From Thermobispora bispora DSM 43833 (GTDB taxonomy: Bacteria; Actinomycetota; Actinomycetes; Streptosporangiales; Streptosporangiaceae): 64,000 bases of DNA. The translations under genes were made by a program, and so were the position numbers. Shown one piece after another: positions 1 through 64,000 of this stretch. Under the pieces are notes generated by a model, which searched no databases, had not been told where the DNA came from, and saw only the letters and a list, made by a program, of their open reading frames with translations. The stretch lies in contig NC_014165.1 in the NCBI RefSeq assembly GCF_000092645.1, forward strand, positions 992,001 to 1,056,000, in the 5' to 3' direction. Position 1 is the first letter of the stretch, and each line of letters starts with the position of its first letter.

Positions 1-1
1 C

Positions 2-1744
2 CAGGGGTTCTATCCGGAGTGGGCCCCGGGGCTCGCCTGGGCGCTCGGGGAGACGCTCACCACGGTGGAGCCGGCGCCGGGCCGTACCGAGACCGTGACC
101 GGGCTCCGGCTCGGCGATCCGGAGCTCACCGACCTCGTGGTCCAGCGGGCGGTCTTCACCCTCCGCGGCCAGGTGCAGCGGGTGACCACCTGGCGCGAGG
201 TCCGGGCCTCCATGGAGCTGGACAACCGGCTGCTCGGGCTGCTGCTCGGCCTGTTCGGCGGCGCGGGCCTGGTGGCCGCCGCGCTCGCGCTCGCCAACGC
301 CAGCGGCGGCCGGGTGCTCACCCAGCGCCGCGACATCGCCACGCTGAAGTCCCTCGGGTTCACCCGCGGGCAGGTCGTCCGCATGCTCGTGGCCGAGCAC
401 GGCGCGCTCGGGTTCGCCGGGATCGGGCTCGGCATGGCCGCCGCGTGGCTGATCACGGTATACGCGCTCGAGGAGACCGTCGCGGCCCCGCTGTCGGCCG
501 GCGCGCTCGCCGCGATCGTGCTGGGCACCGCCCTGGTCGTGCTGGTCGCCGTGCTGATCCCCGCGTGGCGGGGCGGCCTCACCCCGCCGATCCCCGCCAC
601 CCCGGCGGCGCCGCCGCGCGGGCGGCTGTCGCGGCTCGCCCGGCTCGCCCTGCTCGTCCGCCTCCCGCCCGCCCTGGTCCTCGGCGCCCGGGACTCGTTC
701 ACCCGCCGGACCCCGGCCCTGCTCACCGTCTGCGGGGTGGCCATCCCGATGATGATGATCACCATCGGGCTCGGCGTGTGGGCGACGCTCGACGACTTCC
801 TCCGCCACCCGGAGAAGGTCGGGCAGGCGGCCGCCCTCACCGCCCGGCCGGGCCGGCTCACCGCCGAGGAGATGCGGGCCAGGGTGATGGCCGACCCGGA
901 CGTCGTGGCCGCCTACCCGGGGGCCGAGGTGGACGCGCTCGTCCCCGGCCAGACCAGGACCGTGCGCACCCGGGCGCTCGGGACGTCCCGCGACCCGTAC
1001 CCGTTCCCGGTCGCGGAGGGCCGGATGTTCCGGGAGCGCGGCGAGGCGGTGGCCGGGCAGGGGCTGCTCGACCTGCTCGGCGTGCGGATCGGCGACCGGG
1101 TACGGGTGACTATCGGCGGCACCCCGCTGATCGTCCGCATCGTGGGCCGGGTGATCGAGCCGGAGCAGGACGGCGAGGTGCTCTCGCTCGGCGTGGACAG
1201 TCTCGCGGCCAAGGACGCGGATCCCCCGCAGTTCTACGGCCTGGTGCTCCGCCCGGGGGCCGACCCGGCCGAGGTGCGCTCGCGGCTGCAGGCGCACGGG
1301 CTGGAGGTCGATCAGGCGGTGAACCCGGCGGAGCGGCTCGCGGTCATCCGCGTGATCATCGTGGCCCTGGTGGTCGTCCTCGCCCTGATCGGCCTGGTCG
1401 ATCTGCTCACCGTGAGCGCGATCGGGCTGCGCGACCACCTGCTCGACCTGGCCGTGCTGAAGGCGATGGGGCTCACCCCGCGGCAGGTGATGGCGACCCT
1501 GGTCACCGCCACCGCGCTGCCGGCCGTGGCCGGGATCCTGATCGGCTCCTCGGCCGGTGCGCTCTCGGCCAAGGCCCTGATCGACCTCGAGGGCCATGGC
1601 AGCGGGGTCGGTGCCGGCATCGGCCGCGCCCCGGCGCCGGGCATGCTCGCCGCCGAGGTGGTCATCGCGATCGCGGCCGTGCTCCTGGTCGCGCTCGTCC
1701 CGGCCCGGCGCGCCGCCCGGGCCAGGATCCCGTCGGTCCGCTGA
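2..1744 (+). CDS. FtsX-like ABC transporter permease, 5' end outside window
   Basis: This reading frame is open from the left edge of the window, so the N-terminus is missing and about 580 residues are visible. It alternates hydrophobic helices with a large extracytoplasmic region. The helix near the start (LLGLLLGLFGGAGLVAAALA), followed by a cytoplasmic stretch with TLKSLGFTRGQVVRM, is the classic FtsX/MacB signature, and it recurs near the C-terminus as LAVLKAMGLTPRQVMATL. Two FtsX repeats around a MacB-like periplasmic-type domain indicate a long export or lipoprotein-type permease. The protein would work with an ATPase presumably encoded upstream. The gene ends 62 bases before the convergent trehalose synthase gene, with a strong hairpin between them. 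The substrate cannot be inferred. Confidence 0.88.
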   Translation, partial: QGFYPEWAPGLAWALGETLTTVEPAPGRTETVTGLRLGDPELTDLVVQRAVFTLRGQVQRVTTWREVRASMELDNRLLGLLLGLFGGAGLVAAALALANASGGRVLTQRRDIATLKSLGFTRGQVVRMLVAEHGALGFAGIGLGMAAAWLITVYALEETVAAPLSAGALAAIVLGTALVVLVAVLIPAWRGGLTPPIPATPAAPPRGRLSRLARLALLVRLPPALVLGARDSFTRRTPALLTVCGVAIPMMMITIGLGVWATLDDFLRHPEKVGQAAALTARPGRLTAEEMRARVMADPDVVAAYPGAEVDALVPGQTRTVRTRALGTSRDPYPFPVAEGRMFRERGEAVAGQGLLDLLGVRIGDRVRVTIGGTPLIVRIVGRVIEPEQDGEVLSLGVDSLAAKDADPPQFYGLVLRPGADPAEVRSRLQAHGLEVDQAVNPAERLAVIRVIIVALVVVLALIGLVDLLTVSAIGLRDHLLDLAVLKAMGLTPRQVMATLVTATALPAVAGILIGSSAGALSAKALIDLEGHGSGVGAGIGRAPAPGMLAAEVVIAIAAVLLVALVPARRAARARIPSVR

Positions 1745-1748
1745 TCAC

Positions 1749-1774
1749 GGCCGGCGCCGCGTGCGGCGCCGGCC
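1749..1774. terminator. bidirectional hairpin terminator between convergent genes
   Basis: A perfect 11-bp GC stem (GGCCGGCGCCG paired with CGGCGCCGGCC) closes a four-base CGTG loop five bases after the permease stop codon. It has no U-tract on either side, which is usual for actinomycete terminators. It lies between the converging permease and treS genes and could serve both. Confidence 0.7.
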
Positions 1775-1806
1775 CGGGTCACGTGCCGGCGTCACCCCGC
1801 CGGCGG

Positions 1807-3582
1807 TCACGCTGCGGCCTCGGTGCCGGTCTGGGCACCGGCCTGGGCGCCGGCCTCGCCGTCGGCCGGCTTGCGGAGCTGGAACCAGTAGAACCCGTAC
1901 CCCGGCAGCGTGAGCACGTACGGCCTGTCGCCGATCGTGGGGAAGTTGATCCCGCCCCGCAGCTCGACCGGGGTCCACCCCTGGAAGCGGTACAGGTGAA
2001 GCTCCACCGGCTGCGGGAACTTGGAGAGGTTGTTCACGCAGAGGACGCAGTCCTCGCCGTCCTCCCGCAGGAAGGCCAGCACGCTCGTGTTCTCCGGGGC
2101 CAGCTCGGTGTAGCTGCCGGTGCCGAACACGGGGTGCTCGCGCCGGATCTGCAGCATGCGCCGGGTGAAGTGCAGCAACGACGAGGGGTTCTTCATCTGG
2201 GCCTCGACGTTGACCGCCTGGTACCCGTAGACCGGGTCCATGACGACCGGCAGGTAGAGCCGGCCGGGGTCGGCGGTGGAGAACCCGGCGTTGCGGTCCG
2301 GGGTCCACTGCATCGGGGTGCGGACCGAGTCCCGGTCCTCGAGCCAGATGTTGTCCCCCATGCCGATCTCGTCGCCGTAGTAGAGGACCGGCGAGCCCGG
2401 CATGCTGAGCAGCAGCGCGGTGAACAGCTCGATCTGGTCCCGGTCGTTGTCGAGCAGCGGGGCGAGCCGCCGCCGGATGCCGAGGTAGGCCCGCATCCGC
2501 GGGTCCTTGGCGTACTCGGTGTGCATGTAGTCGCGCTCTTCCTCGGTGACCATCTCGAGCGTGAGCTCGTCGTGGTTGCGGAGGAAGATGCCCCACTGCG
2601 CCTTCTCCGGGATCTTCGGGGTGCGCGACATGATCTCGGAGATCGGCTCCCGGGTCTGCCGCCGCACCGCCATGAAGATCCGCGGCATCAGCGGGAAGTG
2701 GAAGGCCATGTGGCACTCGTCGCCGCCGGTGGCCGGGTCGCCGAAGTAGGCCACGACGTCCTCCGGCCAGCCGTTCGCCTCGGCGAGCAGGACCTTGTCC
2801 GGGTAGAGCCGGTCCACCTCGGCCCGGATCCGCTTCAGGTAGGCGTGGGTCTCCGGCAGCCCGGCGCAGTTCGTGCCGTCCCGCTCGAAGAGGTACGGCA
2901 CGGCGTCGAGCCGGAACCCGTCGATGCCGAGGTCGAGCCAGAACCGGATGACCTCGAGCATCGCCTCCTGCACCGCGGGGTTGTCGTAGTTGAGGTCGGG
3001 CTGGTGGTGGAAGAACCGGTGCCAGTAGTACTGGCCGCGCACCGGGTCGAAGGTCCAGTTGGACTCCTCGGCGCCGATGAAGACGACCGGGGCCTCCGCG
3101 TAGCGCGTCGGGTCGTCCGACCACACGTAGAAGTCGCCGAACGGGCCGTCCGGGTCCTGCCGGGACGCCTGGAACCACGGGTGCCGGTCACTGGTGTGGT
3201 TCATCACCAGGTCCGTGATGATGCGGATGCCGCGCTTGTGCGCGGCCTCGATCATCTCCACGAAGTCGCCCAGGTCGCCGAACTCCGGCAGGATCTTGAA
3301 GTAGTCGGAGATGTCGTAGCCCCCGTCGCGCAGCGGCGACTCGTACAGCGGCAGGAGCCACAGGCAGTCGACTCCGAGCCACTTGAGGTAGTCCAGTTTC
3401 TCGATCAGCCCGCGCAAGTCGCCGGTGCCGTCACCGTTGGAGTCCTTGAAGCCGCGGACGTTCACCTCGTAGAAGACCGCGCGCTTGTACCACAGCGGGT
3501 CTCGTGAGGTGTAGTCGGCGATCACGGTCCGGTCACCGGACGCCGCCGAAGCCTGTCCAGGCAAACGCGCAGCAGCGTTCAT
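1807..3582 (-). CDS. treS: trehalose synthase (maltose alpha-D-glucosyltransferase)
   Basis: GH13 enzyme of 591 residues that interconverts maltose and trehalose in the cytoplasm. The (beta/alpha)8 barrel motifs are all present: LVMNHT near residue 127, the nucleophile D226 in DGFRLDAVP, the general acid E268 in [11 protein letters not shown], and D338 in FLRNHDE. The opening [25 protein letters not shown] is typical of TreS rather than of amylases. The maltokinase domain found fused to some TreS proteins is absent. The C-terminus is a short Ala/Gly/Gln/Thr-rich tail (about residues 575-591). The ATG start has only a weak GAGAAG upstream. It is transcribed away from the asparagine-synthetase-like gene's end and appears monocistronic. 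A usual partner such as glgE or treZ is not next to it in this window. Confidence 0.95.
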
Positions 3583-3974
3583 CGCTTCTCGCTAGCAGGG
3601 ATAAGGGGATACCGAGTGAGATTGACCTGAGTGTTGGTGCTCGGCGTGGGGGCGCGAGCGGAATTTAGGAAAACATAACACCGCCGTTGCCCTTACCCGT
3701 ACCGCTTTCCACAGGTTCCAGGCCACCTGATCTCCGGCCGGTCCGCACCGGTGATCTAGGAGGTGAAAGCCCAGGTCAGGCGGTGGGCGCCGGACCCGGC
3801 GGCGGCGCGGTCGCCCGCGCGTGCGGCGCGCGGCCGAAACGGCGCGGCCGCGGCGTGGGCACCGCGGGGAGCGCCCCGGCGTGGGCGCCGCGGCGATCGC
3901 CCCGGCGCGACCCCGCCCGGGACCCCGGAGACCGGGCCGCGGCGGGCCCCGTCAGGCCGGTGCGCGCCGTCCCG
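3583..3974. other. intergenic region upstream of treS
   Basis: This 392-base stretch holds the treS promoter region on the minus strand. An AT-rich patch at about 3661-3680 (AAACATAACA) is the likeliest place for it. The part nearer 3974 is very GC-rich and contains a direct repeat, CCGTCAGGCCGGTGCG, that starts near 3949 and again near 3972; the second copy covers the stop codon of the next gene. I see no convincing gene here. Confidence 0.5.
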
Positions 3975-5699
3975 TCAGGCCGGTGCGGGCGCGGTCCCGC
4001 CGCGCGGGGCCGCGGCCGGCGCGGCGCCGTCCCCGTGCCAGGGCGGGGTGAGATCGCCGAGCGCTTCCCCGTAGTCGGTGAGCCAGGCGCCGAAGAGCAC
4101 CAGGGCGCGCAGCCAGAACCGCGAGTTCCACGACCCGAACGCGGTGAGCGCGTCCGGCCCGGCCTCGACCACCTCCAGCATCTGGGGGGAGAGGAGCCCG
4201 GGGATCTCGGCCGCCCGGACCAGCATCCGGTGGTTCCACTCCCGGGCCACGGGCCCGTTCGACCGCAGCGGCACCCGCCGGTTCGGGAGCAGCGGCTCGT
4301 TGGTGGACGGCAGCGCGGCCACCCGGGGGTTCGCGGCGCGCAGGATCTCCCGGTAGAACCGGCCGCCCTCCTTGCGGGAGACCGGCACCGAGAGCGCCGC
4401 CTCGAAGAACTCCGGGTGGAGGAACGGGAAGACCGGGGTGACCTCCGGGCCGGCCAGGCCGAGCGGCGACCGGGCGATGCCCCGGACGGTCCGGGTGTGG
4501 AGCACGCTGAGCGGCAGCTCGGCCCGGTGCCCGTGGAGCATCGAGGTGGCCTGGAGGAAGGCGGTGCGCACCTGGTCGTCGATCCACTCGCGCGCGGCGT
4601 CGCCGAGCACGGGGATGTGCGGCGCGCCGGTGGCGAGGGAGGCGAGCAGGGCCTCGCGGCGGGCGGCGCCGGTGCCGGCGGCCACCGCGTCCGAGCTGAT
4701 GAGGAAGTTCTTCATCAGCGGCCCGCCGGCCAGCCCGTCGACCACCGGGCGCCCGGCCCGGTGCACCTCCCGGGCGAAGGGCGCGTACCAGGCGTGGTGG
4801 CTGGTGAGGTACTCGAGCCGGCGCGCCACCCAGAGCGCCTCCTCCGGGTACCGCGCCGGGTCCTGCGGCACGATCCGGTGGGGGATGCCGAGCTCGCGGG
4901 TGATGTACCGGGCGAAGTCGATGTCGGTGTCGAGCCCGTCGTCCGGGCTGGTGGTCCACGACTCGACGTCCATGCCGCGGGCCACGGCCACGCTCGCGAG
5001 CAGCCGCGAGTCGTACCCGCCGCTCACCGGCACGAGCACCCGGTCGTACGGCTCGAGCGCCCGGTGGAGCAGGGCGACCATGTCGCGGGCGGTCACCCCG
5101 CGGTCGATCGGCTCCCGCCGCACCCACCAGGGGGCGCGCCGGTCGAGCCGCAGCCGCCGCCCGGTGCGCGACCAGATCAGCGCGGTCGCCCCGGGCAGGC
5201 GCTTGACGTCCTCGTACGGCGTGTCGTCGAGCAGGGGGTAGGTGAGCTTGAGGATCGCCGCCCAGGCGCGCCAGTTCACCCGGTACGGCCGGCGGGCCAG
5301 GGCGAGCAGCGGCTCGATCAGCCCGGCGAAGTAGACGGCGTCCCCGTCGGCGAGGTAGTAGACGTCGACGAGCCCGAACGCGCCGGTGTGCAGGGTCACC
5401 TCGCCGGGCGCGTCGATGAGCCCCGGCGTCTCGTAGGCCTCCGCGACCGGCAGCCACCCGTCCGCGCCGGCGTCCGCCGCGGGCCGCCGATCCCCCCAGG
5501 CGTACGCGGTCGCCCCGGGGTCCGCGCGGTACGGGGTGAGCGGCCCGGAGCTGAACAGCGCGGCCTCCCGCCCGGTGTGCACGGCGGTCACGGCCGGGCC
5601 GGAGCGGGCGAGCAGGCCGAGTTTCGCCGGGTCGTACGGCCCGATCGCTCCGCAGACGTACGGCCGGGCCAGGAACCGTGGCCATTCACCGTTGCGCAC
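3975..5699 (-). CDS. asparagine synthetase-like protein lacking the glutaminase cysteine
   Basis: A 574-residue protein with the asparagine synthase C-terminal (PP-loop ATPase) fold. The pyrophosphate-binding motif SGGYDSR sits at residues 226-231, preceded by VLVPV and followed by LLASVAVA. The N-terminal 200 residues keep an Ntn-hydrolase-like outline (LHTGAFGLVDVYYLADG) but start MRNGEW. The Cys2 nucleophile of glutamine-dependent AsnB is therefore absent, so it should not use glutamine in the normal way. Such proteins adenylate a carboxylate and join it to an amine; lasso-peptide cyclases and beta-lactam synthetases share the fold. No lasso precursor, RRE or transglutaminase-like gene is nearby. 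The GTG start has a strong GAGGAGGGG six bases upstream. Divergently transcribed glycosyltransferase-like and nearby GT2 genes suggest a role in envelope glycan or peptidoglycan decoration, which is inference. Confidence 0.8.
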   Translation of the reverse strand: MRNGEWPRFLARPYVCGAIGPYDPAKLGLLARSGPAVTAVHTGREAALFSSGPLTPYRADPGATAYAWGDRRPAADAGADGWLPVAEAYETPGLIDAPGEVTLHTGAFGLVDVYYLADGDAVYFAGLIEPLLALARRPYRVNWRAWAAILKLTYPLLDDTPYEDVKRLPGATALIWSRTGRRLRLDRRAPWWVRREPIDRGVTARDMVALLHRALEPYDRVLVPVSGGYDSRLLASVAVARGMDVESWTTSPDDGLDTDIDFARYITRELGIPHRIVPQDPARYPEEALWVARRLEYLTSHHAWYAPFAREVHRAGRPVVDGLAGGPLMKNFLISSDAVAAGTGAARREALLASLATGAPHIPVLGDAAREWIDDQVRTAFLQATSMLHGHRAELPLSVLHTRTVRGIARSPLGLAGPEVTPVFPFLHPEFFEAALSVPVSRKEGGRFYREILRAANPRVAALPSTNEPLLPNRRVPLRSNGPVAREWNHRMLVRAAEIPGLLSPQMLEVVEAGPDALTAFGSWNSRFWLRALVLFGAWLTDYGEALGDLTPPWHGDGAAPAAAPRGGTAPAPA

Positions 5700-5925
5700 G
5701 CTCGCCCCTCCTCACAGGCGCCGGGTTCTCGCCCATTCTCCCGGTTCTCCCGGCCGGCCGTGGCGGCCGATTCTCCCACCGGTCGTGGCGGCCGAGGCGC
5801 CGCCGGACCCGGCCGTGGGCGGCGGGGGACGGGACTGCCGGGAAAATGGCGACGTCGCGCGATAAGGCCGCTGTTTTGCGAATATTGTGGCTCCTGTCCA
5901 TTCGGCTTGACGCGGAGTCACCCCC

Positions 5926-7941
5926 ATGAGCGAGCGAAGCGAGCTGGACGCCCTCCGGGAGGCGCTGGCCCAGGCCGTACAGCAGGCATCCCAGGCCGCC
6001 GAACTGGCCCGGCTGCTCACGGACTATCAGCGCAGGCTCGACGAGGCCGCCCGGGCCGAGGCCGAGGCGGTCACCCGGATGCGCCAGGCCGAGGCACGGC
6101 TCAAGGCCGTGGAGCGGCAGAACGCCACGCTCGCCAAGAACCTCGCCGAGCAGCGGTACCAGACCGCGGTGGCGAACTGGAAGCTCGCCTCGCTGCGGGA
6201 GAGCCGCTGGTCCAAGCTCGGCGACGCCCTGCACTCCAAGAACCCGGGCAAGCTGGCCCAGACCCTCCGGGCGCCGGTGAAGAAGCCCCCGGCGCCCAAG
6301 CGCTCGGACTTCCCGCCGGAGCTCCCCAAGATCCCCGAGCCGGCGGTGACCCCGGCCGCCCCCGACCCGAAGGCCCCGCAGGTCTCCACGCCGATGGCGG
6401 ACGGCTTCACCGTGCCCAAGGGCCCGACCGCCCGGCCGTACCTCACCGTGGCGGCGATCGTCGACCGGCAGACCGAGGCGCTGCTGCGGTACGAGTGGCG
6501 GCTGGTCACCGACTTCGGCCTGGAGAACTGGGAGGAGATGCTCGAGCGGCGCCGGCCGCACCTGCTCCTCGCCGAGTCCGTACGGCCCGGCCCCCGCCAG
6601 GGCAACGGCGGGCGCTGGCTCGAGGCGCTCGCCGGGGAGTCCCGCGCGCTCCGCGACCTGATCGCCGCCTGCCGCAAGCGGGGCATCCGGACCGTGTTCT
6701 GGCACTCGGGCGGGCCGGTGTCCCGCGCGGTGCCCGCCGCCGAGCACTTCGACCACGTGCTCACCTACTCCGAGGCGCGGGCCCGGGAGTGGCGGTCCGC
6801 CTTGCGCCACGACCGGGTGGGGGTCCTGCCGTACGCGATCCAGCCGCGGGTGCACAACCCGATCCCCGCGATCGGCGGCCGCACCGAGGAGATCATGACC
6901 CTCGGCACGGTCGCCGTGCCCGCCGAGGGCGACGGCGCCGCGGACCAGGCCGGCCGGGTCTGGCGGCCCATGCCCGGGCAGGGCGACGAGAAGATCACCT
7001 ACGACGACCTGCTCACCGCCTACCGGAGGCCCGCCCTCGTCGTGGCCGGCCCCGACGCCGACGAGCGGGCGGTCGCCGAGATCTCCGCGTGCGGCACGCC
7101 CGTGCTCCGGATGCGCAAGGGGGCGGGGCCGGAGGAGACCGCCGCCGCGGCCGAGGCCCTCCTGGCCGACCGGGAGCGGCTCGCCCGGGAGGCGCACCTC
7201 GCCTGGCGGGCGGCCACCCGGGTGACCCCGCTGCTCGACCCGATCCTCGACGTCCTCGGCATCCCGAGCGTGCGGGGCGCGGACCGGATCACCGTGATCA
7301 GCGCGGTGCGCACCCCGGAGGAGCTCGAGCACCTCGCCGCCCAGGTCGCCCGGCAGGCTCACCGGCCCGGGCAGCTCGTCGTGGTCGCCGAGGGCCTCGA
7401 CGCCGCCCTGGTGGAGAAGACCGTCCGCCACGCCGTGGAGCTCGACGACCTGGTGGTCCGGGTCTCCGGCACCCCGATCACCCGTGGCGCCGCCCTCGAC
7501 CGCGCGGCCCGGCTCGCCGACGGCGACCACGTGGCGGTGTTCGACCCCCGGGACGTGTACGGCGAGCACTACCTGGCCGACCTGGCCGGGTACTTCGCCG
7601 TGGCCGACGCCGAGGTGATCGGCAAGGCCTCGTTCTACGCCCACCTGCCGGGGACCGGCGCCACGCTGCTCCGCCAGCCGGGCGCCGAGCACCGCTTCCT
7701 GCCCGAGGTCGCCGGGGGCACGCTGCTCGCCCGCCGCCAGACGATCACCGACCTCGGGTTCGCCGACGTCTCCGAGGAGTGGGGCGAGGTCTTCATGCGG
7801 CAGTGCCGTACCGACGGGGTGCGGGTCTACTCGGCCGACCGGTACTCGTACGTGTGCGTCCGCGAGTCCGCGGAGGGGGAGCTGCTCGGCTCGGCCCGCC
7901 TGGAGGGGTACGTGCCCGCCGAGCCGCTCGCCCTGATCTGA
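5926..7941 (+). CDS. coiled-coil protein with glycosyltransferase-like C-terminal region
   Basis: A 671-residue protein. Residues 1-90 are a charged Ala/Glu/Arg heptad-type coiled coil, and 100-160 form a Pro/Lys-rich hinge. From about 165 (RPYLTVAAIVDRQTEALLRYEW) there is a Rossmann-like region resembling CgeB/GT-B transferases, including LLLAESVR, GIRTVFWHSGGPVS and a second alpha/beta half with ISACGTPVLRM. A further segment (about 450-640) resembles a GT2-type nucleotide-sugar domain: ITVISAVRTPEELEHLAAQV, VAVFDPRDVYGEHYLADL. It has no signal peptide and is predicted cytoplasmic. The ATG has no Shine-Dalgarno, and its first codons (MSERSE) belong to a GAGCGA-rich element also seen at 27609. 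It is divergent from the asparagine-synthetase-like gene with a shared 226-base upstream region. The acceptor and sugar are unknown. Confidence 0.75.
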   Translation: MSERSELDALREALAQAVQQASQAAELARLLTDYQRRLDEAARAEAEAVTRMRQAEARLKAVERQNATLAKNLAEQRYQTAVANWKLASLRESRWSKLGDALHSKNPGKLAQTLRAPVKKPPAPKRSDFPPELPKIPEPAVTPAAPDPKAPQVSTPMADGFTVPKGPTARPYLTVAAIVDRQTEALLRYEWRLVTDFGLENWEEMLERRRPHLLLAESVRPGPRQGNGGRWLEALAGESRALRDLIAACRKRGIRTVFWHSGGPVSRAVPAAEHFDHVLTYSEARAREWRSALRHDRVGVLPYAIQPRVHNPIPAIGGRTEEIMTLGTVAVPAEGDGAADQAGRVWRPMPGQGDEKITYDDLLTAYRRPALVVAGPDADERAVAEISACGTPVLRMRKGAGPEETAAAAEALLADRERLAREAHLAWRAATRVTPLLDPILDVLGIPSVRGADRITVISAVRTPEELEHLAAQVARQAHRPGQLVVVAEGLDAALVEKTVRHAVELDDLVVRVSGTPITRGAALDRAARLADGDHVAVFDPRDVYGEHYLADLAGYFAVADAEVIGKASFYAHLPGTGATLLRQPGAEHRFLPEVAGGTLLARRQTITDLGFADVSEEWGEVFMRQCRTDGVRVYSADRYSYVCVRESAEGELLGSARLEGYVPAEPLALI

Positions 7942-8022
7942 GCCGGCCTCGGCGCGGCGGGGAGTGCGCCGGCCTCGGCGCCTCGGGGCGGTTGGGCGGT
8001 GGGCGCCGGCCTGGGCGCCTCG
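7942..8022. repeat. short direct repeats after the GT-like gene
   Basis: Three related copies start at 7942 (GCCGGCCTCGGCGC), 7966 (GCGCCGGCCTCGGCGCCTCG) and 8003 (same, one mismatch). The two longer copies contain inverted GGCGCC arms, so each can fold. They lie directly behind a stop codon and may act as the terminator. Confidence 0.6.
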
Positions 8023-8067
8023 TGCCGCCCGGAGCCCGGCACTGCCGGGGGTGGATACCCTCCCGGT

Positions 8068-8736
8068 GTGACGCCCACGCAGCTCGCCGAGCTCCTCGGG
8101 GAACCCCCGGTGCCGCACGGCTCCTGGGAGCGGGCCGCGGTGTACGCCTCGGCGGCCGCGCTCCGCTCCGGACGGCCGCCGCGCGCGGCCGCCGAAGAGC
8201 TCGCGGCCCGGCTCCGCGGCCGGGAGGGGATCGCGGGCGTCCGGGTGCGGGACGACGGCTTCCTGATGATCGAGGTGGCATGCCCGGGGGAGATCGTCCG
8301 CGAGATCGTGACGGCCGGGCCGCCGCGGATCGCCGAGCCGGCCGAGGCGCCCCCGGACCACCCCCGGACCTGGGACAACCCCGGCTTCGTGGTCCGCTAC
8401 GCGCACGCCCGCGCGGCCGCCGTGGAGCGGTGGGCGGACGCCCTCGGCGTGCCCTGGGACGGGTTCCGGCCCGAGCTCCTCGCCGATCCCCACGACCGCG
8501 CCGTGCTCCGCCTGCTCGCCGAGCCGCCGAGCCGCGGCGCCGGCCGCGACCCCCGCTGGGCCGGGTACGCCGAGCGCCTCGCCCTCGCCTACCACGACGC
8601 GCACGAGCGCGCCCCGGCCGTCCCCCGGGGGGACGAGCCGGTGCGCGAGGTGCACACCGCGCGGCTCTGGCTCGCCCGGGCGGTGCGCGCCGTGCTCTCC
8701 GCCGTGCTCGCCACCCCGCTGCCGGAGCGGATCTGA
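8068..8736 (+). CDS. nrtL: ArgS-related anticodon-binding protein NrtL
   Basis: A 222-residue protein corresponding only to the terminal parts of arginyl-tRNA synthetase. The N-terminal portion resembles the ArgS N-terminal (Arg_tRNA_synt_N) region (TPTQLAELLGE to VACPGEIVREIV). The C-terminal portion is a DALR anticodon-binding domain (FVVRYAHARAAAVERWADALG, LRLLAEPP, LALAYHDAHERAPAV, LWLARAVRAVL, ending TPLPERI). The catalytic core with HIGH and KMSKS is absent, so it cannot charge tRNA by itself. Actinomycetes carry this gene just upstream of lysA, as here. I chose the GTG at 8068 because residues upstream of it look like untranslated repeat sequence. Its biochemical role is not established to my knowledge; a tRNA-Arg-binding or regulatory function is inference. 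Confidence 0.8.
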   Translation: MTPTQLAELLGEPPVPHGSWERAAVYASAAALRSGRPPRAAAEELAARLRGREGIAGVRVRDDGFLMIEVACPGEIVREIVTAGPPRIAEPAEAPPDHPRTWDNPGFVVRYAHARAAAVERWADALGVPWDGFRPELLADPHDRAVLRLLAEPPSRGAGRDPRWAGYAERLALAYHDAHERAPAVPRGDEPVREVHTARLWLARAVRAVLSAVLATPLPERI

Positions 8737-8911
8737 CCGCCCGCCCGGAGTGGATCCGGCCGGCCGCCGCGGAAGACCTCCCGGAGAGCGGCCGTTTTCC
8801 TCCAGGTTCTTCGTGGGAAACGCCTGATGACCCGATTTGCTGCTGCCCGCCGTCTCACCTATCGAACAGCCGTGTCTCGAGGCCGGGCCGCGGTCGGATA
8901 GCCTCAGTCGG

Positions 8912-10309
8912 GTGAGCCGATTCGCCCATCCGGCCGGCGACAGGCATGCGGCCGCCGCCATCGCCGGAGCCCTCAACGAGGAGCGTCCACCCGTCATGCC
9001 GGCCGACCTCAACGCACTGCACCCCGCGATCTGGCCGCGGACCGCGGTCCGGGTCGGCGGTGCCCTCACCGTCGGCGGCGTCGACGTGCGCGACCTGGCG
9101 AGGGAGTTCGGGACGCCGCTCTACATCGTCGACGAGGAGGACTTCCGCTCCCGCTGCCGGGACTACCGCTCGGCCTTCCCCGACGGGGACGTCCACTACG
9201 CGGGCAAGGCGTTCCTCTGCCGGGAGGTGGCCCGCTGGATCGACCAGGAGGGCCTCGGCCTCGACGTGTGCACCGGCGGCGAGCTCGCGGTCGCGCTCAG
9301 CGTGGGCTTCCCGCCCGAGCGGATCACCATGCACGGCAACAACAAGTCGGTCGCCGAGCTGGAGCGGGCGGTCACCGCCGGGGTCGGCCGCATCGTGATC
9401 GACTCCTTCGAGGAGATCGACCGGCTCGGCCAGATCGCCGCCCGGTACGGCAGGCGGCCCAAGGTGCTGATCCGGGTGACCGTGGGCGTCGAGGCGCACA
9501 CCCATGAGTTCATCGCGACCGCCCACGACGACCAGAAGTTCGGGCTCTCGCTGAGCAGCGGGGCGGCGGCCGAGGCCGTGCGCCGTGTCCTGGCGCGCCC
9601 CCAGCTCGAGCTGGTCGGGCTGCACTCGCACATCGGGTCCCAGATCACCGACGTCGGCGGGTTCGAGGTCGCCGCCCGCCGGCTCGCCGGCCTGCTCGTC
9701 GGCATCCGGGACGAGCACGGGGTGGTGCTCCCCGAGCTCGACCTCGGCGGCGGGTACGGCATCCCGTACGTCGAGGGCGACGAGGCGCCGGACATCAAGG
9801 TCATCGCGGACGGGCTCCGGGAGATCACCACGACGGTGTGCCGGTCGGCCGGGCTGCCCGTGCCGCGCCTGATCGTGGAGCCGGGCCGCTCCATCGCGGG
9901 GATCGCCGGGATCACCCTCTACGAGGTCGGCACGGTCAAGGACGTGGAGGGCCTGCGCACCTACGTGAGCGTCGATGGCGGCATGAGCGACAACATCCGC
10001 ACGGCGCTCTACGGGGCGAACTACACCGCCGTGGTCGCCTCCCGGGAGAGCGACGCGGCCCCGATGCTCTCCCGGCTGGTCGGCAAGCACTGCGAGAGCG
10101 GCGACATGGTGATCCGCGATCTGTGGCTGCCCTCGGACGTGGTCCCCGGCGACCTGATCGCGGTGGCCGGCACCGGCGCCTACTGCCGTTCGCTGTCGAG
10201 CAACTACAACTACCTGCCCCGGCCCGCTGTGGTCGCGGTGTCGAAGGGCGCGGCGCGCGTCATCGTGCGCCGGGAGACCGAGGAAGACCTGCTGCGTGGG
10301 CAGCCGTGA
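8912..10309 (+). CDS. lysA: diaminopimelate decarboxylase
   Basis: Decarboxylates meso-diaminopimelate to L-lysine, the last step of lysine synthesis, in the cytoplasm. This is a fold-type III PLP enzyme of 465 residues. The PLP-binding lysine is K99 in HYAGKAF, with HIGSQ, the phosphate-binding GGGYG, EPGRSI, and the partner-subunit CESGDMV and GAYC motifs in order. The frame is open further upstream, but I place the start at GTG 8912 ([12 protein letters not shown]) because Streptomyces LysA begins almost identically (SRSAHPAGPRHA). It is followed 36 bases later by hom in the same orientation, so co-transcription of lysine and threonine/methionine branch genes is likely. Confidence 0.95.
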
Positions 10310-10345
10310 CGTGGAACGGTACGGCGGGCGTAACGAGGAGGGCTT

Positions 10346-11653
10346 GTGACCAACCCCAAACCCGGGCTGAAAGTCGCATTGCTGGGCTGCGGTGTCGTCG
10401 GGTCGCAGGTGGTGCGGCTCCTGCGCGAGCAGGCCGATGACCTGGCCGCCCGGATCGGCGCTCCCCTGGAGCTGGCCGGGGTGGCCGTGCGCCGGCCCGG
10501 CCGCAAGCGCGATGTCGACCTGGACCCCGCGCTGATCACCACCGACGCCGAGGCGCTGGTCACCCGGGACGACGTCGACATCGTCGTCGAGGTGATCGGC
10601 GGGATCGAGCCCGCCAGGTCCCTGATCCTCGCCGCCATGGCGAAGGGCAAGTCGGTGGTCACGGCGAACAAGGCGCTGCTCGCCGAGGACGGTGCCACCA
10701 TCCACCGGGCGGCGCGGGAGAACGGCGTGGACCTCTACTTCGAGGCCTCCGTCGCCGGGGCGATCCCGCTGCTCCGCCCGCTGCGCGAGTCGCTCGCCGG
10801 TGACCGGATCCGCCGGGTGCTCGGCATCGTCAACGGCACCACCAACTACATCCTGGACAAGATGGACAGCACCGGGGCGTCGTTCACCGAGGCCCTGGAG
10901 GAGGCCCAGGCGCTGGGGTACGCCGAGGCCGACCCCACCGCCGACGTCGAGGGGTTCGACGCCGCCGCCAAGGCGGCGATCCTCGCCGGGCTCGCGTTCC
11001 ACAGCCGGGTCACCGCGGCCGACGTGCACCGCGAGGGCATCACCGAGATCACCGCCTCGGACGTGGCCTCGGCGAAGGCCATGGGCTACGTGATCAAGCT
11101 GCTCGCGATCTGCGCGAAGACCGAGGACGGCCGGTCGATCGGCGTCCGCGTGCACCCCGCCATGATCCCGAGGTCGCACCCGCTCGCCGGGGTCCGGGAG
11201 GCGTACAACGCGGTGTTCGTCGAGGCCGAGTCGGCCGGGCGGCTGATGTTCTACGGCGCGGGCGCGGGCGGCGCGCCCACCGCCTCGGCGGTGCTCGGCG
11301 ACATCGTCGCGGTGGCGCGCAACCGGCTCGCCGGCACGGTCGGCCCGGAGGAGCTCACCTACGCCGACCTGAAGGTCCACCCGATGGGGGAGACGATCAC
11401 CCGGTACTACGTCTCCCTCGACGTGGCGGACAAGCCCGGCGTGCTCGCCCGGGTGGCCGAGGTCTTCGCCCGGCACGACGTCTCCATCCAGACGGTCCGC
11501 CAGGAGGGGCGCGGCGACGACGCGCAGCTCGTCCTCGTCACCCACCAGGCCACGGACGCGGCGCTCTCGGCCACCGTCCAGGACCTGGGCCGGCTCGACA
11601 TCGTCCGCGCCGTGGCGAGCGTGATGCGGGTGGAGGGCGACGACACCCCCTGA
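10346..11653 (+). CDS. hom: homoserine dehydrogenase
   Basis: NAD(P)H-dependent reduction of aspartate semialdehyde to homoserine, the branch point to threonine and methionine. The 435-residue protein has an N-terminal Rossmann motif (LLGCGVVGSQV), VTANKALLAE, the catalytic-domain signature GIVNGTTNYIL, and EADPTADVEGFDAAAKAAILA. A C-terminal ACT domain (about 350-430, KPGVLARVAEVFARHDVSIQ) is consistent with threonine feedback inhibition. The GTG start has GAGGAGG upstream. In most actinomycetes thrC follows directly; here it lies 5.8 kb downstream behind a deacetylase and glycosyltransferase block. Confidence 0.95.
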   Translation: MTNPKPGLKVALLGCGVVGSQVVRLLREQADDLAARIGAPLELAGVAVRRPGRKRDVDLDPALITTDAEALVTRDDVDIVVEVIGGIEPARSLILAAMAKGKSVVTANKALLAEDGATIHRAARENGVDLYFEASVAGAIPLLRPLRESLAGDRIRRVLGIVNGTTNYILDKMDSTGASFTEALEEAQALGYAEADPTADVEGFDAAAKAAILAGLAFHSRVTAADVHREGITEITASDVASAKAMGYVIKLLAICAKTEDGRSIGVRVHPAMIPRSHPLAGVREAYNAVFVEAESAGRLMFYGAGAGGAPTASAVLGDIVAVARNRLAGTVGPEELTYADLKVHPMGETITRYYVSLDVADKPGVLARVAEVFARHDVSIQTVRQEGRGDDAQLVLVTHQATDAALSATVQDLGRLDIVRAVASVMRVEGDDTP

Positions 11654-11680
11654 CCGTAACCCCCTGACCGCCCGCGCCGC

Positions 11681-11779
11681 GCGGATGTCCGGGTGCGTCG
11701 GGCCGTGCGCCGTGCGGGCGCCCGGGTGCGGCAGGCCATCGGCCGTGCGGATGTCCGGGTGCGGCGGGCCGTACCCGGT
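11681..11779. repeat. 33-bp imperfect tandem repeat, three copies
   Basis: Units at 11681-11713, 11714-11746 and 11747-11779 share a GCGG(N)5CCGGGTGCG core. Units 1 and 3 are nearly identical over the first 26 bases and the middle unit has diverged. They lie in the 306-base gap between hom and the deacetylase gene. The rest of the gap holds no convincing gene. Because 33 is a multiple of three, one frame reads as an 11-residue Arg/Ala/Val repeat, but no start or codon pattern supports translation. Confidence 0.75.
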
Positions 11780-11959
11780 GCCGCGCGGGGCGTCGCCGTC
11801 GCCGGCGCGGGTCCCGCCCGGGCGCCGGGCCGGTCGCCCCGGCTGCCGGATGTATCCCGGTATGTCGCGACGTGTCGGGAGTGGGGGATATGGGCCGAGC
11901 GACCGTGATATGGGCGAGTGGGCTATGAGGCCGCCGGGACTCGGTTAGTCTCTGCTCCC

Positions 11960-12775
11960 ATGTGGTCGTGGATCAAGAAGGCGTCGACGGTCTCCCTCGC
12001 CGCGGCGCTCGCCGCCGGCATTCCGGCGGCCGCCTCCGCCGAGCCGGCGGCCGCGAGGCAGACGGTGGTCGCCCTCACCTTCGACGACGGCACCGCCGAT
12101 CACGCCCGAGTCGCCAAGATGCTCCGCGAACGCGGGCTGCGGGGGACGTTCTACGTCAACAGCGGCCGGCTCGGCCGGCGCGGCTACCTCACCGCGGCCG
12201 ACCTGCGGTCCATGGCGAAGGCCGGGCACGAGATCGGCGGCCACACCAGGGAGCACGTCCGCCTCGCCCACCTCAGCCCCGACCAGCAGCGGCGCCAGAT
12301 CTGCGAGGACCGGCGGGCGCTGTTCCGCCTCGGCCTCAAGGTGCGGTCGTTCGCCTACCCGTTCGGCAACTTCGACCAGACGAGCCGCGAGCTCGCCATG
12401 TACTGCGGGTACACCTCGGCGCGCGGCATCAACGGCCTCTACCGGCCGGACACCTGCCGGTCCTGCCCGTACGCCGAGACGATCCCGCCCGCCGACCTCG
12501 CGCTGGTGCGGACCACCTCGCAGACCCGGATGCCGCGCACCGCCCGCAACCTCGCCGCCTCCGTCACCCGGGCCCAGGCGCACGGCGGCGGGCTCGTCAC
12601 CTTCGTCTTCCACCGCATCCGGGACGACAAGCGGGACCAGTACGCGACCAGCCCGAAGGAGTTCACCCGGTTCATCGACTGGCTGGCGCGGCAGCAGAAG
12701 GCGAAGAAGGTCGTGGTGAAGCCGCTGGGCGAGGTCGTCGGCGGCCGGGTCTGGCCCGTGCCCGGCGACTCCTGA
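11960..12775 (+). CDS. secreted polysaccharide deacetylase (NodB domain)
   Basis: A 271-residue protein with a signal peptide (WSWIKKAST, hydrophobic core SLAAALAAGIPA, cleavage after AASA). The NodB/CE4 domain follows: VVALTFDDGTADH supplies the catalytic base and metal Asp, GHEIGGHTREHVRL supplies the two metal-binding His, then FAYPFGNFDQTS, and LVTFVFHRI as motif 5. It should remove N-acetyl groups from peptidoglycan or another surface glycan outside the membrane. The ATG at 11960 was chosen because the signal peptide begins there. There is no Shine-Dalgarno, and a TTAGTCT at 11945-11951 could be the -10 of a leaderless transcript. It starts a run of envelope-glycan genes. Confidence 0.9.
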   Translation: MWSWIKKASTVSLAAALAAGIPAAASAEPAAARQTVVALTFDDGTADHARVAKMLRERGLRGTFYVNSGRLGRRGYLTAADLRSMAKAGHEIGGHTREHVRLAHLSPDQQRRQICEDRRALFRLGLKVRSFAYPFGNFDQTSRELAMYCGYTSARGINGLYRPDTCRSCPYAETIPPADLALVRTTSQTRMPRTARNLAASVTRAQAHGGGLVTFVFHRIRDDKRDQYATSPKEFTRFIDWLARQQKAKKVVVKPLGEVVGGRVWPVPGDS

Positions 12776-12894
12776 CCTCCGGGGCGCCGGCTGCGACCCG
12801 TGGCTTGTCACGGTCGGTGACGGTCTGGTGGACTTCTCAGGTTCTTGTGATAGATGTCCACTAGCGTGGTAAACCGCGGTCAGCAGGAGGTGCC

Positions 12895-14004
12895 ATGACG
12901 ACCGAGCTGTGCTCGCCGATGGGGTTCATGCGCACCCCATCCGAGGGGACGGCGGAGCTGTCATGGCAGGACGGCCGATGGTTCGCGGCCGGCCGCCCGC
13001 TCGGGCGGCCGCTGCGCCCCGACGACGTGGCACCGCTCCGGCCGCTGCGCGCGTTACGGGTCGCCTGGCCGCGCGAACCCGCGGCGTACGCGCTCGCCAC
13101 GATCCGGGACCTCGCCGGAGCGGGCGTCCCGCTCACCGCGGACCCGCCGCCGGCCTGGGTCCGCGCCGCCGACCCCGTGCTCGCCGACCTGATCGCCGGC
13201 TGGGTCCCCGAGGCCGGGGACGGCTCGCCCCGCTCCGTGGCCGACCTGCGGCGGGAGGAGCACAGCGTGCGCCTGCGGCGGCACGCGCTCCGCGCCAAGG
13301 GCCTCTGCCGGGACACGCCCCAGGTGGCGGTGGTGATGGCGAGCCGCCGCCCGCACCTCGTCGGCCGGGCGCTCGCCCAGATCGCCCGCCAGCGCGGCGC
13401 CGACCTCGAGGTGATCGTCGCGCTGCACGGCTACCCCGCGGACCTGGTACGGCAGGCCCTCGACGAGTTCCCCGGCACGCTCACCGTCATCGAGGCGGAC
13501 CGGGACACCCCGTTCGGCGCGGTGCTCAACCAGGCGGCCGAACGGTCCTCGGCGGGCCTCATCGCCAAGTGGGACGACGATGACTGGTACGGCCCCGAGC
13601 ACATCGCCGACCTGCTGCTCGCCAAGGCGTACTCCGGGGCCGACGTCGTGGGCACGGCCGCCGAGTTCTTCCACCTGGAGCCGCTGAACTGCACGATCCG
13701 CCGGACCGACTACTCCAGCGAGGTCTGGACCGATCACGTCGCCGGGGGCACGATCCTGATCGACCGGCGGCTCTTCCAGGAGGTGGGCGGTTTCGCCCCG
13801 CTTCCCGGAGGCGTCGACAGCCACCTGCTCCGCGCGGCCGCGGCGGCCGGCGGGCGGATCTACCGCACCCACGGTCTCGGCTACATGCTCAGCCGGTCGG
13901 TGAGCGGCGACCACACCTGGCGGCTCCCCCTCGCCCACTTCCTCAGAGTCGCGACCAACCAATGGCACGGCTTCCGGCCGAGCCTGCTGCTGGAAACGCC
14001 ATGA
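12895..14004 (+). CDS. family 2 glycosyltransferase
   Basis: A 369-residue protein. The first 135 residues are not obviously catalytic (LSWQDGRWFAAGRPLGRPL). A GT-A fold follows: TPQVAVVMASRRPHLVGRALAQI, then the metal-binding DXD cluster KWDDDDWYGPEHI, and a C-terminal acceptor segment ending in a conserved histidine region (SGDHTWRLPLAHFL). There are no membrane helices, so it probably acts on the cytoplasmic face using a nucleotide sugar. The ATG has an excellent AGGAGGTG Shine-Dalgarno. Its last bases overlap the start of the next GT2 gene (ATGA), so the two are translationally coupled. Acceptor and donor are unknown. A TGTGA motif with an imperfect partner lies about 50 bases upstream. 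Confidence 0.88.
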   Translation: MTTELCSPMGFMRTPSEGTAELSWQDGRWFAAGRPLGRPLRPDDVAPLRPLRALRVAWPREPAAYALATIRDLAGAGVPLTADPPPAWVRAADPVLADLIAGWVPEAGDGSPRSVADLRREEHSVRLRRHALRAKGLCRDTPQVAVVMASRRPHLVGRALAQIARQRGADLEVIVALHGYPADLVRQALDEFPGTLTVIEADRDTPFGAVLNQAAERSSAGLIAKWDDDDWYGPEHIADLLLAKAYSGADVVGTAAEFFHLEPLNCTIRRTDYSSEVWTDHVAGGTILIDRRLFQEVGGFAPLPGGVDSHLLRAAAAAGGRIYRTHGLGYMLSRSVSGDHTWRLPLAHFLRVATNQWHGFRPSLLLETP

Positions 14005-15674
14005 CGCCACGAATCCGGGGAAACGACTACACCGTCCTGCGCCCGCCGGCGATCGGCTCGCCGTGGACGCCTCGGCTCACCGTGAGCGTGGTCATCCCCG
14101 CCTACGGCGCCCAGGAGAAGCTCGACCTCGTGCTCGCCGGGCTCTCCGCGCAGACCTATCCGCAGAACCTCATCGAGGTCATCGTCGTCGACAACGGCAG
14201 CACGCCGCCGCTGCGCCTCCCGGAGATCCGGCCGGCCAACACCCGGCTGGTGGTCTGCCCGGACCCGGGCCGCGCGGCCGCGCGGAACGCGGGCCTCGCC
14301 GCCGCCACCGGCGACGTGATCCACTGGCTGGACGCCGACGTCGTCCCCGAGCGGACCGAGGTCGAGGCGCACATGCGCTGGCACCACCTCGCGCCGTACC
14401 TGTCCGTCACCTCGTACCTGCGCTTCACCACGGCCCCGCTGCCCTCCCCGGAGGAGGTCGCCGCCGCCGAGGACCTGGGGAAGTTCTTCGAGCCGGCCGA
14501 GCCGCACGCCTGGATCGCGGACCTCATCGAGCGGACGGAGGCGCTCACCCGGTCGCGGCGGCCGTTCAGCGTCCACGTCGGCGGCGCCGCCTCGGTCGCC
14601 GCCCGGCTGTTCGAGCGCGCCGGGGCCATGGACCCCGAGATGATCCTCGGCCAGGACACCGAGATGGGGTACCGGCTGGCCCAGGCCGGCGCGGTGTTCA
14701 TCCCGGACCCCGAGGCCCGCGGCTACCACCTCGGCCCCTCGATGCGGATGCGGGACGGCGAGGCCATCAACCGCGTGAGCCACGCCCTCATCGCCGACCG
14801 GGTCCCGGTCTACCGGTGGCTGCGCTCGCACCCGTACCGGCAGTGGAAGGTGCCCTGGCTCGAGGTGGCCGTCGACGCGGCGGGCGCGTCGTTCGAGGAC
14901 GTGCGCGCCACCGTGGACGGCGTGCTCGCCGGCACGCTCACCGACCTGGCGGTGATCCTGGTCGGCCCGTGGGACGAGATCGAGCCGGAGCGGCGGGCGC
15001 CGCTCACCGACCCCCGCCTCGACCTCTCCCTGATCCGCGCCCACTACGCCTACGAGGGCAGGGTCCGGTTCGCCACCTCGCTCCCGCACACGGCCGCGCC
15101 GTTCCGCCTGCACCTGCCGCCGGGCTGGGTCCCGGGGGAGGACAGCCTGTTCGCGCTGCTCTCCCTCGCCCGGGACGAGCAGAACCTCGGCCTGGTCAGC
15201 GTCCTCCTCGCCGAGGGCCCGGACGGGATCGTCAGCGCCCGGCTCGAGCGCACGGAGGCGTTCGCCCGGGCGGCCATGCTCGTGACCGAGGGCGAGAGCA
15301 TCGACACCGTGGTCGACGAGACGTTCGGCACGCTCTGGGTCGACGGCGAGACGTACGGGTTCGTCCCGGCCTCCGCCGCCGCGCCGCTGCACAGCGCGCG
15401 GGCCGCCTACCGCGCCCGGGTGGAGGCGGAGGCCGAGGTGGCGCGCCTCACCAAGGAGACCGAGCGGCTGCGCGCCCAGGTCACCCGCTGGCGGGACGAG
15501 GCGGCCAAATGGCGGCGCTCCGCGGTGGAGTACCGCCGGGAGATCGGCAGCCTCCGGCGGCAGATCTCCGCCCTCAAGCGGCGCGACCCCGGGCTGAAGG
15601 CCATCGCCCGCGGCATCGCCCGGTCCATCGCGTTCCGCCGCTCGCACCCGCCGGACAAGGCCGCCGGTTCATGA
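14001..15674 (+). CDS. family 2 glycosyltransferase with C-terminal coiled coil
   Basis: A 557-residue protein with a typical GT-A domain near the N-terminus: LTVSVVIPAYGAQEKLDL, TYPQNLIEVIVVDNGS, the DXD HWLDADVVP, and the acceptor-base region MILGQDTEMGYRLAQAGAVF. Residues about 290-460 form a second alpha/beta region (LTDLAVILVGPW) of unknown function. Residues about 475-535 form a strongly charged coiled coil (VARLTKETERLRAQVTRWRDE). The ATG overlaps the preceding stop. Its 3' end overlaps the convergent gene at 15669 by six bases. It is clearly paralogous to that neighbour, which shares NDY, PPLRLPEIRP and QDTE(M/F) motifs in the same order. Confidence 0.88.
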   Translation: MTPRIRGNDYTVLRPPAIGSPWTPRLTVSVVIPAYGAQEKLDLVLAGLSAQTYPQNLIEVIVVDNGSTPPLRLPEIRPANTRLVVCPDPGRAAARNAGLAAATGDVIHWLDADVVPERTEVEAHMRWHHLAPYLSVTSYLRFTTAPLPSPEEVAAAEDLGKFFEPAEPHAWIADLIERTEALTRSRRPFSVHVGGAASVAARLFERAGAMDPEMILGQDTEMGYRLAQAGAVFIPDPEARGYHLGPSMRMRDGEAINRVSHALIADRVPVYRWLRSHPYRQWKVPWLEVAVDAAGASFEDVRATVDGVLAGTLTDLAVILVGPWDEIEPERRAPLTDPRLDLSLIRAHYAYEGRVRFATSLPHTAAPFRLHLPPGWVPGEDSLFALLSLARDEQNLGLVSVLLAEGPDGIVSARLERTEAFARAAMLVTEGESIDTVVDETFGTLWVDGETYGFVPASAAAPLHSARAAYRARVEAEAEVARLTKETERLRAQVTRWRDEAAKWRRSAVEYRREIGSLRRQISALKRRDPGLKAIARGIARSIAFRRSHPPDKAAGS

Positions 15675-17243
15675 TCGGCGGAACAGGCCGAGGCGGCCCC
15701 ACACGGAGCGGCCGCCCGGCTGTGCCGGGGCGGGCTCTTTCGCCGCCGGCCGTGCCGCCTGGCCCTCCCGCCGCCGCGCCGCTCGCCGTTCCGCCTCCTG
15801 CGCGGCCTGCCCGCCGGCCGGCTCCGGGCGCTTGGCGGCGGGCTCGTCCCGTCCGGCCGCCCGCCGGAACTCCCGCTCCGCGGCGTGCCGTACCCCGTGG
15901 GTCGCCTCGATGACGTCGGTCAGCCGCTCGCCGGGCGCGGCGAGCAGCCGGGCGCGGGCGACCGCCTCGGTGCGCTCCAGCGTCGCGGTCCCGCCGCCGT
16001 CGAGCTCGACCACCAGCATCCCCAGCCGCTCCTCGAGCATGACCTTGGTCATCCGCTCCAGCAGGTCGCCGGTCGGCGGGGCGTCGATCGGCGCGGTGTA
16101 CCGGAACGGGGCCGGGGCCGCCGTCGGGGCGGGGCGCTCGGCGAACCGCACCCGCGGGTCGTGGCGGAGCAGCTCGTGCACGAGGGCGCGGTCGAAGGCG
16201 GGGCCGTGCCACTGGGGGCCGCCGGGGGCGGCCGGGTCCGGCCAGGTCCCCACCAGGGTGACCGCCACGTCGGTGAGGGTGCCGCCGAGGGCGGCGTCGA
16301 CCGCGGCGCGCACCCGCCGCTCGTCCGCCCCGGTCGCGTCGAACACGACCTCGACGAAGGGGACGAGCCACCGCCGGCCCCGGTCCTTGCGGAGATCCCG
16401 CCGGAGCGGCACCCGGTGCGCCAGGTAGGTCTCGACCAGGCGGATGATCGCCTCCCGGTGCTCGCCCCGCTGCGCCGGCATGCCGAGGTGGACCGCCCGC
16501 GCCGCCGGGTCGGGGATGAACACCGCGCCCGCCTGCGCGAGCCGGTAGGCGAACTCGGTGTCCTGCCCGCGGACGACCTCGGGGTCGAACCCGCCGACCT
16601 CCGCCAGGAGCGTGCGGCGGAGCGACACGGTGGGCCCGGTGCAGACCTGGTAGGGGTTGCGGCTCTTCCGCAGCCCGTCGAGCCGCTCGATCGTCGCCTC
16701 GGTCGAGCTGGCGACCAGCGCGGCCGGGTCGAAGAGCGAGTCGAAGTCGCCGCGCTTCACCGCGTCGTAGACCGCCTCCGGGGTGAGCTCCGGCTCCTCG
16801 GTGAACCTCTTGCCGCCGATCGTCACCAGGTAGTCGGTCAGGTGGTGCCAGCGGAACAGGGACTCCAGGTGCTCGGCGCAGATCACCATGTCCGCGTCGA
16901 GCCGGTGGACGATCTCACCGCCGGCCGCCGCGATCCCCGCGTTCATCGCGTGCCCGGGCCCCCGGCCGCCCGGCGGGCTGACGATGATCCGCGTGTTCTC
17001 CGGGCGGATCTCCGGCAGCCGCAGCGGCGGGGAGCTCCCGTCGTCCACGACGATGACCTCGGTGAGCGAGGCAGGGTAGGTCTGGGCGGCGAGCGCGGCG
17101 AGGGTGAGGTCGAGGCGGTGCTGCGCACCGCGCGCCGGGATGACCACGCTGGCGGTGAGCCGCGGAACCCAGTCGCCCAGGGGCGGTGGAGTCAGGGGAG
17201 AATAGTCGTTGTGCCGGATCCTCGGCCGGGCTTCGCCCGTCAC
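15669..17243 (-). CDS. family 2 glycosyltransferase, paralogue of the convergent neighbour
   Basis: A 524-residue protein beginning RPRIRHNDYSPLTPPPLGDW. The GT-A domain is LTASVVIPARGAQHRLDL, EVIVVDDGS, HRLDADMVI and VRGQDTEFAYRLAQAGAVFIPDP. The middle region (LTDVAVTLVGTWPDP) matches that of the paralogue. The C-terminal 70 residues are Ala/Arg/Glu/Pro-rich and low in complexity rather than a clean coiled coil. The GTG start has GAGGAG eight bases upstream. The gene points back toward its paralogue and overlaps it tail to tail, an arrangement that implies inversion after duplication. Acceptor unknown; cytoplasmic membrane face assumed. Confidence 0.87.
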   Translation of the reverse strand: MTGEARPRIRHNDYSPLTPPPLGDWVPRLTASVVIPARGAQHRLDLTLAALAAQTYPASLTEVIVVDDGSSPPLRLPEIRPENTRIIVSPPGGRGPGHAMNAGIAAAGGEIVHRLDADMVICAEHLESLFRWHHLTDYLVTIGGKRFTEEPELTPEAVYDAVKRGDFDSLFDPAALVASSTEATIERLDGLRKSRNPYQVCTGPTVSLRRTLLAEVGGFDPEVVRGQDTEFAYRLAQAGAVFIPDPAARAVHLGMPAQRGEHREAIIRLVETYLAHRVPLRRDLRKDRGRRWLVPFVEVVFDATGADERRVRAAVDAALGGTLTDVAVTLVGTWPDPAAPGGPQWHGPAFDRALVHELLRHDPRVRFAERPAPTAAPAPFRYTAPIDAPPTGDLLERMTKVMLEERLGMLVVELDGGGTATLERTEAVARARLLAAPGERLTDVIEATHGVRHAAEREFRRAAGRDEPAAKRPEPAGGQAAQEAERRAARRREGQAARPAAKEPAPAQPGGRSVWGRLGLFRRS

Positions 17244-17436
17244 GATGGCACTCCTCGCCTCTCAGACGCAGCGGATTCCCGGCCAACACTAGCGAAACCG
17301 GCCGCCGGTTTCCTAAGGTGACGCCCGGCACGTCCATCCGCAGACAGGCGGACCTGCGGTTCAAGAAGATCACTAGACTCGTTGACCGTATTCGGTTGGC
17401 ACGCGCGGCTGCCTGCGCGTGCGGGAGGAGCTGAAC

Positions 17437-18495
17437 ATGCACAGGGCGTGGCGCGGCGTCATCGAGGAGTACCGAGACCGTCTCCCGGTCTCCCCGGCGA
17501 CGCCCGTGGTGACCCTGCTCGAGGGCGGTACGCCGCTCCTCCCGGCCAAGCGCCTCTCCGAGCTCACCGGCTGCGAGGTCTACCTCAAGGTCGAAGGGCT
17601 CAACCCCACCGGGAGCTTCAAGGATCGCGGGATGACCGTCGCCATCAGCAAGGCGGTCGAGGAGGGCGCGAAGGCCGTGATCTGCGCTTCCACCGGGAAC
17701 ACTAGCGCATCGGCCGCCGCTTACGCGGTACGCGCCGGTCTCACCTGCGCGGTGCTCGTGCCCCGCGGCAAGATCGCGATGGGCAAGCTGGCGCAGGCCC
17801 TGGTGCACGGCGCGCGGCTGATCCAGGTCGAGGGATCGTTCGACGACTGCCTCGAGCTGACCAGGAGGCTCGCCGAGGAGTACCCGATCGCGCTGGTCAA
17901 CTCGATCAACCCCCATCGCCTCCAGGGGCAGAAGACCGCGGCGTTCGAGATCGTCGACGTGCTCGGCGACGCCCCGGACGTGCACTGCATCCCGGTGGGC
18001 AACGCCGGCAACATCTCGGCCTACTGGATGGGCTACACCGAGTACGCTGACGATGGCCTGGCGAAGAAGCGGCCGCGGATGCTCGGGTTCCAGGCGAGCG
18101 GGGCCGCGCCCCTGGTGAAGGGGGAACCGGTCGCCAAGCCGCAGACGATCGCCACGGCGATCAGGATCGGGAACCCGGCGTCGTGGCGGCTCGCCGAGGC
18201 CGCGCGGGACGAGTCGGGCGGCGACATCCAGGCCGTCACCGACCGTCAGATCGCGGCCGCCTACAAGCTGCTCGCGCAGGAGGAGGGAGTGTTCGTCGAG
18301 CTCGCCTCGGCCGCGAGCGTGGCCGGACTGCTCCAGGCCCACGAGCGAGGGCTGGTCGCGCCGGGGGAGCGCGTGGTGTGCACGGTGACCGGCAACGGGC
18401 TCAAGGACCCCGACTGGGCGATCGCGGGCGCGCCGGCGCCCACCACGATCCCCGTCGACGCCCACGCCGCGGCAGCCGCGCTCGAGCTCGCCTGA
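17437..18495 (+). CDS. thrC: threonine synthase
   Basis: Converts O-phospho-L-homoserine to L-threonine. PLP enzyme of 352 residues, the short actinobacterial class. The PLP lysine is K62 in [23 protein letters not shown] and the phosphate-binding VGNAGN loop follow, and [12 protein letters not shown] closes the active site. The ATG at 17437 is preferred over an upstream GTG because GGGAGGAG lies at the right distance before it. A TAGACT at about 17374 may be the promoter -10 element. thrB follows 148 bases later in the same direction. Confidence 0.95.
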
Positions 18496-18643
18496 TCGTC
18501 CCGCACGATCCCCGTACCGGCCCTCGTACCAGACGTCCCGGACCCGGGTGCGCACGCGCGGCGCCGCGGCCGAGATCGGCCGGGGAAGGCCACGTGGCAC
18601 GCGGGTACCGGGGGAACCGATGACACCGTGGTTCAGGTGACGA

Positions 18644-19576
18644 ATGGCACATTCGAGTGGCGTCGTCGTCCGGGTACCGGCGACCAGCGCCAATCTCGGC
18701 CCCGGCTTCGACAGCCTGGGCCTCGCGCTCGACCTGCATGACGAGGTGGAAGCGGCGCTGACCGACACCCCGGGCGCACGCGTCGAGGTGGAGGGGGAGG
18801 GCGCCGATGAGCTGGACCGCGGCGAGGACCACCTGATCGTCAAGGTCATGCGCGCCACGTTCGACCGGATGGGCGTACCGCAGCCGGCCGGGATCCGGCT
18901 GCACTGCGTCAACCGGATCCCGCACGCCCGTGGTCTCGGCTCGTCGTCCGCGGCGATCTGCGCCGGGATCCTCGCGGCCCGCGAGCTCGCCGCCGGGCGC
19001 GGGGCGGGGCGGGAGCGGCTGCCGGACGCCGAGGTGTTCGCCCTCGCCACCGAGATCGAGGGGCACCCGGACAACGCGGCGCCGTGCCTGTCGGGTGGCC
19101 TCACCATCGCGTGGACGGACCGGGACGGCACCGTGCGCCGGGTGCGCCTCGACCCGCACCCGGACGTCCGGCCGGTCGTCCTCATCCCCGCCTTCCGGCT
19201 CGCCACCGCGGAGGCGCGGCGGCTCCTGCCGGCGAGCGTGCCGCACGCGGACGCCGCGGCGAACGCCGGGCGGACGGCCCTGCTCATCGCCGCGCTCACC
19301 CAGCGGCCGGAGGCGGATCTGCTGCTCGCCGCCACCGAGGACCGGTTACACCAGGACTACCGCGCACCCGCGATGCCGCGGACCGCGGAACTGGTGCGCA
19401 GGCTCCGGGCCGCCGGCGTCGCCGCCGTCGTCTCGGGCGCCGGTCCGACGGTGCTGGCGTTCACCACTCCGGAAACGAAGGATTCGATCGCGTCAGAAGT
19501 GGGTAATGACTGGCACATCCAGTCGGTGAACGTTGACCAGACAGGTGCGGACGTTCTGTCTCCCGAGACACGTTGA
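18644..19576 (+). CDS. thrB: homoserine kinase
   Basis: Phosphorylates homoserine for ThrC. GHMP-kinase family, 310 residues. N-terminal VRVPATSANLGPGFDSLGLAL is the family hallmark, PHARGLGSSSAAICAG is the ATP-binding loop, and AVVSGAGPTVLAF is motif 3 near the C-terminus. It sits directly upstream of the rho leader, as in Streptomyces and its relatives. The spacing from thrC allows either read-through or a separate promoter. Confidence 0.95.
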   Translation: MAHSSGVVVRVPATSANLGPGFDSLGLALDLHDEVEAALTDTPGARVEVEGEGADELDRGEDHLIVKVMRATFDRMGVPQPAGIRLHCVNRIPHARGLGSSSAAICAGILAARELAAGRGAGRERLPDAEVFALATEIEGHPDNAAPCLSGGLTIAWTDRDGTVRRVRLDPHPDVRPVVLIPAFRLATAEARRLLPASVPHADAAANAGRTALLIAALTQRPEADLLLAATEDRLHQDYRAPAMPRTAELVRRLRAAGVAAVVSGAGPTVLAFTTPETKDSIASEVGNDWHIQSVNVDQTGADVLSPETR

Positions 19577-19986
19577 TGCCTCTTCGACCTTCGGGGAATA
19601 GCTGTGCGGGCTGGTGATGTTAGGCTGGTAGCCGCACCAGGTGCCCCCTTGATGGGTGCGTGCTTGTCGTTCGCACATCGCTGTTCTTCGCTTCGCGTCC
19701 TTCGACGCGGGCAAGGCGATCTCCCCGAAACCGGTTCCTCACGTCGGCCTACCTTCGGGTGGCATGGCCAGAGGCAGCGTTCTCGGAGACATGCGCGTTC
19801 GAACCACCACGACATCACGGTGGTGGCATACGGGGGGCAGGCCCCCGGGCACCTACCGCTCGCGAGTCCCGAGGGTCATCGACAAGTGAGATTCGCGAAG
19901 CCCGACCCGGTCCATTCCGCCGGGTCACGCCACCGGGACGCCTGGACCCACTATTCCGGCGCCCGACCCCTGGGAAGGACCCTTAG
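19577..19986 (+). promoter_or_regulatory. long rho 5' leader region
   Basis: These 410 bases between thrB and rho carry no convincing gene but show transcript-level structure. A TAGGCT at 19621-19626 is a plausible -10 element. Two adjacent hairpins follow: ACCACC/GGTGGT arms at 19803-19824, and a six-base CGGGGG/CCCCCG stem at 19831-19847. Bacterial rho genes are often autoregulated by Rho acting in the leader, so an attenuation role is plausible but inferred. A GTTCGAACC at about 19798 resembles a tRNA T-loop, but no tRNA fold surrounds it. Confidence 0.5.
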
Positions 19987-21804
19987 TTGAGCGACACCAC
20001 AGAAATCCTCACCGACGGCCAGGCCGCTGGCGACACCCCCACGAGCGCCCCGGCCCGACCGCGTCGTCGCTCCGGCACCGGCCTGGCCGGCATGGTGCTC
20101 CCTGAGCTGCAGCGCCTGGCGTCCAGCCTGGGCATCACCGGCATCGGACGGATGCGCAAGAGCCAGCTCATCGCGGCCATTCAGGAGAAGCAGGCGCAGC
20201 TCGGGGAGGCCTCCACCGAGCAGAAGGCGGCGGAGGAGACCGCCGCTGAGCGGCAGGCCGCGGAGCCGGCCGCCACGGTCGCCGCCCCGGCCGGATCGCA
20301 GGGTGAGCCCGCGTCTGGTGAGCCCGGGACGGGCGATTCCGCACAGGGCGAGGCGGTGCAGGCCGACCGCTCCGAGAGCCGGTCCGAGCGGGGTGAGCGC
20401 CGCGAGCGCCGGTCCCGCGGGGAGCGGCGCGAGCGGGCCGAGCAGCGCGCCGCCGACGCCGGTGAGGGTCGTGGCCAGCAGCAGGGCGGCAAGGCCGACA
20501 GCGGCAAGGCGGAGAACGGCAAGGCCGAGACCGGCAAGGCGGAGACCAAGGCCGAGCAGCAGCAACAGCAGCAGCCGGCCGAGGAGGGCCGCGGCCGCCG
20601 CGGCCGGTTCCGCGAGCGCAACCGCCGCGGGCGGGACCGGTACGAGAACGGCGAGCCCGTGATCAGCGAGGACGACGTCCTCATCCCGATCGCCGGGATC
20701 CTGGACATCCTCGACAACTACGCGTTCGTGCGGACCAGCGGCTACCTGCCCGGTCCGAACGACGTGTACGTCTCGATGTCCCAGATCCGCAAGTACGGCC
20801 TGCGCAAGGGTGACGTCGTCACCGGGGCGGTCCGGCAGCCGCGCGAGGGCGAGCGCAGGGAGAAGTTCAACGCGCTCGTCCGGCTCGACACGGTCAACGG
20901 CATGGACCCGGAGCAGGCGCGCAACCGGCCCGAGTTCAGCAAGCTCACGCCGCTCTACCCGCAGGAGCGGCTGAGGCTGGAGACCGAGCCGCACATCCTC
21001 ACCACGCGGATCATCGACCTCGTCTCGCCGATCGGCAAGGGGCAGCGCGGCCTCATCGTCTCGCCGCCCAAGGCGGGGAAGACCATGGTGCTCCAGGCGA
21101 TCGCGAACGCGATCACCCGCAACAACCCGGAGTGCCACCTGATGGTCGTCCTCGTGGACGAGCGTCCGGAAGAGGTCACCGACATGCAGCGGTCGGTGAA
21201 GGGCGAGGTCATCCACTCGACCTTCGACCGCCCCGCCGAGGACCACACCACGGTCGCCGAGCTCGCGATCGAGCGGGCCAAGCGCCTGGTCGAGCTCGGC
21301 CACGACGTGGTCGTCCTGCTCGACTCGATCACCCGTCTCGGCCGCGCGTACAACCTCGCCGCGCCGGCGAGCGGGCGGATCCTGTCGGGTGGTGTGGACT
21401 CGACCGCGCTCTACCCGCCGAAGCGGTTCTTCGGCGCCGCGCGGAACATCGAGAACGGCGGATCGCTCACCATCATCGCCACCGCGCTGGTGGAGACCGG
21501 CTCGAAGATGGACGAGGTCATCTTCGAGGAGTTCAAGGGCACCGGCAACATGGAGCTCAAGCTCAGCCGGTCGCTCGCGGACAAGCGGATCTTCCCCGCG
21601 GTGGACGTGGAGGCGTCCGGCACCCGCAAGGAGGAGCTCCTCATGAGCAAGGAGGAGCTGAACATCGTCTGGAAGCTCCGCCGGGTGCTGCACGCGCTCG
21701 ACGCACAGCAGGCGCTCGAGCTCCTTCTCGAGAAGATGAAGGAGACCAAGTCGAACGCCGAGTTCCTGCTCCAGGTGCAGAAGACGGTCAACGACCGCGA
21801 CTGA
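19987..21804 (+). CDS. rho: transcription termination factor Rho
   Basis: Hexameric RNA-dependent ATPase that terminates transcription. It has 605 residues against about 420 in E. coli because of an actinobacterial insertion. The N-terminal Rho_N helices are at about 33-75 ([15 protein letters not shown]). An unstructured Arg/Glu/Gln-rich insertion spans about 76-222, with GKAE repeats at 168-190 and a run of six glutamines near 191-196. The cold-shock RNA-binding domain starts near 225. Walker A is PKAGKT at 361-366 and Walker B is [11 protein letters not shown]. The start is TTG ([11 protein letters not shown]), with GGGAAGG upstream. The gene is followed by a clear terminator. Confidence 0.97.
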
Positions 21805-21820
21805 CGTCTGGGCACAGGGT

Positions 21821-21850
21821 CCCGCCCCGGGCGGACCGTTCCGGGGCGGG
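21821..21850 (+). terminator. rho terminator hairpin
   Basis: A perfect 10-bp stem (CCCGCCCCGG with CCGGGGCGGG) closes a 10-base loop, starting 17 bases after the rho stop. No U-tract follows. The rest of the 307-base gap to rpmE shows nothing I can assign except a possible TAGCGT -10 element about 20 bases before the rpmE start. Confidence 0.75.
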
Positions 21851-22111
21851 GCCGGTCCCCGGCACCGTGCCGCGGCCTCGTCCACGACGTGCGAGCACGG
21901 CGTGGCGCTGGCCTCGCCGTGATGGCGGGCACGGCGGCCCGCGCACCCGCGCGGTGGGCGGCCGTTGGGCGGGCACGGCCGGTGATCTGGCACACTGGAA
22001 TCCGGATTCGGGCGGTACCGGCTCCCGCGCGCGCATTTCACGCCGATGCGCGTCGGCCGCACCGAGGCCGCAAGCGACCCGGCGACCGCAGCTAGCGTTA
22101 GGACAGAAGAG

Positions 22112-22339
22112 ATGAAGCGTGATATCCACCCGGAGTACGTGGTCACCCAGGTGACCTGCACCTGCGGGAATTCGTTCGTCACTCGCAGCACCGCGAAGAA
22201 CGGCGTGATCCACGCCGACGTCTGCTCCGCCTGCCACCCGTTCTACACGGGTAAGCAGAAGATCCTCGACACCGGTGGCCGGGTGGCGCGGTTCGAGGCG
22301 CGTTTCGGCAAGAGGACGCAGCAGGGCAAGGGCAAGTAG
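22112..22339 (+). CDS. rpmE: 50S ribosomal protein L31
   Basis: A 75-residue large-subunit ribosomal protein, [16 protein letters not shown] onward. It is the zinc-binding (C+) form: cysteines in TCTCGNSF and [12 protein letters not shown] make the ribbon. The frame is open further upstream, but ATG 22112 is the family start. A purine-rich GGACAGAAGAG precedes it. Zinc-starvation paralogues of L31 normally lack these cysteines, so this should be the zinc-replete version. Confidence 0.96.
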
Positions 22340-22449
22340 CTCGCCGGTGACGCCGGCTCGGGCGCGGTTCTCCGTCGTGGGGCGCGTCTGGGCCGGCGTT
22401 TCGTGGTTATGTGCCGGTTCCCGAGGATCGTGACAAGGAGCGTGAGACG

Positions 22450-23502
22450 TTGAACCTTGACGAGCTCGTGAAGGAGTACGCGGACCTCGAACAGAAGCTC
22501 GCCGACCCCGCGGTGCACGCCGACCAGGCGAAGGCGAGGAAGTACGGCAAGCGCTACGCGGAGCTCACGCCCATCATCACGACCTACCGGGAGCTGCAGT
22601 CGGTCCGCGAGGACCTGGAGGCGGCCAGGGAGCTGGCGCGCGAGGACCCGGCGTTCGCCGAGGAGGCGGCCGAGCTGGAGGCGAAGATCCCGGAGCTCGA
22701 GGACAGGCTGAAGCGCCTGCTGATCCCGAAGGACCCCAACGACGGCAAGGACATCATCATGGAGATCAAGGCGGGCGAGGGCGGCGAGGAGTCGGCCCTC
22801 TTCGCCGCGGATCTCCTCCGCATGTACCTCAGGTACGCCGAGCGGCTCGGCTACAAGGCCGAGATCATCAGCGCCCAGCCCTCCGAGCTCGGCGGGTACA
22901 AGGACGTGACCATCTCCATCAAGGGCAAGGAGGGGGCCTGGTCGCGCCTGAAGTACGAGGGCGGGGTGCACCGGGTGCAGCGGGTGCCGGTGACCGAGTC
23001 CCAGGGCCGCATCCACACCTCGGCGGCCGGCGTGCTCGTCTACCCGGAGGCCGAGGAGATCGACGTCCAGATCGACCCGAACGACCTGCGGATCGACGTG
23101 TTCCGGTCGAGCGGCCCCGGTGGCCAGAGCGTCAACACGACCGACTCCGCGGTCCGGATCACCCACATCCCCACCGGCGTGGTGGTCTCCTGCCAGAACG
23201 AGAAGAGCCAGCTCCAGAACAAGGAGGCGGCGATGCGCATCCTGCGCGCCCGGCTCCTCGCCCTCGCCCAGCAGGAGGCCGAGGCGGCGGCCGCCGCGGA
23301 GCGCCGGTCCCAGGTGCGCACGGTCGACCGGTCGGAGCGGATCAGGACCTACAACTTCCCGGAGAACCGGATCTCGGACCATCGGGTGGGTTACAAGGCG
23401 TACAACCTCGACCAAGTGCTCGACGGCGATCTCGATGGAGTGATACAGGCATTGATCGATGCCGAGCTGGCCGAGAAGCTCGCCGCCCACACGTCGTCCT
23501 GA
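22450..23502 (+). CDS. prfA: peptide chain release factor 1
   Basis: Recognises UAA and UAG and triggers peptide release. RF1 rather than RF2 is shown by the PVT anticodon-like tripeptide in [15 protein letters not shown]. The catalytic GGQ sits in [10 protein letters not shown], and [24 protein letters not shown] is the RF1 C-terminal signature. With a TTG start at 22450 it has 350 residues. I prefer that start because AAGGAG lies nine bases before it; an in-frame GTG at 22411 would add 13 residues but has no ribosome-binding site. prmC, which methylates the GGQ glutamine, follows. Confidence 0.95.
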
Positions 23503-23544
23503 TCGCCGGTCCGATCGCCGTCCCGATCGGCACCGGCCCCCGGC

Positions 23545-23564
23545 GGCCGGCCGTACGGCCGGCC
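23545..23564. repeat. 20-bp perfect palindrome between prfA and prmC
   Basis: GGCCGGCCGTACGGCCGGCC reads the same on both strands and can fold into an eight-base stem with a GTAC loop. It lies 40 bases after the prfA stop and 50 before prmC. It may attenuate or stabilise the mRNA; no protein-binding function is assignable. Confidence 0.6.
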
Positions 23565-23614
23565 CGGCACCGTGACCACCTGAAACCAGCCGTTCGGAGC
23601 CAGCCCTAACCGAC

Positions 23615-24469
23615 ATGTCGCTCCTGCTCGACGAGATCGCTCGCGCGACAGCCCGGCTTGCCGAGGCGGGTGTGCCGTCGCCTCGCGCGGACGCCGAAGA
23701 GATCGCGGCCTTCGTCCACGGCGTGTCGCGCGGGCGGCTGCATACGGTCAAGGACGAGGACTTCGATGCCCGGTTCTGGGAGGGCATCGCCCGGCGCGAG
23801 GCCCGGGAGCCGCTCCAGCACATCACCGGCCGCGCGTACTTCCGCTACCTCTCGCTCGAGGTGGGGCCCGGGGTGTTCGTGCCCCGCCCGGAGACCGAGG
23901 TGATGACCGGGTGGGCGATCGACCGGCTGCGGGAGATGGACGTCGCCTCGCCGATCGTCGTCGACCTCGGCACCGGGTCGGGGGCGATCGCGCTGTCGAT
24001 CGCGCAAGAGGTCGCGCTCGCTCAGGTCCACGCCGTGGAAATCGATCCGGTAGCGTACAGCTGGGCGAAGAAGAACGTCCTCGAGCACGGCCAGGGACGC
24101 GTGTTCCTCCACCCGGAGGATCTCGCCGACTGCCTGCCCGAGCTCAACGGCCAGGTCGACCTGGTGATCTCCAACCCGCCGTACATCCCGCCCGGCGAGG
24201 TGCCGCGCGACCCGGAGGTCCGCGACTACGACCCCTCGCGGGCGCTGTACGGCTCGGGGGAGGACGGTCTCGGCGAGATCAGGGCGGTCGAGCGCACCGC
24301 CCGGCGGCTGCTGCGGCCGGGCGGGTACGTGGCCGTGGAGCACGCCGAGTGCCAGGCGAACGCGGTCTACTGGCTGTTCGCCGAGGAGAAGGGCTGGCGT
24401 GACGTGCGAACGCGGCAGGACCTGACCGGACGGGATCGCTTCGTCACCGCCCGGCTGAGCCAGGACTGA
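23615..24469 (+). CDS. prmC: peptide chain release factor N5-glutamine methyltransferase
   Basis: SAM-dependent methylation of the GGQ glutamine in release factors. A 284-residue protein with the N-terminal helical bundle (LLLDEIARATARLAEAGV, PLQHITGRAYFRYLSLEV), the SAM-binding VVDLGTGSGAIALSIA, and the substrate-glutamine motif NPPYIPPGEVP. Position immediately after prfA fits the pathway. It starts at ATG 23615 with no strong Shine-Dalgarno. Confidence 0.95.
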   Translation: MSLLLDEIARATARLAEAGVPSPRADAEEIAAFVHGVSRGRLHTVKDEDFDARFWEGIARREAREPLQHITGRAYFRYLSLEVGPGVFVPRPETEVMTGWAIDRLREMDVASPIVVDLGTGSGAIALSIAQEVALAQVHAVEIDPVAYSWAKKNVLEHGQGRVFLHPEDLADCLPELNGQVDLVISNPPYIPPGEVPRDPEVRDYDPSRALYGSGEDGLGEIRAVERTARRLLRPGGYVAVEHAECQANAVYWLFAEEKGWRDVRTRQDLTGRDRFVTARLSQD

Positions 24470-24506
24470 CCGGCCGCCCGTCCCGCGCCGGCGCTCGCCC
24501 GGCCGT

Positions 24507-24526
24507 GCCGGCACCCGCGTGCCGGC
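24507..24526 (+). terminator. hairpin after prmC
   Basis: GCCGGCAC and GTGCCGGC arms with a CCGC loop form a perfect eight-base stem, 37 bases after the prmC stop. It may be an internal attenuator rather than a full stop, since tsaC follows within 75 bases. Confidence 0.45.
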
Positions 24527-24597
24527 CGCCGACGGCGTGGCCCGGACCGAGCCCGCGCGGCGCCCGGGCCGGACCGGACCGAAGGAAGGATGGGCTG

Positions 24598-25245
24598 GTG
24601 AGCCGAAGGTACGACTGCGCTGACAAGGACGAACTGGCGGCCGGGCTGACCGACGCGGCCTCGGCCGTACGGCGGGGCGAGCTCGTCGTCATCCCCACGG
24701 ACACCGTCTACGGCATCGGCTGCGACGCGTTCAACACGCGGGCGGTCGCGGCCCTGCTCGAGGCGAAGGGGCGGGGGAGGGACATGCCCGCCCCCGTGCT
24801 CGTCGGCACCGTCAGCGCGGCCACCGCGCTGGTGCAGAGCCTCGGCACCCACGGCCAGGACCTCATCGACGCCTTCTGGCCCGGCCCGCTCACGCTGATC
24901 TTCCGGGCCAACCCGTCGCTGGCCTGGGATCTCGGCGACACCAAGGGCACGGTGGCGGTCCGCATGCCCATGCACCAGGTCGCGCTCGACCTGCTCCGGG
25001 AGACCGGCCCCATGGCGGTGTCGAGCGCGAACCGCTCGGGCCAGCCGCCCGCGACCACGGTCGAGGAGGCCCAGGAGCAGCTCGGCGACGCCGTCTCCGT
25101 CTACCTCGACGGCGGCCCGTGCACCGACAACGTGCCGTCGACGATCGTCGACCTCACCACCGCGGTGCCGCGGCTGCTGCGCAAGGGCGCCATCCCGGTC
25201 GACAAGATCCGCGGAGTGGTCGGCTACCTCGCCACCGAGGACTGA
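24598..25245 (+). CDS. tsaC: L-threonylcarbamoyladenylate synthase
   Basis: Makes threonylcarbamoyl-AMP from threonine, bicarbonate and ATP for the t6A modification of tRNAs that read ANN codons. A 215-residue YrdC/Sua5-fold protein: VVIPTDTVYGIGCDAFN, the KGR motif in LEAKGRGRDMP, DAFWPGPLTLIF, VAVRMPMH and SSANRSGQPP are all present. The extra Sua5 C-terminal domain is missing, so it is the short TsaC type. The GTG at 24598 is preceded by GGAAGGA. A chain of translation genes (rpmE, prfA, prmC, tsaC) ends here. Confidence 0.94.
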   Translation: MSRRYDCADKDELAAGLTDAASAVRRGELVVIPTDTVYGIGCDAFNTRAVAALLEAKGRGRDMPAPVLVGTVSAATALVQSLGTHGQDLIDAFWPGPLTLIFRANPSLAWDLGDTKGTVAVRMPMHQVALDLLRETGPMAVSSANRSGQPPATTVEEAQEQLGDAVSVYLDGGPCTDNVPSTIVDLTTAVPRLLRKGAIPVDKIRGVVGYLATED

Positions 25246-25461
25246 CCGGGCCCGCCCGGCGGCCGGCCGTCCCGCCGCGCCGTACCGCCACCGGTACGGG
25301 GGTCGCACCCGCATCGCGGTCCCGATCGCCACCCGGGTGCGATAACGTCTTTGATCGAACGGATGGATGGGGTCCGCCGGACTCCGGCGCGGCCCCAGCG
25401 TGACACGGTGGACCCTGCCTGTCATCCCCCAACCGGTGCGCGTGTCCAGGAAGCCAAGCCA

Positions 25462-26670
25462 GTGCGGGAATATCTCCTCTTGGCACTAGTCGCGGCGGCG
25501 GTCACCTACCTGCTGGTGCCGCCGGTCAGGGCGTTCGCACTCCGCATCGGCGCCGCCCCCGAGGTGCGGGACCGAGACGTGCACACGGTGCCCACGCCCC
25601 GGCTGGGCGGCCTCGCCATGTTCGGCGGCCTGCTCGCCGGGCTGCTGGTGGCCAACCACCTGCCGTACGTCGGCGGCGCGATCAACAGCGGGCAGACCGG
25701 GCAGACCGTGCTGGCCCTGCTCGCCGCCAGCGGCATGATCGTGGTGGTCGGCTTCCTCGACGATTGGCTCGGGATGAACCCCCTGATGAAGCTCGGCGGC
25801 CAGATCGCGGCCGGCGGGCTTCTCGTGTATTTCGGGATGTACCTGCCCTTCCTCCCGCTGCCCCAGTTCATGGGCGGTTCCACCGGGCTGGACAGCAACC
25901 TGCGCACCGTCCTGACGATCATGATCGTGGTGATCGTCGTCAACGCGGTGAACTTCGTCGACGGCCTGGACGGCCTGGCCGCGGGCATCGTGGGGATCGC
26001 CGCGATGGCGACCTTCGCCTATTCGATCGCGCTCTCGCAGACGACCAGCGGGTCACGGATCAACACCACCGCGGCGATCACCGTGATCCTGATCGGCATG
26101 TGCCTCGGCTTCCTGCCGCACAACTTCCACCCGGCGAAGATCTTCATGGGCGACACAGGGGCGATGCTGATCGGGCTGCTGCTCGCCACCTCGCTCATCA
26201 CGATCACGTCGTCGGTGGACTCCGGGGCGGTCGAGATGAACCGCTTCCCGGTGATGCTGCCGCTGGTGCTGCCGATCGCGGTCATGGTGCTGCCGTTGAC
26301 CGACCTCATCCTGGCGGTGGTGCGCCGGACCTCGGCCGGGCTCTCGCCGTTCGCGCCGGACCGGGGTCACCTTCACCACCGGCTGCTTGACATCGGCCAC
26401 TCGCACCGCCGCACCGTGCTGATCATGTACGCGTGGACGTTCCTGTTCGCGTTCACCATGGTCGCGCTGTCGATCAACGGCGTGCCGTTGATCCTGTTCC
26501 CGCTCACGATCCTGCTCGCGGTGGGCGTGCTGATCATCATGGCGCTGCCGCGGTGGCGGTCCCGGCGGTACGCCGCGCGCGGCAGGCACGCGGCGCGCCC
26601 GCAGGTGCCGCCGCAGGGCGGGGCGCCGGAGCCGTCCCGGCAGCGCGCGGACGCGGGCAGCACCCGCTGA
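25462..26670 (+). CDS. MraY/WecA-family polyprenyl-phosphate sugar-1-phosphate transferase
   Basis: An integral membrane enzyme of 402 residues with about 11 helices. It joins a sugar-1-phosphate (probably GlcNAc-1-P) to undecaprenyl or decaprenyl phosphate, the first step of a cell-wall polymer or linker. Motifs are PTPRLGGLAMF, VVVGFLDDWLGM, VVNAVNFVDGLDGLAAG, KIFMGDTGAM and the histidine loop DRGHLHHRLLDIGHSH. The start at GTG 25462 (REYLLLALVAAAVTYL) matches Streptomyces orthologues and has AGGAAG upstream; the frame itself is open from 25351. It precedes the atp operon, as in other actinomycetes. The cytoplasmic tail is Arg/Pro-rich. Confidence 0.92.
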   Translation: MREYLLLALVAAAVTYLLVPPVRAFALRIGAAPEVRDRDVHTVPTPRLGGLAMFGGLLAGLLVANHLPYVGGAINSGQTGQTVLALLAASGMIVVVGFLDDWLGMNPLMKLGGQIAAGGLLVYFGMYLPFLPLPQFMGGSTGLDSNLRTVLTIMIVVIVVNAVNFVDGLDGLAAGIVGIAAMATFAYSIALSQTTSGSRINTTAAITVILIGMCLGFLPHNFHPAKIFMGDTGAMLIGLLLATSLITITSSVDSGAVEMNRFPVMLPLVLPIAVMVLPLTDLILAVVRRTSAGLSPFAPDRGHLHHRLLDIGHSHRRTVLIMYAWTFLFAFTMVALSINGVPLILFPLTILLAVGVLIIMALPRWRSRRYAARGRHAARPQVPPQGGAPEPSRQRADAGSTR

Positions 26671-26678
26671 CCGCGCCG

Positions 26679-26703
26679 GCGCCCCCGCCGCGTGCCGGGG
26701 CGC
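26679..26703 (+). terminator. hairpin after the WecA-like gene
   Basis: GCGCCCC and GGGGCGC arms with an 11-base loop begin eight bases after the stop codon. It separates the transferase gene from the atp operon promoter region. Confidence 0.5.
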
Positions 26704-26753
26704 GCACCCGCCGGTCGGTTGAGGGGGCGGTAAAGACCGGGTGGTGCGGGGCT

Positions 26754-26769
26754 TGTGATAGCTTTCACT
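26754..26769 (+). promoter_or_regulatory. CRP-like box upstream of the atp operon
   Basis: TGTGA, six bases, TCACT matches the CRP/FNR-family consensus TGTGA-N6-TCACA at nine of ten conserved positions. It lies 80 bases before the atpI start, in the only upstream region of the ATP synthase operon. A similar but imperfect sequence (CTTGTGATAG then TCCACTAGCG) occurs at 12844-12866. Binding by a cAMP-receptor-type regulator is inferred from sequence only. Confidence 0.45.
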
Positions 26770-26848
26770 AACGAGGATTGCGCCGTCCGCGTTCCTTGAG
26801 ACGGCGACGTGCGCTGACGTGCGCTCAAGCCACCGAGACGGAGTTCCC

Positions 26849-27271
26849 ATGCAGCCCAACGACGTGCGCGTGCTCAAGGGTGCCGCCGTGCCGACCTTGG
26901 CCGTCGGGCTGGTCATCACGATCATCGCGGGGGCGATGGCCGGGGTCAAAGGGGCGCTGGGCGCCGGCATCGGCGTCGTCCTCGTGGCGGCCTTCTTCAC
27001 GGTGGGACTCGCCGTGGTCTCCTGGGCGGGCCGCATCTCCCCGGTGGCGATGATGGTGGCCGCCATACTCGGCTACGCCATCAAAGTGATCGTCGTCATG
27101 GCGATCCTGAGCGCTTTCGCGGAGACCACCGCCTTCAATTCCCGGGTTTTCGCCCTCACCGCGATCGCGTGCACGCTGACGTGGACTGTGGGCGAAATGT
27201 ACGGGTTTTTGAGGCTGAAGAAGCTTTACGTGGAACCCGATGTCGAAATTCCGGGGCGGGGGCGCGGATGA
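26849..27271 (+). CDS. atpI: ATP synthase protein I
   Basis: A 140-residue membrane protein with four predicted helices (VPTLAVGLVITIIAGAMAGV, GIGVVLVAAFFTVGLAVVSW, MMVAAILGYAIKVIVVMAIL, FALTAIACTLTWTVGEMYG). The ending LKKLYVEPD closely resembles streptomycete AtpI (KILYVEPE). AtpI assists assembly of the c-ring. The ATG at 26849 has only a weak GGAG upstream. It is the first gene of the operon. Confidence 0.85.
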   Translation: MQPNDVRVLKGAAVPTLAVGLVITIIAGAMAGVKGALGAGIGVVLVAAFFTVGLAVVSWAGRISPVAMMVAAILGYAIKVIVVMAILSAFAETTAFNSRVFALTAIACTLTWTVGEMYGFLRLKKLYVEPDVEIPGRGRG

Positions 27272-27327
27272 GCGAGTCCTCGAGGGGCAGCCCGATATGA
27301 CTAGTATCCTCTGCTCCTGCTATCGTC

Positions 27328-27552
27328 ATGCCCGCGATGAGCGAACAAGAGCGCAGGCCGGAGACCCACGGCCGCGACTTCGCCGACGTCATGTGGTCGG
27401 TCCCCAGCTACCTGCTCTCGGGGATCCTGGTCTGGGGTGGCATCGGCTGGTTGCTGAGCCGTTGGACCGGTCTGCAGGTGCTCACTCCCATCGGCGTCGT
27501 CGTCGGGGTCGTGCTCGCGGGCTATCTCGTCTATGTGAAGTACGGCCGCTGA
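27328..27552 (+). CDS. AtpZ/AtpI-family small membrane protein
   Basis: A 74-residue protein with a hydrophilic N-terminus (SEQERRPETHGRDFADVM) and two helices (VPSYLLSGILVWGGIGWLL and TPIGVVVGVVLAGYLVYV), the shape of AtpZ-family proteins. The second methionine at 27337 could be the true start; neither has a Shine-Dalgarno. A TAGTAT at 27303-27308 could drive a transcript starting just upstream. It lies between atpI and the atpB leader ORF, so it probably takes part in ATP synthase assembly or ion transport for it. Confidence 0.8.
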   Translation: MPAMSEQERRPETHGRDFADVMWSVPSYLLSGILVWGGIGWLLSRWTGLQVLTPIGVVVGVVLAGYLVYVKYGR

Positions 27553-27608
27553 GACCGGCCCGCTGCCCACGCTCTTCTCTGTTGACGATCACTCTGAAGG
27601 GGACGCCC

Positions 27609-27689
27609 GTGCGCGAGCAAAGCGAACGGACGAACAAGCACACGCTCCGGGCACCCGGCCCAGAGCTGGTAGGCGAGGTGGTCCAGTGA
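27609..27689 (+). CDS. 26-codon leader peptide overlapping the atpB start
   Basis: A short ORF (begins MREQSERTNKH, ends LVGEVVQ) starts at GTG 27609 with AAGGGGA eight bases upstream, a better ribosome-binding site than atpB itself has. Its TGA stop overlaps the atpB GTG as GTGA, the layout of translational coupling. The SERTN part matches an element found at the start of the gene at 5926. It is likely translated; whether the peptide does anything is unknown. Confidence 0.6.
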   Translation: MREQSERTNKHTLRAPGPELVGEVVQ

Positions 27690-28477
27690 CCCTGCTGACG
27701 CTGCCGGCCGCAGACCGCTTCGAGGCCCCCGGTCCGTCCATCTTCGACTTCCCTCCGCTCTTCGAGGGCGCGCCGTACTGGCTGACCAAGCCGGTCGTGA
27801 GCGCGATCCTCGGCGCCCTCATCGTGTGCGCGCTGGCGTGGAGCGCCTTCGCCAAGCCGCAGCTCGTGCCGCGCGGCATGCAGAACATCGGCGAGAAGGG
27901 CTATGAGTTCGTCCGCGATCAGGTGGCCAAGCCGTTCCTCGGCAAGGACACCGATCGCTTCATGCCCCTGCTCCTGTCGGTGTTCTTCCTGATCCTGCTG
28001 TGGAACCTGTTCGGCGTGATCCCGCTGATCCAGTTCCCGGTCGCGTCGCACATCGCGTTCCCGGCGGTCTTCGCGCTCACGATCTACGTCGTGAAGATCT
28101 ACCTGGGCATCAAGCACCAGGGGCTGATCGGCTACTTCCGGAACATGATGTTCCCGCCCGGGCTGCCCAAGCCGATCTACATCCTGCTCGCGCCGATCGA
28201 GCTCCTGTCGAACATGATCATCGCGCCGTTCACCCACGCCGTCCGGCTCTTCGCGAACATGTTCGCCGGCCACCTCATCCTGGCCTTCTTCAGCCTGGTG
28301 GGCTTCTGGTTCCTGTTCGAGAAGCTCACCCCGCTCGGCGCTCCGGTGGGCGTGATCGGCGTGGTCATGACGATCGCGATGACCGGCCTGGAGATCTTCA
28401 TTCAGTTCCTGCAGGCGTTCCTGTTCACCCTGCTGGCCGCCATGTACATCGGCAGCTCGCTCCACCCGGACCACTGA
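27686..28477 (+). CDS. atpB: F1Fo ATP synthase subunit a
   Basis: Proton half-channel of Fo, 263 residues with five to six membrane helices. The essential arginine is in HAVRLFANMFAGH, and the C-terminal helix contains LEIFIQFLQAFLFTLLAAMYIG. The GTG start overlaps the stop of the leader ORF and lacks its own Shine-Dalgarno, so its translation probably depends on ribosomes finishing that ORF. Confidence 0.96.
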   Translation: MTLLTLPAADRFEAPGPSIFDFPPLFEGAPYWLTKPVVSAILGALIVCALAWSAFAKPQLVPRGMQNIGEKGYEFVRDQVAKPFLGKDTDRFMPLLLSVFFLILLWNLFGVIPLIQFPVASHIAFPAVFALTIYVVKIYLGIKHQGLIGYFRNMMFPPGLPKPIYILLAPIELLSNMIIAPFTHAVRLFANMFAGHLILAFFSLVGFWFLFEKLTPLGAPVGVIGVVMTIAMTGLEIFIQFLQAFLFTLLAAMYIGSSLHPDH

Positions 28478-28556
28478 GACAGGCTTCCTCAGCTCGTACA
28501 GACCTGAGATTTCGACCATAGGCCAACCAAAAAAGCAGCAAAGGAATAGGAAAAAG

Positions 28557-28781
28557 ATGAACGTTCTCGCGGAAGTCACGGGTCACATCGGCGCTATCGG
28601 CTACGGTCTGGCGACCCTCGGCCCCGGCATCGGCGTGGGTCTGATCTTCGGCCAGGGCGTTCAGGCCATCGCCCGGCAGCCCGAGGCCTACGGCCTCATC
28701 CGGCAGAACATGCTGCTCGGCTTCGTTCTCACCGAGGCGCTGGCCCTGATCGGTCTCGTCGCGCCGTTCATCTACGGCTGA
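28557..28781 (+). CDS. atpE: F1Fo ATP synthase subunit c
   Basis: A 74-residue hairpin proteolipid that builds the rotating ring. The glycine repeat GPGIGVG at 22-28 packs helix 1, the polar loop is RQP at 40-42, and E60 in LTEALAL is the ion-binding carboxylate. The coupling is to protons, judging from the absence of a sodium-site Gln/Ser pattern (inference). It has a strong AAAGGAATAGG upstream, consistent with the high stoichiometry needed. Confidence 0.97.
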   Translation: MNVLAEVTGHIGAIGYGLATLGPGIGVGLIFGQGVQAIARQPEAYGLIRQNMLLGFVLTEALALIGLVAPFIYG

Positions 28782-28810
28782 CACCCGCAATCTGACGGAA
28801 GGCTGCACCC

Positions 28811-29356
28811 ATGACTCTGGCAGCTACGCCCCTGGCGGCGGAGGGGGCCAACCCCCTGCTCCCGCACGCCTACGAACTGGTCGTCGGCAGCTTCGCCTTC
28901 CTCGTCGTCTTCCTCGTGGTCGGCAAGATCCTCACGCCGCGGATCCAGAAGACCCTCGCCGAGCGCACGGAGGCGATCGAGGGCGGCATCAAGAGGGCCC
29001 AGGAGCTCCAGGCCGAGGCTCAGCGCACCCTGGAGCAGTACCGCGCTCAGCTCGCCGAGGCCCGGCACGAGGCGGCGCGGCTGCGCGAGGAGGCCCGCGA
29101 ACAGGGGGCGCGCATCAAGGCCGAGCTCCGCCAGGAGGCCGAGGCCGAGGCGCGGCGCATCATCGAGGCGGCTCAGGCCCAGATCGAGGCCGAGCGGCGG
29201 CAGGCGCTCATCCAGCTCCGCGGCGAGATCGGGCGCCTGTCCGTCGAGCTCGCCAGCCGCATCGTCGGCGAGTCCCTCGAGGATGAGGCGCGCCAGCGCC
29301 GGATCATCGACCGGTTCCTCGAAGAGCTCGAGGCCCGACCGGAAGCGGTTCGGTGA
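28811..29356 (+). CDS. atpF: F1Fo ATP synthase subunit b
   Basis: Peripheral stalk subunit of 181 residues. A single N-terminal membrane helix (ELVVGSFAFLVVFLVVGKIL) is followed by a long charged coiled coil from about residue 45 to 165. It holds the alpha/beta hexamer still through delta. The stop overlaps the next gene's start (TGATG), so subunits b and delta are coupled. Confidence 0.95.
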   Translation: MTLAATPLAAEGANPLLPHAYELVVGSFAFLVVFLVVGKILTPRIQKTLAERTEAIEGGIKRAQELQAEAQRTLEQYRAQLAEARHEAARLREEAREQGARIKAELRQEAEAEARRIIEAAQAQIEAERRQALIQLRGEIGRLSVELASRIVGESLEDEARQRRIIDRFLEELEARPEAVR

Positions 29357-30165
29357 TGCGTGGGCTGAGCAAGGCCGCAATGGCGCAGGTTGAGGCGCGG
29401 TTCAACGTCCTGGCTGCGTCGGCGGACCTTGGTTCGCTGGCCGAGGAGCTCTTCGCCATCGCCGGGCTGTTCGACCGCGAGCACGGGCTGCGGCGGAACA
29501 TGTCCGATCCGGCCCGTCCCGCGGAGCTGAAGGCGGAGATCCTCAGGTCGTTGCTGAACGGCAAGGTCAGCGACACCGCGATCGAGGTCGCCGTCGCCGC
29601 CGTGGAGGCGAAGTGGTCCCGCGCCGGTGACCTTCCCGACGCGCTGGAGCGCCTCGGCGTGACGGCCGCCGCCGCTGAGGCGGAGTCGTTCGGCGAGATC
29701 GACGACCTGGAAGACGAGCTGTTCCGGTTCGGCAGGATCCTCGCCGCCTACCCCGAGCTGCGCCGGGCGCTCAGCGACCCGAACATCCCGGGCGACCGGA
29801 AGCGGGCGCTGCTGACCGAGCTGCTCGAAGGGAAGGTCACCCGCGCCGCCCTGCGGCTCATCACGCAGCTGGTGGTGCATCCGCGAGGACGTAGCCTGGA
29901 ATCGGCCCTCGACGAGTACGGCTGGATCGTCGCGCGACTCAAGGAACGCCTGGTCGGCGTCGTGCGCAGCGCCGTACCGCTCACCGAGGAGCAGAAGCAG
30001 CGGCTCGCTGCGTGGCTGCGAGCCACCTACGGGCGAGAGGTTCACCTGAACGTCGAGGTGGACCCGAAGGTGCTCGGTGGGTTCTCCGTCCAGATCGGAG
30101 ACCACTTCATCGACACCACGATCGCCGGACGAATCGAAGATGTCCGCCGCCGGTTGGCCGGCTGA
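29356..30165 (+). CDS. atpH: F1Fo ATP synthase subunit delta
   Basis: A 269-residue stator subunit joining subunit b to the top of F1. Actinobacterial delta is longer than the roughly 180-residue enterobacterial form, and this one fits. The C-terminal end contains the family motif VDPKVLGGFSVQIGDHFID. An overlapping GTG at 29353 is an alternative start that adds one residue. Confidence 0.94.
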   Translation: MRGLSKAAMAQVEARFNVLAASADLGSLAEELFAIAGLFDREHGLRRNMSDPARPAELKAEILRSLLNGKVSDTAIEVAVAAVEAKWSRAGDLPDALERLGVTAAAAEAESFGEIDDLEDELFRFGRILAAYPELRRALSDPNIPGDRKRALLTELLEGKVTRAALRLITQLVVHPRGRSLESALDEYGWIVARLKERLVGVVRSAVPLTEEQKQRLAAWLRATYGREVHLNVEVDPKVLGGFSVQIGDHFIDTTIAGRIEDVRRRLAG

Positions 30166-30190
30166 GGCGAATAGGGAGACATAGACAGAG

Positions 30191-31840
<1,650 letters not shown>

Positions 31841-31843
31841 CGA

Positions 31844-34196
<2,353 letters not shown>

Positions 34197-34211
34197 CCGC
34201 CTTCGGCATCG

Positions 34212-34244
34212 GTACGGCCCGGCCCGCCGCGCGCCGGGCCGTAC
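34212..34244 (+). terminator. strong hairpin within the atp operon (atpD-atpC gap)
   Basis: A perfect 12-bp stem (GTACGGCCCGGC with GCCGGGCCGTAC) closes a nine-base loop 15 bases after atpD. atpC follows within 30 bases and must be transcribed, so it more likely trims expression or protects the upstream mRNA end than stops transcription fully. Confidence 0.65.
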
Positions 34245-34271
34245 GGGTGTCTCCTCGAGGGGAGCAGAGAA

Positions 34272-34673
34272 GTGTCAAAGCTGCGGGTCGGTTTCGTATC
34301 GCCGGAGCGCGAGATCTGGACGGGCGAAGCCGACATGGTGATTGCCAAGACCGTGGACGGCGAGATCGGTATCATGCCGAAGCACGCCCCGGTCATCGGT
34401 GTCCTGGTCGACGGCGGAGTGGTCCGTATCAAGCGCAGCGGCGACGACGACATCGTGGCCGCGGTTCACGGCGGGTTCATCTCCGTCGCCGACGATGACG
34501 TGTCGATCCTCGCGGAGGCGGCCGAGCTCGGCACCGAGGTCGACGTGGAAGAGGCCCGGAGCGCGCTCCAGCGGGCCCTCGACTCGATCCAGGCCGATCA
34601 GGACGACAAGCAGGCCCGGATCGAGGCGCAGCGGGCGCGGGCCCGGCTCCGCGCCGCCGGCGAAGAGGTCTGA
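34272..34673 (+). CDS. atpC: F1Fo ATP synthase subunit epsilon
   Basis: A 133-residue rotor subunit and inhibitor. The N-terminal beta sandwich (KLRVGFVSPEREIWTG, VDGEIGIMPKHAPVIGVL) is followed by a two-helix C-terminal domain (VEEARSALQRALDSIQAD to ARARLRAA). The start is GTG with GAGGGGAG upstream. It is the last structural gene of the operon. Confidence 0.95.
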   Translation: MSKLRVGFVSPEREIWTGEADMVIAKTVDGEIGIMPKHAPVIGVLVDGGVVRIKRSGDDDIVAAVHGGFISVADDDVSILAEAAELGTEVDVEEARSALQRALDSIQADQDDKQARIEAQRARARLRAAGEEV

Positions 34674-34696
34674 CGTTCTGCGGAAGGAGGGCGGAC

Positions 34697-35095
34697 ATGA
34701 CGGCGATCGAGGTTCTCGCCGGCCTTGCCGTCATGGCCGCGCTCCTGGTCATCCGCTACCTCGCCCTGGTACACGGCCGGGGCAACATCTTCTGCTGTGT
34801 ACGCGACAGCAACGGGACCTGGCGGAGCGGAGTGGCCCGGTACGCCGGCGGTGAGCTCCACTGGATCCCGTTCCTCGGGCTGAGATTGAGGCCGCGCCAC
34901 GCTATCGCCAGGCGCGGCCTCATCGTTTGCGGCCGGCGGCGGCTCAATGCCGGCGAGGGTCCCGAGGGCTTCTGGTCGATCGACTGCCACTCCGAGGGCC
35001 GCCGGGTCAGCCTCGCGATGAGCGAGGAGGCGCTGACCGGGTTCCTCGCCTGGCTCGAGGCGGCGCCGCCCAGCGCCCACCTCGACGCGGCGTGA
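34697..35095 (+). CDS. DUF2550 membrane-anchored protein
   Basis: A 132-residue protein with one N-terminal helix (VLAGLAVMAALLVIRYLAL) and a compact cytoplasmic domain containing NIFCCVRDSNGTWRSGVARY and LRLRPRHAIARRGLIV. The family sits immediately after atpC across Actinobacteria, as here (23-base gap, GGAAGGAGG ribosome-binding site), but has no known function. Co-transcription with the ATP synthase is likely. The 283 bases after it show nothing I can assign. Confidence 0.88.
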   Translation: MTAIEVLAGLAVMAALLVIRYLALVHGRGNIFCCVRDSNGTWRSGVARYAGGELHWIPFLGLRLRPRHAIARRGLIVCGRRRLNAGEGPEGFWSIDCHSEGRRVSLAMSEEALTGFLAWLEAAPPSAHLDAA

Positions 35096-35378
35096 CCCGG
35101 CCCGGGTGAGCACCCGCCTGGACGGCGGCGTGCGCCGGCCCGCCCGCGCGCCCATCCCGGCACGGCCCGGCCGTGACGTGGTCCCGTGCCGACGTGGCGT
35201 GGGCCGGCTCGCGGGAACCCCCGTTTCGGTCGCGTGACCGGATTCGTGGGAAGCGCCCATCTCCGCGCGGCATGACCGGGAGCCGGAGAGGGCTCATGTC
35301 ACGCGGCGTGGCCCTGGCCGTTCGAGCGCCCGGCGCGGCTCGGGCCGGCGTGCCACACCGGAGCGCCCGCCGCGCCGA

Positions 35379-35969
35379 TCAGCGGTCTCCGCCGGGCCTC
35401 CAGAGGATCTCCTCGCCCGCCGACGCCACCCGGCAGAGGATGAACAGCAGGTCGGAGAGCCGGTTCAGGTACTTGGCCGTCAGCGGGTTCACGTCGTCAT
35501 AGGCCTCGAGCGCCGCCCAGGCCGACCGCTCGGCCCGCCGTACCACGGTGCGCGCGAGGTGGAGGAACGCGGTGCCGGGCCTGCCCCCGGGCAGGATGAA
35601 GCTGCGCAGCGGCTTGAGCGAGGCGTTGAACCGGTCGCACTGCTCTTCCAGCCAGGTGATGTAGGGCTCGGTCACGCGCAGCGGAGGGAACTCGGGGTTC
35701 TCGGTGACCGGGGTGCACAGGTCCGCGCCGACGTCGAAGAGGTCGTTCTGCACCCGCTTGAGGACCGCGGCCACGTCCTCGCCGAGCTCTCCCGTGGCGA
35801 GCGCGACCCCGATCGCCGCGTTCGCCTCCTCGACGTCCGCGTACGCCACCAGCCGGGGATCGGTCTTCCTGGTGCGACTCCGGTCACCGAGGGCGGTCGT
35901 CCCGTCGTCCCCGGTGCGGGTGTAGATCCGGGACAGCACCACCGGATTGTCAGTGTCCCCTCGCGTCAT
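35379..35969 (-). CDS. cob(I)alamin adenosyltransferase, PduO type
   Basis: Transfers adenosyl from ATP to cob(I)alamin, making coenzyme B12. A 196-residue protein with the family signatures IYTRTGDDGTTALGDRSR (ATP loop), DLFDVGADL, and RTVVRRAERSAW plus LNRLSDLLFILCR at the C-terminus. I place the start at ATG 35969. A TACGCT seven bases before it would make a leaderless mRNA, and upstream in-frame residues are not conserved-looking. Adenosylcobalamin is the cofactor of methylmalonyl-CoA mutase, whose epimerase partner (mce) is encoded at 47.7 kb. Confidence 0.93.
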   Translation of the reverse strand: MTRGDTDNPVVLSRIYTRTGDDGTTALGDRSRTRKTDPRLVAYADVEEANAAIGVALATGELGEDVAAVLKRVQNDLFDVGADLCTPVTENPEFPPLRVTEPYITWLEEQCDRFNASLKPLRSFILPGGRPGTAFLHLARTVVRRAERSAWAALEAYDDVNPLTAKYLNRLSDLLFILCRVASAGEEILWRPGGDR

Positions 35970-36060
35970 GGTTGTCAGCGTATCGCGATGGCAAATGTCA
36001 TCGGCGAGACCTGACATCGGCGTCTGGTGGTGATCAACAACAGACCCGATCATTTTTCAC

Positions 36061-36942
36061 ATGTTGGAAGTGAAGGACCTGCGCAAGAGCTTCGGCGCGG
36101 CGAAGCGGGCGCTCGACGGCGTGTCGTTCTCGGTACGGCCCGGCGAGATCTTCGGCTTCGTCGGGGCGAACGGCGCCGGCAAGACCACGACCATGCGGAT
36201 CATCATGGGCGTGCTCGAGGCCGACGCCGGGGAGGTCACCTGGCAGGGGACCCCGATCGACTTCACCACCCGGCGGCGCTTCGGCTACATGCCGGAGGAG
36301 CGCGGCCTCTACCAGAAGATGCGGGTGGCCGAGCAGATCGAGTACTTCGGCCGGCTCCACGGGCTCTCCCCGAGCCAGGCCCGCAAGGCCGCGGCGGACC
36401 TGATCGAGCAGCTCGGGCTCACCGCGCGGGCCAACGACGCCGTGCAGACCCTCTCCCTGGGCAATCAGCAGCGGGTGCAGCTCGCCGTCGCCCTGGTGCA
36501 CGACCCCGAGGTGCTCATCCTCGACGAGCCGTTCTCCGGGCTCGACCCGCTCGCCGTGGATACCCTCGCCGAGGTGCTGCGGGGGCGCGCCTTGGGCGGT
36601 GTCGCGGTCATCTTCTCCAGCCACCAGCTCGAGCTCGTGGAGCGGCTCTGCGACTCCGTCGGGATCATCGCTCGCGGGCGGATGGTCGCGACCGGCCCGG
36701 TCGACGAGCTGCGGGCCGCGGCCGGGCGGCGGCTGCGCGTCGTGGTGGCCGACGCCGGGCCGGACTGGGCGGACGGGCTGCCCGGGGAGCTCACCGTGGA
36801 GAACGGCCGGCAGGTGCTCACCACCACTACCAAGGAGGACGACCAGAAGATCCTCCGGGCCGCCATGGAGGCGGGGCAGGTCGAGTACTTCGGCTCCGAG
36901 TACCCCTCGCTGAGCGAGATCTTCCGGGAGGCGGTGGCATGA
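36061..36942 (+). CDS. ABC-2 type transporter ATP-binding protein
   Basis: A 293-residue ATPase. Walker A GANGAGKTT, signature LSLGNQQ (a variant of LSGGQ), Walker B VLILDEPFSGLDP and the switch histidine in FSSHQLELVE. A C-terminal extension of about 80 residues resembles NatA-type exporters (DELRAAAGRRLRVVV). The ATG has no Shine-Dalgarno. It is divergent from the adenosyltransferase and overlaps its permease gene by four bases. Confidence 0.93.
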   Translation: MLEVKDLRKSFGAAKRALDGVSFSVRPGEIFGFVGANGAGKTTTMRIIMGVLEADAGEVTWQGTPIDFTTRRRFGYMPEERGLYQKMRVAEQIEYFGRLHGLSPSQARKAAADLIEQLGLTARANDAVQTLSLGNQQRVQLAVALVHDPEVLILDEPFSGLDPLAVDTLAEVLRGRALGGVAVIFSSHQLELVERLCDSVGIIARGRMVATGPVDELRAAAGRRLRVVVADAGPDWADGLPGELTVENGRQVLTTTTKEDDQKILRAAMEAGQVEYFGSEYPSLSEIFREAVA

Positions 36943-38039
36943 ACGCGGTGATGCTGGTCGCCGGGCGCGAGATCCGGTCGCAGGTGCGGAGCAAGGGCTT
37001 CGTCATCGGCCTCCTCGTCACGGTGCTCGTGATGGTGGGGCTCACCTACGCGCCCAAGGTCTTCGGGGGCCCGGACTCCTACAAGATCGGGCTGGTCGCC
37101 TCCGAGCGGCTCCAGCTGCCCGGGGACGTCGAGGTCGAGTGGGTGGAGTACCCCGCCGAGGAGCCCGCGCGGCGGGCCGTGCTCGCCGGCGAGGTGGACG
37201 CGGTGCTGGTCGACGGAGCGCGGGTGCTCACCGAGAACCAGATCGACGACCGGCTCGCTCTGATGTTGCAGACCGCCCACCGCGAGGCCCAGATCGCCGC
37301 GGCCGGGGTGCGCATCACCCCGCTCGTCATGGAGGCGCTCAGCCCGGACGCCCGCTACGCGGACACTCGCGGCGACATCGCGTTCGTGCTGGTCCTCGTC
37401 CTGTTCATGCTGATCTTCGGCACGCCGATGATGGTCGCCATGGGCGTGGTCGAGGAGAAGAGCAGCAGGATCGTCGAGATCCTGTTCGCCGCGGTGCGGC
37501 CGTGGCAGCTCCTCGGCGGCAAGGTCGTCGGCCTGGGCGTGATCGGGTTGATCAACCTGGTCGTGATCGTCGGCGCCGGGCTCGCGGGCGCGACCGCCTC
37601 GGGCCTCGCGGTCGACTTCCCGCCGGGGATGGCCGGCATCGTGGCCGGGGTGGTCGGCTGGTTCGTGCTGGGCTACCTCTTCTTCGCCTTGTGCGCCGCG
37701 GCGCTCGGCGCGCTGGTCTCCCGGCAGGAGGAGGTCGGCAGTGTGATGACCCCGCTGACCACCGTGGTGTTCGCCGCCTACGCGGTGGCGTTCTACGCGA
37801 TCTCGGAGCCGACCGGGACCGTCGCGAGGGTGGTCTCGTTCATCCCGCCCTTCTCCGCGATGGTGATGCCGGTCCGCACCGCCGCCGCCCCGACGCCCTT
37901 GTGGGAGGTGCTCGTGGCCGCCGCGCTGATGGTCGCCGCGCTGGTCGCCATGGTGGTCCTCGGCGGCAAGGTCTACGAGCGGGCCGTGCTCCGCACCGGG
38001 GCGCGGGTACGGCTTCGCGAGGTCCTCGGATCTCGATAG
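36939..38039 (+). CDS. ABC-2 permease (NatB-like)
   Basis: A 366-residue membrane protein. One N-terminal helix (GFVIGLLVTVLVMVGLTY) precedes a soluble domain of about 130 residues. Five helices then follow, opening with IAFVLVLVLFMLIFGTPMMVAMGVVEEKSSRIVEIL, the NatB/ABC2_membrane_3 signature. With the overlapping ATPase it forms an exporter, perhaps for sodium, lipid or a peptide. Histidine kinase and response regulator genes follow in the same operon. Confidence 0.9.
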   Translation: MNAVMLVAGREIRSQVRSKGFVIGLLVTVLVMVGLTYAPKVFGGPDSYKIGLVASERLQLPGDVEVEWVEYPAEEPARRAVLAGEVDAVLVDGARVLTENQIDDRLALMLQTAHREAQIAAAGVRITPLVMEALSPDARYADTRGDIAFVLVLVLFMLIFGTPMMVAMGVVEEKSSRIVEILFAAVRPWQLLGGKVVGLGVIGLINLVVIVGAGLAGATASGLAVDFPPGMAGIVAGVVGWFVLGYLFFALCAAALGALVSRQEEVGSVMTPLTTVVFAAYAVAFYAISEPTGTVARVVSFIPPFSAMVMPVRTAAAPTPLWEVLVAAALMVAALVAMVVLGGKVYERAVLRTGARVRLREVLGSR

Positions 38040-38072
38040 ACTCGCGGCAGCGCGGGAAGATGGGCCGGAACG

Positions 38073-39260
38073 GTGTCTGACGGGCTGGAACGGGCGCGCC
38101 GGAGCGTTCAGCTGATGCTGAACGCGACCCTGGGCCTGGTCCTGTTCTACACCGCGCTGAACTCGGCCGCCCTGGTCGCGACGGGGACCATACGGTGGCA
38201 TCGGACGCTCATCGCCGCCGCCGGGCTGCTCCTCTTCGGCCGGTACTACGTCCGGATGGTCCGTGACACCCTCGACCATCGCCGCCTGGAGTGCCGGGAG
38301 ATCGTGGTGGCCGGGGTGCTGGCTCTGGCCACCATGATCGCGGGTGGTGGCGAAGGGGTGCTGTCGAGCTGGGGGTTCGTGCCGATCGCCTGGCTCTCGG
38401 TGGTCACGCTGGAGATGTCCAGGCGCGCGGTGGTGCTGCTCTCCCTCGGCACCGCCGCCGTGGTGGCCCCAACCGCCATCCTGCTCCTACGGTTCGATCC
38501 CAATCCGCCGGGCTCCGGCTCCGCCACCTCGCTCGAGGTGGTGATCGTCATCACGCTCTTCTACCTGCTCGTCTGCGCCCTGTTCCCGTGGTGCCATCGG
38601 CTGTTCCTGTGGATCTGGCGCCTCGCCGAGCAGGCGCACGCCGGCCGGGAGGCCCAGGCCCGGCTGGCGGTGGCGGAGGAGCGGCTGCGGCTGGCCCGCG
38701 ACCTCCACGACCTGGTCGGCCACCGGCTCTCCGCCATCGCGGTCAAGAGCGAGCTCGCCGCCCGGATGAGCGAGGCCGACCCGGCCACCGCCCGGGAGGA
38801 GATGACGGCCGTCCAAGGGCTCGCCCGGACCGCGCTCCGTGAGCTCCGGGAGGCGGTGCGCGGCTACCGGAGGCTCGACTTCACCGCCGAGCTCGGCGCG
38901 GTGCGCGGGGTGCTGGAGGCCGCGGGCGTGGACTGCCGTCTCCACCTGCCGTACCGGGAGGTCCCGGAGGAGGTCGGGCGGGAGTTCGCCTGCGTGCTCC
39001 GCGAGGCGGTCACCAACGTGCTCAAGCACAGCTCCGCGACCCGGTGCGACATCACCGTACGGCTGACGCCGGAGGCGGCGGTGCTCGAGGTACGCAACGA
39101 CGGGGTGCGGGCGCCGCAGGAGGAGGGCGTGGGCAACGGGCTCGCCGGGCTCGCCGAGCGCATGGCGGAGCTCGGCGGGTCGCTCATCGCGAAGCCCATG
39201 GGGTCGGGCGAGTTCCTCCTGCGGGCGACCGCGCCGCTGCGGGAGCGGGTGAGCGCATGA
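38073..39260 (+). CDS. sensor histidine kinase, HisKA_3 (DesK/NarL-type)
   Basis: A 395-residue sensor with five or six membrane helices in the first 180 residues and almost no extracytoplasmic loop, so it probably senses a membrane state or membrane-bound ligand. The phosphoacceptor is H212 in ARDLHDLVGHRLSA. The HATPase domain has LREAVTNVLKHSSAT (N box) and GNGLAGLAERM (G box). The GTG start follows the permease gene by 33 bases. Its stop overlaps the response regulator start, giving a one-to-one pair. Confidence 0.92.
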   Translation: MSDGLERARRSVQLMLNATLGLVLFYTALNSAALVATGTIRWHRTLIAAAGLLLFGRYYVRMVRDTLDHRRLECREIVVAGVLALATMIAGGGEGVLSSWGFVPIAWLSVVTLEMSRRAVVLLSLGTAAVVAPTAILLLRFDPNPPGSGSATSLEVVIVITLFYLLVCALFPWCHRLFLWIWRLAEQAHAGREAQARLAVAEERLRLARDLHDLVGHRLSAIAVKSELAARMSEADPATAREEMTAVQGLARTALRELREAVRGYRRLDFTAELGAVRGVLEAAGVDCRLHLPYREVPEEVGREFACVLREAVTNVLKHSSATRCDITVRLTPEAAVLEVRNDGVRAPQEEGVGNGLAGLAERMAELGGSLIAKPMGSGEFLLRATAPLRERVSA

Positions 39261-39850
39261 TCCGGATCCTGCTCGCCGACGACGAGCACCTGGTGCGGGG
39301 CGCGATCGCGGCGCTCCTCGGGCTGGAGGGGGACCTCGAGGTCGTCGCGCAGGTGGGCCGCGGCGACGCGGTGGAGGAGGCCGTCCGGCGGCACGATCCG
39401 GACGTGATCGTGCTCGACGTGGAGATGCCGGGGATGGACGGGCTGACCGTCGCCGAGCGGCTGACCGGCCGGGCGATCCTCATCCTCACCAGCTTCGGGC
39501 GCCCCGGCTACCTGCGGCGCGCCCTGGCGGCCGGGGTCCGGGGGTTCATCCCGAAGGACGCGCCCGCCGAGCAGCTCGCCGAGGCGATCCGGAAGGTGCA
39601 CGCGGGCGGCCGCTACCTCGACCCGGAGCTGGCCGCGCTGGCGATGACCGCGGGGGACTGCCCGCTGACCCAGCGGGAGCGCGACGCGCTCAAGCTGGCC
39701 GCAGAGGGCGCCACGGTGGCGGAGATCGCCGCCGCGATCCATCTCAGCGAGGGGACCGTGCGGAACTACCTTTCCAACGCGATCACCAAGCTCGGCGCCG
39801 GGAACCGGATCACCGCGATCCGGGTGGCCAGGGAGATGGGCTGGATCTGA
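39257..39850 (+). CDS. response regulator, NarL/LuxR type
   Basis: A 197-residue DNA-binding regulator. The receiver has LLADDE near the N-terminus, phosphoacceptor D54 in VLDVEMPGMDG, and Lys in FIPKDAPAEQ. The LuxR helix-turn-helix is LTQRERDALKLAAEGATVAEIA then LSEGTVRNYLSNAITKL. ATG overlaps the kinase stop. Probable target is its own exporter operon (inference). Confidence 0.93.
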   Translation: MIRILLADDEHLVRGAIAALLGLEGDLEVVAQVGRGDAVEEAVRRHDPDVIVLDVEMPGMDGLTVAERLTGRAILILTSFGRPGYLRRALAAGVRGFIPKDAPAEQLAEAIRKVHAGGRYLDPELAALAMTAGDCPLTQRERDALKLAAEGATVAEIAAAIHLSEGTVRNYLSNAITKLGAGNRITAIRVAREMGWI

Positions 39851-39865
39851 CCCGGGCCGGGGTCA
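39848..39865. terminator. compact hairpin shared by two convergent stops
   Basis: TGACCC and GGGTCA arms with a six-base loop span the stop codon of the response regulator and the end of the tetR gene. Small but positioned to serve both strands. Confidence 0.4.
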
Positions 39866-40465
39866 CGGCAGGAACGAGCCGCGGAACATCTGCACCGTGA
39901 CGTCGATCAGCTTGTCCACCGGGGGCGCCGGATCGCTGACCACCCACTCGACGACCAGCTCGGTCATCGCCCCGCACAGGCCGAGCGCGAGGAGGTGCCG
40001 GTCGCTCGGCAGGGGGTGGGACAGGTCCGCCATCGCGCGCTCGATGACCTGGGTGAACGCCTGTACCGCCTCCCGCCGTACCTCGTAGAGGATGTCGGCG
40101 GCGCGGCGCGCCTCCAGGTGCATCAGCCTGGCCCGCCGCGCGTCCTCGGTCACGAAGCGCAGATAGCCTTCGATCGCCGCGACCAGCCGGTCCTGGAACG
40201 TGGGCGGAGCCTTGTCGATCGCCTGGTTGATGGCCTTCAGCGTGTCGTCGACACAGCGCCGGAACACCGCCCGCATGAGGTCGGCCCGGCTCGAGAAGGA
40301 CTCATAGAAGGCCCGGTTGGAGATGTGGGCGGCCGCGCAGAGCTGTTCGATCGTGGTCGCGTGATAGCCGGCACCGGCGAAGAGGGTGTAGGCGGCCGTC
40401 AGCAGCCGCTCTCTCCGGTCGGCCTGCCGTTCCGCAGCCGACATGCCCCGGTACTCGCGTGCCAC
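39863..40465 (-). CDS. TetR-family transcriptional regulator
   Basis: A 200-residue repressor-type protein. The N-terminal helix-turn-helix is ERLLTAAYTLFAGAGYHATTIEQLCAAAHISNRAFYESFSSRADL. The ligand-binding half is not matched to a known effector. The GTG start has GAGGTGGG upstream. It lies downstream of, and in the same direction as, an ABC-2 exporter operon, with 181 bases of inverted-repeat-rich DNA between them. It probably controls itself and perhaps that exporter. Confidence 0.92.
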   Translation of the reverse strand: MAREYRGMSAAERQADRRERLLTAAYTLFAGAGYHATTIEQLCAAAHISNRAFYESFSSRADLMRAVFRRCVDDTLKAINQAIDKAPPTFQDRLVAAIEGYLRFVTEDARRARLMHLEARRAADILYEVRREAVQAFTQVIERAMADLSHPLPSDRHLLALGLCGAMTELVVEWVVSDPAPPVDKLIDVTVQMFRGSFLP

Positions 40466-40488
40466 CAGTCGCCCACCTCATGCTGTCA

Positions 40489-40518
40489 GAAGCCACCAAA
40501 ACATAACATTATGGCTTC
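40489..40518. promoter_or_regulatory. candidate TetR operator at the tetR promoter
   Basis: Seven-base inverted arms GAAGCCA and TGGCTTC enclose a 16-base AT-rich centre containing CATAACATTATG. On the minus strand the centre includes CATAAT and TATGTT, possible -10 elements, 24 bases before the tetR start. A repressor bound here would block tetR transcription. Confidence 0.45.
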
Positions 40519-40584
40519 AAGATCCTTTTTACGGAAGTTGCAGGAAATTTGGCCTCGTCTAGCCATACGGAGGCTGTCAGGTGA

Positions 40585-40602
40585 CTTGACAGCACAGTCA
40601 AG
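40585..40602. promoter_or_regulatory. second inverted repeat upstream of tetR
   Basis: CTTGAC and GTCAAG arms with a six-base AGCACA spacer, 120 bases before the tetR start. On the minus strand one arm supplies TTGACT, a good -35 sequence, but no -10 is found at the correct distance. Confidence 0.35.
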
Positions 40603-40646
40603 CCGTCACTGTGTCATCCGTCGCGCCATGTCCGCCGCCGGGCGCG

Positions 40647-41477
40647 TCACCCCTCACCGCGCCGCTGCCAGCGGAACGTGGTGAGGCACAGGACGAGCCC
40701 GCCGATGATCCACGCCCCGAGGACCAGCGCCACGCGGTCCAGCTCGTACGTTCCGGCCGGCTCCAGGGCAGCCCCGGCGTCGCCGAGGAACACCCAGCGG
40801 AAGCCCTGGCACATCCACTTGAGCGGGAAGACCGCGGCGATGCCGGTCAGCCACTCGGGGAGCTGGCCGATCGGGATGAAGACCCCGGAGATGAACTGGA
40901 GCACGATGGAGGGCAGGGTGATCACGGCGGCGGCGCTCTGCGCCGACCGGGGAACGCTGCTCACCGCGATCCCGAGCAGGGTGGAGGCCGTCACGCCGAG
41001 CACGAAGATCCAGGCGAACGCCGCCCACCGCGCCGCCTCTCTGGGCGGCTCGATGCCGTACCAGGCCACGCCGATGGCGAGCAGGGCGGCGGTCTCGAGG
41101 ATCGCGACGATGAGGACGTTGATGACCTTGCCGATGAAGTAGGCCGAGCGCGGCATGGGCGTGCCGGCGAGCCGCTTGAGGGTGCCCCGCTCGCGGTCGG
41201 CGGCGATGCCGATGCCGAGGTTCTGGAATCCGGCGGCCAGCACGCCGGCGCCGATGAAGCCGGCGACGTAGAGCTGGGTGATGGTGATCCCGCCGCCGAT
41301 CTCGCCGGAGAAGATCGCGCCGAACAGGACGAGGAGGACGATCGGGAAGGCGAACGTGAAGACGACCGCGTCCTTCTCACGGAAGAAGAGCTTGGTCTCG
41401 AGCACGCCGCGGGCGAGACCGAGCCGGAGGGCGGAGGGCATCGCCGGGGCGGCGGCCGCGTTCCGGGTGCGGGTCAT
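40647..41477 (-). CDS. ABC-2 type transporter permease
   Basis: A 276-residue six-helix protein. Features typical of drug or daunorubicin-type exporters: LETKLFFREKDAVVFTFAFPIVLLVLFG, then DRERGTLKRLAGTPM, and ISGVFIPIGQLPEWL before the last helices. Its ATG overlaps the upstream ATPase stop by four bases. Likely extrudes a lipid or small molecule; substrate unknown. Confidence 0.91.
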   Translation of the reverse strand: MTRTRNAAAAPAMPSALRLGLARGVLETKLFFREKDAVVFTFAFPIVLLVLFGAIFSGEIGGGITITQLYVAGFIGAGVLAAGFQNLGIGIAADRERGTLKRLAGTPMPRSAYFIGKVINVLIVAILETAALLAIGVAWYGIEPPREAARWAAFAWIFVLGVTASTLLGIAVSSVPRSAQSAAAVITLPSIVLQFISGVFIPIGQLPEWLTGIAAVFPLKWMCQGFRWVFLGDAGAALEPAGTYELDRVALVLGAWIIGGLVLCLTTFRWQRRGEG

Positions 41478-42328
41478 CGGACCTCACTCGGGCCGGTGGG
41501 GGAGGGGGACGGCGCGATGAGCCGGAGGTAGACCTCCTCGAGGGTGGGGCGGGTGACGGTGAGGCCGGGGACCTCCCCGCCGAACCGCTCGGCGAGCTCG
41601 CACACGGTCTTGGTGGGGGTATCGGTCTCCACCGATCCGCCGTCCCAGCTCACCCGGGCCTTCGCCGACGCCCGGCCGCCGAGCGTCGCCGGGTCGCCGA
41701 GGGCGGCGATCCGTCCGTGCGCGATGACCGCGACCCGGTCGGCGAGCGCCTCCGCCTCCTCCAGGTAGTGCGTGGTCAGCAGGATGGTGACGCCGTCGCG
41801 AGCGAGATCCCGGATCAGCTCCCAGAAGCGGCGCCGCGCCTCCGGGTCGAAGCCGGTGGTCGGCTCGTCGAGGAAGAGCACCTCGGGGGAGCCGATCACG
41901 CCGAGCGCCACGTCCACCCTTCTGCGCTGGCCGCCGGAGAGCGTGCGGATCCGCCGTCCCGCGCACTCGGAGAGCCCCACCCTCGCGATCACCTCGTCGG
42001 GGTCCCGCGCCCGGGGGTAGTAGCGGGCGAAGTGCCGTACCAGCTCGCGGACGGTCAGCTCGGCCGCGTCGGCGGAGTGCTGCGGCACGATCCCGATCCG
42101 GGACCGCCACTCCCTGGTGGGCCGGGCCGGGTCGACGCCGAGCACCCGCACCTCGCCCGCGTCCCGGGACCGGAAACCCTCGAGGATCTCGACGGTGGTC
42201 GACTTGCCGGCGCCATTCGGCCCGAGGAGCGCGAACACCTCACCGTGGGCGATGTCGAGGTCGATTCCATCGACCGCCCGGACGGATCCGTAGTGCTTTT
42301 CCAGGCCCCGCACGTGAATGGCCGCCAT
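41474..42328 (-). CDS. ABC transporter ATP-binding protein (drug-exporter type)
   Basis: A 284-residue ATPase. Walker A GPNGAGKST, LSGGQRRRVDVALG, Walker B VLFLDEPTTGFDPEARR and TTHYLEEAEALADRV are all standard for DrrA-type exporters. I start at ATG 42328 (AAIHVRGLEKHYG), the usual family start; an ATG at 42343 would add five residues and neither has a ribosome-binding site. First gene of the exporter-tetR group. Upstream lies a 0.8-kb non-coding repeat region. Confidence 0.92.
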   Translation of the reverse strand: MAAIHVRGLEKHYGSVRAVDGIDLDIAHGEVFALLGPNGAGKSTTVEILEGFRSRDAGEVRVLGVDPARPTREWRSRIGIVPQHSADAAELTVRELVRHFARYYPRARDPDEVIARVGLSECAGRRIRTLSGGQRRRVDVALGVIGSPEVLFLDEPTTGFDPEARRRFWELIRDLARDGVTILLTTHYLEEAEALADRVAVIAHGRIAALGDPATLGGRASAKARVSWDGGSVETDTPTKTVCELAERFGGEVPGLTVTRPTLEEVYLRLIAPSPSPTGPSEVR

Positions 42329-42699
42329 GGTTCGATGATGCATCCGGTACGGCTTTCGCGTGCCCTATCGGGAAATGCGGGTGAATAAGGCCGCTCAGCG
42401 TTGAAAACGGGAAATGGCCGGAAATCCGCGGGCGAGATCCCGGCACATCGCGAGAAGCGGACCGAAGCCGTGCGCACGCGCCCGGACCGGCTCCGAGGAC
42501 GCGAGCGCGCCCGGCGTGCCCCCAGCGCACGCCGGCGTACGGGGCCGTGGTGCGGCGGACCGGCATCGGGGCGCACCGGCGCCCCGGCAGGCACGCGCCC
42601 GGACCCGCTCATGGAACGCGCCCGAAACCGCTCTTGACGCACTTCCCACCGGCGGGGTGTGGATTCGCGTCCGGCGGCGTGGACCGGCGGCTGGTACGT

Positions 42700-43089
42700 C
42701 GCGCGGCTCATTCCACGGTGGGGCGGGTGGTCCCCTCCGGCACAGGAATCCACGATGTTCTGACGCGCGGTCCCGGCTCGTCCCTCCACGGTGGGCCGGT
42801 GTTCCATCCGGTGGCCTGGTTTCCCGACGTTCCGTTGCGCGGTTTCCGGCTCGTCATGCCACGCTGGGGCGGTGGTCTCCCCGTCCGGCGCGGGAATCCA
42901 CGATGATCCGTTGCGCGGCTCATCCCACGGTGGGGCGGAGGCGTCCGGCGGGTGGATCCCCCGGCTGTTCCGTCGCGCGTTCCCCGGCTCGTCGTTCCGC
43001 GGTGGGGCGGGCGGATTCCCATCCGGCGGCGCGGATTCCCGGCCGGCGCGCGGCAGTCATCGCGGGGCCGGCGGGATTCCCGCCGCGAC
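42700..43089. repeat. degenerate tandem array, six copies of about 62-76 bp
   Basis: Copies begin near 42700, 42764, 42836, 42912, 42974 and 43047. Most share a CGCGCGG start, a CGGCTC(GT) block, CCACGGTGGGGCGG in the middle and CCGGCGCGGGAATCC(A)CGATG toward the end, with copy 4 shortened and copy 6 decayed. No frame looks like a gene. The array fills most of the 793 bases between the exporter ATPase gene and nucS; the first 350 bases (42344-42699) hold nothing I can assign apart from the promoter region of the exporter. Confidence 0.75.
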
Positions 43090-43121
43090 ATCGATGCGCC
43101 CGCCCGGGAGATCGCGGGTTC

Positions 43122-43799
43122 TCAGAAGAGCGTGGGATGCTCCGGCTCGATGCCGCGCAGCGCGTCGTAATCGAGGGTGACGCACTCGATGCCGCGGTCG
43201 GCGGCGAGCACCCGGGCCTGCGGCCGGAACTCCTGCGCGGCGAGCACCCCCTTCACCGGGGCCAGGAGCGGATCCCGGTTGAGCAGCTCCAGGTACCGGG
43301 TGAGCTGCTCCACGCCGTCGATGTCCGCACGCCGCTTGATCTCGACGGCCACGGTGCCGCCGAGGTGGTCGCGGCAGAGCAGGTCCACCGGCCCGATCGC
43401 GGTCATGTACTCCCGGCGGATCAGCGTCCAGCCTTCGCCGAGGGTGGTGATGTGCTCGGCGAGCAGCTCCTGCAGGTGCGCCTCGACGCCGTCCTTCCGC
43501 AGCCCGGGCTCGATCCCGAGCTCGTGGGTGGAGTCGTGCAGGATCTCCTCGATGGTGAGCACGAGCTTCTCACCGGTCTTCTCGTGGATCACCGACCAGG
43601 TGAGTTCTCCGTCGCCGGATCTCTCCTCCCGGATCTTGCACGGCGGGTTCATCCAGTTGAGGGGCTTGTAGGCGCGGTCGTCGGAGTGGATGCTGACGGA
43701 GCCGTCCGCCTTGAGCAGGATGAGCCGGGGCGCCATCGGGAGGTGGGCGGTCAACCTTCCGACGTAATCCACACTGCACCGAGCGATGACCAGCCGCAT
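43122..43799 (-). CDS. nucS: mismatch-specific endonuclease EndoMS/NucS
   Basis: A 225-residue RecB-like nuclease that cuts both strands at mismatches, the actinobacterial substitute for MutS/MutL. The N-terminal domain starts [16 protein letters not shown] with [10 protein letters not shown]. The nuclease core contains the motif GPVDLLCRD then [22 protein letters not shown]. The start at ATG 43799 matches the family; an in-frame extension upstream does not. The C-terminal EHPTLF tail resembles the beta-clamp-interacting end reported for NucS. Confidence 0.95.
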
Positions 43800-43921
43800 G
43801 GCCGCCAACCCTACCGGGATCGCGGCGGCCCGGGGGACGGACCGGGTCATGCGCGCGCGCTCCGCGCCCATGGAAAATGGAAGTGGTTCCCCATCCGCCT
43901 CGTCCCGAGAAGGATCCGACC

Positions 43922-44236
43922 GTGAGCCCTCGCCGCGTCCGACGCCTCGGCCCGTACGAGCGACCGGGCGGCCGCGGCTCGTCCCGGCCGATCGAGTGGG
44001 TGGCCGGGATCGACCGGAAAGAGCACGCGCCGGATGGGGAGTGGGTCGTGCGCCATGTGTCCGGGGCCACCGACCGGGTGTACCGGTGCCCCGGCTGCGA
44101 GCAGGAGATCCGGCCCGGCGTGCCGCACGTGGTGAGCTGGCCGAACTGGCCGGGCGGCGCCGAGGAGCGGCGGCACTGGCACACCGCCTGCTGGCGCAAC
44201 CGGATCAACCGGGGCCCGCTGCGCCGGCGGTACTGA
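43922..44236 (+). CDS. small cysteine-containing protein next to nucS
   Basis: A 104-residue basic protein with a zinc-ribbon-like pair: [10 protein letters not shown] and, 30 residues later, [10 protein letters not shown]. The N-terminal half is Arg/Pro/Gly-rich. Homologues next to nucS in streptomycetes are, as I recall, often labelled ATP/GTP-binding protein, but I see no P-loop here. The GTG start at 43922 has AGAAGGA seven bases upstream. Divergent from nucS across about 120 bases, so it may share regulation. No function is assigned. Confidence 0.75.
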
Positions 44237-44309
44237 CCGGCGGGCCGCATGCCCCGCCCGGGCGGGTGGCGTACCGAGACGGGTGAACAAGGCAAGGGGT
44301 TGCACAGGG

Positions 44310-45014
44310 ATGGAGATCAGGGCGTCCACCGTTCTGCCTGCCCGGCGGACCGACATCGAGCTGCACACCGCCGACGGGCTGACGCTGGTCGGCGAGCTGG
44401 CCGTGCCGGAGAGCCGGCCACCGGTGGCGACGCTGATCTGCCTCCACCCGCTGCCCACCCACGGCGGCATGATGGACAGCCACGTGCTGCGGAAGGCGGC
44501 GAACCGGCTGCCCGCCCTCGCCGACCTGGCCGTGCTCCGGTTCAACACCCGGGGCACGAGCTCCGAGCGCGGCACCTCGGAGGGCACGTTCGGCGACGGC
44601 GTGGCCGAGCGCTGGGACGTCGCGGCGGCGCTGGAGTACGCCGAGTACCACGAGCTCCCGCGCCCGTGGCTGCTCGGCTGGTCGTTCGGCACCGAGCTCG
44701 CCCTGCGGTGGGGGCGCGACCCGGCCGTGGAGGGCGCGATCCTGCTCTCCCCGCCGCTGCACCGGGCGACCGACGAGGACCTCGACGCGTGGGCCGAGTT
44801 CGGCCGGCCGCTCATCGCGCTGGTGCCCGAGTTCGACGACTACCTGCGGCCGGACGAGGCGAAGAAGCGGTTCGCCCGGGTGCCGCAGGCCGAGGTGATC
44901 GGGGTGCCCGGCGCCAAGCACCTGTGGGTGGGCGAGCCGTACGTGCGGATCGTGCTGAACGAGATCGTCAAGCGGGTGAACCCGGCCGCCGCGCCGCTGC
45001 CGACCGAGGTGTGA
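44310..45014 (+). CDS. alpha/beta hydrolase
   Basis: A 234-residue cytoplasmic hydrolase. LICLHPLPTHGG gives the oxyanion region, GWSFGTELA is the nucleophile elbow (GXSXG), and a C-terminal histidine is in GAKHLWVGEP. Substrate cannot be told. The ATG has AAGGGG upstream. The next gene is another alpha/beta hydrolase 69 bases downstream. Confidence 0.85.
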   Translation: MEIRASTVLPARRTDIELHTADGLTLVGELAVPESRPPVATLICLHPLPTHGGMMDSHVLRKAANRLPALADLAVLRFNTRGTSSERGTSEGTFGDGVAERWDVAAALEYAEYHELPRPWLLGWSFGTELALRWGRDPAVEGAILLSPPLHRATDEDLDAWAEFGRPLIALVPEFDDYLRPDEAKKRFARVPQAEVIGVPGAKHLWVGEPYVRIVLNEIVKRVNPAAAPLPTEV

Positions 45015-45083
45015 GGCGCGGGCGGGGCCGCGAAACGGCGAGGGGGCTCGGCACGCGGCAGGGCACCGGGTTACGGTGATCTA

Positions 45084-45851
45084 GTGCGCCTGTACTGGAG
45101 ATCTGCCGGAAGCGGCATACCCGTCGTGCTGCTGCACGCGTTTCCCTTTTCCTCGGCGATGTGGCTCTCCCAGCGGGAGGGCCTCGCGCCGGTGTGCCGG
45201 GTGATCACACCGGACCTCCGCGGGTTCGGCGGGACACCGCTCGGTGACGCCCGGCCGTCGATCGATGTGATGGCGGACGACGTCGCCCACCTGCTCGACC
45301 AGGAGGGCATCGACCGCGCGGTGGTCGGCGGCCTGTCGATGGGCGGCTACGTGACGATGGCCTTCTGCCGCCGCCACCCGGACCGGTTGCTCGGCGTGAT
45401 CCTCGCCGACACCAAGGCCGGCGCCGACGACGAGCAGGCGAAGGCCAACCGGGAGCGGATCGCCCAGGCGGTGCTGGAGAAGGGCTCCGACGTGCTGCTC
45501 GACCAGCTCCCGTCGCTGGTCGGCGTCACCACCCAGCAGCGGCGGGGCATGGTCCTCGGTCGCGTGCGCGGGCTGATCAAGGTGGCGCCGCCGAAGGCGG
45601 TGGCCTGGGCCCAGCGGGCCATGGCGAACCGCCGGGACTCCTTCGACACGCTCCGCGGGCTGCGCGTGCCCGCCCTGGTCATCGTGGGGGATGAGGACCG
45701 GCTCTCCCCGCTCGCCGAGGCCGAGGCCATGGCCGAGGCGATCCCGGAGGCGAAGCTCGCCGTCATCGAGCAGGCGGGGCATCTGTCCGCGGTCGAGCGG
45801 CCGGAGGAGTTCAACCGGCTGGTCGCGGACTTCGTCCGTTCGCTCGGGTGA
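45084..45851 (+). CDS. alpha/beta hydrolase, proline iminopeptidase/lactonase-like
   Basis: A 255-residue protein. VVLLHAFPFSSAMW holds the oxyanion hole, GGLSMGGYVTMAF the nucleophile serine, VGDEDRLSP the acid region and QAGHLSAVERPEEF the catalytic histidine. The family includes 3-oxoadipate enol-lactonases and esterases, so the reaction is open. The GTG start has no good Shine-Dalgarno. Weak sequence likeness to the previous hydrolase, so not a recent duplicate. Confidence 0.87.
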   Translation: MRLYWRSAGSGIPVVLLHAFPFSSAMWLSQREGLAPVCRVITPDLRGFGGTPLGDARPSIDVMADDVAHLLDQEGIDRAVVGGLSMGGYVTMAFCRRHPDRLLGVILADTKAGADDEQAKANRERIAQAVLEKGSDVLLDQLPSLVGVTTQQRRGMVLGRVRGLIKVAPPKAVAWAQRAMANRRDSFDTLRGLRVPALVIVGDEDRLSPLAEAEAMAEAIPEAKLAVIEQAGHLSAVERPEEFNRLVADFVRSLG

Positions 45852-45970
45852 GCCATCGCCCGGGCCCGGGCGCAGGCCGTGACGGCCGGCCCGCGGCCCG
45901 GGCCGGCGGAGCCCGGCGTCGCGGCGAGATCGCCGGGCCCGCCTCGTCGGTGCACTACCCGATCCCTCGC

Positions 45971-46127
45971 GCGAGCGAGCCGCGGGGTTCTTCTCCTGAG
46001 CGAGCGCGGTCCCAAGTGAGCCGCGGGGTTCTTCTCGTAGGCGAGCCGCGGTCCTGAGCGAACCGCGGGGTCTTTCTCGCACGTGAGCCGCGGTCCTTCT
46101 CGCGAGCGAGCCGCCGGGTCCCATCGC
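45971..46127. repeat. GAGCGAGCCGCGG repeat cluster, about seven copies
   Basis: Two alternating unit types tile the 353-base gap before the coiled-coil gene: a long one, GAGCGAGCCGCGGGGTTCTTC plus TC (copies near 45973, 46016, 46056), and a short one, GAGCGAGCCGCGGTCCT (near 45998, 46041, 46083), with a last variant at 46104. The core GAGCGAGC recalls the GAGCGAAGCGAG element at 5929. The first 120 bases of the gap hold nothing assignable. Confidence 0.75.
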
Positions 46128-46137
46128 GCAAGCGAAA

Positions 46138-46167
46138 GGGCCCGGGCGATGGACCGCCGGGCCCCTT
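46138..46167 (-). terminator. terminator of the Scy/FilP-like gene
   Basis: GGGCCCGG pairs with CCGGGCCC across an 11-base loop, with flanking AA/TT pairs after one bulge. On the minus strand it follows the stop codon by about 38 bases and is followed by TTTCGC. Confidence 0.6.
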
Positions 46168-46204
46168 CAGACAGCCGTCACCGAACGCGCCGGATGGGTC
46201 GGGC

Positions 46205-47563
46205 TCACTCCTGCCACCACTCCGAGTCGTCGTCGTCCTTGCCGCTCGAGGCGCTGGAGCCGGAGACGGAGGAAGACGACGAGGAGGAGCCGGAGTCGAC
46301 CGACGAAGCCGACGACGAGGACACCGCGGGCTTCTGCTCAGTGCTCTCCGACGAGGTCGACGAGGACAGCGCCGGCTTGGGAGCGGCAGCGGTGACCGGG
46401 GCCGGCTCCGGGTCGAGACCCGGCAGCGAGGCGCCGCCGAGGAGCTGCCGGAGCTGAGCGAGGTGGCTGGTGATGCTGTCCCGCTGGCGGGTGAGCTCGT
46501 CCACCTGCCGCTGCATCGTGGTGCGGATCCGCTCGGCCTCGGCCTTGGCCTCGGCGACGATCGCCTCGGCGTGCGCCTTGGCCTCGGAGACGAGCTGGTC
46601 CGCGTTCTTGCGGGCGTTGGCGAGGAGCTGCTTGGCGTGGGCGTCCGCCTCGCGCCGGGTCTGCTCGGCCTGCTGGGTGGCCTTGAGGGCCCGCTGCTCG
46701 GCGGTGGCGGCCCGCTGCTCGGCCTCGGCCACCATCTTCTGGGTCTGGGCCTGGGCCGCGGCGTGGCGCTCGGCCTCGATGCGCTCGGCCTCCTCGCGGC
46801 GCTGGGCGAGCTGGATCTCGAACTCGGCCTCTTCCTGGGCCCGCTTGGCCTCGGACTCCTCGAGGATCCGCTGGGCCTGGGCGCGCATCTCGTCCGCCTG
46901 GCGCTTGGCCGTGGTGAGGATCTCGTCGCGCTCACGCTTGGTGTTGGCGCGCAGCTGAGCCACCTCGCGTTCGGTGGTGGTCCGCAGCTTCGCGATCTCC
47001 CGCTCGGCGGCCGCGCGCTTCTCGGCGACCTCGTGGTCGGCCTGGGCGCGGATCTTGGCCACCTCGCGCTCGGTGGTCGCGGTCAGCTCCTCCGCCTCCC
47101 TGCGGGCGGCCGAGCGGATCTCTTCGGCCTCGCGCTCGGCCGTGGTCCGCAGCTCCTCCGCCTCGCGCGCCGCCATGGCGCGCTTCTCCGCTGCCTCGTT
47201 CTCTGCGGCGGCGCGCAGGTCGGCAGCGTCGACCTTCGCAGCAGCCCGGATCTCGTTGGCTTCCGACCTCGCCGCCTGGACGAGCTCCGTCGCCTGCTCC
47301 TCGGCGAGGCGCAGCAGCTGCTCAATGCGGGCTCCGAGACCGGCGTAGGTCGGGCGCTCCTGCTCCCTCAGCTGGCGCTGCGTGTCCGCGAGCTCCCGCT
47401 GAAGTGCGGCGATCTGCTCCCGGGCCTGCCGCAGTTCGTTGTCCATCTGCTTGAGATAGTCGTGGACCTGGTGCCGGTCATAGCCCCGGAGCACCACGTC
47501 GAATTCCCGTGTAGGGGTGTCTTCAAAGAAATTGTTGAGCTGGGCGTCGATGTCGGACTGCAT
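46205..47563 (-). CDS. Scy/FilP-like DivIVA-domain coiled-coil protein
   Basis: A 452-residue filament-type protein. Residues 14-70 match a DivIVA N-terminal domain (REFDVVLRGYDRHQVHDYLKQM). Residues about 98-240 are 13 uninterrupted 11-residue (hendecad) repeats of the pattern xEREAEELRTT, then a heptad coiled coil to about 385. The last 75 residues are Ser-rich and acidic and end EWWQE. In Streptomyces coelicolor the polarity proteins Scy and FilP lie next to mce and the thiolase, exactly this neighbourhood, and Scy also has hendecads. A role in tip organisation or cytoskeleton is inferred. It is much shorter than Scy (about 1,300 residues) and there is a single gene here instead of two. 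Confidence 0.85.
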   Translation of the reverse strand: MQSDIDAQLNNFFEDTPTREFDVVLRGYDRHQVHDYLKQMDNELRQAREQIAALQRELADTQRQLREQERPTYAGLGARIEQLLRLAEEQATELVQAARSEANEIRAAAKVDAADLRAAAENEAAEKRAMAAREAEELRTTAEREAEEIRSAARREAEELTATTEREVAKIRAQADHEVAEKRAAAEREIAKLRTTTEREVAQLRANTKRERDEILTTAKRQADEMRAQAQRILEESEAKRAQEEAEFEIQLAQRREEAERIEAERHAAAQAQTQKMVAEAEQRAATAEQRALKATQQAEQTRREADAHAKQLLANARKNADQLVSEAKAHAEAIVAEAKAEAERIRTTMQRQVDELTRQRDSITSHLAQLRQLLGGASLPGLDPEPAPVTAAAPKPALSSSTSSESTEQKPAVSSSSASSVDSGSSSSSSSVSGSSASSGKDDDDSEWWQE

Positions 47564-47744
47564 GAGGCTCGATCCTGTTGTCGAGACGGCTACAACGGCC
47601 GGACGGGGGGCGGACTTATCCGAGGCGGGAGGCCGTGGGCTTCCACGTCCGGTGGTACGCCAGCGTACTCCGGTAGTGCGGCGTTGGAAGCTCCGTCGGA
47701 CTTTCTGCGCGAGTTGTTACTTGTGCGGGTTTCCTGCGTTTCGC

Positions 47745-48167
47745 TTAGCGACGGGGTGCCTCCACGAGCTCCGTCAGAACGCCGCCCACGTCCTTGGGGT
47801 GCAGAAACGCGATCGAGGCGCCCATGGATCCGTGCCGAGGCCGCTGGTCGATGAGGCGAACGCCTTTCGCGCCGATTTCCTCGAGTGCCTTGGCGATGTC
47901 CGCCACGCCGTACCCGATATGGTGCACGCCCTCGCCCCGCTTGGCGAGGAACCTGCCCACCGGGGTGTCGGGGTGGAGCGGTTCGAGAAGCTGCACGTAG
48001 GAGGCCCCGTGCGGTCCGTCGGTGACGTGGAGCATCGCCTCCCGGACCCCTTGCTCCTCGTTGATCTCGCGGCTCACGACCTTCAGCCCGAACACGGACT
48101 CATAGAACGCGATCTTCTCTTCGAGATTGTGGCAGGCGATGCCCACGTGGTCGATCCTGAGCAGCAC
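47745..48167 (-). CDS. mce: methylmalonyl-CoA epimerase
   Basis: Interconverts (2R)- and (2S)-methylmalonyl-CoA. A 140-residue vicinal-oxygen-chelate protein: metal ligands H7 in RIDHVGIA and His in [11 protein letters not shown], Glu in LTELVEAP, plus [16 protein letters not shown]. Works with the B12-dependent mutase; the adenosyltransferase at 35.4 kb supplies its cofactor. Divergent from the thiolase gene. Confidence 0.94.
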
Positions 48168-48268
48168 GGCGCTCTCCTTTCCCCGCTGAGGGCCGGGCGA
48201 CCGGCAGTGCCCGATATGCCCATGGGTATGGTGTCACGGTCGCCGCGTTGTACTCATGGAGGGCCGTC

Positions 48269-49459
48269 ATGTCTGGTTCTGTGATTGTCGCCGGGGCCCG
48301 CACCCCCATCGGCCGGCTTCTCGGTTCGCTCGCCGACCTTTCCGCGGTTGAATTGGGAGGAATCGCCATAAAGGCGGCACTGGAGCGCGCGGGCGTCGCC
48401 CCTGAGCAGGTGCAGTACGTCATCATGGGGCAGGTGCTCCAGGCCGGCGCGGGCCAGATCCCGTCGCGGCAGGCGGCGGTGAAGGCCGGCATCCCGATGA
48501 CCGTGCCGTCCCTCACGATCAACAAGGTCTGCCTCTCCGGCCTCGACGCGATCGCCCTCGCCGACCAGCTCATCCGGGCCGGCGAGTTCGACATCATCGT
48601 GGCCGGCGGCATGGAGTCCATGACCAACGCCCCGCACCTCCTCCCCGGCATGCGCAAGGGCGTCAAGTACGGCGCCGCCCAGGTGCTGGACGCGATGGCC
48701 TACGACGGGCTCACCGACGCATTCGACCACATCGCCATGGGGGAGGCGACCGACCGCCACAACGCGCGGTACGGCATCACCCGCGAGGAGCAGGACGCCT
48801 TCTCCGCCCGGTCCCACCGGCTCGCCGCCGAGGCGACCAAGAACGGGATCTTCGCCGAGGAGATCGTCCCGGTCACCATCCCGCAGCGCAAGGGCGACCC
48901 GATCGTGGTCGACACCGACGAGGGCATCCGCCCGGACACCACCGAGGAGAAGCTCGCCAAGCTGCCGCCCGCCTTCACCAAGGACGGCACCATCACGGCC
49001 GGCTCCGCCTCCCAGATCTCCGACGGCGCCTGCGCCGTGGTCGTGATGTCCAAGGCCAAGGCGGAGGAGCTGGGCCTGGAGTGGCTGGCCGAGATCGGCG
49101 CCCACGGCAACGTGGCCGGCCCGGACAACTCCCTCCAGTCCCAGCCGGCCAACGCGATCAAGCACGCCCTCGCCAAGGAGGGCCTCACCCCGGACGACCT
49201 CGACCTCGTCGAGATCAACGAGGCCTTCGCCCAGGTCGTGCTCGCCTCGGTCCGGGAGCTCGGCATCCCCCTCGAGAAGGTGAACGTCAACGGCGGCGGC
49301 ATCGCGCTCGGCCACCCGATCGGCGCCTCGGGCGCCCGGATCGTGCTCACCCTCGCCCACGAGCTCAAGCGCCGCGGCGGCGGGGTGGGCGCCGCCGGCC
49401 TCTGCGGCGGCGGCGGTCAGGGCGACGCCCTCATCATCCGCGTGCCGCGCAAGGGCTGA
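48269..49459 (+). CDS. acetyl-CoA C-acetyltransferase (thiolase)
   Basis: Condenses two acetyl-CoA to acetoacetyl-CoA or cleaves 3-ketoacyl-CoA. A 396-residue type II thiolase with nucleophile C88 ([11 protein letters not shown]), H349 ([10 protein letters not shown]) and C379 (GLCGGGGQG). ATG 48269 has GGAGGG six bases upstream, better than an in-frame start at 48248. A GC-rich palindrome, CCCGCCCGGGCGGG, lies about 20 bases after the stop. Divergent from mce, with which it likely shares fatty-acid and propionate metabolism. Confidence 0.95.
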
Positions 49460-49596
49460 CCGTACGGCACCGCCCGCCCGGGCGGGACGGGCCCCGGGGT
49501 GTTCCCGGCGCGCCCGGGCCGGGCGGGACGCCTTTTGCGCCACGGGCGGCCCTCCGGTTCACGGGCCGCGGCACCGTCCGGCCCGCTCCCGCACGG

Positions 49597-50277
49597 CTAC
49601 GCCGGGTCCTCGAAGACGATCTCGATCCTGGTGAAGCCGAGGGTGCGCAGCACGCCCTCGAGCATGGTCTTGGCGTTCTGCTCGGCCCGGCCGCGCAGGC
49701 CGGCCGACTCCGCGGCCTCCGCGATCTTCCGCTCCGCGAGCAGGTAGACCTCCCGCCGGTCGTTGGGGGAGGAGGAGAGCAGGTCGCCGATCCGGTCGAG
49801 GAGGCCGCGCTCCTCGGCGAAGACGTACGACCGCTCGTTGTCGAGGTTGGGCTTCTCCAGCCGGGCGCGCGGCAGCCGTACGGTCACGGCGGAGCGGTCC
49901 CGGGAGACGGTGATCGCGCCGTCCGGGAGGGCGGAGAAGTCGACGTAGGCGTCCACGCTCCCCACGCCGACGAAGAGCGTCCGCCGGCCCTTGATCGAGT
50001 CGGGCAGGAACGGCGCGTCCTTCTCGAGATCCACCACCACCTGGAACTCGCCGGTCGCCGCCTCGAACCGGCCCAGGTCCCGCACGGACTGCAGCACCAC
50101 CGGCTGGGCGCGCTCGCTGGTCCGCTCGCCGAAGGGGTTCAGCCACCGCCAGGCGAGCCACGCGCCGCCGGCGAGGAGGACGGCGACGGCGAGCAGCACG
50201 GCCAGCACGCGTGCGGCGCGGCCCCGGCGCGGGGTGGCGGGGGCCGGCGCCGCCGGGGCAGAGGTCTGATGATCCAC
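49597..50277 (-). CDS. DUF4230 membrane-anchored protein
   Basis: A 226-residue protein: short cytoplasmic Pro/Ala region, one helix (VLAVLLAVAVLLAGGAWLAW), then an outside domain containing LQSVRDLGRFEAATGEFQVVVDLEK and an ending with RTLGFTRIEIVFEDP, the DUF4230 pattern. Function unknown. GTG 50277 has GGGAAG ten bases upstream and is preferred to a TTG three codons earlier. Confidence 0.82.
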   Translation of the reverse strand: MDHQTSAPAAPAPATPRRGRAARVLAVLLAVAVLLAGGAWLAWRWLNPFGERTSERAQPVVLQSVRDLGRFEAATGEFQVVVDLEKDAPFLPDSIKGRRTLFVGVGSVDAYVDFSALPDGAITVSRDRSAVTVRLPRARLEKPNLDNERSYVFAEERGLLDRIGDLLSSSPNDRREVYLLAERKIAEAAESAGLRGRAEQNAKTMLEGVLRTLGFTRIEIVFEDPA

Positions 50278-50367
50278 GGCGAACAATCTTCCCGATCATC
50301 GCCGGATCTCACCTTGGGGACATCTCACCTCGGGGAACTCGGGGACGTCTCATCATGGGGAGCAGGC

Positions 50368-51831
50368 TCACCTCGGGGTGACCGCGCGGGGCTCGCTCCC
50401 CGCGGCGGGGCCGGTGGCCCCGGGAGCGCCGGGGCCACCGGGGTGGACGAGCAGGTGACGGGAGACCGTCGGGTAGACCCCCGGGTACCCCGAGCCGAGG
50501 CGGCTCGGCGGATACCCCGGGGCCGGATCCACCGGGTAGGCGGGCGTGTGCGGCGGGCTCGGGTGCGCCGGGTGGTCCGCCAGGTAGGGGTCGGCGGACC
50601 GGGCCCCGCCGCCGAAGTGCCTCGCCTGCAGGGTGCAGGCGACGAAGTCGGAGTAGTACATGCCGAGCCAGGTGCGCCGCTGCGCCTCGGTGAGCTGGGA
50701 GAACCACACCGCCGCGTACCGGTGCTCGGGCAGCGGGCCGGCGGGCAGCGGCCGGTCGCGCAGCCAGGCGACCACGATGTTCCGGTAGCCCGCGGCGGCC
50801 CGCCCACGGCACGGCCGGATGAGCCGGTTGAGGAACTCGTCCGCGGTCCGCTCGGCGTATCCCGGGCCGAGCTCGTCGGCGTGGATCACCACCACGCCCG
50901 GAGGGGTGTCCCCGCGCTCGCTCACCGGGCGCTGCTCGACCCGGCGGAACGCGGCCGGGGTGTCGGCCAGCCGGGCGGCGAGCGTGGTGAACACGCTGGC
51001 CAGCTCGGCGAGCCTGCCGCGCATCGCCGGGTGCACGCACACGGTGATCGGCCACTCCTGGCAGGTGTGGGCCATGCGCTCGCTCGCGGTGATCGTCCGG
51101 GGTTCGGCGACCAGCCGCGCCGCCCCGGCCCCCGCGGCGAGCACCGCGACCCCCGCGGCGGCGACCGCGAGCACCTTCCGGGTGACGAGGGCCACCCAGC
51201 CCAGCAGCAGCGCCGCGCTCAGGCCGAGCAGCCACAGCGTCTGGTCGGCGAGCGCCGCCTCGTCGATCCCCTTGAAGAGGTCGTACGGCTCGCGCGCGGT
51301 CGGGGTGAGCCGGTCGGACCAGGTCCAGCCGGTGGCGAGCCAGCTGAACAGCGCGAAGGTGCCGGCGCCGGCGATCGCGGGCGCGATCACCAGCGGCACC
51401 AGCCAGCCGACCGTCCAGCCGACGACCACGTACAGGGCGAGCCCTGCGACGCACATCGTCAGCCCGCCGGGCAGCAGGCGGCCGGTGGTGCCGTCCATCA
51501 CCCGCAGGCCGAGCACGAGCACGGCACCGCCGAACGCGCCGATGACGATCGCCAGGATCGCCAGCGGCGCCTTGACCGCCCGCCATGGGGTCGGGGTCTG
51601 ACCGCGCCAGGCGGCGCGTCTGCCCACCGCGACCCATGCGGCGAAGGCGGCCGCCACGGGGCCGGTCAGCCGGAGCGACCCGATGACGGCCAGGACGATG
51701 TCGTCCCAGTTGACGAAACCGGGAATGAGGACGCTCCACGCGGCAACGAGCCCAAGGGCGAGCAGCACGGTCAGCGCGACGACCGCGCCGTGCTTGAGCT
51801 CCTCGCGTGAAACGCCCCTGTGGTCACCCAC
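50368..51831 (-). CDS. polytopic membrane protein with C-terminal Pro-rich tail
   Basis: A 487-residue protein. Six or so helices fill residues 18-245 (GAVVALTVLLALGLVAAW, LAILAIVIGAFGGAVLVLG, LWLLGLSAALLLGWVALV, VLAVAAAGVAVLAAGAGA). An exported domain of about 150 residues then carries THTCQEWPITVCVHP-type cysteines (AHTCQEWPITVCVHPAM) and FSQLTEAQRRTWLGMYY. A Pro/Gly/Tyr-rich tail (PAYPVDPAPGYPPSRLGSGYPG) follows. I do not recognise the family. It is co-directional with the DUF4230 gene and possibly co-transcribed. Confidence 0.7.
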   Translation of the reverse strand: MGDHRGVSREELKHGAVVALTVLLALGLVAAWSVLIPGFVNWDDIVLAVIGSLRLTGPVAAAFAAWVAVGRRAAWRGQTPTPWRAVKAPLAILAIVIGAFGGAVLVLGLRVMDGTTGRLLPGGLTMCVAGLALYVVVGWTVGWLVPLVIAPAIAGAGTFALFSWLATGWTWSDRLTPTAREPYDLFKGIDEAALADQTLWLLGLSAALLLGWVALVTRKVLAVAAAGVAVLAAGAGAARLVAEPRTITASERMAHTCQEWPITVCVHPAMRGRLAELASVFTTLAARLADTPAAFRRVEQRPVSERGDTPPGVVVIHADELGPGYAERTADEFLNRLIRPCRGRAAAGYRNIVVAWLRDRPLPAGPLPEHRYAAVWFSQLTEAQRRTWLGMYYSDFVACTLQARHFGGGARSADPYLADHPAHPSPPHTPAYPVDPAPGYPPSRLGSGYPGVYPTVSRHLLVHPGGPGAPGATGPAAGSEPRAVTPR

Positions 51832-52173
51832 AGTAGGGCGCGGCCCCCGGCCACGCCGATGTCGACATCCGGCGCACAGGCACCGGGACAGGCATGCCGC
51901 CCATCAACAATCCCCCCGTGTCTGCTGTGAGCGGCGGCCGCGCCGAAATCCCCCGGGCGCCGATCCGCGGCCGGCTCTTCCCGCGCCCTGGGCGCATGCC
52001 CTACCAAGCGCGGGTCCCCCTGCAGCCGCGGGTTTGCCGCCGCCTCACCTTTCGACGTGGCAACCATAACGGAGCGTGACCCTGGCGGAAGGAGTTCTGG
52101 GGACAAGGAATGAATCCGGTTACGTTGCGTGCGCCGGCCGATGGCGCACGGGCGGCGCGCTAGCGTATGCGCT
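51832..52173. other. intergenic region between the membrane protein and marR genes
   Basis: This 342-base divergent gap holds the promoters of both genes. Only the marR-proximal end shows clear signals (described separately at 52130-52177). No gene of credible codon usage is seen. Confidence 0.5.
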
Positions 52174-52177
52174 ATGC
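52130..52177 (+). promoter_or_regulatory. candidate marR promoter and operators
   Basis: TAGCGT at 52161-52166 is a good actinomycete -10 element and places the transcript start at about the ATG, so the message would be leaderless. It lies inside the inverted repeat TAGCGTATGCGCTA (52161-52174). A second inverted repeat, TGCGCC/GGCGCA with a seven-base spacer, is at 52130-52148. Binding of the MarR product here would give autorepression. Confidence 0.45.
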
Positions 52178-52719
52178 CCGTTCCGCCCAGCTCCGGTTCC
52201 CTGCCCGCCGGCATCTCGAAGCCGCTCGACCTGCCGTTCGACCCGATCGAGCGCGCCGCCGAGACGTGGCGAGCGAGGTTCGGCCCCTCTTCCGCCATGG
52301 CCGCGGTTACGTCGATCATGAGAGCTCATCAGATTCTGCTGGCGCAACTGGACACGCTGCTCAAGCCGTACGATTTGACCTTCGCCCGTTACGAGGCGCT
52401 CGTGCTGCTCACGTTCAGCAGGACCGGTGCGCTCCCTCTGTCGAAGATCGGCGAGCGGCTCATGGTGCACCCGACGAGCGTGACCAACACCGTCGACCGC
52501 CTGGAGCGGGCCGGTCTCGTGCGCCGCATGCGCAACCCGCGCGACGGGCGGGGCGTGCTCGCCGAGATCACCCCGGCGGGCCGTGAGGTGGTCCAGCGGG
52601 CCACCGCCGACCTGATGGCGGCGAAGTTCGGTATGGGGATGTACCAGGAGGGTGAGCTGGAGCAGATCTTCGACCTGCTGCGGACCATCCGCATCGCCGC
52701 CGGCGACTTTCGGCCGTGA
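52174..52719 (+). CDS. MarR-family transcriptional regulator
   Basis: A 181-residue winged-helix dimer. The domain is SIMRAHQILLAQLDTLLKPYDLTFARYEALVLL, recognition region LSKIGERLMVHPTSVTNTVDRLERAGLV, and wing RRMRNPRDGRGVLAEITPAGRE. Effector unknown. The start is ATG 52174, apparently leaderless. Convergent or divergent targets are not evident other than its own promoter. Confidence 0.92.
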   Translation: MPVPPSSGSLPAGISKPLDLPFDPIERAAETWRARFGPSSAMAAVTSIMRAHQILLAQLDTLLKPYDLTFARYEALVLLTFSRTGALPLSKIGERLMVHPTSVTNTVDRLERAGLVRRMRNPRDGRGVLAEITPAGREVVQRATADLMAAKFGMGMYQEGELEQIFDLLRTIRIAAGDFRP

Positions 52720-52898
52720 CCGGCCGGGCCCGGCCCGCGTGCCGCGCGGCCGTACCGCCGGGGTGAGGCGGCCGCCCGCGCGACCGGGGACCGCCCGGCG
52801 CGGACCGCCACCGCCCCGGGCGGCCGGGGCGCGGCCGGCCGGAGGCGGGATGGCCGGATGACGCGAACGAATCCGAGGACTACGGCAGGATTGGGGAT

Positions 52899-53804
52899 AT
52901 GGCAGCGGAGTTCACTCGACCTGCATCGCTGTACGGCGCGGTGGACCTCGGCGCGCGCAAGCAGGCCCTGGAGGCCCAGGCGCGGCGCGAGGCCGAGGAG
53001 AAGAGCGGAAGGGTGCCGACCGTCGTCGAGGTCACGGCGGCCACCTTCAGCGTCGACGTGGTGGAGCGCTCGATGGGCACCCCCGTCGTGATCGAGGCCA
53101 CGGTGAGCCGCGCCGAGCAGGTCAAGCAGTTCAGCGCGACCCTGGAGAAGCTCGCCGGCGAGGCGGGCGGGGGGTGGGTCCTCGCCCGGGTCGATGTCGA
53201 GCGCGATCCCCAGCTCGCCCAGGCCCTGCGGATGCGGATCGTCCCCACCGTCTTCCTGGCGTTCCAAGGTCAGATCATGCCGCTGTTCGAAGGGCCGATG
53301 CCGGAGGCCCAGGTCCGCCAGGCGCTGCAGCAGGTGTTCCAGCAGCTCGGCGTCGAGGTCGGCCGTGGGGCCGCGCCCGCGCAGCCGCCGGTCGACCCCG
53401 ACCTGGCGGAGGCCGAGGCCGCGCTGGCCAAGGGCGACCTCGACACCGCCGAGGCCGCGTTCACGCGGCTGAAGGAGCGGGAGCCCGGGAACGAGGACGC
53501 CAAGACCGGGCTGGCCCGGGTCGCCCTGATGCGCCGGGTGCGCGGGCTCGACACGGCCGACGTGCTCCGGCGCGCCGCCGCGGACGAGGCCGATGTGGCG
53601 CTCCAGTGCCAGGCGGCCGACGTGGAGATGCTGAACGGCCAGGCGGAGCAGGCCTTCGACCGGCTCGTGGGGGTCGTCCGCCGGACCAAGGGGGAGGAGC
53701 GGGACAAGGCCCGGGTGCACCTGCTCGGCCTGTTCGAGATGTTCCCCGTCTCCGACCCGCTGGTGCTCAAGGCCCGGCGCGCGCTGGCGAGCGCGCTCTT
53801 CTAG
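52899..53804 (+). CDS. thioredoxin-fold/TPR co-chaperone-like protein without CXXC
   Basis: A 301-residue cytoplasmic protein resembling CnoX (YbbN). A thioredoxin fold spans about 38-150 (VVEVTAATFSVDVVERSMGTPVVIEA, then VDVERDPQLAQALRMRIVPTVFLAFQGQIM with the cis-proline). The position of the CXXC active site reads ATVSRAEQ, so it has no redox cysteines. The C-terminal half has TPR-like helices (AEAALAKGDLDTAEAAFTRLKEREPGNEDAKTGLARV). A chaperedoxin or holdase role is inferred from the family. ATG 52899 has no clear Shine-Dalgarno. Confidence 0.85.
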   Translation: MAAEFTRPASLYGAVDLGARKQALEAQARREAEEKSGRVPTVVEVTAATFSVDVVERSMGTPVVIEATVSRAEQVKQFSATLEKLAGEAGGGWVLARVDVERDPQLAQALRMRIVPTVFLAFQGQIMPLFEGPMPEAQVRQALQQVFQQLGVEVGRGAAPAQPPVDPDLAEAEAALAKGDLDTAEAAFTRLKEREPGNEDAKTGLARVALMRRVRGLDTADVLRRAAADEADVALQCQAADVEMLNGQAEQAFDRLVGVVRRTKGEERDKARVHLLGLFEMFPVSDPLVLKARRALASALF

Positions 53805-53838
53805 CCTCGCGCCGCGTTGCACGGGCATATAGCCCGGC

Positions 53839-54468
53839 GTGCGGGTCGTGACGATTTCCGCGACGTTCGGCACCGGCGGCAGCGTCATCGGCCCGGCGGT
53901 GGCCGAGCGCCTCGGCGTGCCGTTCGTGGACCGCGCCATCCCGTCCGCGGTCGCCGAGGAGCTGGGGGTGAGCCTGGAGGAGGCCCTCGCCTACGACGAC
54001 CGGGGTGAGAGCGGGCTCGGCAGGCTCCTCGTCGGCATGCTGCGGCTGCCGAACGCGGCGTTCGGCGCCGCGGAGCTCGGCATGTTATCGGGCGTCCCGC
54101 TGTCGCCGGAAGAGTTCACCATGCGCACCGAGCGCATGATGCGGGAGACCGCGCGCCGGAGCGGCGGGGTGTTCCTCGGCCGGGCCGGCGCGGTGGTGCT
54201 CGCCGACCACCCCGGTGCGCTCCACGTCCGCCTCGACGGACCGCTGCGCCGCCGGGTGCTGCAGACGGCCGCGTTCTCCGGCATCCCGGAGCGCGAGGCA
54301 CGGCGGATCGTCGTGGCGAACGACCGGGCCCGCGCCGCGTACGTGCGGCAGTTCTACCGGGTGAACCCTGCCGACCCGCAGCTTTACCACATGATCCTGG
54401 ACAGCACCGTGATCCCGGTGCCGATCTGCGTCGAGCTGATCCTGACCGCGGCGAACGCTCTTGGTTGA
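53839..54468 (+). CDS. cytidylate kinase-like protein
   Basis: A 209-residue P-loop-type protein (AAA_26 family). VVTISATFGTGGSVIGPAVAERLGVPFVDRAI is the N-terminal nucleotide-binding region, with a loose P-loop (ATFGTGGS) in place of GxxGxGKS/T. LGRAGAVVLADHPGALHVRLDGPLRRRV and NDRARAAYVRQFYRVNPAD follow. True CMP kinase activity is doubtful because of the altered loop. The start is GTG 53839, five bases after TATAGC, which may be the -10 of a leaderless message. Confidence 0.8.
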   Translation: MRVVTISATFGTGGSVIGPAVAERLGVPFVDRAIPSAVAEELGVSLEEALAYDDRGESGLGRLLVGMLRLPNAAFGAAELGMLSGVPLSPEEFTMRTERMMRETARRSGGVFLGRAGAVVLADHPGALHVRLDGPLRRRVLQTAAFSGIPEREARRIVVANDRARAAYVRQFYRVNPADPQLYHMILDSTVIPVPICVELILTAANALG

Positions 54469-54625
54469 GCCGAATCGCGATTTTCGGTCCGAACTTCCGC
54501 GTGGAAGATGGCACCATGGAAGTGCCCCCACGGAAGCGTTGAGCCGGGTGCGAAGCAGGACCGCTGCGTGAGGTTCTGAGCAGTCTGTGAACAGGACGGC
54601 CGGGGGACGCACCCCAAAGGAGCGG

Positions 54626-56065
54626 ATGAACGTGGCCACCGTGCCCAGCGTTTCGTACTCCATCACCATCCGTCTCGAGGTGCCCGCGGGAGGTAAGGCG
54701 GTCAGCCAGCTCACCCACGCGGTAGAGCACGCGGGTGGCGTGGTGACCGCCCTCGACGTGTCGAACGCTGGACACGAGAAGCTCCGCATCGACGTCACCT
54801 GCGCGGCCCGGGACGCCGACCACGTCCAGGAGATCGTGGACGGCCTGAGCCGCGTCGAGGGCGTGACCATCCACAAGGTCTCCGACCGGACGTTCCTCAT
54901 GCACCTCGGCGGCAAGATCGAGATGAACTCGAAGGTGCCGCTGCGGAACCGGGACGAGCTCTCCATGGCGTACACGCCGGGCGTGGCGCGGGTCTCCATG
55001 GCGATCGCCCGGAACCCGGAGGACGCGCGGCGCCTCACCATCAAGCGGAACTCGGTCGCCGTGGTCACGGACGGCTCCGCGGTCCTGGGCCTGGGGAACA
55101 TCGGCCCGGCGGCGGCCCTCCCGGTGATGGAGGGGAAGGCCGCGCTGTTCAAACGGTTCGCCGGGATCGACGCCTGGCCGATCTGCCTCGACACCCAGGA
55201 CGTCGACGAGATCGTGCGGGCGGTGCAGCTCATCTCGCCGGGCTTCGGCGGCATCAACCTGGAGGACATCTCGGCGCCGCGGTGCTTCGAGGTGGAGCGC
55301 CGGCTGCGGGAGCTGCTCGACATCCCGGTCTTCCACGACGACCAGCACGGCACGGCGATCTGCGTGCTCGCCGCCCTCACCAACGCGCTGAAGGTGGTCG
55401 GCAAGGAGCTGCCGCACGTCCGGATCGCCATGGCCGGGGCGGGCGCGGCCGGCTCGGCGGTGCTGCGGCTGCTGCTCGCGGCCGGGGCCAAGGACGTGAT
55501 CGTGTGCGACTACCGCGGCGCCATCCACGAGGGGCGTGACGACCTCGACGACTCGCTGCGGTGGATCGCCGAGAACACCAACTCCGGGAACTACACCGGC
55601 GACCTGCGGGGCGCGCTCGAGGGCGCCGACGTGTTCATCGGGGTGTCTGCGCCGGGGATCCTCACCGGCGAGGACATCGCCCGGATGGCCGACGACGCGA
55701 TCGTGTTCGCCCTCGCCAACCCCGAGCCGGAGGTCTCCCCGGACGAGGCGCGGGAGTACGCGGCCGTGGTGGCGACCGGCCGCTCGGACTACCCGAACCA
55801 GATCAACAACGTGCTCGCCTTCCCGGGCGTGTTCCGCGGGCTGCTCGACGCGCAGGCGAAGGAGGTGACCGAGGAGATGCTGCTCGCGGCCGCGCGGGCG
55901 CTCGCCTCGGTGGTCACCGACGACGAGCTGGGCCCCAACTACATCATCCCGAGCGTCTTCCACCCGGACGTGGCCCACGTGGTCGCCACCGCGGTCCGGG
56001 AGACGGCGCGGGGCGGGCTGCCCGCCACCGACCTCGCCGAGTACCGCACGGGTGATAGAGAGTAA
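54626..56065 (+). CDS. NAD-type malic enzyme with N-terminal ACT domain
   Basis: Oxidative decarboxylation of malate to pyruvate. 479 residues. An N-terminal ACT-like domain (about 10-85, SYSITIRLEVPAGGKAVSQLTHAVE) is followed by the malic enzyme core: ELSMAYTPGVARVSMAIA, KRNSVAVVTDGSAVLGLGNIGP, metal-binding FHDDQHGTAI, and NAD fold IAMAGAGAAGSAVLRLL. The start at ATG 54626 has AAAGGAG five bases upstream; the frame is open from 54587. The ACT domain suggests allosteric control. Confidence 0.93.
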   Translation: MNVATVPSVSYSITIRLEVPAGGKAVSQLTHAVEHAGGVVTALDVSNAGHEKLRIDVTCAARDADHVQEIVDGLSRVEGVTIHKVSDRTFLMHLGGKIEMNSKVPLRNRDELSMAYTPGVARVSMAIARNPEDARRLTIKRNSVAVVTDGSAVLGLGNIGPAAALPVMEGKAALFKRFAGIDAWPICLDTQDVDEIVRAVQLISPGFGGINLEDISAPRCFEVERRLRELLDIPVFHDDQHGTAICVLAALTNALKVVGKELPHVRIAMAGAGAAGSAVLRLLLAAGAKDVIVCDYRGAIHEGRDDLDDSLRWIAENTNSGNYTGDLRGALEGADVFIGVSAPGILTGEDIARMADDAIVFALANPEPEVSPDEAREYAAVVATGRSDYPNQINNVLAFPGVFRGLLDAQAKEVTEEMLLAAARALASVVTDDELGPNYIIPSVFHPDVAHVVATAVRETARGGLPATDLAEYRTGDRE

Positions 56066-56118
56066 TATGGCCCGCCAAATAGTGGAGGACGTGCGCGATC
56101 GGGCATTCCTACCCCATC

Positions 56119-56700
56119 ATGGGAGGTATGGCGGAAGCGATCTACGTCGGCCGGTTGCTGGTGGCGACGCCACTGCTCGAGGACCCCAACTTCCGGCGTA
56201 GTGTCGTGCTGATCCTGGAGCACGATGAGGATGGCGGCACCCTGGGCGTGATTCTCAACCGGCCCAGCGAGATCGCGGTGCACCAGGTCCTGCCGTCGTG
56301 GGACGCGCTGGTGACCGGCCCGTCGGTCCTCTTCCAGGGCGGTCCGGTGCAGACGGACAGCGCCCTCGCCCTCGCCGCCGTGATGAGCGGCGACGAGCCG
56401 CTGGGCTGGCGGAGGCTGCAGGGCAAGACGTCGACCCGTCTCGGCACGGTGGATCTCGACGCGCCCCCCGAGATCCTCGCCGGCGAGATCACCCAGATGC
56501 GGATCTTCGCCGGGTATGCGGGGTGGGCCGCCGGTCAGCTCGAGAGCGAGATCCGGGAAGGCGCCTGGTACGTCGTGGACTCCGAGCCCGGGGACACGTT
56601 CAACTCCGACCCGGAGAACCTGTGGCGGGCGGTGCTGCGCCGGCAGCGCAACGAGCTCGCGTTCGTCTCGACGTTCCCCGACGACCCGACGCTGAATTAG
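56119..56700 (+). CDS. YqgE/AlgH family protein
   Basis: A 193-residue single-domain protein of unknown biochemical role. Family signatures: GRLLVATPLLEDPNFRRSVVLILEHDEDGGTLGVILNRP near the N-terminus, FQGGPVQTD, and MRIFAGYAGWAAGQLESEIREGAWYV. An ATG at 56128 is an alternative start. The region after it contains the 106-bp repeats described below. Confidence 0.92.
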   Translation: MGGMAEAIYVGRLLVATPLLEDPNFRRSVVLILEHDEDGGTLGVILNRPSEIAVHQVLPSWDALVTGPSVLFQGGPVQTDSALALAAVMSGDEPLGWRRLQGKTSTRLGTVDLDAPPEILAGEITQMRIFAGYAGWAAGQLESEIREGAWYVVDSEPGDTFNSDPENLWRAVLRRQRNELAFVSTFPDDPTLN

Positions 56701-56810
56701 GCGGCCGGCGCCGAGTGCACCGGGCGCGGGACCGGGCGGCCCGCGCCGTGGGCCGGGCCCGGCTCGGGTATGCCCGCCGCCGCGTGGGCGCGGGGCCGGC
56801 CGCCGCTGTG

Positions 56811-57023
56811 GTACGGCCACGCTCCTTCGCGCTCCCTGTCTCTGCATGATCGGCGGTGTGGTGCTCGGCCGGCGGGCGATCGCGCACCGGCCCGGAAACC
56901 TCGACCGCGAGGGCGGGTACGGCCACGCTCCTTCGCGCTCCCTGCCTCTGCATGATCGGCGGTGCGGTGCTCGGCCGGCGGATGATCGCGCAGCGGCCGG
57001 TGGATCACCACCGTGAGAGCGCG
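56811..57023. repeat. 106-bp direct repeat, two full copies plus a stub
   Basis: Copy 1 begins at 56811 and copy 2 at 56917, both with GTACGGCCACGCTCCTTCGC. Over about 80 bases they differ at only a handful of positions; their last 25 bases have diverged. A third GTACGGCC at 57024, one period further on, starts the mannanase terminator instead. They occupy most of the 370-base gap between YqgE and the mannanase gene. No gene is supported. Confidence 0.8.
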
Positions 57024-57061
57024 GTACGGCCGGGCGCGCCGCGCGCCACCCGGCCGTACCG
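57022..57061 (-). terminator. mannanase gene terminator
   Basis: A perfect 13-bp stem (CGGTACGGCCGGG with CCCGGCCGTACCG) closes a 14-base loop just 9 bases after the mannanase stop codon on the minus strand. No U-tract. One arm coincides with the start of the 106-bp repeat unit. Confidence 0.8.
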
Positions 57062-57070
57062 GGGATCAGG

Positions 57071-58453
57071 TCAGCTCGCCGTGCAGATCACCTCCGGCGG
57101 CACGCGGTTCTGGCCCTGCCACGACCCGAGGAACCCGAAGGTCGTGCCGGCCCCCGGGCCGAGATCGCCGTTGTAGCTCATGTTCTTCGCGGTCACCGAC
57201 GGGCCGTTCGAGGTGATCGTGGCGTTCCACGCCTGGGTCACGGCCTGGCCGTCGGGGAAGGTCCACGACACCGTCCAGCCCGAGATCGCGGAGTCGCCCG
57301 CGGTGACCGTCACCTCGCCCTGGAAGCCGCCGTTCCACTCGTTCACGATCCGGTAGCTCGCGGTGCACCCCTTCGACCCGCTCGGGCTCGGGCTGGGGCT
57401 CACCGGAGGCGAGACCGGGGGAGAGACCGGGGGAGAGGCCGGCGGGGAGCTCGGCGGCGGGCTGGCCGTGCCGCCGTAGACGGTCGCCTCCTTCGCGGTG
57501 GCCTTGATGCCGTTGGGGCCGTTGAAGAGCCGCTGCCCCCACGGGGTGAGCCGGGCCGGGTCGAAGTTCTCCACCTGGTCGAGGTACTCGACGCCGCCGC
57601 CGTTGCCGCTCCACGACCAGCCGATGTAGCCGATGCCGCGGGCCTCCGCCTCGGCCATGATCGTGTCCTCGTCCGGGTCGCCGTCGGAGTGCAGGTGCCC
57701 GAACTCACCGATGACGAGCGGCAGGCGGGCGGACTGGAACGCCTGCAGGTAGCTCGTGATCTCGTTCGCGGTGTCGAACACGCCGTACATGTGGATCGAG
57801 AAGACCGTGTTCTTCAGCGGGTCGCTGTCGAACACGGTGGCGGCGTTGTCCCGCATGACGAACGCCCAGTCCTGCCCCCAGTTCGGCGCGTCGACCATGA
57901 GCAGGTGCTGGAAGCCGGCGTCGCGCATCCGCTGGATCGCGTTGATCGTCGCGGCGGTCCAGGCCGACGGGTTGTTGTTCCCGTACGGCTCGTTGCCGAT
58001 GTTGATGACGATGTAGTTCTCCTCGCCGGTGAGCACGCTCTTCAGGCTGATCCAGTAGTCGACCGCCTGGTCGAGGGGGTAGGCGCCGCTCTGCTCGCCG
58101 TACCCCGTGGTGTCGTGGTTCTCCAGCACGCAGATCAGCCGGTTCTCCTTGCAGAGCCGGATGACGTTGGCCACGTCGCTCGGGGAGTTCGGCGTCCAGC
58201 GGCCGCCGCTCAGCACCACCCGGACCGTGTTGGCGCCGAGCGATTTGATGTCCGCGAACGAGCCGGTCTGGTTCGGGTACCAGGCGTGCGGGTGGCTCGT
58301 GCCCCGCATGATGAACTCCGCGCCGTTGGCCTCGTAGATCTTGCCGTCGCCGACCCGGAGGCCCACTGCGGCCTGGGCGGGCGGCGACCAGACGATCAAT
58401 GACCACGCGAGCGCGAACAGCGCCGCGACGGCGACGCCGAGCCGTGTTCTCAT
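57071..58453 (-). CDS. secreted GH5 beta-mannanase with CBM2 cellulose-binding module
   Basis: A 460-residue exported enzyme. The signal peptide ends near AQAA (28). The GH5 (subfamily 8-like) domain, about 29-328, has acid/base E155 (NIGNEPYG) and nucleophile E250 (LVIGEFGH), and a start GLRVGDGKIYEANGAEFIMRG like streptomycete mannanases. A Pro/Ser linker with PPVSPPVSPPVSP repeats spans 330-360. CBM2 runs 361-460 with bracketing C363/C457 and the flat binding face W373, W409, W445. It hydrolyses internal beta-1,4-mannan bonds while anchored to cellulose. ATG 58453 is chosen because GTGAGGTGG precedes it. Cellulase rather than mannanase activity cannot be excluded. Confidence 0.93.
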   Translation of the reverse strand: MRTRLGVAVAALFALAWSLIVWSPPAQAAVGLRVGDGKIYEANGAEFIMRGTSHPHAWYPNQTGSFADIKSLGANTVRVVLSGGRWTPNSPSDVANVIRLCKENRLICVLENHDTTGYGEQSGAYPLDQAVDYWISLKSVLTGEENYIVINIGNEPYGNNNPSAWTAATINAIQRMRDAGFQHLLMVDAPNWGQDWAFVMRDNAATVFDSDPLKNTVFSIHMYGVFDTANEITSYLQAFQSARLPLVIGEFGHLHSDGDPDEDTIMAEAEARGIGYIGWSWSGNGGGVEYLDQVENFDPARLTPWGQRLFNGPNGIKATAKEATVYGGTASPPPSSPPASPPVSPPVSPPVSPSPSPSGSKGCTASYRIVNEWNGGFQGEVTVTAGDSAISGWTVSWTFPDGQAVTQAWNATITSNGPSVTAKNMSYNGDLGPGAGTTFGFLGSWQGQNRVPPEVICTAS

Positions 58454-58483
58454 CGACCACCTCACCGGGGAATGGGCCGACCG

Positions 58484-58497
58484 GAGGAGCGCTCGCG
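58484..58497. promoter_or_regulatory. candidate CelR/CebR-type operator
   Basis: GAGGAGCGCTCGCG matches the LacI-family cellulase-regulator consensus TGGGAGCGCTCCCA (known from Thermobifida and Streptomyces) at the central AGCGCT and adjoining GG/C, nine of fourteen positions. It is 31 bases upstream of the mannanase start. The match is partial. Confidence 0.4.
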
Positions 58498-58623
58498 CAT
58501 CACCCTAGGAGCGGCTGATCATCTGGGACAGGCGCGGGCGAGGGGAGAGGGGCCACCGCCGGTCCGCCGGCCCCGGCGACGTGCGAAGGTACGGCCCGGC
58601 CCGGGGTGATCCCGGATGAAACG

Positions 58624-58639
58624 TTCAAGGATCCTCGAA
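58624..58639. promoter_or_regulatory. palindromic site upstream of the MFS gene
   Basis: TTCAAGGATCCTCGAA is symmetric at 14 of 16 positions, with a core AGGATCCT. The overlapping AAACGTTC at about 58618 adds a further AACGTT symmetric core. No family of regulators is identified. Confidence 0.4.
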
Positions 58640-58950
58640 TACTCGCCGGTAGGAGGCCGCCCGGCCGAGAGACGATGGGGTTGCGGTTCCGGGCCGGCAC
58701 CGATGATCGCGAAGGTCCGTGCTCGGTGATCGGGCAGGGCGCGCGCCGTTGCTCATGCCGGCCCGCGGCGGCGCGACTCCTGTGCGCCGTGTGAATTCTG
58801 ATCCTTATTTTACCACTTGATCATATTTCTTAATGCCGGATCGGCCATTGGCGAAGGGGTCACGAATTCCCGAATTAACGAGTTGCTACAAGCCGGGCGA
58901 ATGCCATAAGTTGCCCCGGTTGATTCTGTGCTATAAGGGGGGATCTTTTC

Positions 58951-60519
58951 GTGACCCAACCGGCTCTGGCCGGCACCGAGGCGCCCGCGCAAGGCGTCCG
59001 GGGCAACCACCCGGGGCTCACGCTCCTCGCCGTCGGCCTCGGCGCGATCATGGTCATGCTCGACGGGACCGTGGTCGCGATCGCCAACCCGGTCATCGGC
59101 GCCGAGCTCCACGCCACCCTGTCCGACCTGCAGTGGATCACCAGTGGCTACCTGCTCGCGCTCGCGGTGTTCCTCATCACCGCCGGCAAGCTCGGCGACC
59201 TGTTCGGCCACAAGCGGATGTTCCTCATCGGCGTCGCCGGGTTCACGCTCGCCTCGCTGGCGATCGGGCTCAGCTCGTCGATCGGGCCGCTGATCGCGTT
59301 CCGCGTCCTGCAGGGCCTGTCCGGCGCGCTGCTCCAGCCCGCCGGGCTCGCGCTGCTCCGCGCGGCCTTCCCCGGGGAGCGGCTGAACAAGGCCCTCGGG
59401 GCCTGGGGCGCCATCCTCGGCCTGTCCAGCGCGGCCGGGCCCATCGTCGGCGGGCTGCTCGTGGAGAACGTGAGCTGGCAGTCGGTCTTCTTCATCAACG
59501 TCCCGGTCGGCGCGATCACCATGATCTTCGGGTTCCTGGCGCTGCGGGAGAGCCGCGCGGAGCTGCTCTCCCGGGTGGACTGGCCCGGGGTCGGCCTGCT
59601 GTCGATCACGATGTCCGCGCTGCTCTGGGCGATCATCAACGCGCCGGAGTGGGGCTGGGGGGACGCGCGGACGCTCGGCTTCCTCGCCGGGGCAGTGGTG
59701 TTCGGCGCCGCCTTCCTGTTCTGGCAGGGGCGGGCGCGTGAGCCGCTGGTCCCGCTCGGCCTCTTCCGGAACGCATCCCTGTCCATCGGCACCGTGCTCA
59801 TGATCCTGGTGTCGTTCTCGATGGTGGGGGCGATGTTCTTCCTCACCTTCTACTTCCAGGGGGTGCACGGCCTGTCGCCGATGGAGGCCGGGCTGCGCAT
59901 GCTGCCGATGAGCGCCGGGATGATGGTCGCCTCGCCCGTGGCCGGCATGGCCATCGGCAGGTTCGGCCCCAGGCTCACCATCGTGGGCGGGATGCTGATC
60001 ACCGCGGTGGCGATGTTCCTGCTCTCCCGGCTCGGCCTCGAGGCCGGCTTCCTCGACAGCGCGATCCCGTTCGTCCTCCTCGCATTCGGCCTCTCCCCGG
60101 TCTTCGTCGGCGCGACCGAGATCATCGTCGGCAACGCTCCGCTCGAGCTCACCGGGGTGGCCGGCGGGCTCCAGAACTCGGCCATGCAGGTCGGCGGGGC
60201 CCTCGGCACGGCCGTCCTGGGCGCCGCGGTCTCCGCGAAGGTGGCGAGCGCGCTGCCCGGGCACCTCGGACCGGCCGCGTCCGCCATCCCGCCCGCGCAG
60301 CTCGATGCCCTCAAGGAGCTGGCCGCGGTCGGCATGGCGCCCCCCGGCCTCTCCGGCCCGGGCGCGGAGCTCATCGCCCAGGCCGCCCACCGCTCCTTCA
60401 TGGACGGGCTCCACTTCGGGTTCACCATGAGCATGGGCCTCGCCCTGGTGTCCGCGTTCCTCGCCCTGTTCGTGAAGGCGGGCCGCAAGCCGGAGGGCAC
60501 CCCCGCCGCGATCGGCTGA
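58951..60519 (+). CDS. MFS transporter, DHA2 (EmrB/QacA) family
   Basis: A 522-residue drug:proton antiporter with 14 predicted helices. Motif DGTVVAIANPVIGAELHATLSDLQWITSGYLL begins helices 1 and 2, GKLGDLFGHKRMF is motif A, and LIAFRVLQGLSGALLQP is motif B. The GTG start has AAGGGGGGA eight bases upstream. Likely exports a hydrophobic compound; substrate unknown. It follows the AT-rich promoter zone and no regulator is adjacent. Confidence 0.93.
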   Translation: MTQPALAGTEAPAQGVRGNHPGLTLLAVGLGAIMVMLDGTVVAIANPVIGAELHATLSDLQWITSGYLLALAVFLITAGKLGDLFGHKRMFLIGVAGFTLASLAIGLSSSIGPLIAFRVLQGLSGALLQPAGLALLRAAFPGERLNKALGAWGAILGLSSAAGPIVGGLLVENVSWQSVFFINVPVGAITMIFGFLALRESRAELLSRVDWPGVGLLSITMSALLWAIINAPEWGWGDARTLGFLAGAVVFGAAFLFWQGRAREPLVPLGLFRNASLSIGTVLMILVSFSMVGAMFFLTFYFQGVHGLSPMEAGLRMLPMSAGMMVASPVAGMAIGRFGPRLTIVGGMLITAVAMFLLSRLGLEAGFLDSAIPFVLLAFGLSPVFVGATEIIVGNAPLELTGVAGGLQNSAMQVGGALGTAVLGAAVSAKVASALPGHLGPAASAIPPAQLDALKELAAVGMAPPGLSGPGAELIAQAAHRSFMDGLHFGFTMSMGLALVSAFLALFVKAGRKPEGTPAAIG

Positions 60520-60592
60520 CCCGGTCGCTCGCCGCGCCGTGCGGAAGCCGTACGGGCCGGTCCTTCGATGCCGCTGGATAGACTCGTTATCC

Positions 60593-60844
60593 GTGAGCGG
60601 CACGAAGATTCTTCCCGAGAGCGAAGTACGGCCCAGGCTCTCGCACGGCGACGGCGACCACGAGCGGTTCGCGCACTACGCCGACAAGAACAAGATCACC
60701 CAGAGCTATGTGACCGGCACGCCGGTCCGCGCGCTCTGCGGCAAGGTGTGGGTGCCGAGCCGGGACCCGAAGAAGTACCCGATCTGCCCGGAGTGCAAGG
60801 AGATCTACGACGGGCTCCCCAAGGGCGAGCCGTCCGGCGAGTGA
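60593..60844 (+). CDS. DUF3039 protein
   Basis: An 83-residue actinobacterial protein with HYADKNKITQSYVTGTPVRALCGKVWVPSRDP and a CPECKEIYDGL motif; three cysteines suggest metal binding. Function unknown. The start is GTG 60593; TAGACT at 60579-60584 would make a leaderless transcript. Confidence 0.88.
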   Translation: MSGTKILPESEVRPRLSHGDGDHERFAHYADKNKITQSYVTGTPVRALCGKVWVPSRDPKKYPICPECKEIYDGLPKGEPSGE

Positions 60845-60917
60845 GTGTCGCTGCGTGATCTTCACCCCTCGGAACGGCTAACGTCAGGCTTCTGACCAGC
60901 CGTTTCGGGGGGACACG

Positions 60918-61886
60918 ATGCGCCGGCGCGCCTCCGCCGTCTTCCTTGCCTGCCTCTTCCTCACCTGTATCTGCACGTTCAGCGGGACGCCGACGGCCGC
61001 CCGCGGCACCCGCCCGACGGGCGATCACGCGGCCGCGAGCGGTGACCCCGGCCGGCCCCGCACCGGCGGCGTCCCGTGCGGCGCCGACCCGCGCGCCCGC
61101 GCGTACCGGCTCGCGCTCCGGCCGCACACCCCGTGGGGGCTCCTCCGCGTCCCGGCCCGCCCGGACGGCCATGCGCGCGCCGGGCACCGCCCGGCCGGCG
61201 CGCCGGAGCGGCGCGGGGTGATCCGGGTGCCGCTCTGGGTGCACGTCATCAAGGACGGCGCGCTCGGCGCCCCCGACAGCGCGGTCAAGCGGCAGGTCCG
61301 CACGCTCAACGCCGCCTACGGCGGCAAGTTCGGCGGGGTGGACACGGGCGTCCGGTTCGAGCTGAAGGGCATCACCCACACGGCCAACCGCGCGTGGTTC
61401 CGCGACCCCTTCGGCCACGAGCGGGAGATGAAACGGAAGCTCCGGGTGGGCGGCCCGGAGACGCTCAACCTCTACATCGTGCAGATGGAGCGGCTCATCC
61501 TCGGCTACGGCACCTACCCGCAGTGGTACGCGGGCGCGCCCGAGCTCGACGGGGTGATGATCGACTGGCGCAGCCTGCCGGGCGGCCCGCTCCGCAACTT
61601 CCGCCGCGGCTTCACCGCGGTCCACGAGATCGGCCACTGGATGGGCCTGCTCCACACCTTCGAGAACGGGTGCGACCCGCCCGGCGACGAGGTCGACGAC
61701 ACCCCCGCCGAGGCGTACCCGACCAAGGGCTGCCCGGCCCGGAAGGACACCTGCCCGGGGCCGGGGAGCGACCCGATCCACAACTTCATGGACTACTCCA
61801 AGGACACCTGCATGCGCGAGTTCACCCGCGGCCAGGCCGAGCGCATGGCCCGGATGTGGCAGGAGTACCGCGCCATCGCACCCTGA
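60918..61886 (+). CDS. secreted zinc metalloprotease (M43/pappalysin-like)
   Basis: A 322-residue exported protease. Signal peptide SAVFLACLFLTCICTF, then a Pro/Arg-rich propeptide-like region to about 100. Catalytic domain with zinc motif H236-E237-x-x-H240 and third ligand H246 (HEIGHWMGLLH), and a Met-turn M291 in NFMDYSKDTC. Four or more cysteines in the C-terminal part (GCDPP, GCPARKDTCPG) suggest disulfides outside the cell. Substrate unknown. A GGGGGGACACG precedes the ATG. Confidence 0.9.
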   Translation: MRRRASAVFLACLFLTCICTFSGTPTAARGTRPTGDHAAASGDPGRPRTGGVPCGADPRARAYRLALRPHTPWGLLRVPARPDGHARAGHRPAGAPERRGVIRVPLWVHVIKDGALGAPDSAVKRQVRTLNAAYGGKFGGVDTGVRFELKGITHTANRAWFRDPFGHEREMKRKLRVGGPETLNLYIVQMERLILGYGTYPQWYAGAPELDGVMIDWRSLPGGPLRNFRRGFTAVHEIGHWMGLLHTFENGCDPPGDEVDDTPAEAYPTKGCPARKDTCPGPGSDPIHNFMDYSKDTCMREFTRGQAERMARMWQEYRAIAP

Positions 61887-62110
61887 TCCCGCCCCGGAGG
61901 CGCGCCCTCTGGCCGATGGGGAGCACCCCGGCCGTGACTTCCCGGTCCGCCGTTGACGCCGGGGCCCGGGTGTGAGTAACTCCTCACCAGCGTTCGCGCA
62001 CCGGGACACGGCATTGTGCGGTGCCGCCGTCGCCCGGGTGACGCACGCCCGGTCCTTCGCACGCCGGTTCGCCGCCACGCGCGCCCGGCAGGGATGCTCC
62101 CGGAGGTGAC

Positions 62111-62806
62111 GTGCAGGATCAGTGGATGCGCCGGGTGTGGCCGCCGGAGGGGGAGGAGGCGCGCCCCGCGCAGCAGCCGTCCACGGTGGCCACGCGGCCC
62201 GCGAGGAAGCCGTCCGCTCCGGCCGGTCGGCGCGGCACATCGTCCTCGCCTCCCCGCGGCAGGCCGAGCTGGCTGGTGCGCATCCTCGTCGCCGCGCTCG
62301 CCGTGTCCGCCTCATCCGCGGTGATCACCGGCCTGGTGATCGCCGCCCTCGGCCGGCCCGAGCCGCCGCCGCAGGACACGGTCACCGATTGGTTCGCCGG
62401 GGTGAGCTACCCGCTGCCGCCCGGGTGGCGGGCCGGGGTGGCGGCGCCCGTGGCCGGCTTCACCTCGGTGGCCGGCCGGGACGGGAGCGTGCTGGTGATG
62501 GCCCGGCCGGCCGGGCGGGCCGACCCGGCCCAGCTCCGGCCGGCGCTGCTCGACCTGTGCGACGTCTACGCCCGGCTGCTCGTCCTCGGCGATGACCTCG
62601 AGGTGGTGGACGACCGGCCGGTCACGATCGGCGGGATGCCCGGGCACACCCGTGCGCTCCGGGCCGGCGGGGGAGAGCCCGCGTTCATGCGGGTGACCCT
62701 GTTCACCCGCCCGGACGGCCGGAGCGTGGTCCTGCTCGGCGTCGCCCAGCCCGACGACCCGCGCTCGCGGGCGGAGATCGAGGCCGCGACGTACGGAGCC
62801 CACTGA
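62111..62806 (+). CDS. single-pass membrane protein of unknown function
   Basis: A 231-residue protein: about 55 disordered Pro/Arg/Ser residues, one helix (WLVRILVAALAVSASSAVITGLVIAALG), then an outer domain (YPLPPGWRAGVAAPVAGFTSV, VVDDRPVTIGGMPGHTRAL, VTLFTRPDGRSVVLLGVAQPDDP). The layout is like actinomycete surface-anchored lipocalin-like or DUF4245-type proteins, but I cannot name it. The GTG start has an excellent GGAGGTGA. Confidence 0.72.
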   Translation: MQDQWMRRVWPPEGEEARPAQQPSTVATRPARKPSAPAGRRGTSSSPPRGRPSWLVRILVAALAVSASSAVITGLVIAALGRPEPPPQDTVTDWFAGVSYPLPPGWRAGVAAPVAGFTSVAGRDGSVLVMARPAGRADPAQLRPALLDLCDVYARLLVLGDDLEVVDDRPVTIGGMPGHTRALRAGGGEPAFMRVTLFTRPDGRSVVLLGVAQPDDPRSRAEIEAATYGAH

Positions 62807-62982
62807 GCGAGGCCGCGACGCACGGCGCCCGCCGAGGACGCAGGGAGCCCGCTGAGCCGGACGGCCCGCAGGGCGATGAGATCGGAAACCGCGGGTCGGA
62901 TGGTGTTCAAGAACGGCCCGTGACGAGGTGTGGTTGCGGTATCACGGAGAGCGACGACGCCACGTGATACTGGGGACCTCGG

Positions 62983-63591
62983 ATGCTCGTTCTGCTGCTG
63001 GCGCTCGGCTGGCTCGTGCTCACCCCGATCTGCGTCTGGCTGATCTTCGGCCGGGGCGCGTCCGGCCCGCGGCGCGCCATGGGGGCGCTCACCCTCACCG
63101 CGCTGCAGGCGGGAACGCTGGTCATCGGCTTCCACTCCCGCACGCCGCCGGAGCCGCCCGCGCCCGTCGTGGCCGGCCGTACCGGCGCCCCCGGCCCCGC
63201 CACGGCGGCGCCGACCGGCACCGGCGCGCCACCGGAGTGCACCCCCCGCACGCCCACGCCCGAGATGGTGCGGATGAACCGCCGCGGCGGCTCGCTGAAC
63301 CTCTTCGTCTTCTGGCGCGCCGCCGAGCGGCAGTGCCCCACGGCCACCGTCGCCCTCAAGGGCACCGGGCGGGTGCTCCGGGTCTGGCTGCGGGAGAGCG
63401 CGCCCGGCGAGCGGGAGGCCGCGCCACCGGTGCGAGGGGCGGAGGTCCGGTCCGTTCCCGTCCGCCTGGTGGACGGGCTCGCCTCGCTGAACCTGCGGAT
63501 CACCCCCGAGCTGCGCCGCAAGTCCGTGCGCGTCACGGTGAACGGCGGCCCCGGTTACCGGATGCCCCGCCCGGCCGGACGCCGCGGCTGA
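62983..63591 (+). CDS. membrane-anchored protein of unknown function
   Basis: A 202-residue protein with two N-terminal helices (VLLLALGWLVLTPICVWLIF and ALTLTALQAGTLVIGF), a Pro/Thr/Gly-rich linker (about 54-83), then an exported domain with two cysteines (PPECTPRTPTPEM, AERQCPTATVALKG) that could pair. GATACT at about 62964 may be a -10. I do not recognise the family. Confidence 0.68.
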   Translation: MLVLLLALGWLVLTPICVWLIFGRGASGPRRAMGALTLTALQAGTLVIGFHSRTPPEPPAPVVAGRTGAPGPATAAPTGTGAPPECTPRTPTPEMVRMNRRGGSLNLFVFWRAAERQCPTATVALKGTGRVLRVWLRESAPGEREAAPPVRGAEVRSVPVRLVDGLASLNLRITPELRRKSVRVTVNGGPGYRMPRPAGRRG

Positions 63592-63747
63592 GGAACCGCC
63601 CCGATGCTCCGGCCCCGCGGCCGTCCCACGGCCGGGCGCCATGGGTTAGAGGGGCCGCCCAGGGGCGTCCCCGGCCCTCGGCCGATCCGGGCGCGGACGG
63701 CCCTTCCGGCCGCGTGACGGCGGCTCCGGCCGATGCGGCCGCCGTCG

Positions 63748-64000
63748 TCACCGGCGCTGGGTGGCCCACCTCCGGATCAGCTCGATCCGCTTGCGGAGCT
63801 GCTCGGCGGTCGCCTGGGCGACCGGCGGCCCGCCGCAGGCCCGGCGGAGCTCCGCGTGGATCACGCCGTGCGGCACGCCGGTCCGGTGGTTCCACGCGCC
63901 GACCAGGCTGTTGAGCTCCCGGCGCAGCTCCCGCAGCTCCTCGTGCGGGGGCAGCGCCGGCTTCGCCTCGGCCTGCTCCGCCTGCGCCTTCCGCTTCGCG
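63748..64000 (-). CDS. C-terminal end of a probable DEAD/DEAH helicase
   Basis: This partial gene runs off the right edge and reads inward, ending at 63748. The visible 83 residues (KPALPPHEELRELRRELNSL, VGAWNHRTGVPHGVIHAEL, RRACGGPPVAQATAEQLRKR) match, from memory, the C-terminal tail of actinobacterial DEAD/DEAH helicases, where an Asn/Trp/His cluster and a CGGP motif are conserved. No helicase motifs are inside the window, so the assignment rests on the tail alone. Confidence 0.55.
   Translation of the reverse strand, partial: AKRKAQAEQAEAKPALPPHEELRELRRELNSLVGAWNHRTGVPHGVIHAELRRACGGPPVAQATAEQLRKRIELIRRWATQRR

Follow-up and report, generated by a model that had tools for sequence, protein, structure and literature searches.

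A divergent pair of genes, one encoding an asparagine-synthetase-like (AsnB-fold) protein with a degenerate glutaminase domain and the other a glycosyltransferase (GT) with GT-B-like and GT-A halves, is kept together across the Streptosporangiaceae, in thermophilic and soil-dwelling actinobacteria alike. The account that we favour, though tentatively, is that an ATP-dependent AsnB-fold ligase and a bifunctional glycosyltransferase add one tailored unit to a surface glycan of this family. The pair was analysed in a 64,000-nucleotide stretch of the Thermobispora bispora DSM 43833 genome (NC_014165.1, positions 992,001 to 1,056,000), hereafter called the window, to which all coordinates refer. 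No paper on this gene pair was found, and the literature searched contained no linked enzyme pair specific to Streptosporangiaceae.

The gene pair and its distribution

Both open reading frames are supported as coding by codon-position GC, and they diverge at the positions given in an earlier, sequence-only reading of this DNA:

3975..5699, minus strand: gene for the PP-loop protein (574 aa, GTG start; Asn_synthase fold, degenerate glutaminase domain)
5700..5925, no strand: divergent intergenic region (226 bp)
5878..5890, plus strand: AT-rich element GCGAATATTGTGG, a possible promoter, recurring upstream of the GT gene in Microbispora, Acrocarpospora and Herbidospora
5926..7941, plus strand: gene for the partner glycosyltransferase (671 aa, ATG start)

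The two genes had been suggested to share one regulatory region. A short AT-rich element, GCGAATATTGTG, recurs upstream of the GT gene in several genera. The gap itself is not preserved as a whole, is occupied by unrelated inserted genes in Microbispora and Microtetraspora, and yielded no sigma-70-type site in a promoter scan.

Co-occurrence across genomes, proposed as a check by the sequence-only reading, is nearly complete. Among relatives, all from Streptosporangiaceae, the divergent partner stands beside the PP-loop gene in 78 of 80 loci; one exception lies at a contig edge, and in the other the partner is about 10 kb away. The PP-loop gene occupies a set chromosomal position between TreS and a lysA homologue in many genera and in 46% of the order's sampled genomes, and the glutaminase-dead form is kept in 18 genera. 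In Microbispora both genes are kept although other genes occupying as much as 10 kb separate them. Within the carrier clade, no genome was found to keep one pair gene intact without the other. Genus g22, which is nested inside the carriers in the lysA tree with starred support, lacks only the two pair genes at a locus that is identical in other respects, with TreS directly next to the DALR gene, and its genomes contain no match to the PP-loop gene. Here the pair has been lost as a unit, which counts as one event and could reflect a single deletion of two neighbours. A wide spread outside the family was rejected, as matches at E up to 1e-25 occur in only 2 of 396 phylum-wide genomes, including that of T. 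bispora itself. In a plasmid collection, the PP-loop protein matched one Nonomuraea record of 11.85 Mb.

Fold and active sites of the two proteins

The principal features of the two proteins are as follows:

5640..5666, minus strand: RPYVCGAIG, residues 12-20 of the PP-loop protein; invariant N-terminal strand, CGxxG remnant
5007..5024, minus strand: PP-loop SGGYDS, residues 226-231
4719..4739, minus strand: DGLAGGP, residues 321-327; invariant, standing where asparagine synthetases have the SGEGADE loop
5932..6198, plus strand: long N-terminal helix of the partner, residues 3-91; probable coiled coil (AF2 secondary structure)
6445..7215, plus strand: GT-B-like half, residues 174-430 (AF2)
7279..7845, plus strand: GT-A (GT2) half, residues 452-640; Z 16-18 to WrtF, PcManGT, RmlT and TarS
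7543..7554, plus strand: D540-P-R-D543, at the site where GT-A enzymes carry DxD

The 574-aa protein matches PF00733 at 27.2 bits (Pfam cut-off 21), and its AF2 model (pLDDT 84.8) contains the whole asparagine-synthetase fold. The best solved match is the hydroxyamidotransferase TsnB9 (Z 23.3); AsnB, beta-lactam synthetase (beta-LS) and CarA score about 19.7 (for AsnB 1CT9, 19.7 over 408 residues), and Foldseek placed CarA and beta-LS high. At the sequence level, single-sequence phmmer gave no match between PDB sequences and either protein at E up to 1, and a search of PDB sequences with profiles of the two proteins gave weak matches only. The 574-aa protein falls below the cut-offs of TIGR01536 (29.2 bits against 267.1 in NCBIfam) and of the lasso cyclase model NF033535 (25.4 against 525). 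Models of lasso and albusnodin macrolactam cyclases match family members weakly (best 1.9e-12), and TIGR03108 (eps_aminotran_1) matches neither the window protein up to E 10 nor 47 members up to 0.001.

SGGYDS, already picked out in the sequence-only reading, is invariant in 47 of 47 relatives, as are R232, D253, D254, D257, D259, K330, R403, E419, K443, R475 and R479. All 47 members have DGLAGGP in place of the SGEGADE loop, which holds the catalytic Glu and the second Mg ligand. In a weakly aligned stretch, LPSTN stands where RxKE, the region of the catalytic Lys, would be expected, and Lys449 is absent at the aligned position. Given these two sequence replacements, catalysis by the protein could be altered or lost.

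The protein had been described as lacking both Cys2 and a glutaminase. Residue 2 is indeed Arg and the glutaminase residues are gone, but the domain fold is still there: model residues 13-200 align with the N-terminal domains of AsnB, PurF and GlmS. Glutamine is bound by Arg49, Asn74, Glu76 and Asp98 (Arg48, Asn73, Glu75 and Asp97 in AsnH; PMC3885529), and of these the 574-aa protein has lost Arg49, Asn74 and Asp98. MAFFT shows the RLSIVD and TxSDxE segments deleted or replaced and aligns NGE with WGD or WGE (W68 in 45 of 47 aligned sequences), and HHalign, which differs locally from MAFFT, likewise finds no Asn. The likeness drawn earlier to beta-lactam synthetase and to lasso and macrolactam cyclases stands as regards the shared glutaminase-dead state. 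The segment RPYVCGAIG had been overlooked; although similar to the MCGIxG that active glutaminases carry, it lies 5-15 residues inside the chain, and both MAFFT and HHalign align its CGAIG with MCGITG. Cys16 is present in 46 of 47 aligned sequences. It is nevertheless unlikely to be a processed Ntn nucleophile: structural alignments point instead to residue 13, which corresponds to chain residue 1 in AsnB, PurF and GlmS and to residue 2 in TsnB9; the preceding Arg-Pro-Tyr is invariant, unlike a throw-away leader; Cys16 is Ser in Nonomuraea solani; and the glutamine-binding residues are gone.

The three-part architecture previously read into the partner, a coiled coil followed by a GT-B-like and a GT2-like half, is reproduced by its AF2 model, with the coiled coil probable. 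The GT-A half reaches Z 18.1 over 173-178 residues. D540 and D543 are invariant (35/35) and position 542 is Arg or Gln, making the motif DxxD rather than DxD. PF13641 scores 24.3 bits on the partner, below its cut-off of 27, and matches 27 of 35 partner relatives at E up to 0.01. PF13524, the model for a CgeB-like GT-B half, has no match in the partner or its orthologues; L175, which is the partner's closest relative within the T. bispora genome, clearly matches PF13524 (2.6e-19) and PF00535. EXT1 and EXT2 were the top Foldseek matches of the GT-B half, at a TM of 0.22 that we do not trust as homology, and Foldseek singled out no solved relative of this half.

Glycan context and alternative explanations

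The PP-loop gene stands in a surface-glycan gene set formed by its GT partner and by GT2 and deacetylase genes nearby (region 11918..17243):

11918-12775, plus strand: polysaccharide deacetylase
12895-14004, plus strand: GT2 gene 1
13962-15674, plus strand: GT2 gene 2
15669-17243, minus strand: GT2 gene 3

These neighbours were rejected as strict members of the pair: homologues of GT2 12895 occur in 140 of 200 genomes, with or without the PP-loop gene, and GT2 genes persist in g22. They are related in kind and non-obligatory. A second PP-loop paralogue in Sphaerisporangium (35% identical) lies in an operon of methyltransferase, GT, GT and deacetylase genes, together with homologues of three window genes, the deacetylase and GT2 genes 1 and 2 (12895 and 13962). 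In one distant actinobacterial genome, one PP-loop homologue overlaps a GT2 gene and another, by sequence inspection, adjoins ABC-2 exporter-like genes and a UDP-glucose-dehydrogenase-like gene. In T. bispora itself, L175 adjoins Epimerase_2 (UDP-GlcNAc 2-epimerase) and UDPG_MGDP_dh (UDP-sugar dehydrogenase). UDP-sugar dehydrogenases are present in the genome; its sugar-nucleotide genes lie 0.8 Mb from the pair and are not specific to carriers. The earlier proposal of an amidating or adenylating pathway in surface glycan assembly is supported in part, as regards this setting, by the paralogue's operon and the neighbours of L175.

Two explanations would remove the joint glycan role altogether. 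That the genes are neighbours through inherited synteny, with no joint function, is the least probable explanation considered: the flanking ABC, TreS, DALR and lysA genes are conserved too and homologues of the locus GT2 genes are widespread, but g22 misses the two pair genes and only these, the Microbispora pair persists across its insertions, and a PP-loop paralogue recurs within a GT operon. Hardly more probable is a cyclase of the beta-lactam, lasso or macrolactam type that makes a diffusible natural product with no link to the wall. The lasso and albusnodin models, weak as their matches are, come closest among dead-glutaminase families, and CarA and beta-LS rank high in Foldseek; yet the fixed position between TreS and the lysA homologue in nearly half of the order's sampled genomes is unlike patchy biosynthetic clusters, and no precursor-peptide, NRPS or PKS genes were seen among the gene calls nearby.

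Two others, each unlikely but deserving more weight, would keep the glycan setting. The PP-loop protein might be a uronamide synthase, amidating a sugar uronic acid with plain ammonia, whether free or supplied by a separate glutaminase, like a WbpS without its own glutaminase. Glycan clusters offer precedents in WbpS and WbqG (PMC7468200), ammonia can replace glutamine as a substrate of AsnB enzymes (PMC13060819), and the genome encodes UDP-sugar dehydrogenases; against this, the eps_aminotran_1 model finds no match, a glutaminase-dead form kept in 18 genera is unusual for an ammonia enzyme, and no partner glutaminase gene was seen adjoining the PP-loop gene. To a similar degree it is conceivable that the protein performs no chemistry and is a pseudoenzyme or scaffold that regulates the partner GT and has ATP or a glycan intermediate as its ligand. 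The replacement of the Glu/Asp loop by DGLAGGP and the absence of Lys449 at the aligned position would fit, whereas the invariance of SGGYDS and the eleven further residues from R232 to R479 is the pattern of a working active site, and the paralogue keeps an Asp at the loop position (DGCLGD).

Proposed function and significance

That no system of this composition had been described holds narrowly, but AsnB-like enzymes in glycan clusters are known (WbpS, WbqG, eps_aminotran_1; PMC7468200). Since WbpS already forms a uronamide as part of a glycan pathway, the pair is a variant on a known theme. Like ours, the WbpS/WbqG gene sets place an AsnB-like protein among GTs, joined in some species by a polysaccharide deacetylase (PMC7468200); the 574-aa protein differs in its missing TIGR03108 match, its dead glutaminase and its fixed two-gene divergent arrangement. 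With the AsnB family (PF00733; 1CT9, TsnB9 7YLZ) it shares the two-domain fold over its full length (Z 19.7-23.3) and the SGGxDS PP-loop, but not the glutamine-binding Arg, Asn and Asp, a terminal Cys or SGEGADE. Beta-lactam/carbapenam synthetases and lasso and macrolactam cyclases also have the AsnB fold and a glutaminase domain that is dead; they are known to form a bond to an amine, and not to ammonia derived from glutamine, and we infer the same for the 574-aa protein. Solved beta-LS and CarA are 12-17% identical to it, the family scores are far under the cut-offs, and its link is to a glycosyltransferase instead of a peptide or beta-lactam pathway. The peptidoglycan amidotransferases LtsA and AsnH are AsnB-like too and work on the Gram-positive envelope (PMC3885529), but their glutaminase is intact, with Cys2 in AsnH beside the four glutamine-binding residues, and no GT pairing is described for them. 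For the partner, the GT-A domain resembles the wall teichoic acid GT2 enzymes TarS and RmlT (Z 16-17) and TarP (Z 15.5), and EXT1/EXT2 also combine GT-B and GT-A halves (at the same low TM); unlike all of these it has a long N-terminal helix, DxxD for DxD and a GT-B half with no sequence match.

In the reading favoured here, the 574-aa protein would be an ATP-dependent ligase of the AsnB fold that no longer produces its own ammonia. As sequence and fold suggest, ATP would be held at SGGYDS; a carboxylate of a surface-glycan precursor would be adenylated and then passed to an amine, which, because the glutaminase residues are lost, would not be freed from glutamine by the ligase's own N-terminal domain. 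The partner, by its modelled domains, would act as a bifunctional GT-B and GT-A glycosyltransferase with an N-terminal coiled coil. Together the enzymes may attach one tailored unit to the surface glycan, which in the simplest case would be a uronic acid with an amide or aminoacyl substituent. Possible donors are suggested by the epimerase and dehydrogenase beside L175, the gene type that makes uronic-acid sugar nucleotides. A bolder version, which we consider rather doubtful, is that the glutaminase-dead ligase with its DGLAGGP loop makes an undescribed glycan amide, such as an aminoacyl-uronamide or a sugar lactam, that the coiled-coil GT-B/GT-A enzyme polymerises or transfers, forming a family-specific wall-glycan module.

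The Streptosporangiaceae are antibiotic producers whose wall chemistry serves in their classification. Madurose and galactose are present in whole cells of T. bispora (PMC3035289). With its naturally empty site, g22 lends itself to comparing carriers with non-carriers. If true, a dead-glutaminase ligase working with a bifunctional GT would add a new line to the AsnB-fold chemistry that already leads to lactams, to lasso or macrolactam rings, and to hydroxamates or nitriles, and would suggest a glycan modification of a new type.

Locus and inheritance of the pair

The window occupies G000:C1:992001-1056000 on one chromosome of 4,189,976 bp. Both open reading frames were found exactly where the sequence-only reading had placed them. 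They lie in the following coding order, with housekeeping gene names assigned by sequence inspection:

ABC permease
(-), TreS, trehalose-synthase-like
3975-5699 (-), PP-loop protein, 574 aa
226 bp, intergenic gap
5926-7941 (+), partner glycosyltransferase (GT), 671 aa
7999-8736 (+), DALR-domain gene, 245 aa
(+), lysA
(+), hom
(+), polysaccharide deacetylase
(+), GT2
(+), GT2
(-), GT2
thrC, thrB, rho

The DALR gene product has weak Arg-tRNA-synthetase N-terminal and DALR domains without the catalytic core. This gene is kept throughout the order, including loci without the pair, and is possibly a remnant of argS.

The PP gene is present in 92 of 200 genomes of the order (18 of 45 genera), and homologues at E up to 1e-25 were found in 2 of 396 phylum-wide genomes, one being the window's own. 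In the sampled genomes, the system is almost wholly confined to one family. The proposed pairing recurs in other genomes: within the fetched stretch, the GT is divergent from the PP gene at 78 of 80 named loci, Streptosporangiaceae throughout. Of the two exceptions, L083 lies at a contig edge, and in Microbispora bryophytorum (L093) about 10 kb separate the GT from the PP gene. Synteny alone is weak evidence for the pair, since conservation extends to TreS and lysA. That the two genes belong together is also suggested by Microbispora and Microtetraspora, which have kept both despite unrelated genes inserted between them.

The gap is an insertion hot spot in these two genera, with inserts that vary by genome (a 2,788-aa RHS-repeat protein, a DDE transposase, a WXG100-like 1,331-aa protein and AAA_14/DUF4143 ATPases):

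L065, 4660-13026
L067, 7633-8871
L072, 6250-11784
L073, 9815-11176
L075, 9206-10585
L078, 10067-11356

Stronger evidence than synteny comes from g22, a genus of five genomes (L185, L186, L196, L197, L198), in which ABC, TreS, DALR, lysA, hom and GT2 genes are present in unchanged order, TreS directly adjoins the DALR gene, and PP gene and GT are both absent. The lysA tree nests g22 within the carriers with starred support, and the absence is therefore a joint loss. This is a single event, and the picture would be no different if one deletion had removed two adjacent genes.

Fold and catalytic residues of the PP-loop protein

The PP-loop protein scores 27.2 bits against Pfam Asn_synthase (cut-off 21) and reaches none of the cut-offs of the NCBIfam models. 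Its AlphaFold2 model, built from 47 orthologues (pLDDT 84.8, pTM 0.87), has the hydroxyamidotransferase TsnB9 as its top solved structural match (Z 23.3, 488 residues, 3.5 Å), followed by beta-lactam synthetase, carbapenam synthetase and AsnB (Z about 19.7). Since the match begins at model residue 13, the protein retains the fold of the N-terminal Ntn domain. The protein had been described as lacking a glutaminase; the Ntn fold is present in the model and the glutaminase residues are lost, so that 'with a dead glutaminase' is the better wording.

In alignment with asparagine synthetases from the same phylum, the segment bearing Arg49 (RLSIVD) is deleted, that bearing Asp98 is missing, and Asn74 of NGE has become a conserved Trp (45/47). 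Counterparts of these residues, together with Cys2, are required for glutaminase activity in active relatives (PMC3885529). RPYVCGAIG is still invariant, except for its Cys (46/47); Nonomuraea solani (L140) has Ser in place of this otherwise conserved Cys16. Sequence alignment methods equate this Cys with the catalytic position, which structural alignment puts at residue 13 instead; by either, the Cys lies 5-15 residues inside the chain, preceded by Arg-Pro-Tyr, which never varies. The synthetase half has an invariant SGGYDS, SGEGADE is replaced by DGLAGGP in all 47 proteins, and LPSTN aligns, in a weakly aligned stretch, with the Lys of RxKE. Judging by these motifs, the protein seems to have retained its ATP site and remodelled its acceptor side.

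A family search that missed the window's own PP gene scored a sole Asn_synthase-family gene in the T. bispora genome (G000:C1:3596617-3598449). Its product matches TsnB9 at 630 bits and AsnB at 169 bits, and may be something other than a plain asparagine synthetase.

Partner glycosyltransferase and glycan setting

The AlphaFold2 model of the partner (pLDDT 72.5, pTM 0.44) comprises:

residues 3-91, helix
residues 174-430, GT-B-like region
residues 452-640, GT-A domain

The GT-A part matches WrtF, PcManGT, RmlT, TarS and TarP (Z 15.5-18), and D540 and D543 (DxxD) are invariant. Pfam leaves the GT-B half unrecognised in the orthologues. A partner paralogue in the T. bispora genome (L175) matches PF13524 and PF00535, and has genes for UDP-GlcNAc 2-epimerase and UDP-sugar dehydrogenase next to it.

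A second PP paralogue, 35% identical, occurs in five Sphaerisporangium-type genomes, with DGCLGD at the loop, Asp retained. It is the first gene of an operon that also carries a methyltransferase and GTs, joined in some of these genomes by a deacetylase, and this too points to PP and GT genes belonging together. In one distant actinobacterial genome, PP homologues lie beside a GT2 gene and beside ABC-2 exporter-like genes. Homologues of the deacetylase, GT2 and GT2 of window 11918-15674 form a third set in T. bispora (G000:C1:682000-701900), with two additional GT-like genes and without a PP-loop gene.

The simplest carboxylates of glycans are uronic acids. AsnB-like WbpS amidates a uronic acid within a glycan pathway, and AsnB-like genes beside deacetylases and GTs were already known (PMC7468200). 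Against the WbpS family model, the PP-loop protein gives no match. The analysis shows its fold, its ATP motif, the lost glutaminase residues, the joint inheritance and the GT-A domain in the partner; in the likeliest reading, the protein would adenylate a carboxylate, hand it to an amine not derived via its own glutaminase, and act on a surface glycan. The observation made by the sequence-only reading was sound, and its interpretation, amidation or adenylation in surface glycan assembly, is supported in part. The PP-loop protein is a glutaminase-dead enzyme of AsnB fold, paired with an unusual bifunctional GT, and is probably an envelope-tailoring enzyme.

Follow-up and report, generated by a model that had tools for sequence, protein, structure and literature searches.

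The site at which the MIRUs of mycobacteria insert is named DTGA. MIRUs (Supply et al. 1997, via PMC12548453, PMC4213456, and PMC2734929) are elements of 40-100 bp that occupy 41 sites in the genome of M. tuberculosis H37Rv (PMC2734929), with units of 77 and 53 bp between senX3 and regX3 (PMC4213456). According to a 2025 review, they appear to be mobile, insert at start codons, and carry an internal ORF that is coupled to the gene at -4 nt (PMC12548453). Two other known arrangements bear on the locus described here. Termination-reinitiation coupling has in common with it the RTGA overlap and the internal Shine-Dalgarno, but here the upstream partner appears to be a dispersed short ORF and not a gene. 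Attenuator leaders of the trp/his type are likewise short ORFs that precede a gene of a biosynthetic or core operon, but the leaders found here have no run of a regulatory codon, and neither a terminator nor an antiterminator was found. The initial annotation knew of no leader peptide described at this position. This held in the literature that we searched, as far as the texts were accessible (PMC11133741 among them), which gave no description of an atpB leader of this kind or of such elements outside mycobacteria, and no match to "SERSERT". Yet leaders of such a kind are described, namely the mycobacterial MIRUs.

We analyzed a window of 64,000 nucleotides from Thermobispora bispora DSM 43833, the whole genome being one contig of 4,189,976 bases. 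A 26-codon GTG ORF had been reported in front of atpB at 27609-27689, with its stop overlapping the atpB start in GTGA. The observation was confirmed: the ORF exists exactly as reported, and the overlap lies at 27686-27689. The features of the locus are as follows.

27328..27552, plus strand: ORF of an AtpZ/AtpI-type small membrane protein, upstream neighbor (weak assignment: PF09527 scored 21.7 bits, the curated cut-off being 26.6)
27596..27602, plus strand: GAAGGGG, ribosome-binding site starting the leader (duplex -7.2 kcal/mol); its homologue serves atpB directly in most leaderless relatives (110 loci)
27609..27689, plus strand: leader ORF, 26 codons and TGA, GTG start, VREQSERTNKHTLRAPGPELVGEVVQ* (from the ORF list; kept in 29/29 leader-bearing rows)
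27609..27685, plus strand: putative inserted segment, an MxERSERT-type element separating the ancestral ribosome site from the start of atpB (77 nt = 3L-1 with L = 26; from occupied versus empty sites)
27609..27632, plus strand: conserved element head, codons 1-8, VREQSERT here and VRERSERT in most relatives
27675..27680, plus strand: GAGGTG, ribosome-binding site of atpB, within the last codons of the leader (duplex -8.0 kcal/mol)
27686..27689, plus strand: GTGA, leader stop and atpB start, a 4-nt overlap read directly from the sequence
27686..28477, plus strand: atpB, F-ATPase subunit a, 263 aa (PF00119, E = 2.2e-56)

The two marks of a coupled upstream ORF, a stop/start overlap and a ribosome site ahead of the atpB start, were both found. 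The leader had also been credited with a better Shine-Dalgarno than atpB. This was not the case, the duplex energies with ACCUCCUU favoring atpB in this genome as listed above and in each of 24 relatives listed, where the leader site had -4.6 and the atpB site -7.2 to -8.1 kcal/mol. The idea that subunit a is made only once the leader is completed was not supported either, since the leader contains a strong GAGGTG site belonging to atpB itself, and since 78 of the 107 atpB rows compared are leaderless. The frame of the leader is open for 130 codons upstream in this genome, and 22 of 27 leaders listed are preceded, at a distance of 8-23 codons, by a stop in the same frame. A longer ORF at 27240-27689 (149 aa) was rejected, its upstream part not being conserved in most relatives. 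On the minus strand, a single terminator-like hairpin was seen at 27352-27370, within the atpZ-like ORF.

We then compared atpB loci. The 165 loci with an atpB match gave 108 distinct upstream sequences, 27 of which had the leader by a strict motif; one more (L025), missed by the motif, was added by eye. Distance to the head motif was bimodal over 102 rows, with 24 at 0-3 mismatches and 78 at 7 or more. In the set of 107 rows, the leader was present in 29 and absent from 78. This set takes each stretch of 1200 bases once and covers loci in which the atpB match begins no later than residue 60 and has at least 560 bases after it and at least 150 before it. Carriers that could be named were Microbispora and Planotetraspora, while Nonomuraea, Actinomadura, Herbidospora, Streptosporangium, Microtetraspora, and others were leaderless. 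Loss of frame in close relatives, one of the outcomes that would have refuted the initial annotation by its own account, was not seen: in all 29 leader-bearing rows the ORF was intact and ended in GTGA or ATGA on atpB with a 4-nt overlap, at lengths of 16, 26, 27, or 28 codons. Separately, the second atpB loci of Planotetraspora and Microbispora (L071, L073, L083, L087, L107) were leaderless, and several of them had a repeated GTACGCCGTAC-like palindrome upstream, possibly an operator.

These data bear on the possibility that the leader is a chance ORF without function, of which only the DNA is conserved. As a matter of fact, simulated neutral leaders remained open in 0.76-0.94 per lineage, and pN/pS exceeded 1 in the middle codons, as such an ORF would have it. 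A stop-free frame by itself is thus weak evidence. Four lengths all in register are stronger evidence, and the fact that the stop always fell in register over atpB argues against a chance ORF, which we regard as very improbable.

Codons 1, 2, 3, 5, and 7 of the head were invariant among the six distinct head sequences, and codons 1-8 showed no variation within Microbispora or within Planotetraspora. Over codons 2-8, five of seven changes were at third positions and pN/pS was 0.15, a value that comes from few changes. Over the whole leader or codons 9-26, in contrast, pN/pS was ~1.4-1.6, and codons beyond 8 seem to be free of amino-acid selection. It may be that the head plays a part in initiation, at the peptide or the DNA level. 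In codon-aligned comparisons, divergence of the leader middle was 0.060 in Microbispora versus 0.282 at fourfold sites of atpB. The corresponding values in Planotetraspora were 0.212 versus 0.242, so a conserved middle is not a general feature.

The initial annotation suggested that the leader could set Fo stoichiometry or respond to the translation state. A reading of this sort is a true regulatory peptide, an attenuation or stalling sensor tuning subunit a to the translational or metabolic state. The place of the leader directly before atpB and the near invariance of the first eight codons would suit such a role. However, the RNA fold was not beyond that of shuffled sequences (z = +1.22), there was no Rfam family, and the scan for terminators gave no terminator-like site on the plus strand; on these three grounds an attenuator, a riboswitch, and a structured RNA were rejected. 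Neither a run of one regulatory codon nor amino-acid selection on the middle codons was apparent, and the same head stands before trpC and before lipA-, hemA-, and panC-like genes, which have nothing in common. A sensor thus appears improbable. In addition, no Pfam domain was found in the leader up to E = 1. Of the proposed coupling to atpB, the conserved short ORF stands, arranged as coupling would require and with its frame kept wherever the leader occurs; exclusive dependence and the sensor role are not supported.

Leaderless loci were instructive as to the origin of the leader. In most of them the atpB start region read "gaagggaacgccgcGTG", whereas leader-bearing loci read "gaagggaacgcc(c/a)GTGCGCGAG...GTGA" (110 loci). 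In other words, the atpB start directly follows "gaagggaacgccgc" in the leaderless majority, and in carriers the same "gaagggaacgcc" precedes the leader GTG. This points to the insertion of ~77 nt between the old ribosome site and atpB. It should be said that the automatic alignment paired the leaderless ribosome site with the atpB site inside the leader; homology to the leader's site was read from the upstream sequences. The left junction at atpB is GTGC, not GTGA, and no clean 4-bp duplication was seen. On a tree of the 107 rows (1323 columns), the trait required at least five changes, four of them forced by starred branches, as compared with ~26 in shuffles. All atpB leaders have CGC as second codon, which is rare elsewhere among the elements described below. 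Either repeated insertion at atpB or one insertion followed by losses or transfer may account for this pattern.

A related leader precedes trpC in the same genome. It lies outside the window (G000:C1:1640660-1640719; L338, L389), encodes VSERTGIPRRRRPTGEEGA* in 19 codons, and is of the SERT type. It spans 60 nt including the stop, is preceded by "gaccggaggga", and ends in GTGA over the trpC start; its peptide has no Trp codon. Among 42 trpC loci read, a SER-type overlapping leader was found in 21 by the strict motif, and a few others had shorter or altered leaders, such as VSEPSEEIK. The trpC site was empty in six loci of other genera (L227, L233, L234, L241, L247, L345), with the ribosome site 17 nt before the start. 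Hence, occupied and empty forms of a start-codon site, as known from MIRUs, were found at both atpB and trpC.

Within the 4.19-Mb genome itself, the relaxed head motif matched once, at atpB, and its reversed control not at all. A 22-base head with up to two mismatches likewise found the atpB copy only (one match in the reversed control), so that a repeat in this genome was rejected. This single occurrence was first counted against a repeat, and the element class surfaced on searching other genomes. The coding pattern for MRERSERT gave 25 matches in 341 genomes of the family, 24 before atpB and one before trpC, and none in 296 other genomes spread over the phylum. The more general head RTGVGCGAGCGNAGCGARCGNAC, in which the second residue is S, G, or R, gave at least 44 matches in 100 family genomes. 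The head with S as second residue matched in 16 of 345 genomes of the class, some with 10-11 copies. None of these three patterns matched in reversed controls, including that of the 296 genomes. Elsewhere, single genomes had 13 matches (G099) or 11 (G912), whereas by the patterns used the T. bispora genome has one SERSERT-type and one SERT-type copy, and not many. Collectively, these matches suggest an element class dispersed in Streptosporangiaceae and some other Actinomycetes.

The loci read contained 107 distinct matches, of which 84 were ORFs with the 4-nt overlap, 15 were in-frame fusions with a long ORF, 5 ran off the stretch, and 3 were other. The short ORFs of 10-40 codons numbered 86, including about 22 atpB and 6 trpC copies, and 78 of them had a 4-nt overlap with a downstream ORF of 80 aa or more, as MIRU ORFs overlap the next start and as all 29 atpB rows do. 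Among control short ORFs in the same loci, 883 of 5792 (15%) did so (Fisher p = 4e-53). As named from sequence and not by family search, the downstream genes were trpC-, lipA-, hemA-, panC-, ilvN-, and nuoK-like, along with regulators and transporters. We also used a frame-free pattern, GTGAGCGAGCGNAC-gap-GAGG-gap-RTGA, which matched in 24 of 150 family genomes and not in reversed controls. Among the 25 distinct matches read, 22 had spans that were multiples of 3 (p = 2e-8 versus 1/3), although the 25 are not all independent, since they include several trpC leaders from genomes that are related. This excess of in-frame matches speaks again against a chance ORF. All 22 were short ORFs with the 4-nt overlap, two of them overlapping onto a second leader.

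Eight groups of copies before different genes of one genome were compared past codon 8. Five of them (G857, G912, G099, G575, and G871/G737) showed a resemblance, with an identity of 0.61-0.79 as against 0.23-0.46 in the flanks; some groups pool two or three genomes. The other three groups showed a weaker resemblance (0.59, 0.41, 0.32). Tandem pairs in other genomes were spaced by 80, 80, 80, 77, and 72 nt, the first four fitting 3L-1 and the last being an in-frame fusion. Most units measured 68-83 nt, with outliers from 41 to 143, so that the 77 nt at atpB and most of the class lie within the 40-100 bp of MIRUs. The pattern leaves the third position after SERT free; 7 of the 11 distinct atpB heads had a His there, as did 18 of the 32 elements preceding other genes and none of the 13 preceding trpC.

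An alternative to insertion is that the upstream ORF arose de novo: a start would have drifted in after the ribosome site, a duplicated site would have moved atpB downstream, and the likeness to the elements would reflect a G+C-rich, initiation-friendly head. Overlapping short ORFs are indeed common in G+C-rich DNA, as the control short ORFs above illustrate, and translational coupling is described as widespread (PMC12548453). The lack of reversed-control matches to the head motif, the frequency of His at residue 11 beyond what the pattern demands, and the equal site geometry at trpC nevertheless make such an origin unlikely.

Insertion is the reading that we prefer: the atpB leader is probably a degenerate copy, now fixed, of a start-codon element that occurs dispersed, and it would hand ribosomes to atpB and not act as a sensor. 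The initial interpretation is thereby partly supported, having moved from a regulatory leader to a fixed, MIRU-like insertion at a start codon. What the sequences show is the anatomy, the conservation, the occupied and empty sites at atpB and trpC, and the dispersed copies; translation of the leader, reinitiation, mobility, and any effect on atpB output are inferred from them. A unit of 50-85 nt with a short ORF of its own sits between the ribosome site and the start codon of a gene, the junction being RTGA. What was the gene's ribosome site would now serve the ORF of the element. The last codons of this ORF contain another Shine-Dalgarno, and its stop overlaps the former start as RTGA. Ribosomes ending at the leader TGA would reinitiate on the overlapping atpB GTG, and fresh ribosomes would presumably also load directly at the internal GAGGTG. 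The net result would be a near-neutral insertion after which atpB stays translated, its level being perhaps adjusted.

Some observations stand against this explanation. The T. bispora genome has two copies, so mobility is not visible here. A single insertion without losses or transfer does not explain the five or more changes on the tree. To these are added the missing clean duplication at atpB, the three groups that are less alike past codon 8, the fused (15), other (3), and open (5) cases among the 107 matches, and the trpC leaders devoid of His.

As regards MIRUs, both they and the elements found here are short, lie scattered between genes, have an ORF coupled at -4 nt, and occur in tandem copies. 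By our own calculation, the MIRU lengths of 77 and 53 follow the arithmetic of the present elements, being 3x26-1 and 3x18-1. The latter differ in that they are found in Streptosporangiaceae and some other Actinomycetes and have a conserved MSERSERT head; moreover, atpB has a single fixed copy instead of a variable tandem array. Judging by anatomy, the elements would function in the manner of MIRUs. We do not count them among the MIRUs, given that the likeness is one of anatomy and that T. bispora itself shows two copies only.

A bolder view, which we put forward tentatively and consider doubtful, is that these elements belong to a superfamily of start-codon-targeting mobile mini-ORFs with an MSERSERT head outside Mycobacterium, moved in trans by a machinery recognizing RTGA. 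The head would be an initiation enhancer or a nascent-chain signal, and the atpB and trpC copies would be domesticated, subunit a being made via a ribosome relay. If the preferred reading of a start-codon insertion is right, hand-over elements inserting at start codons would not be a mycobacterial oddity but would occur, with a recognizable head, in several actinomycete families, and some copies would have stayed for long in evolution in front of atpB, trpC, and similar core genes. Occupied and empty sites of one operon would then be natural experiments on termination-reinitiation, and an explanation would be at hand for a class of small ORFs that gene finders may pass over or take for odd N-termini.

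Finally, sequences like the element head were noticed at the start of long ORFs. In the window, a gene start at 5926-5946, ATGAGCGAGCGAAGCGAGCTG (MSERSEL...), looks like an element head fused to a long ORF that is open for 506 aa. Members of one family of long ORFs, each from a different genome (L249, L301, L309), begin in frame with MSERSERTxDxA, the head being fused into the gene. In two further long ORFs (L260, L261), the N-terminus consists of ERSERT blocks in series, which looks like an in-frame fusion of several heads.
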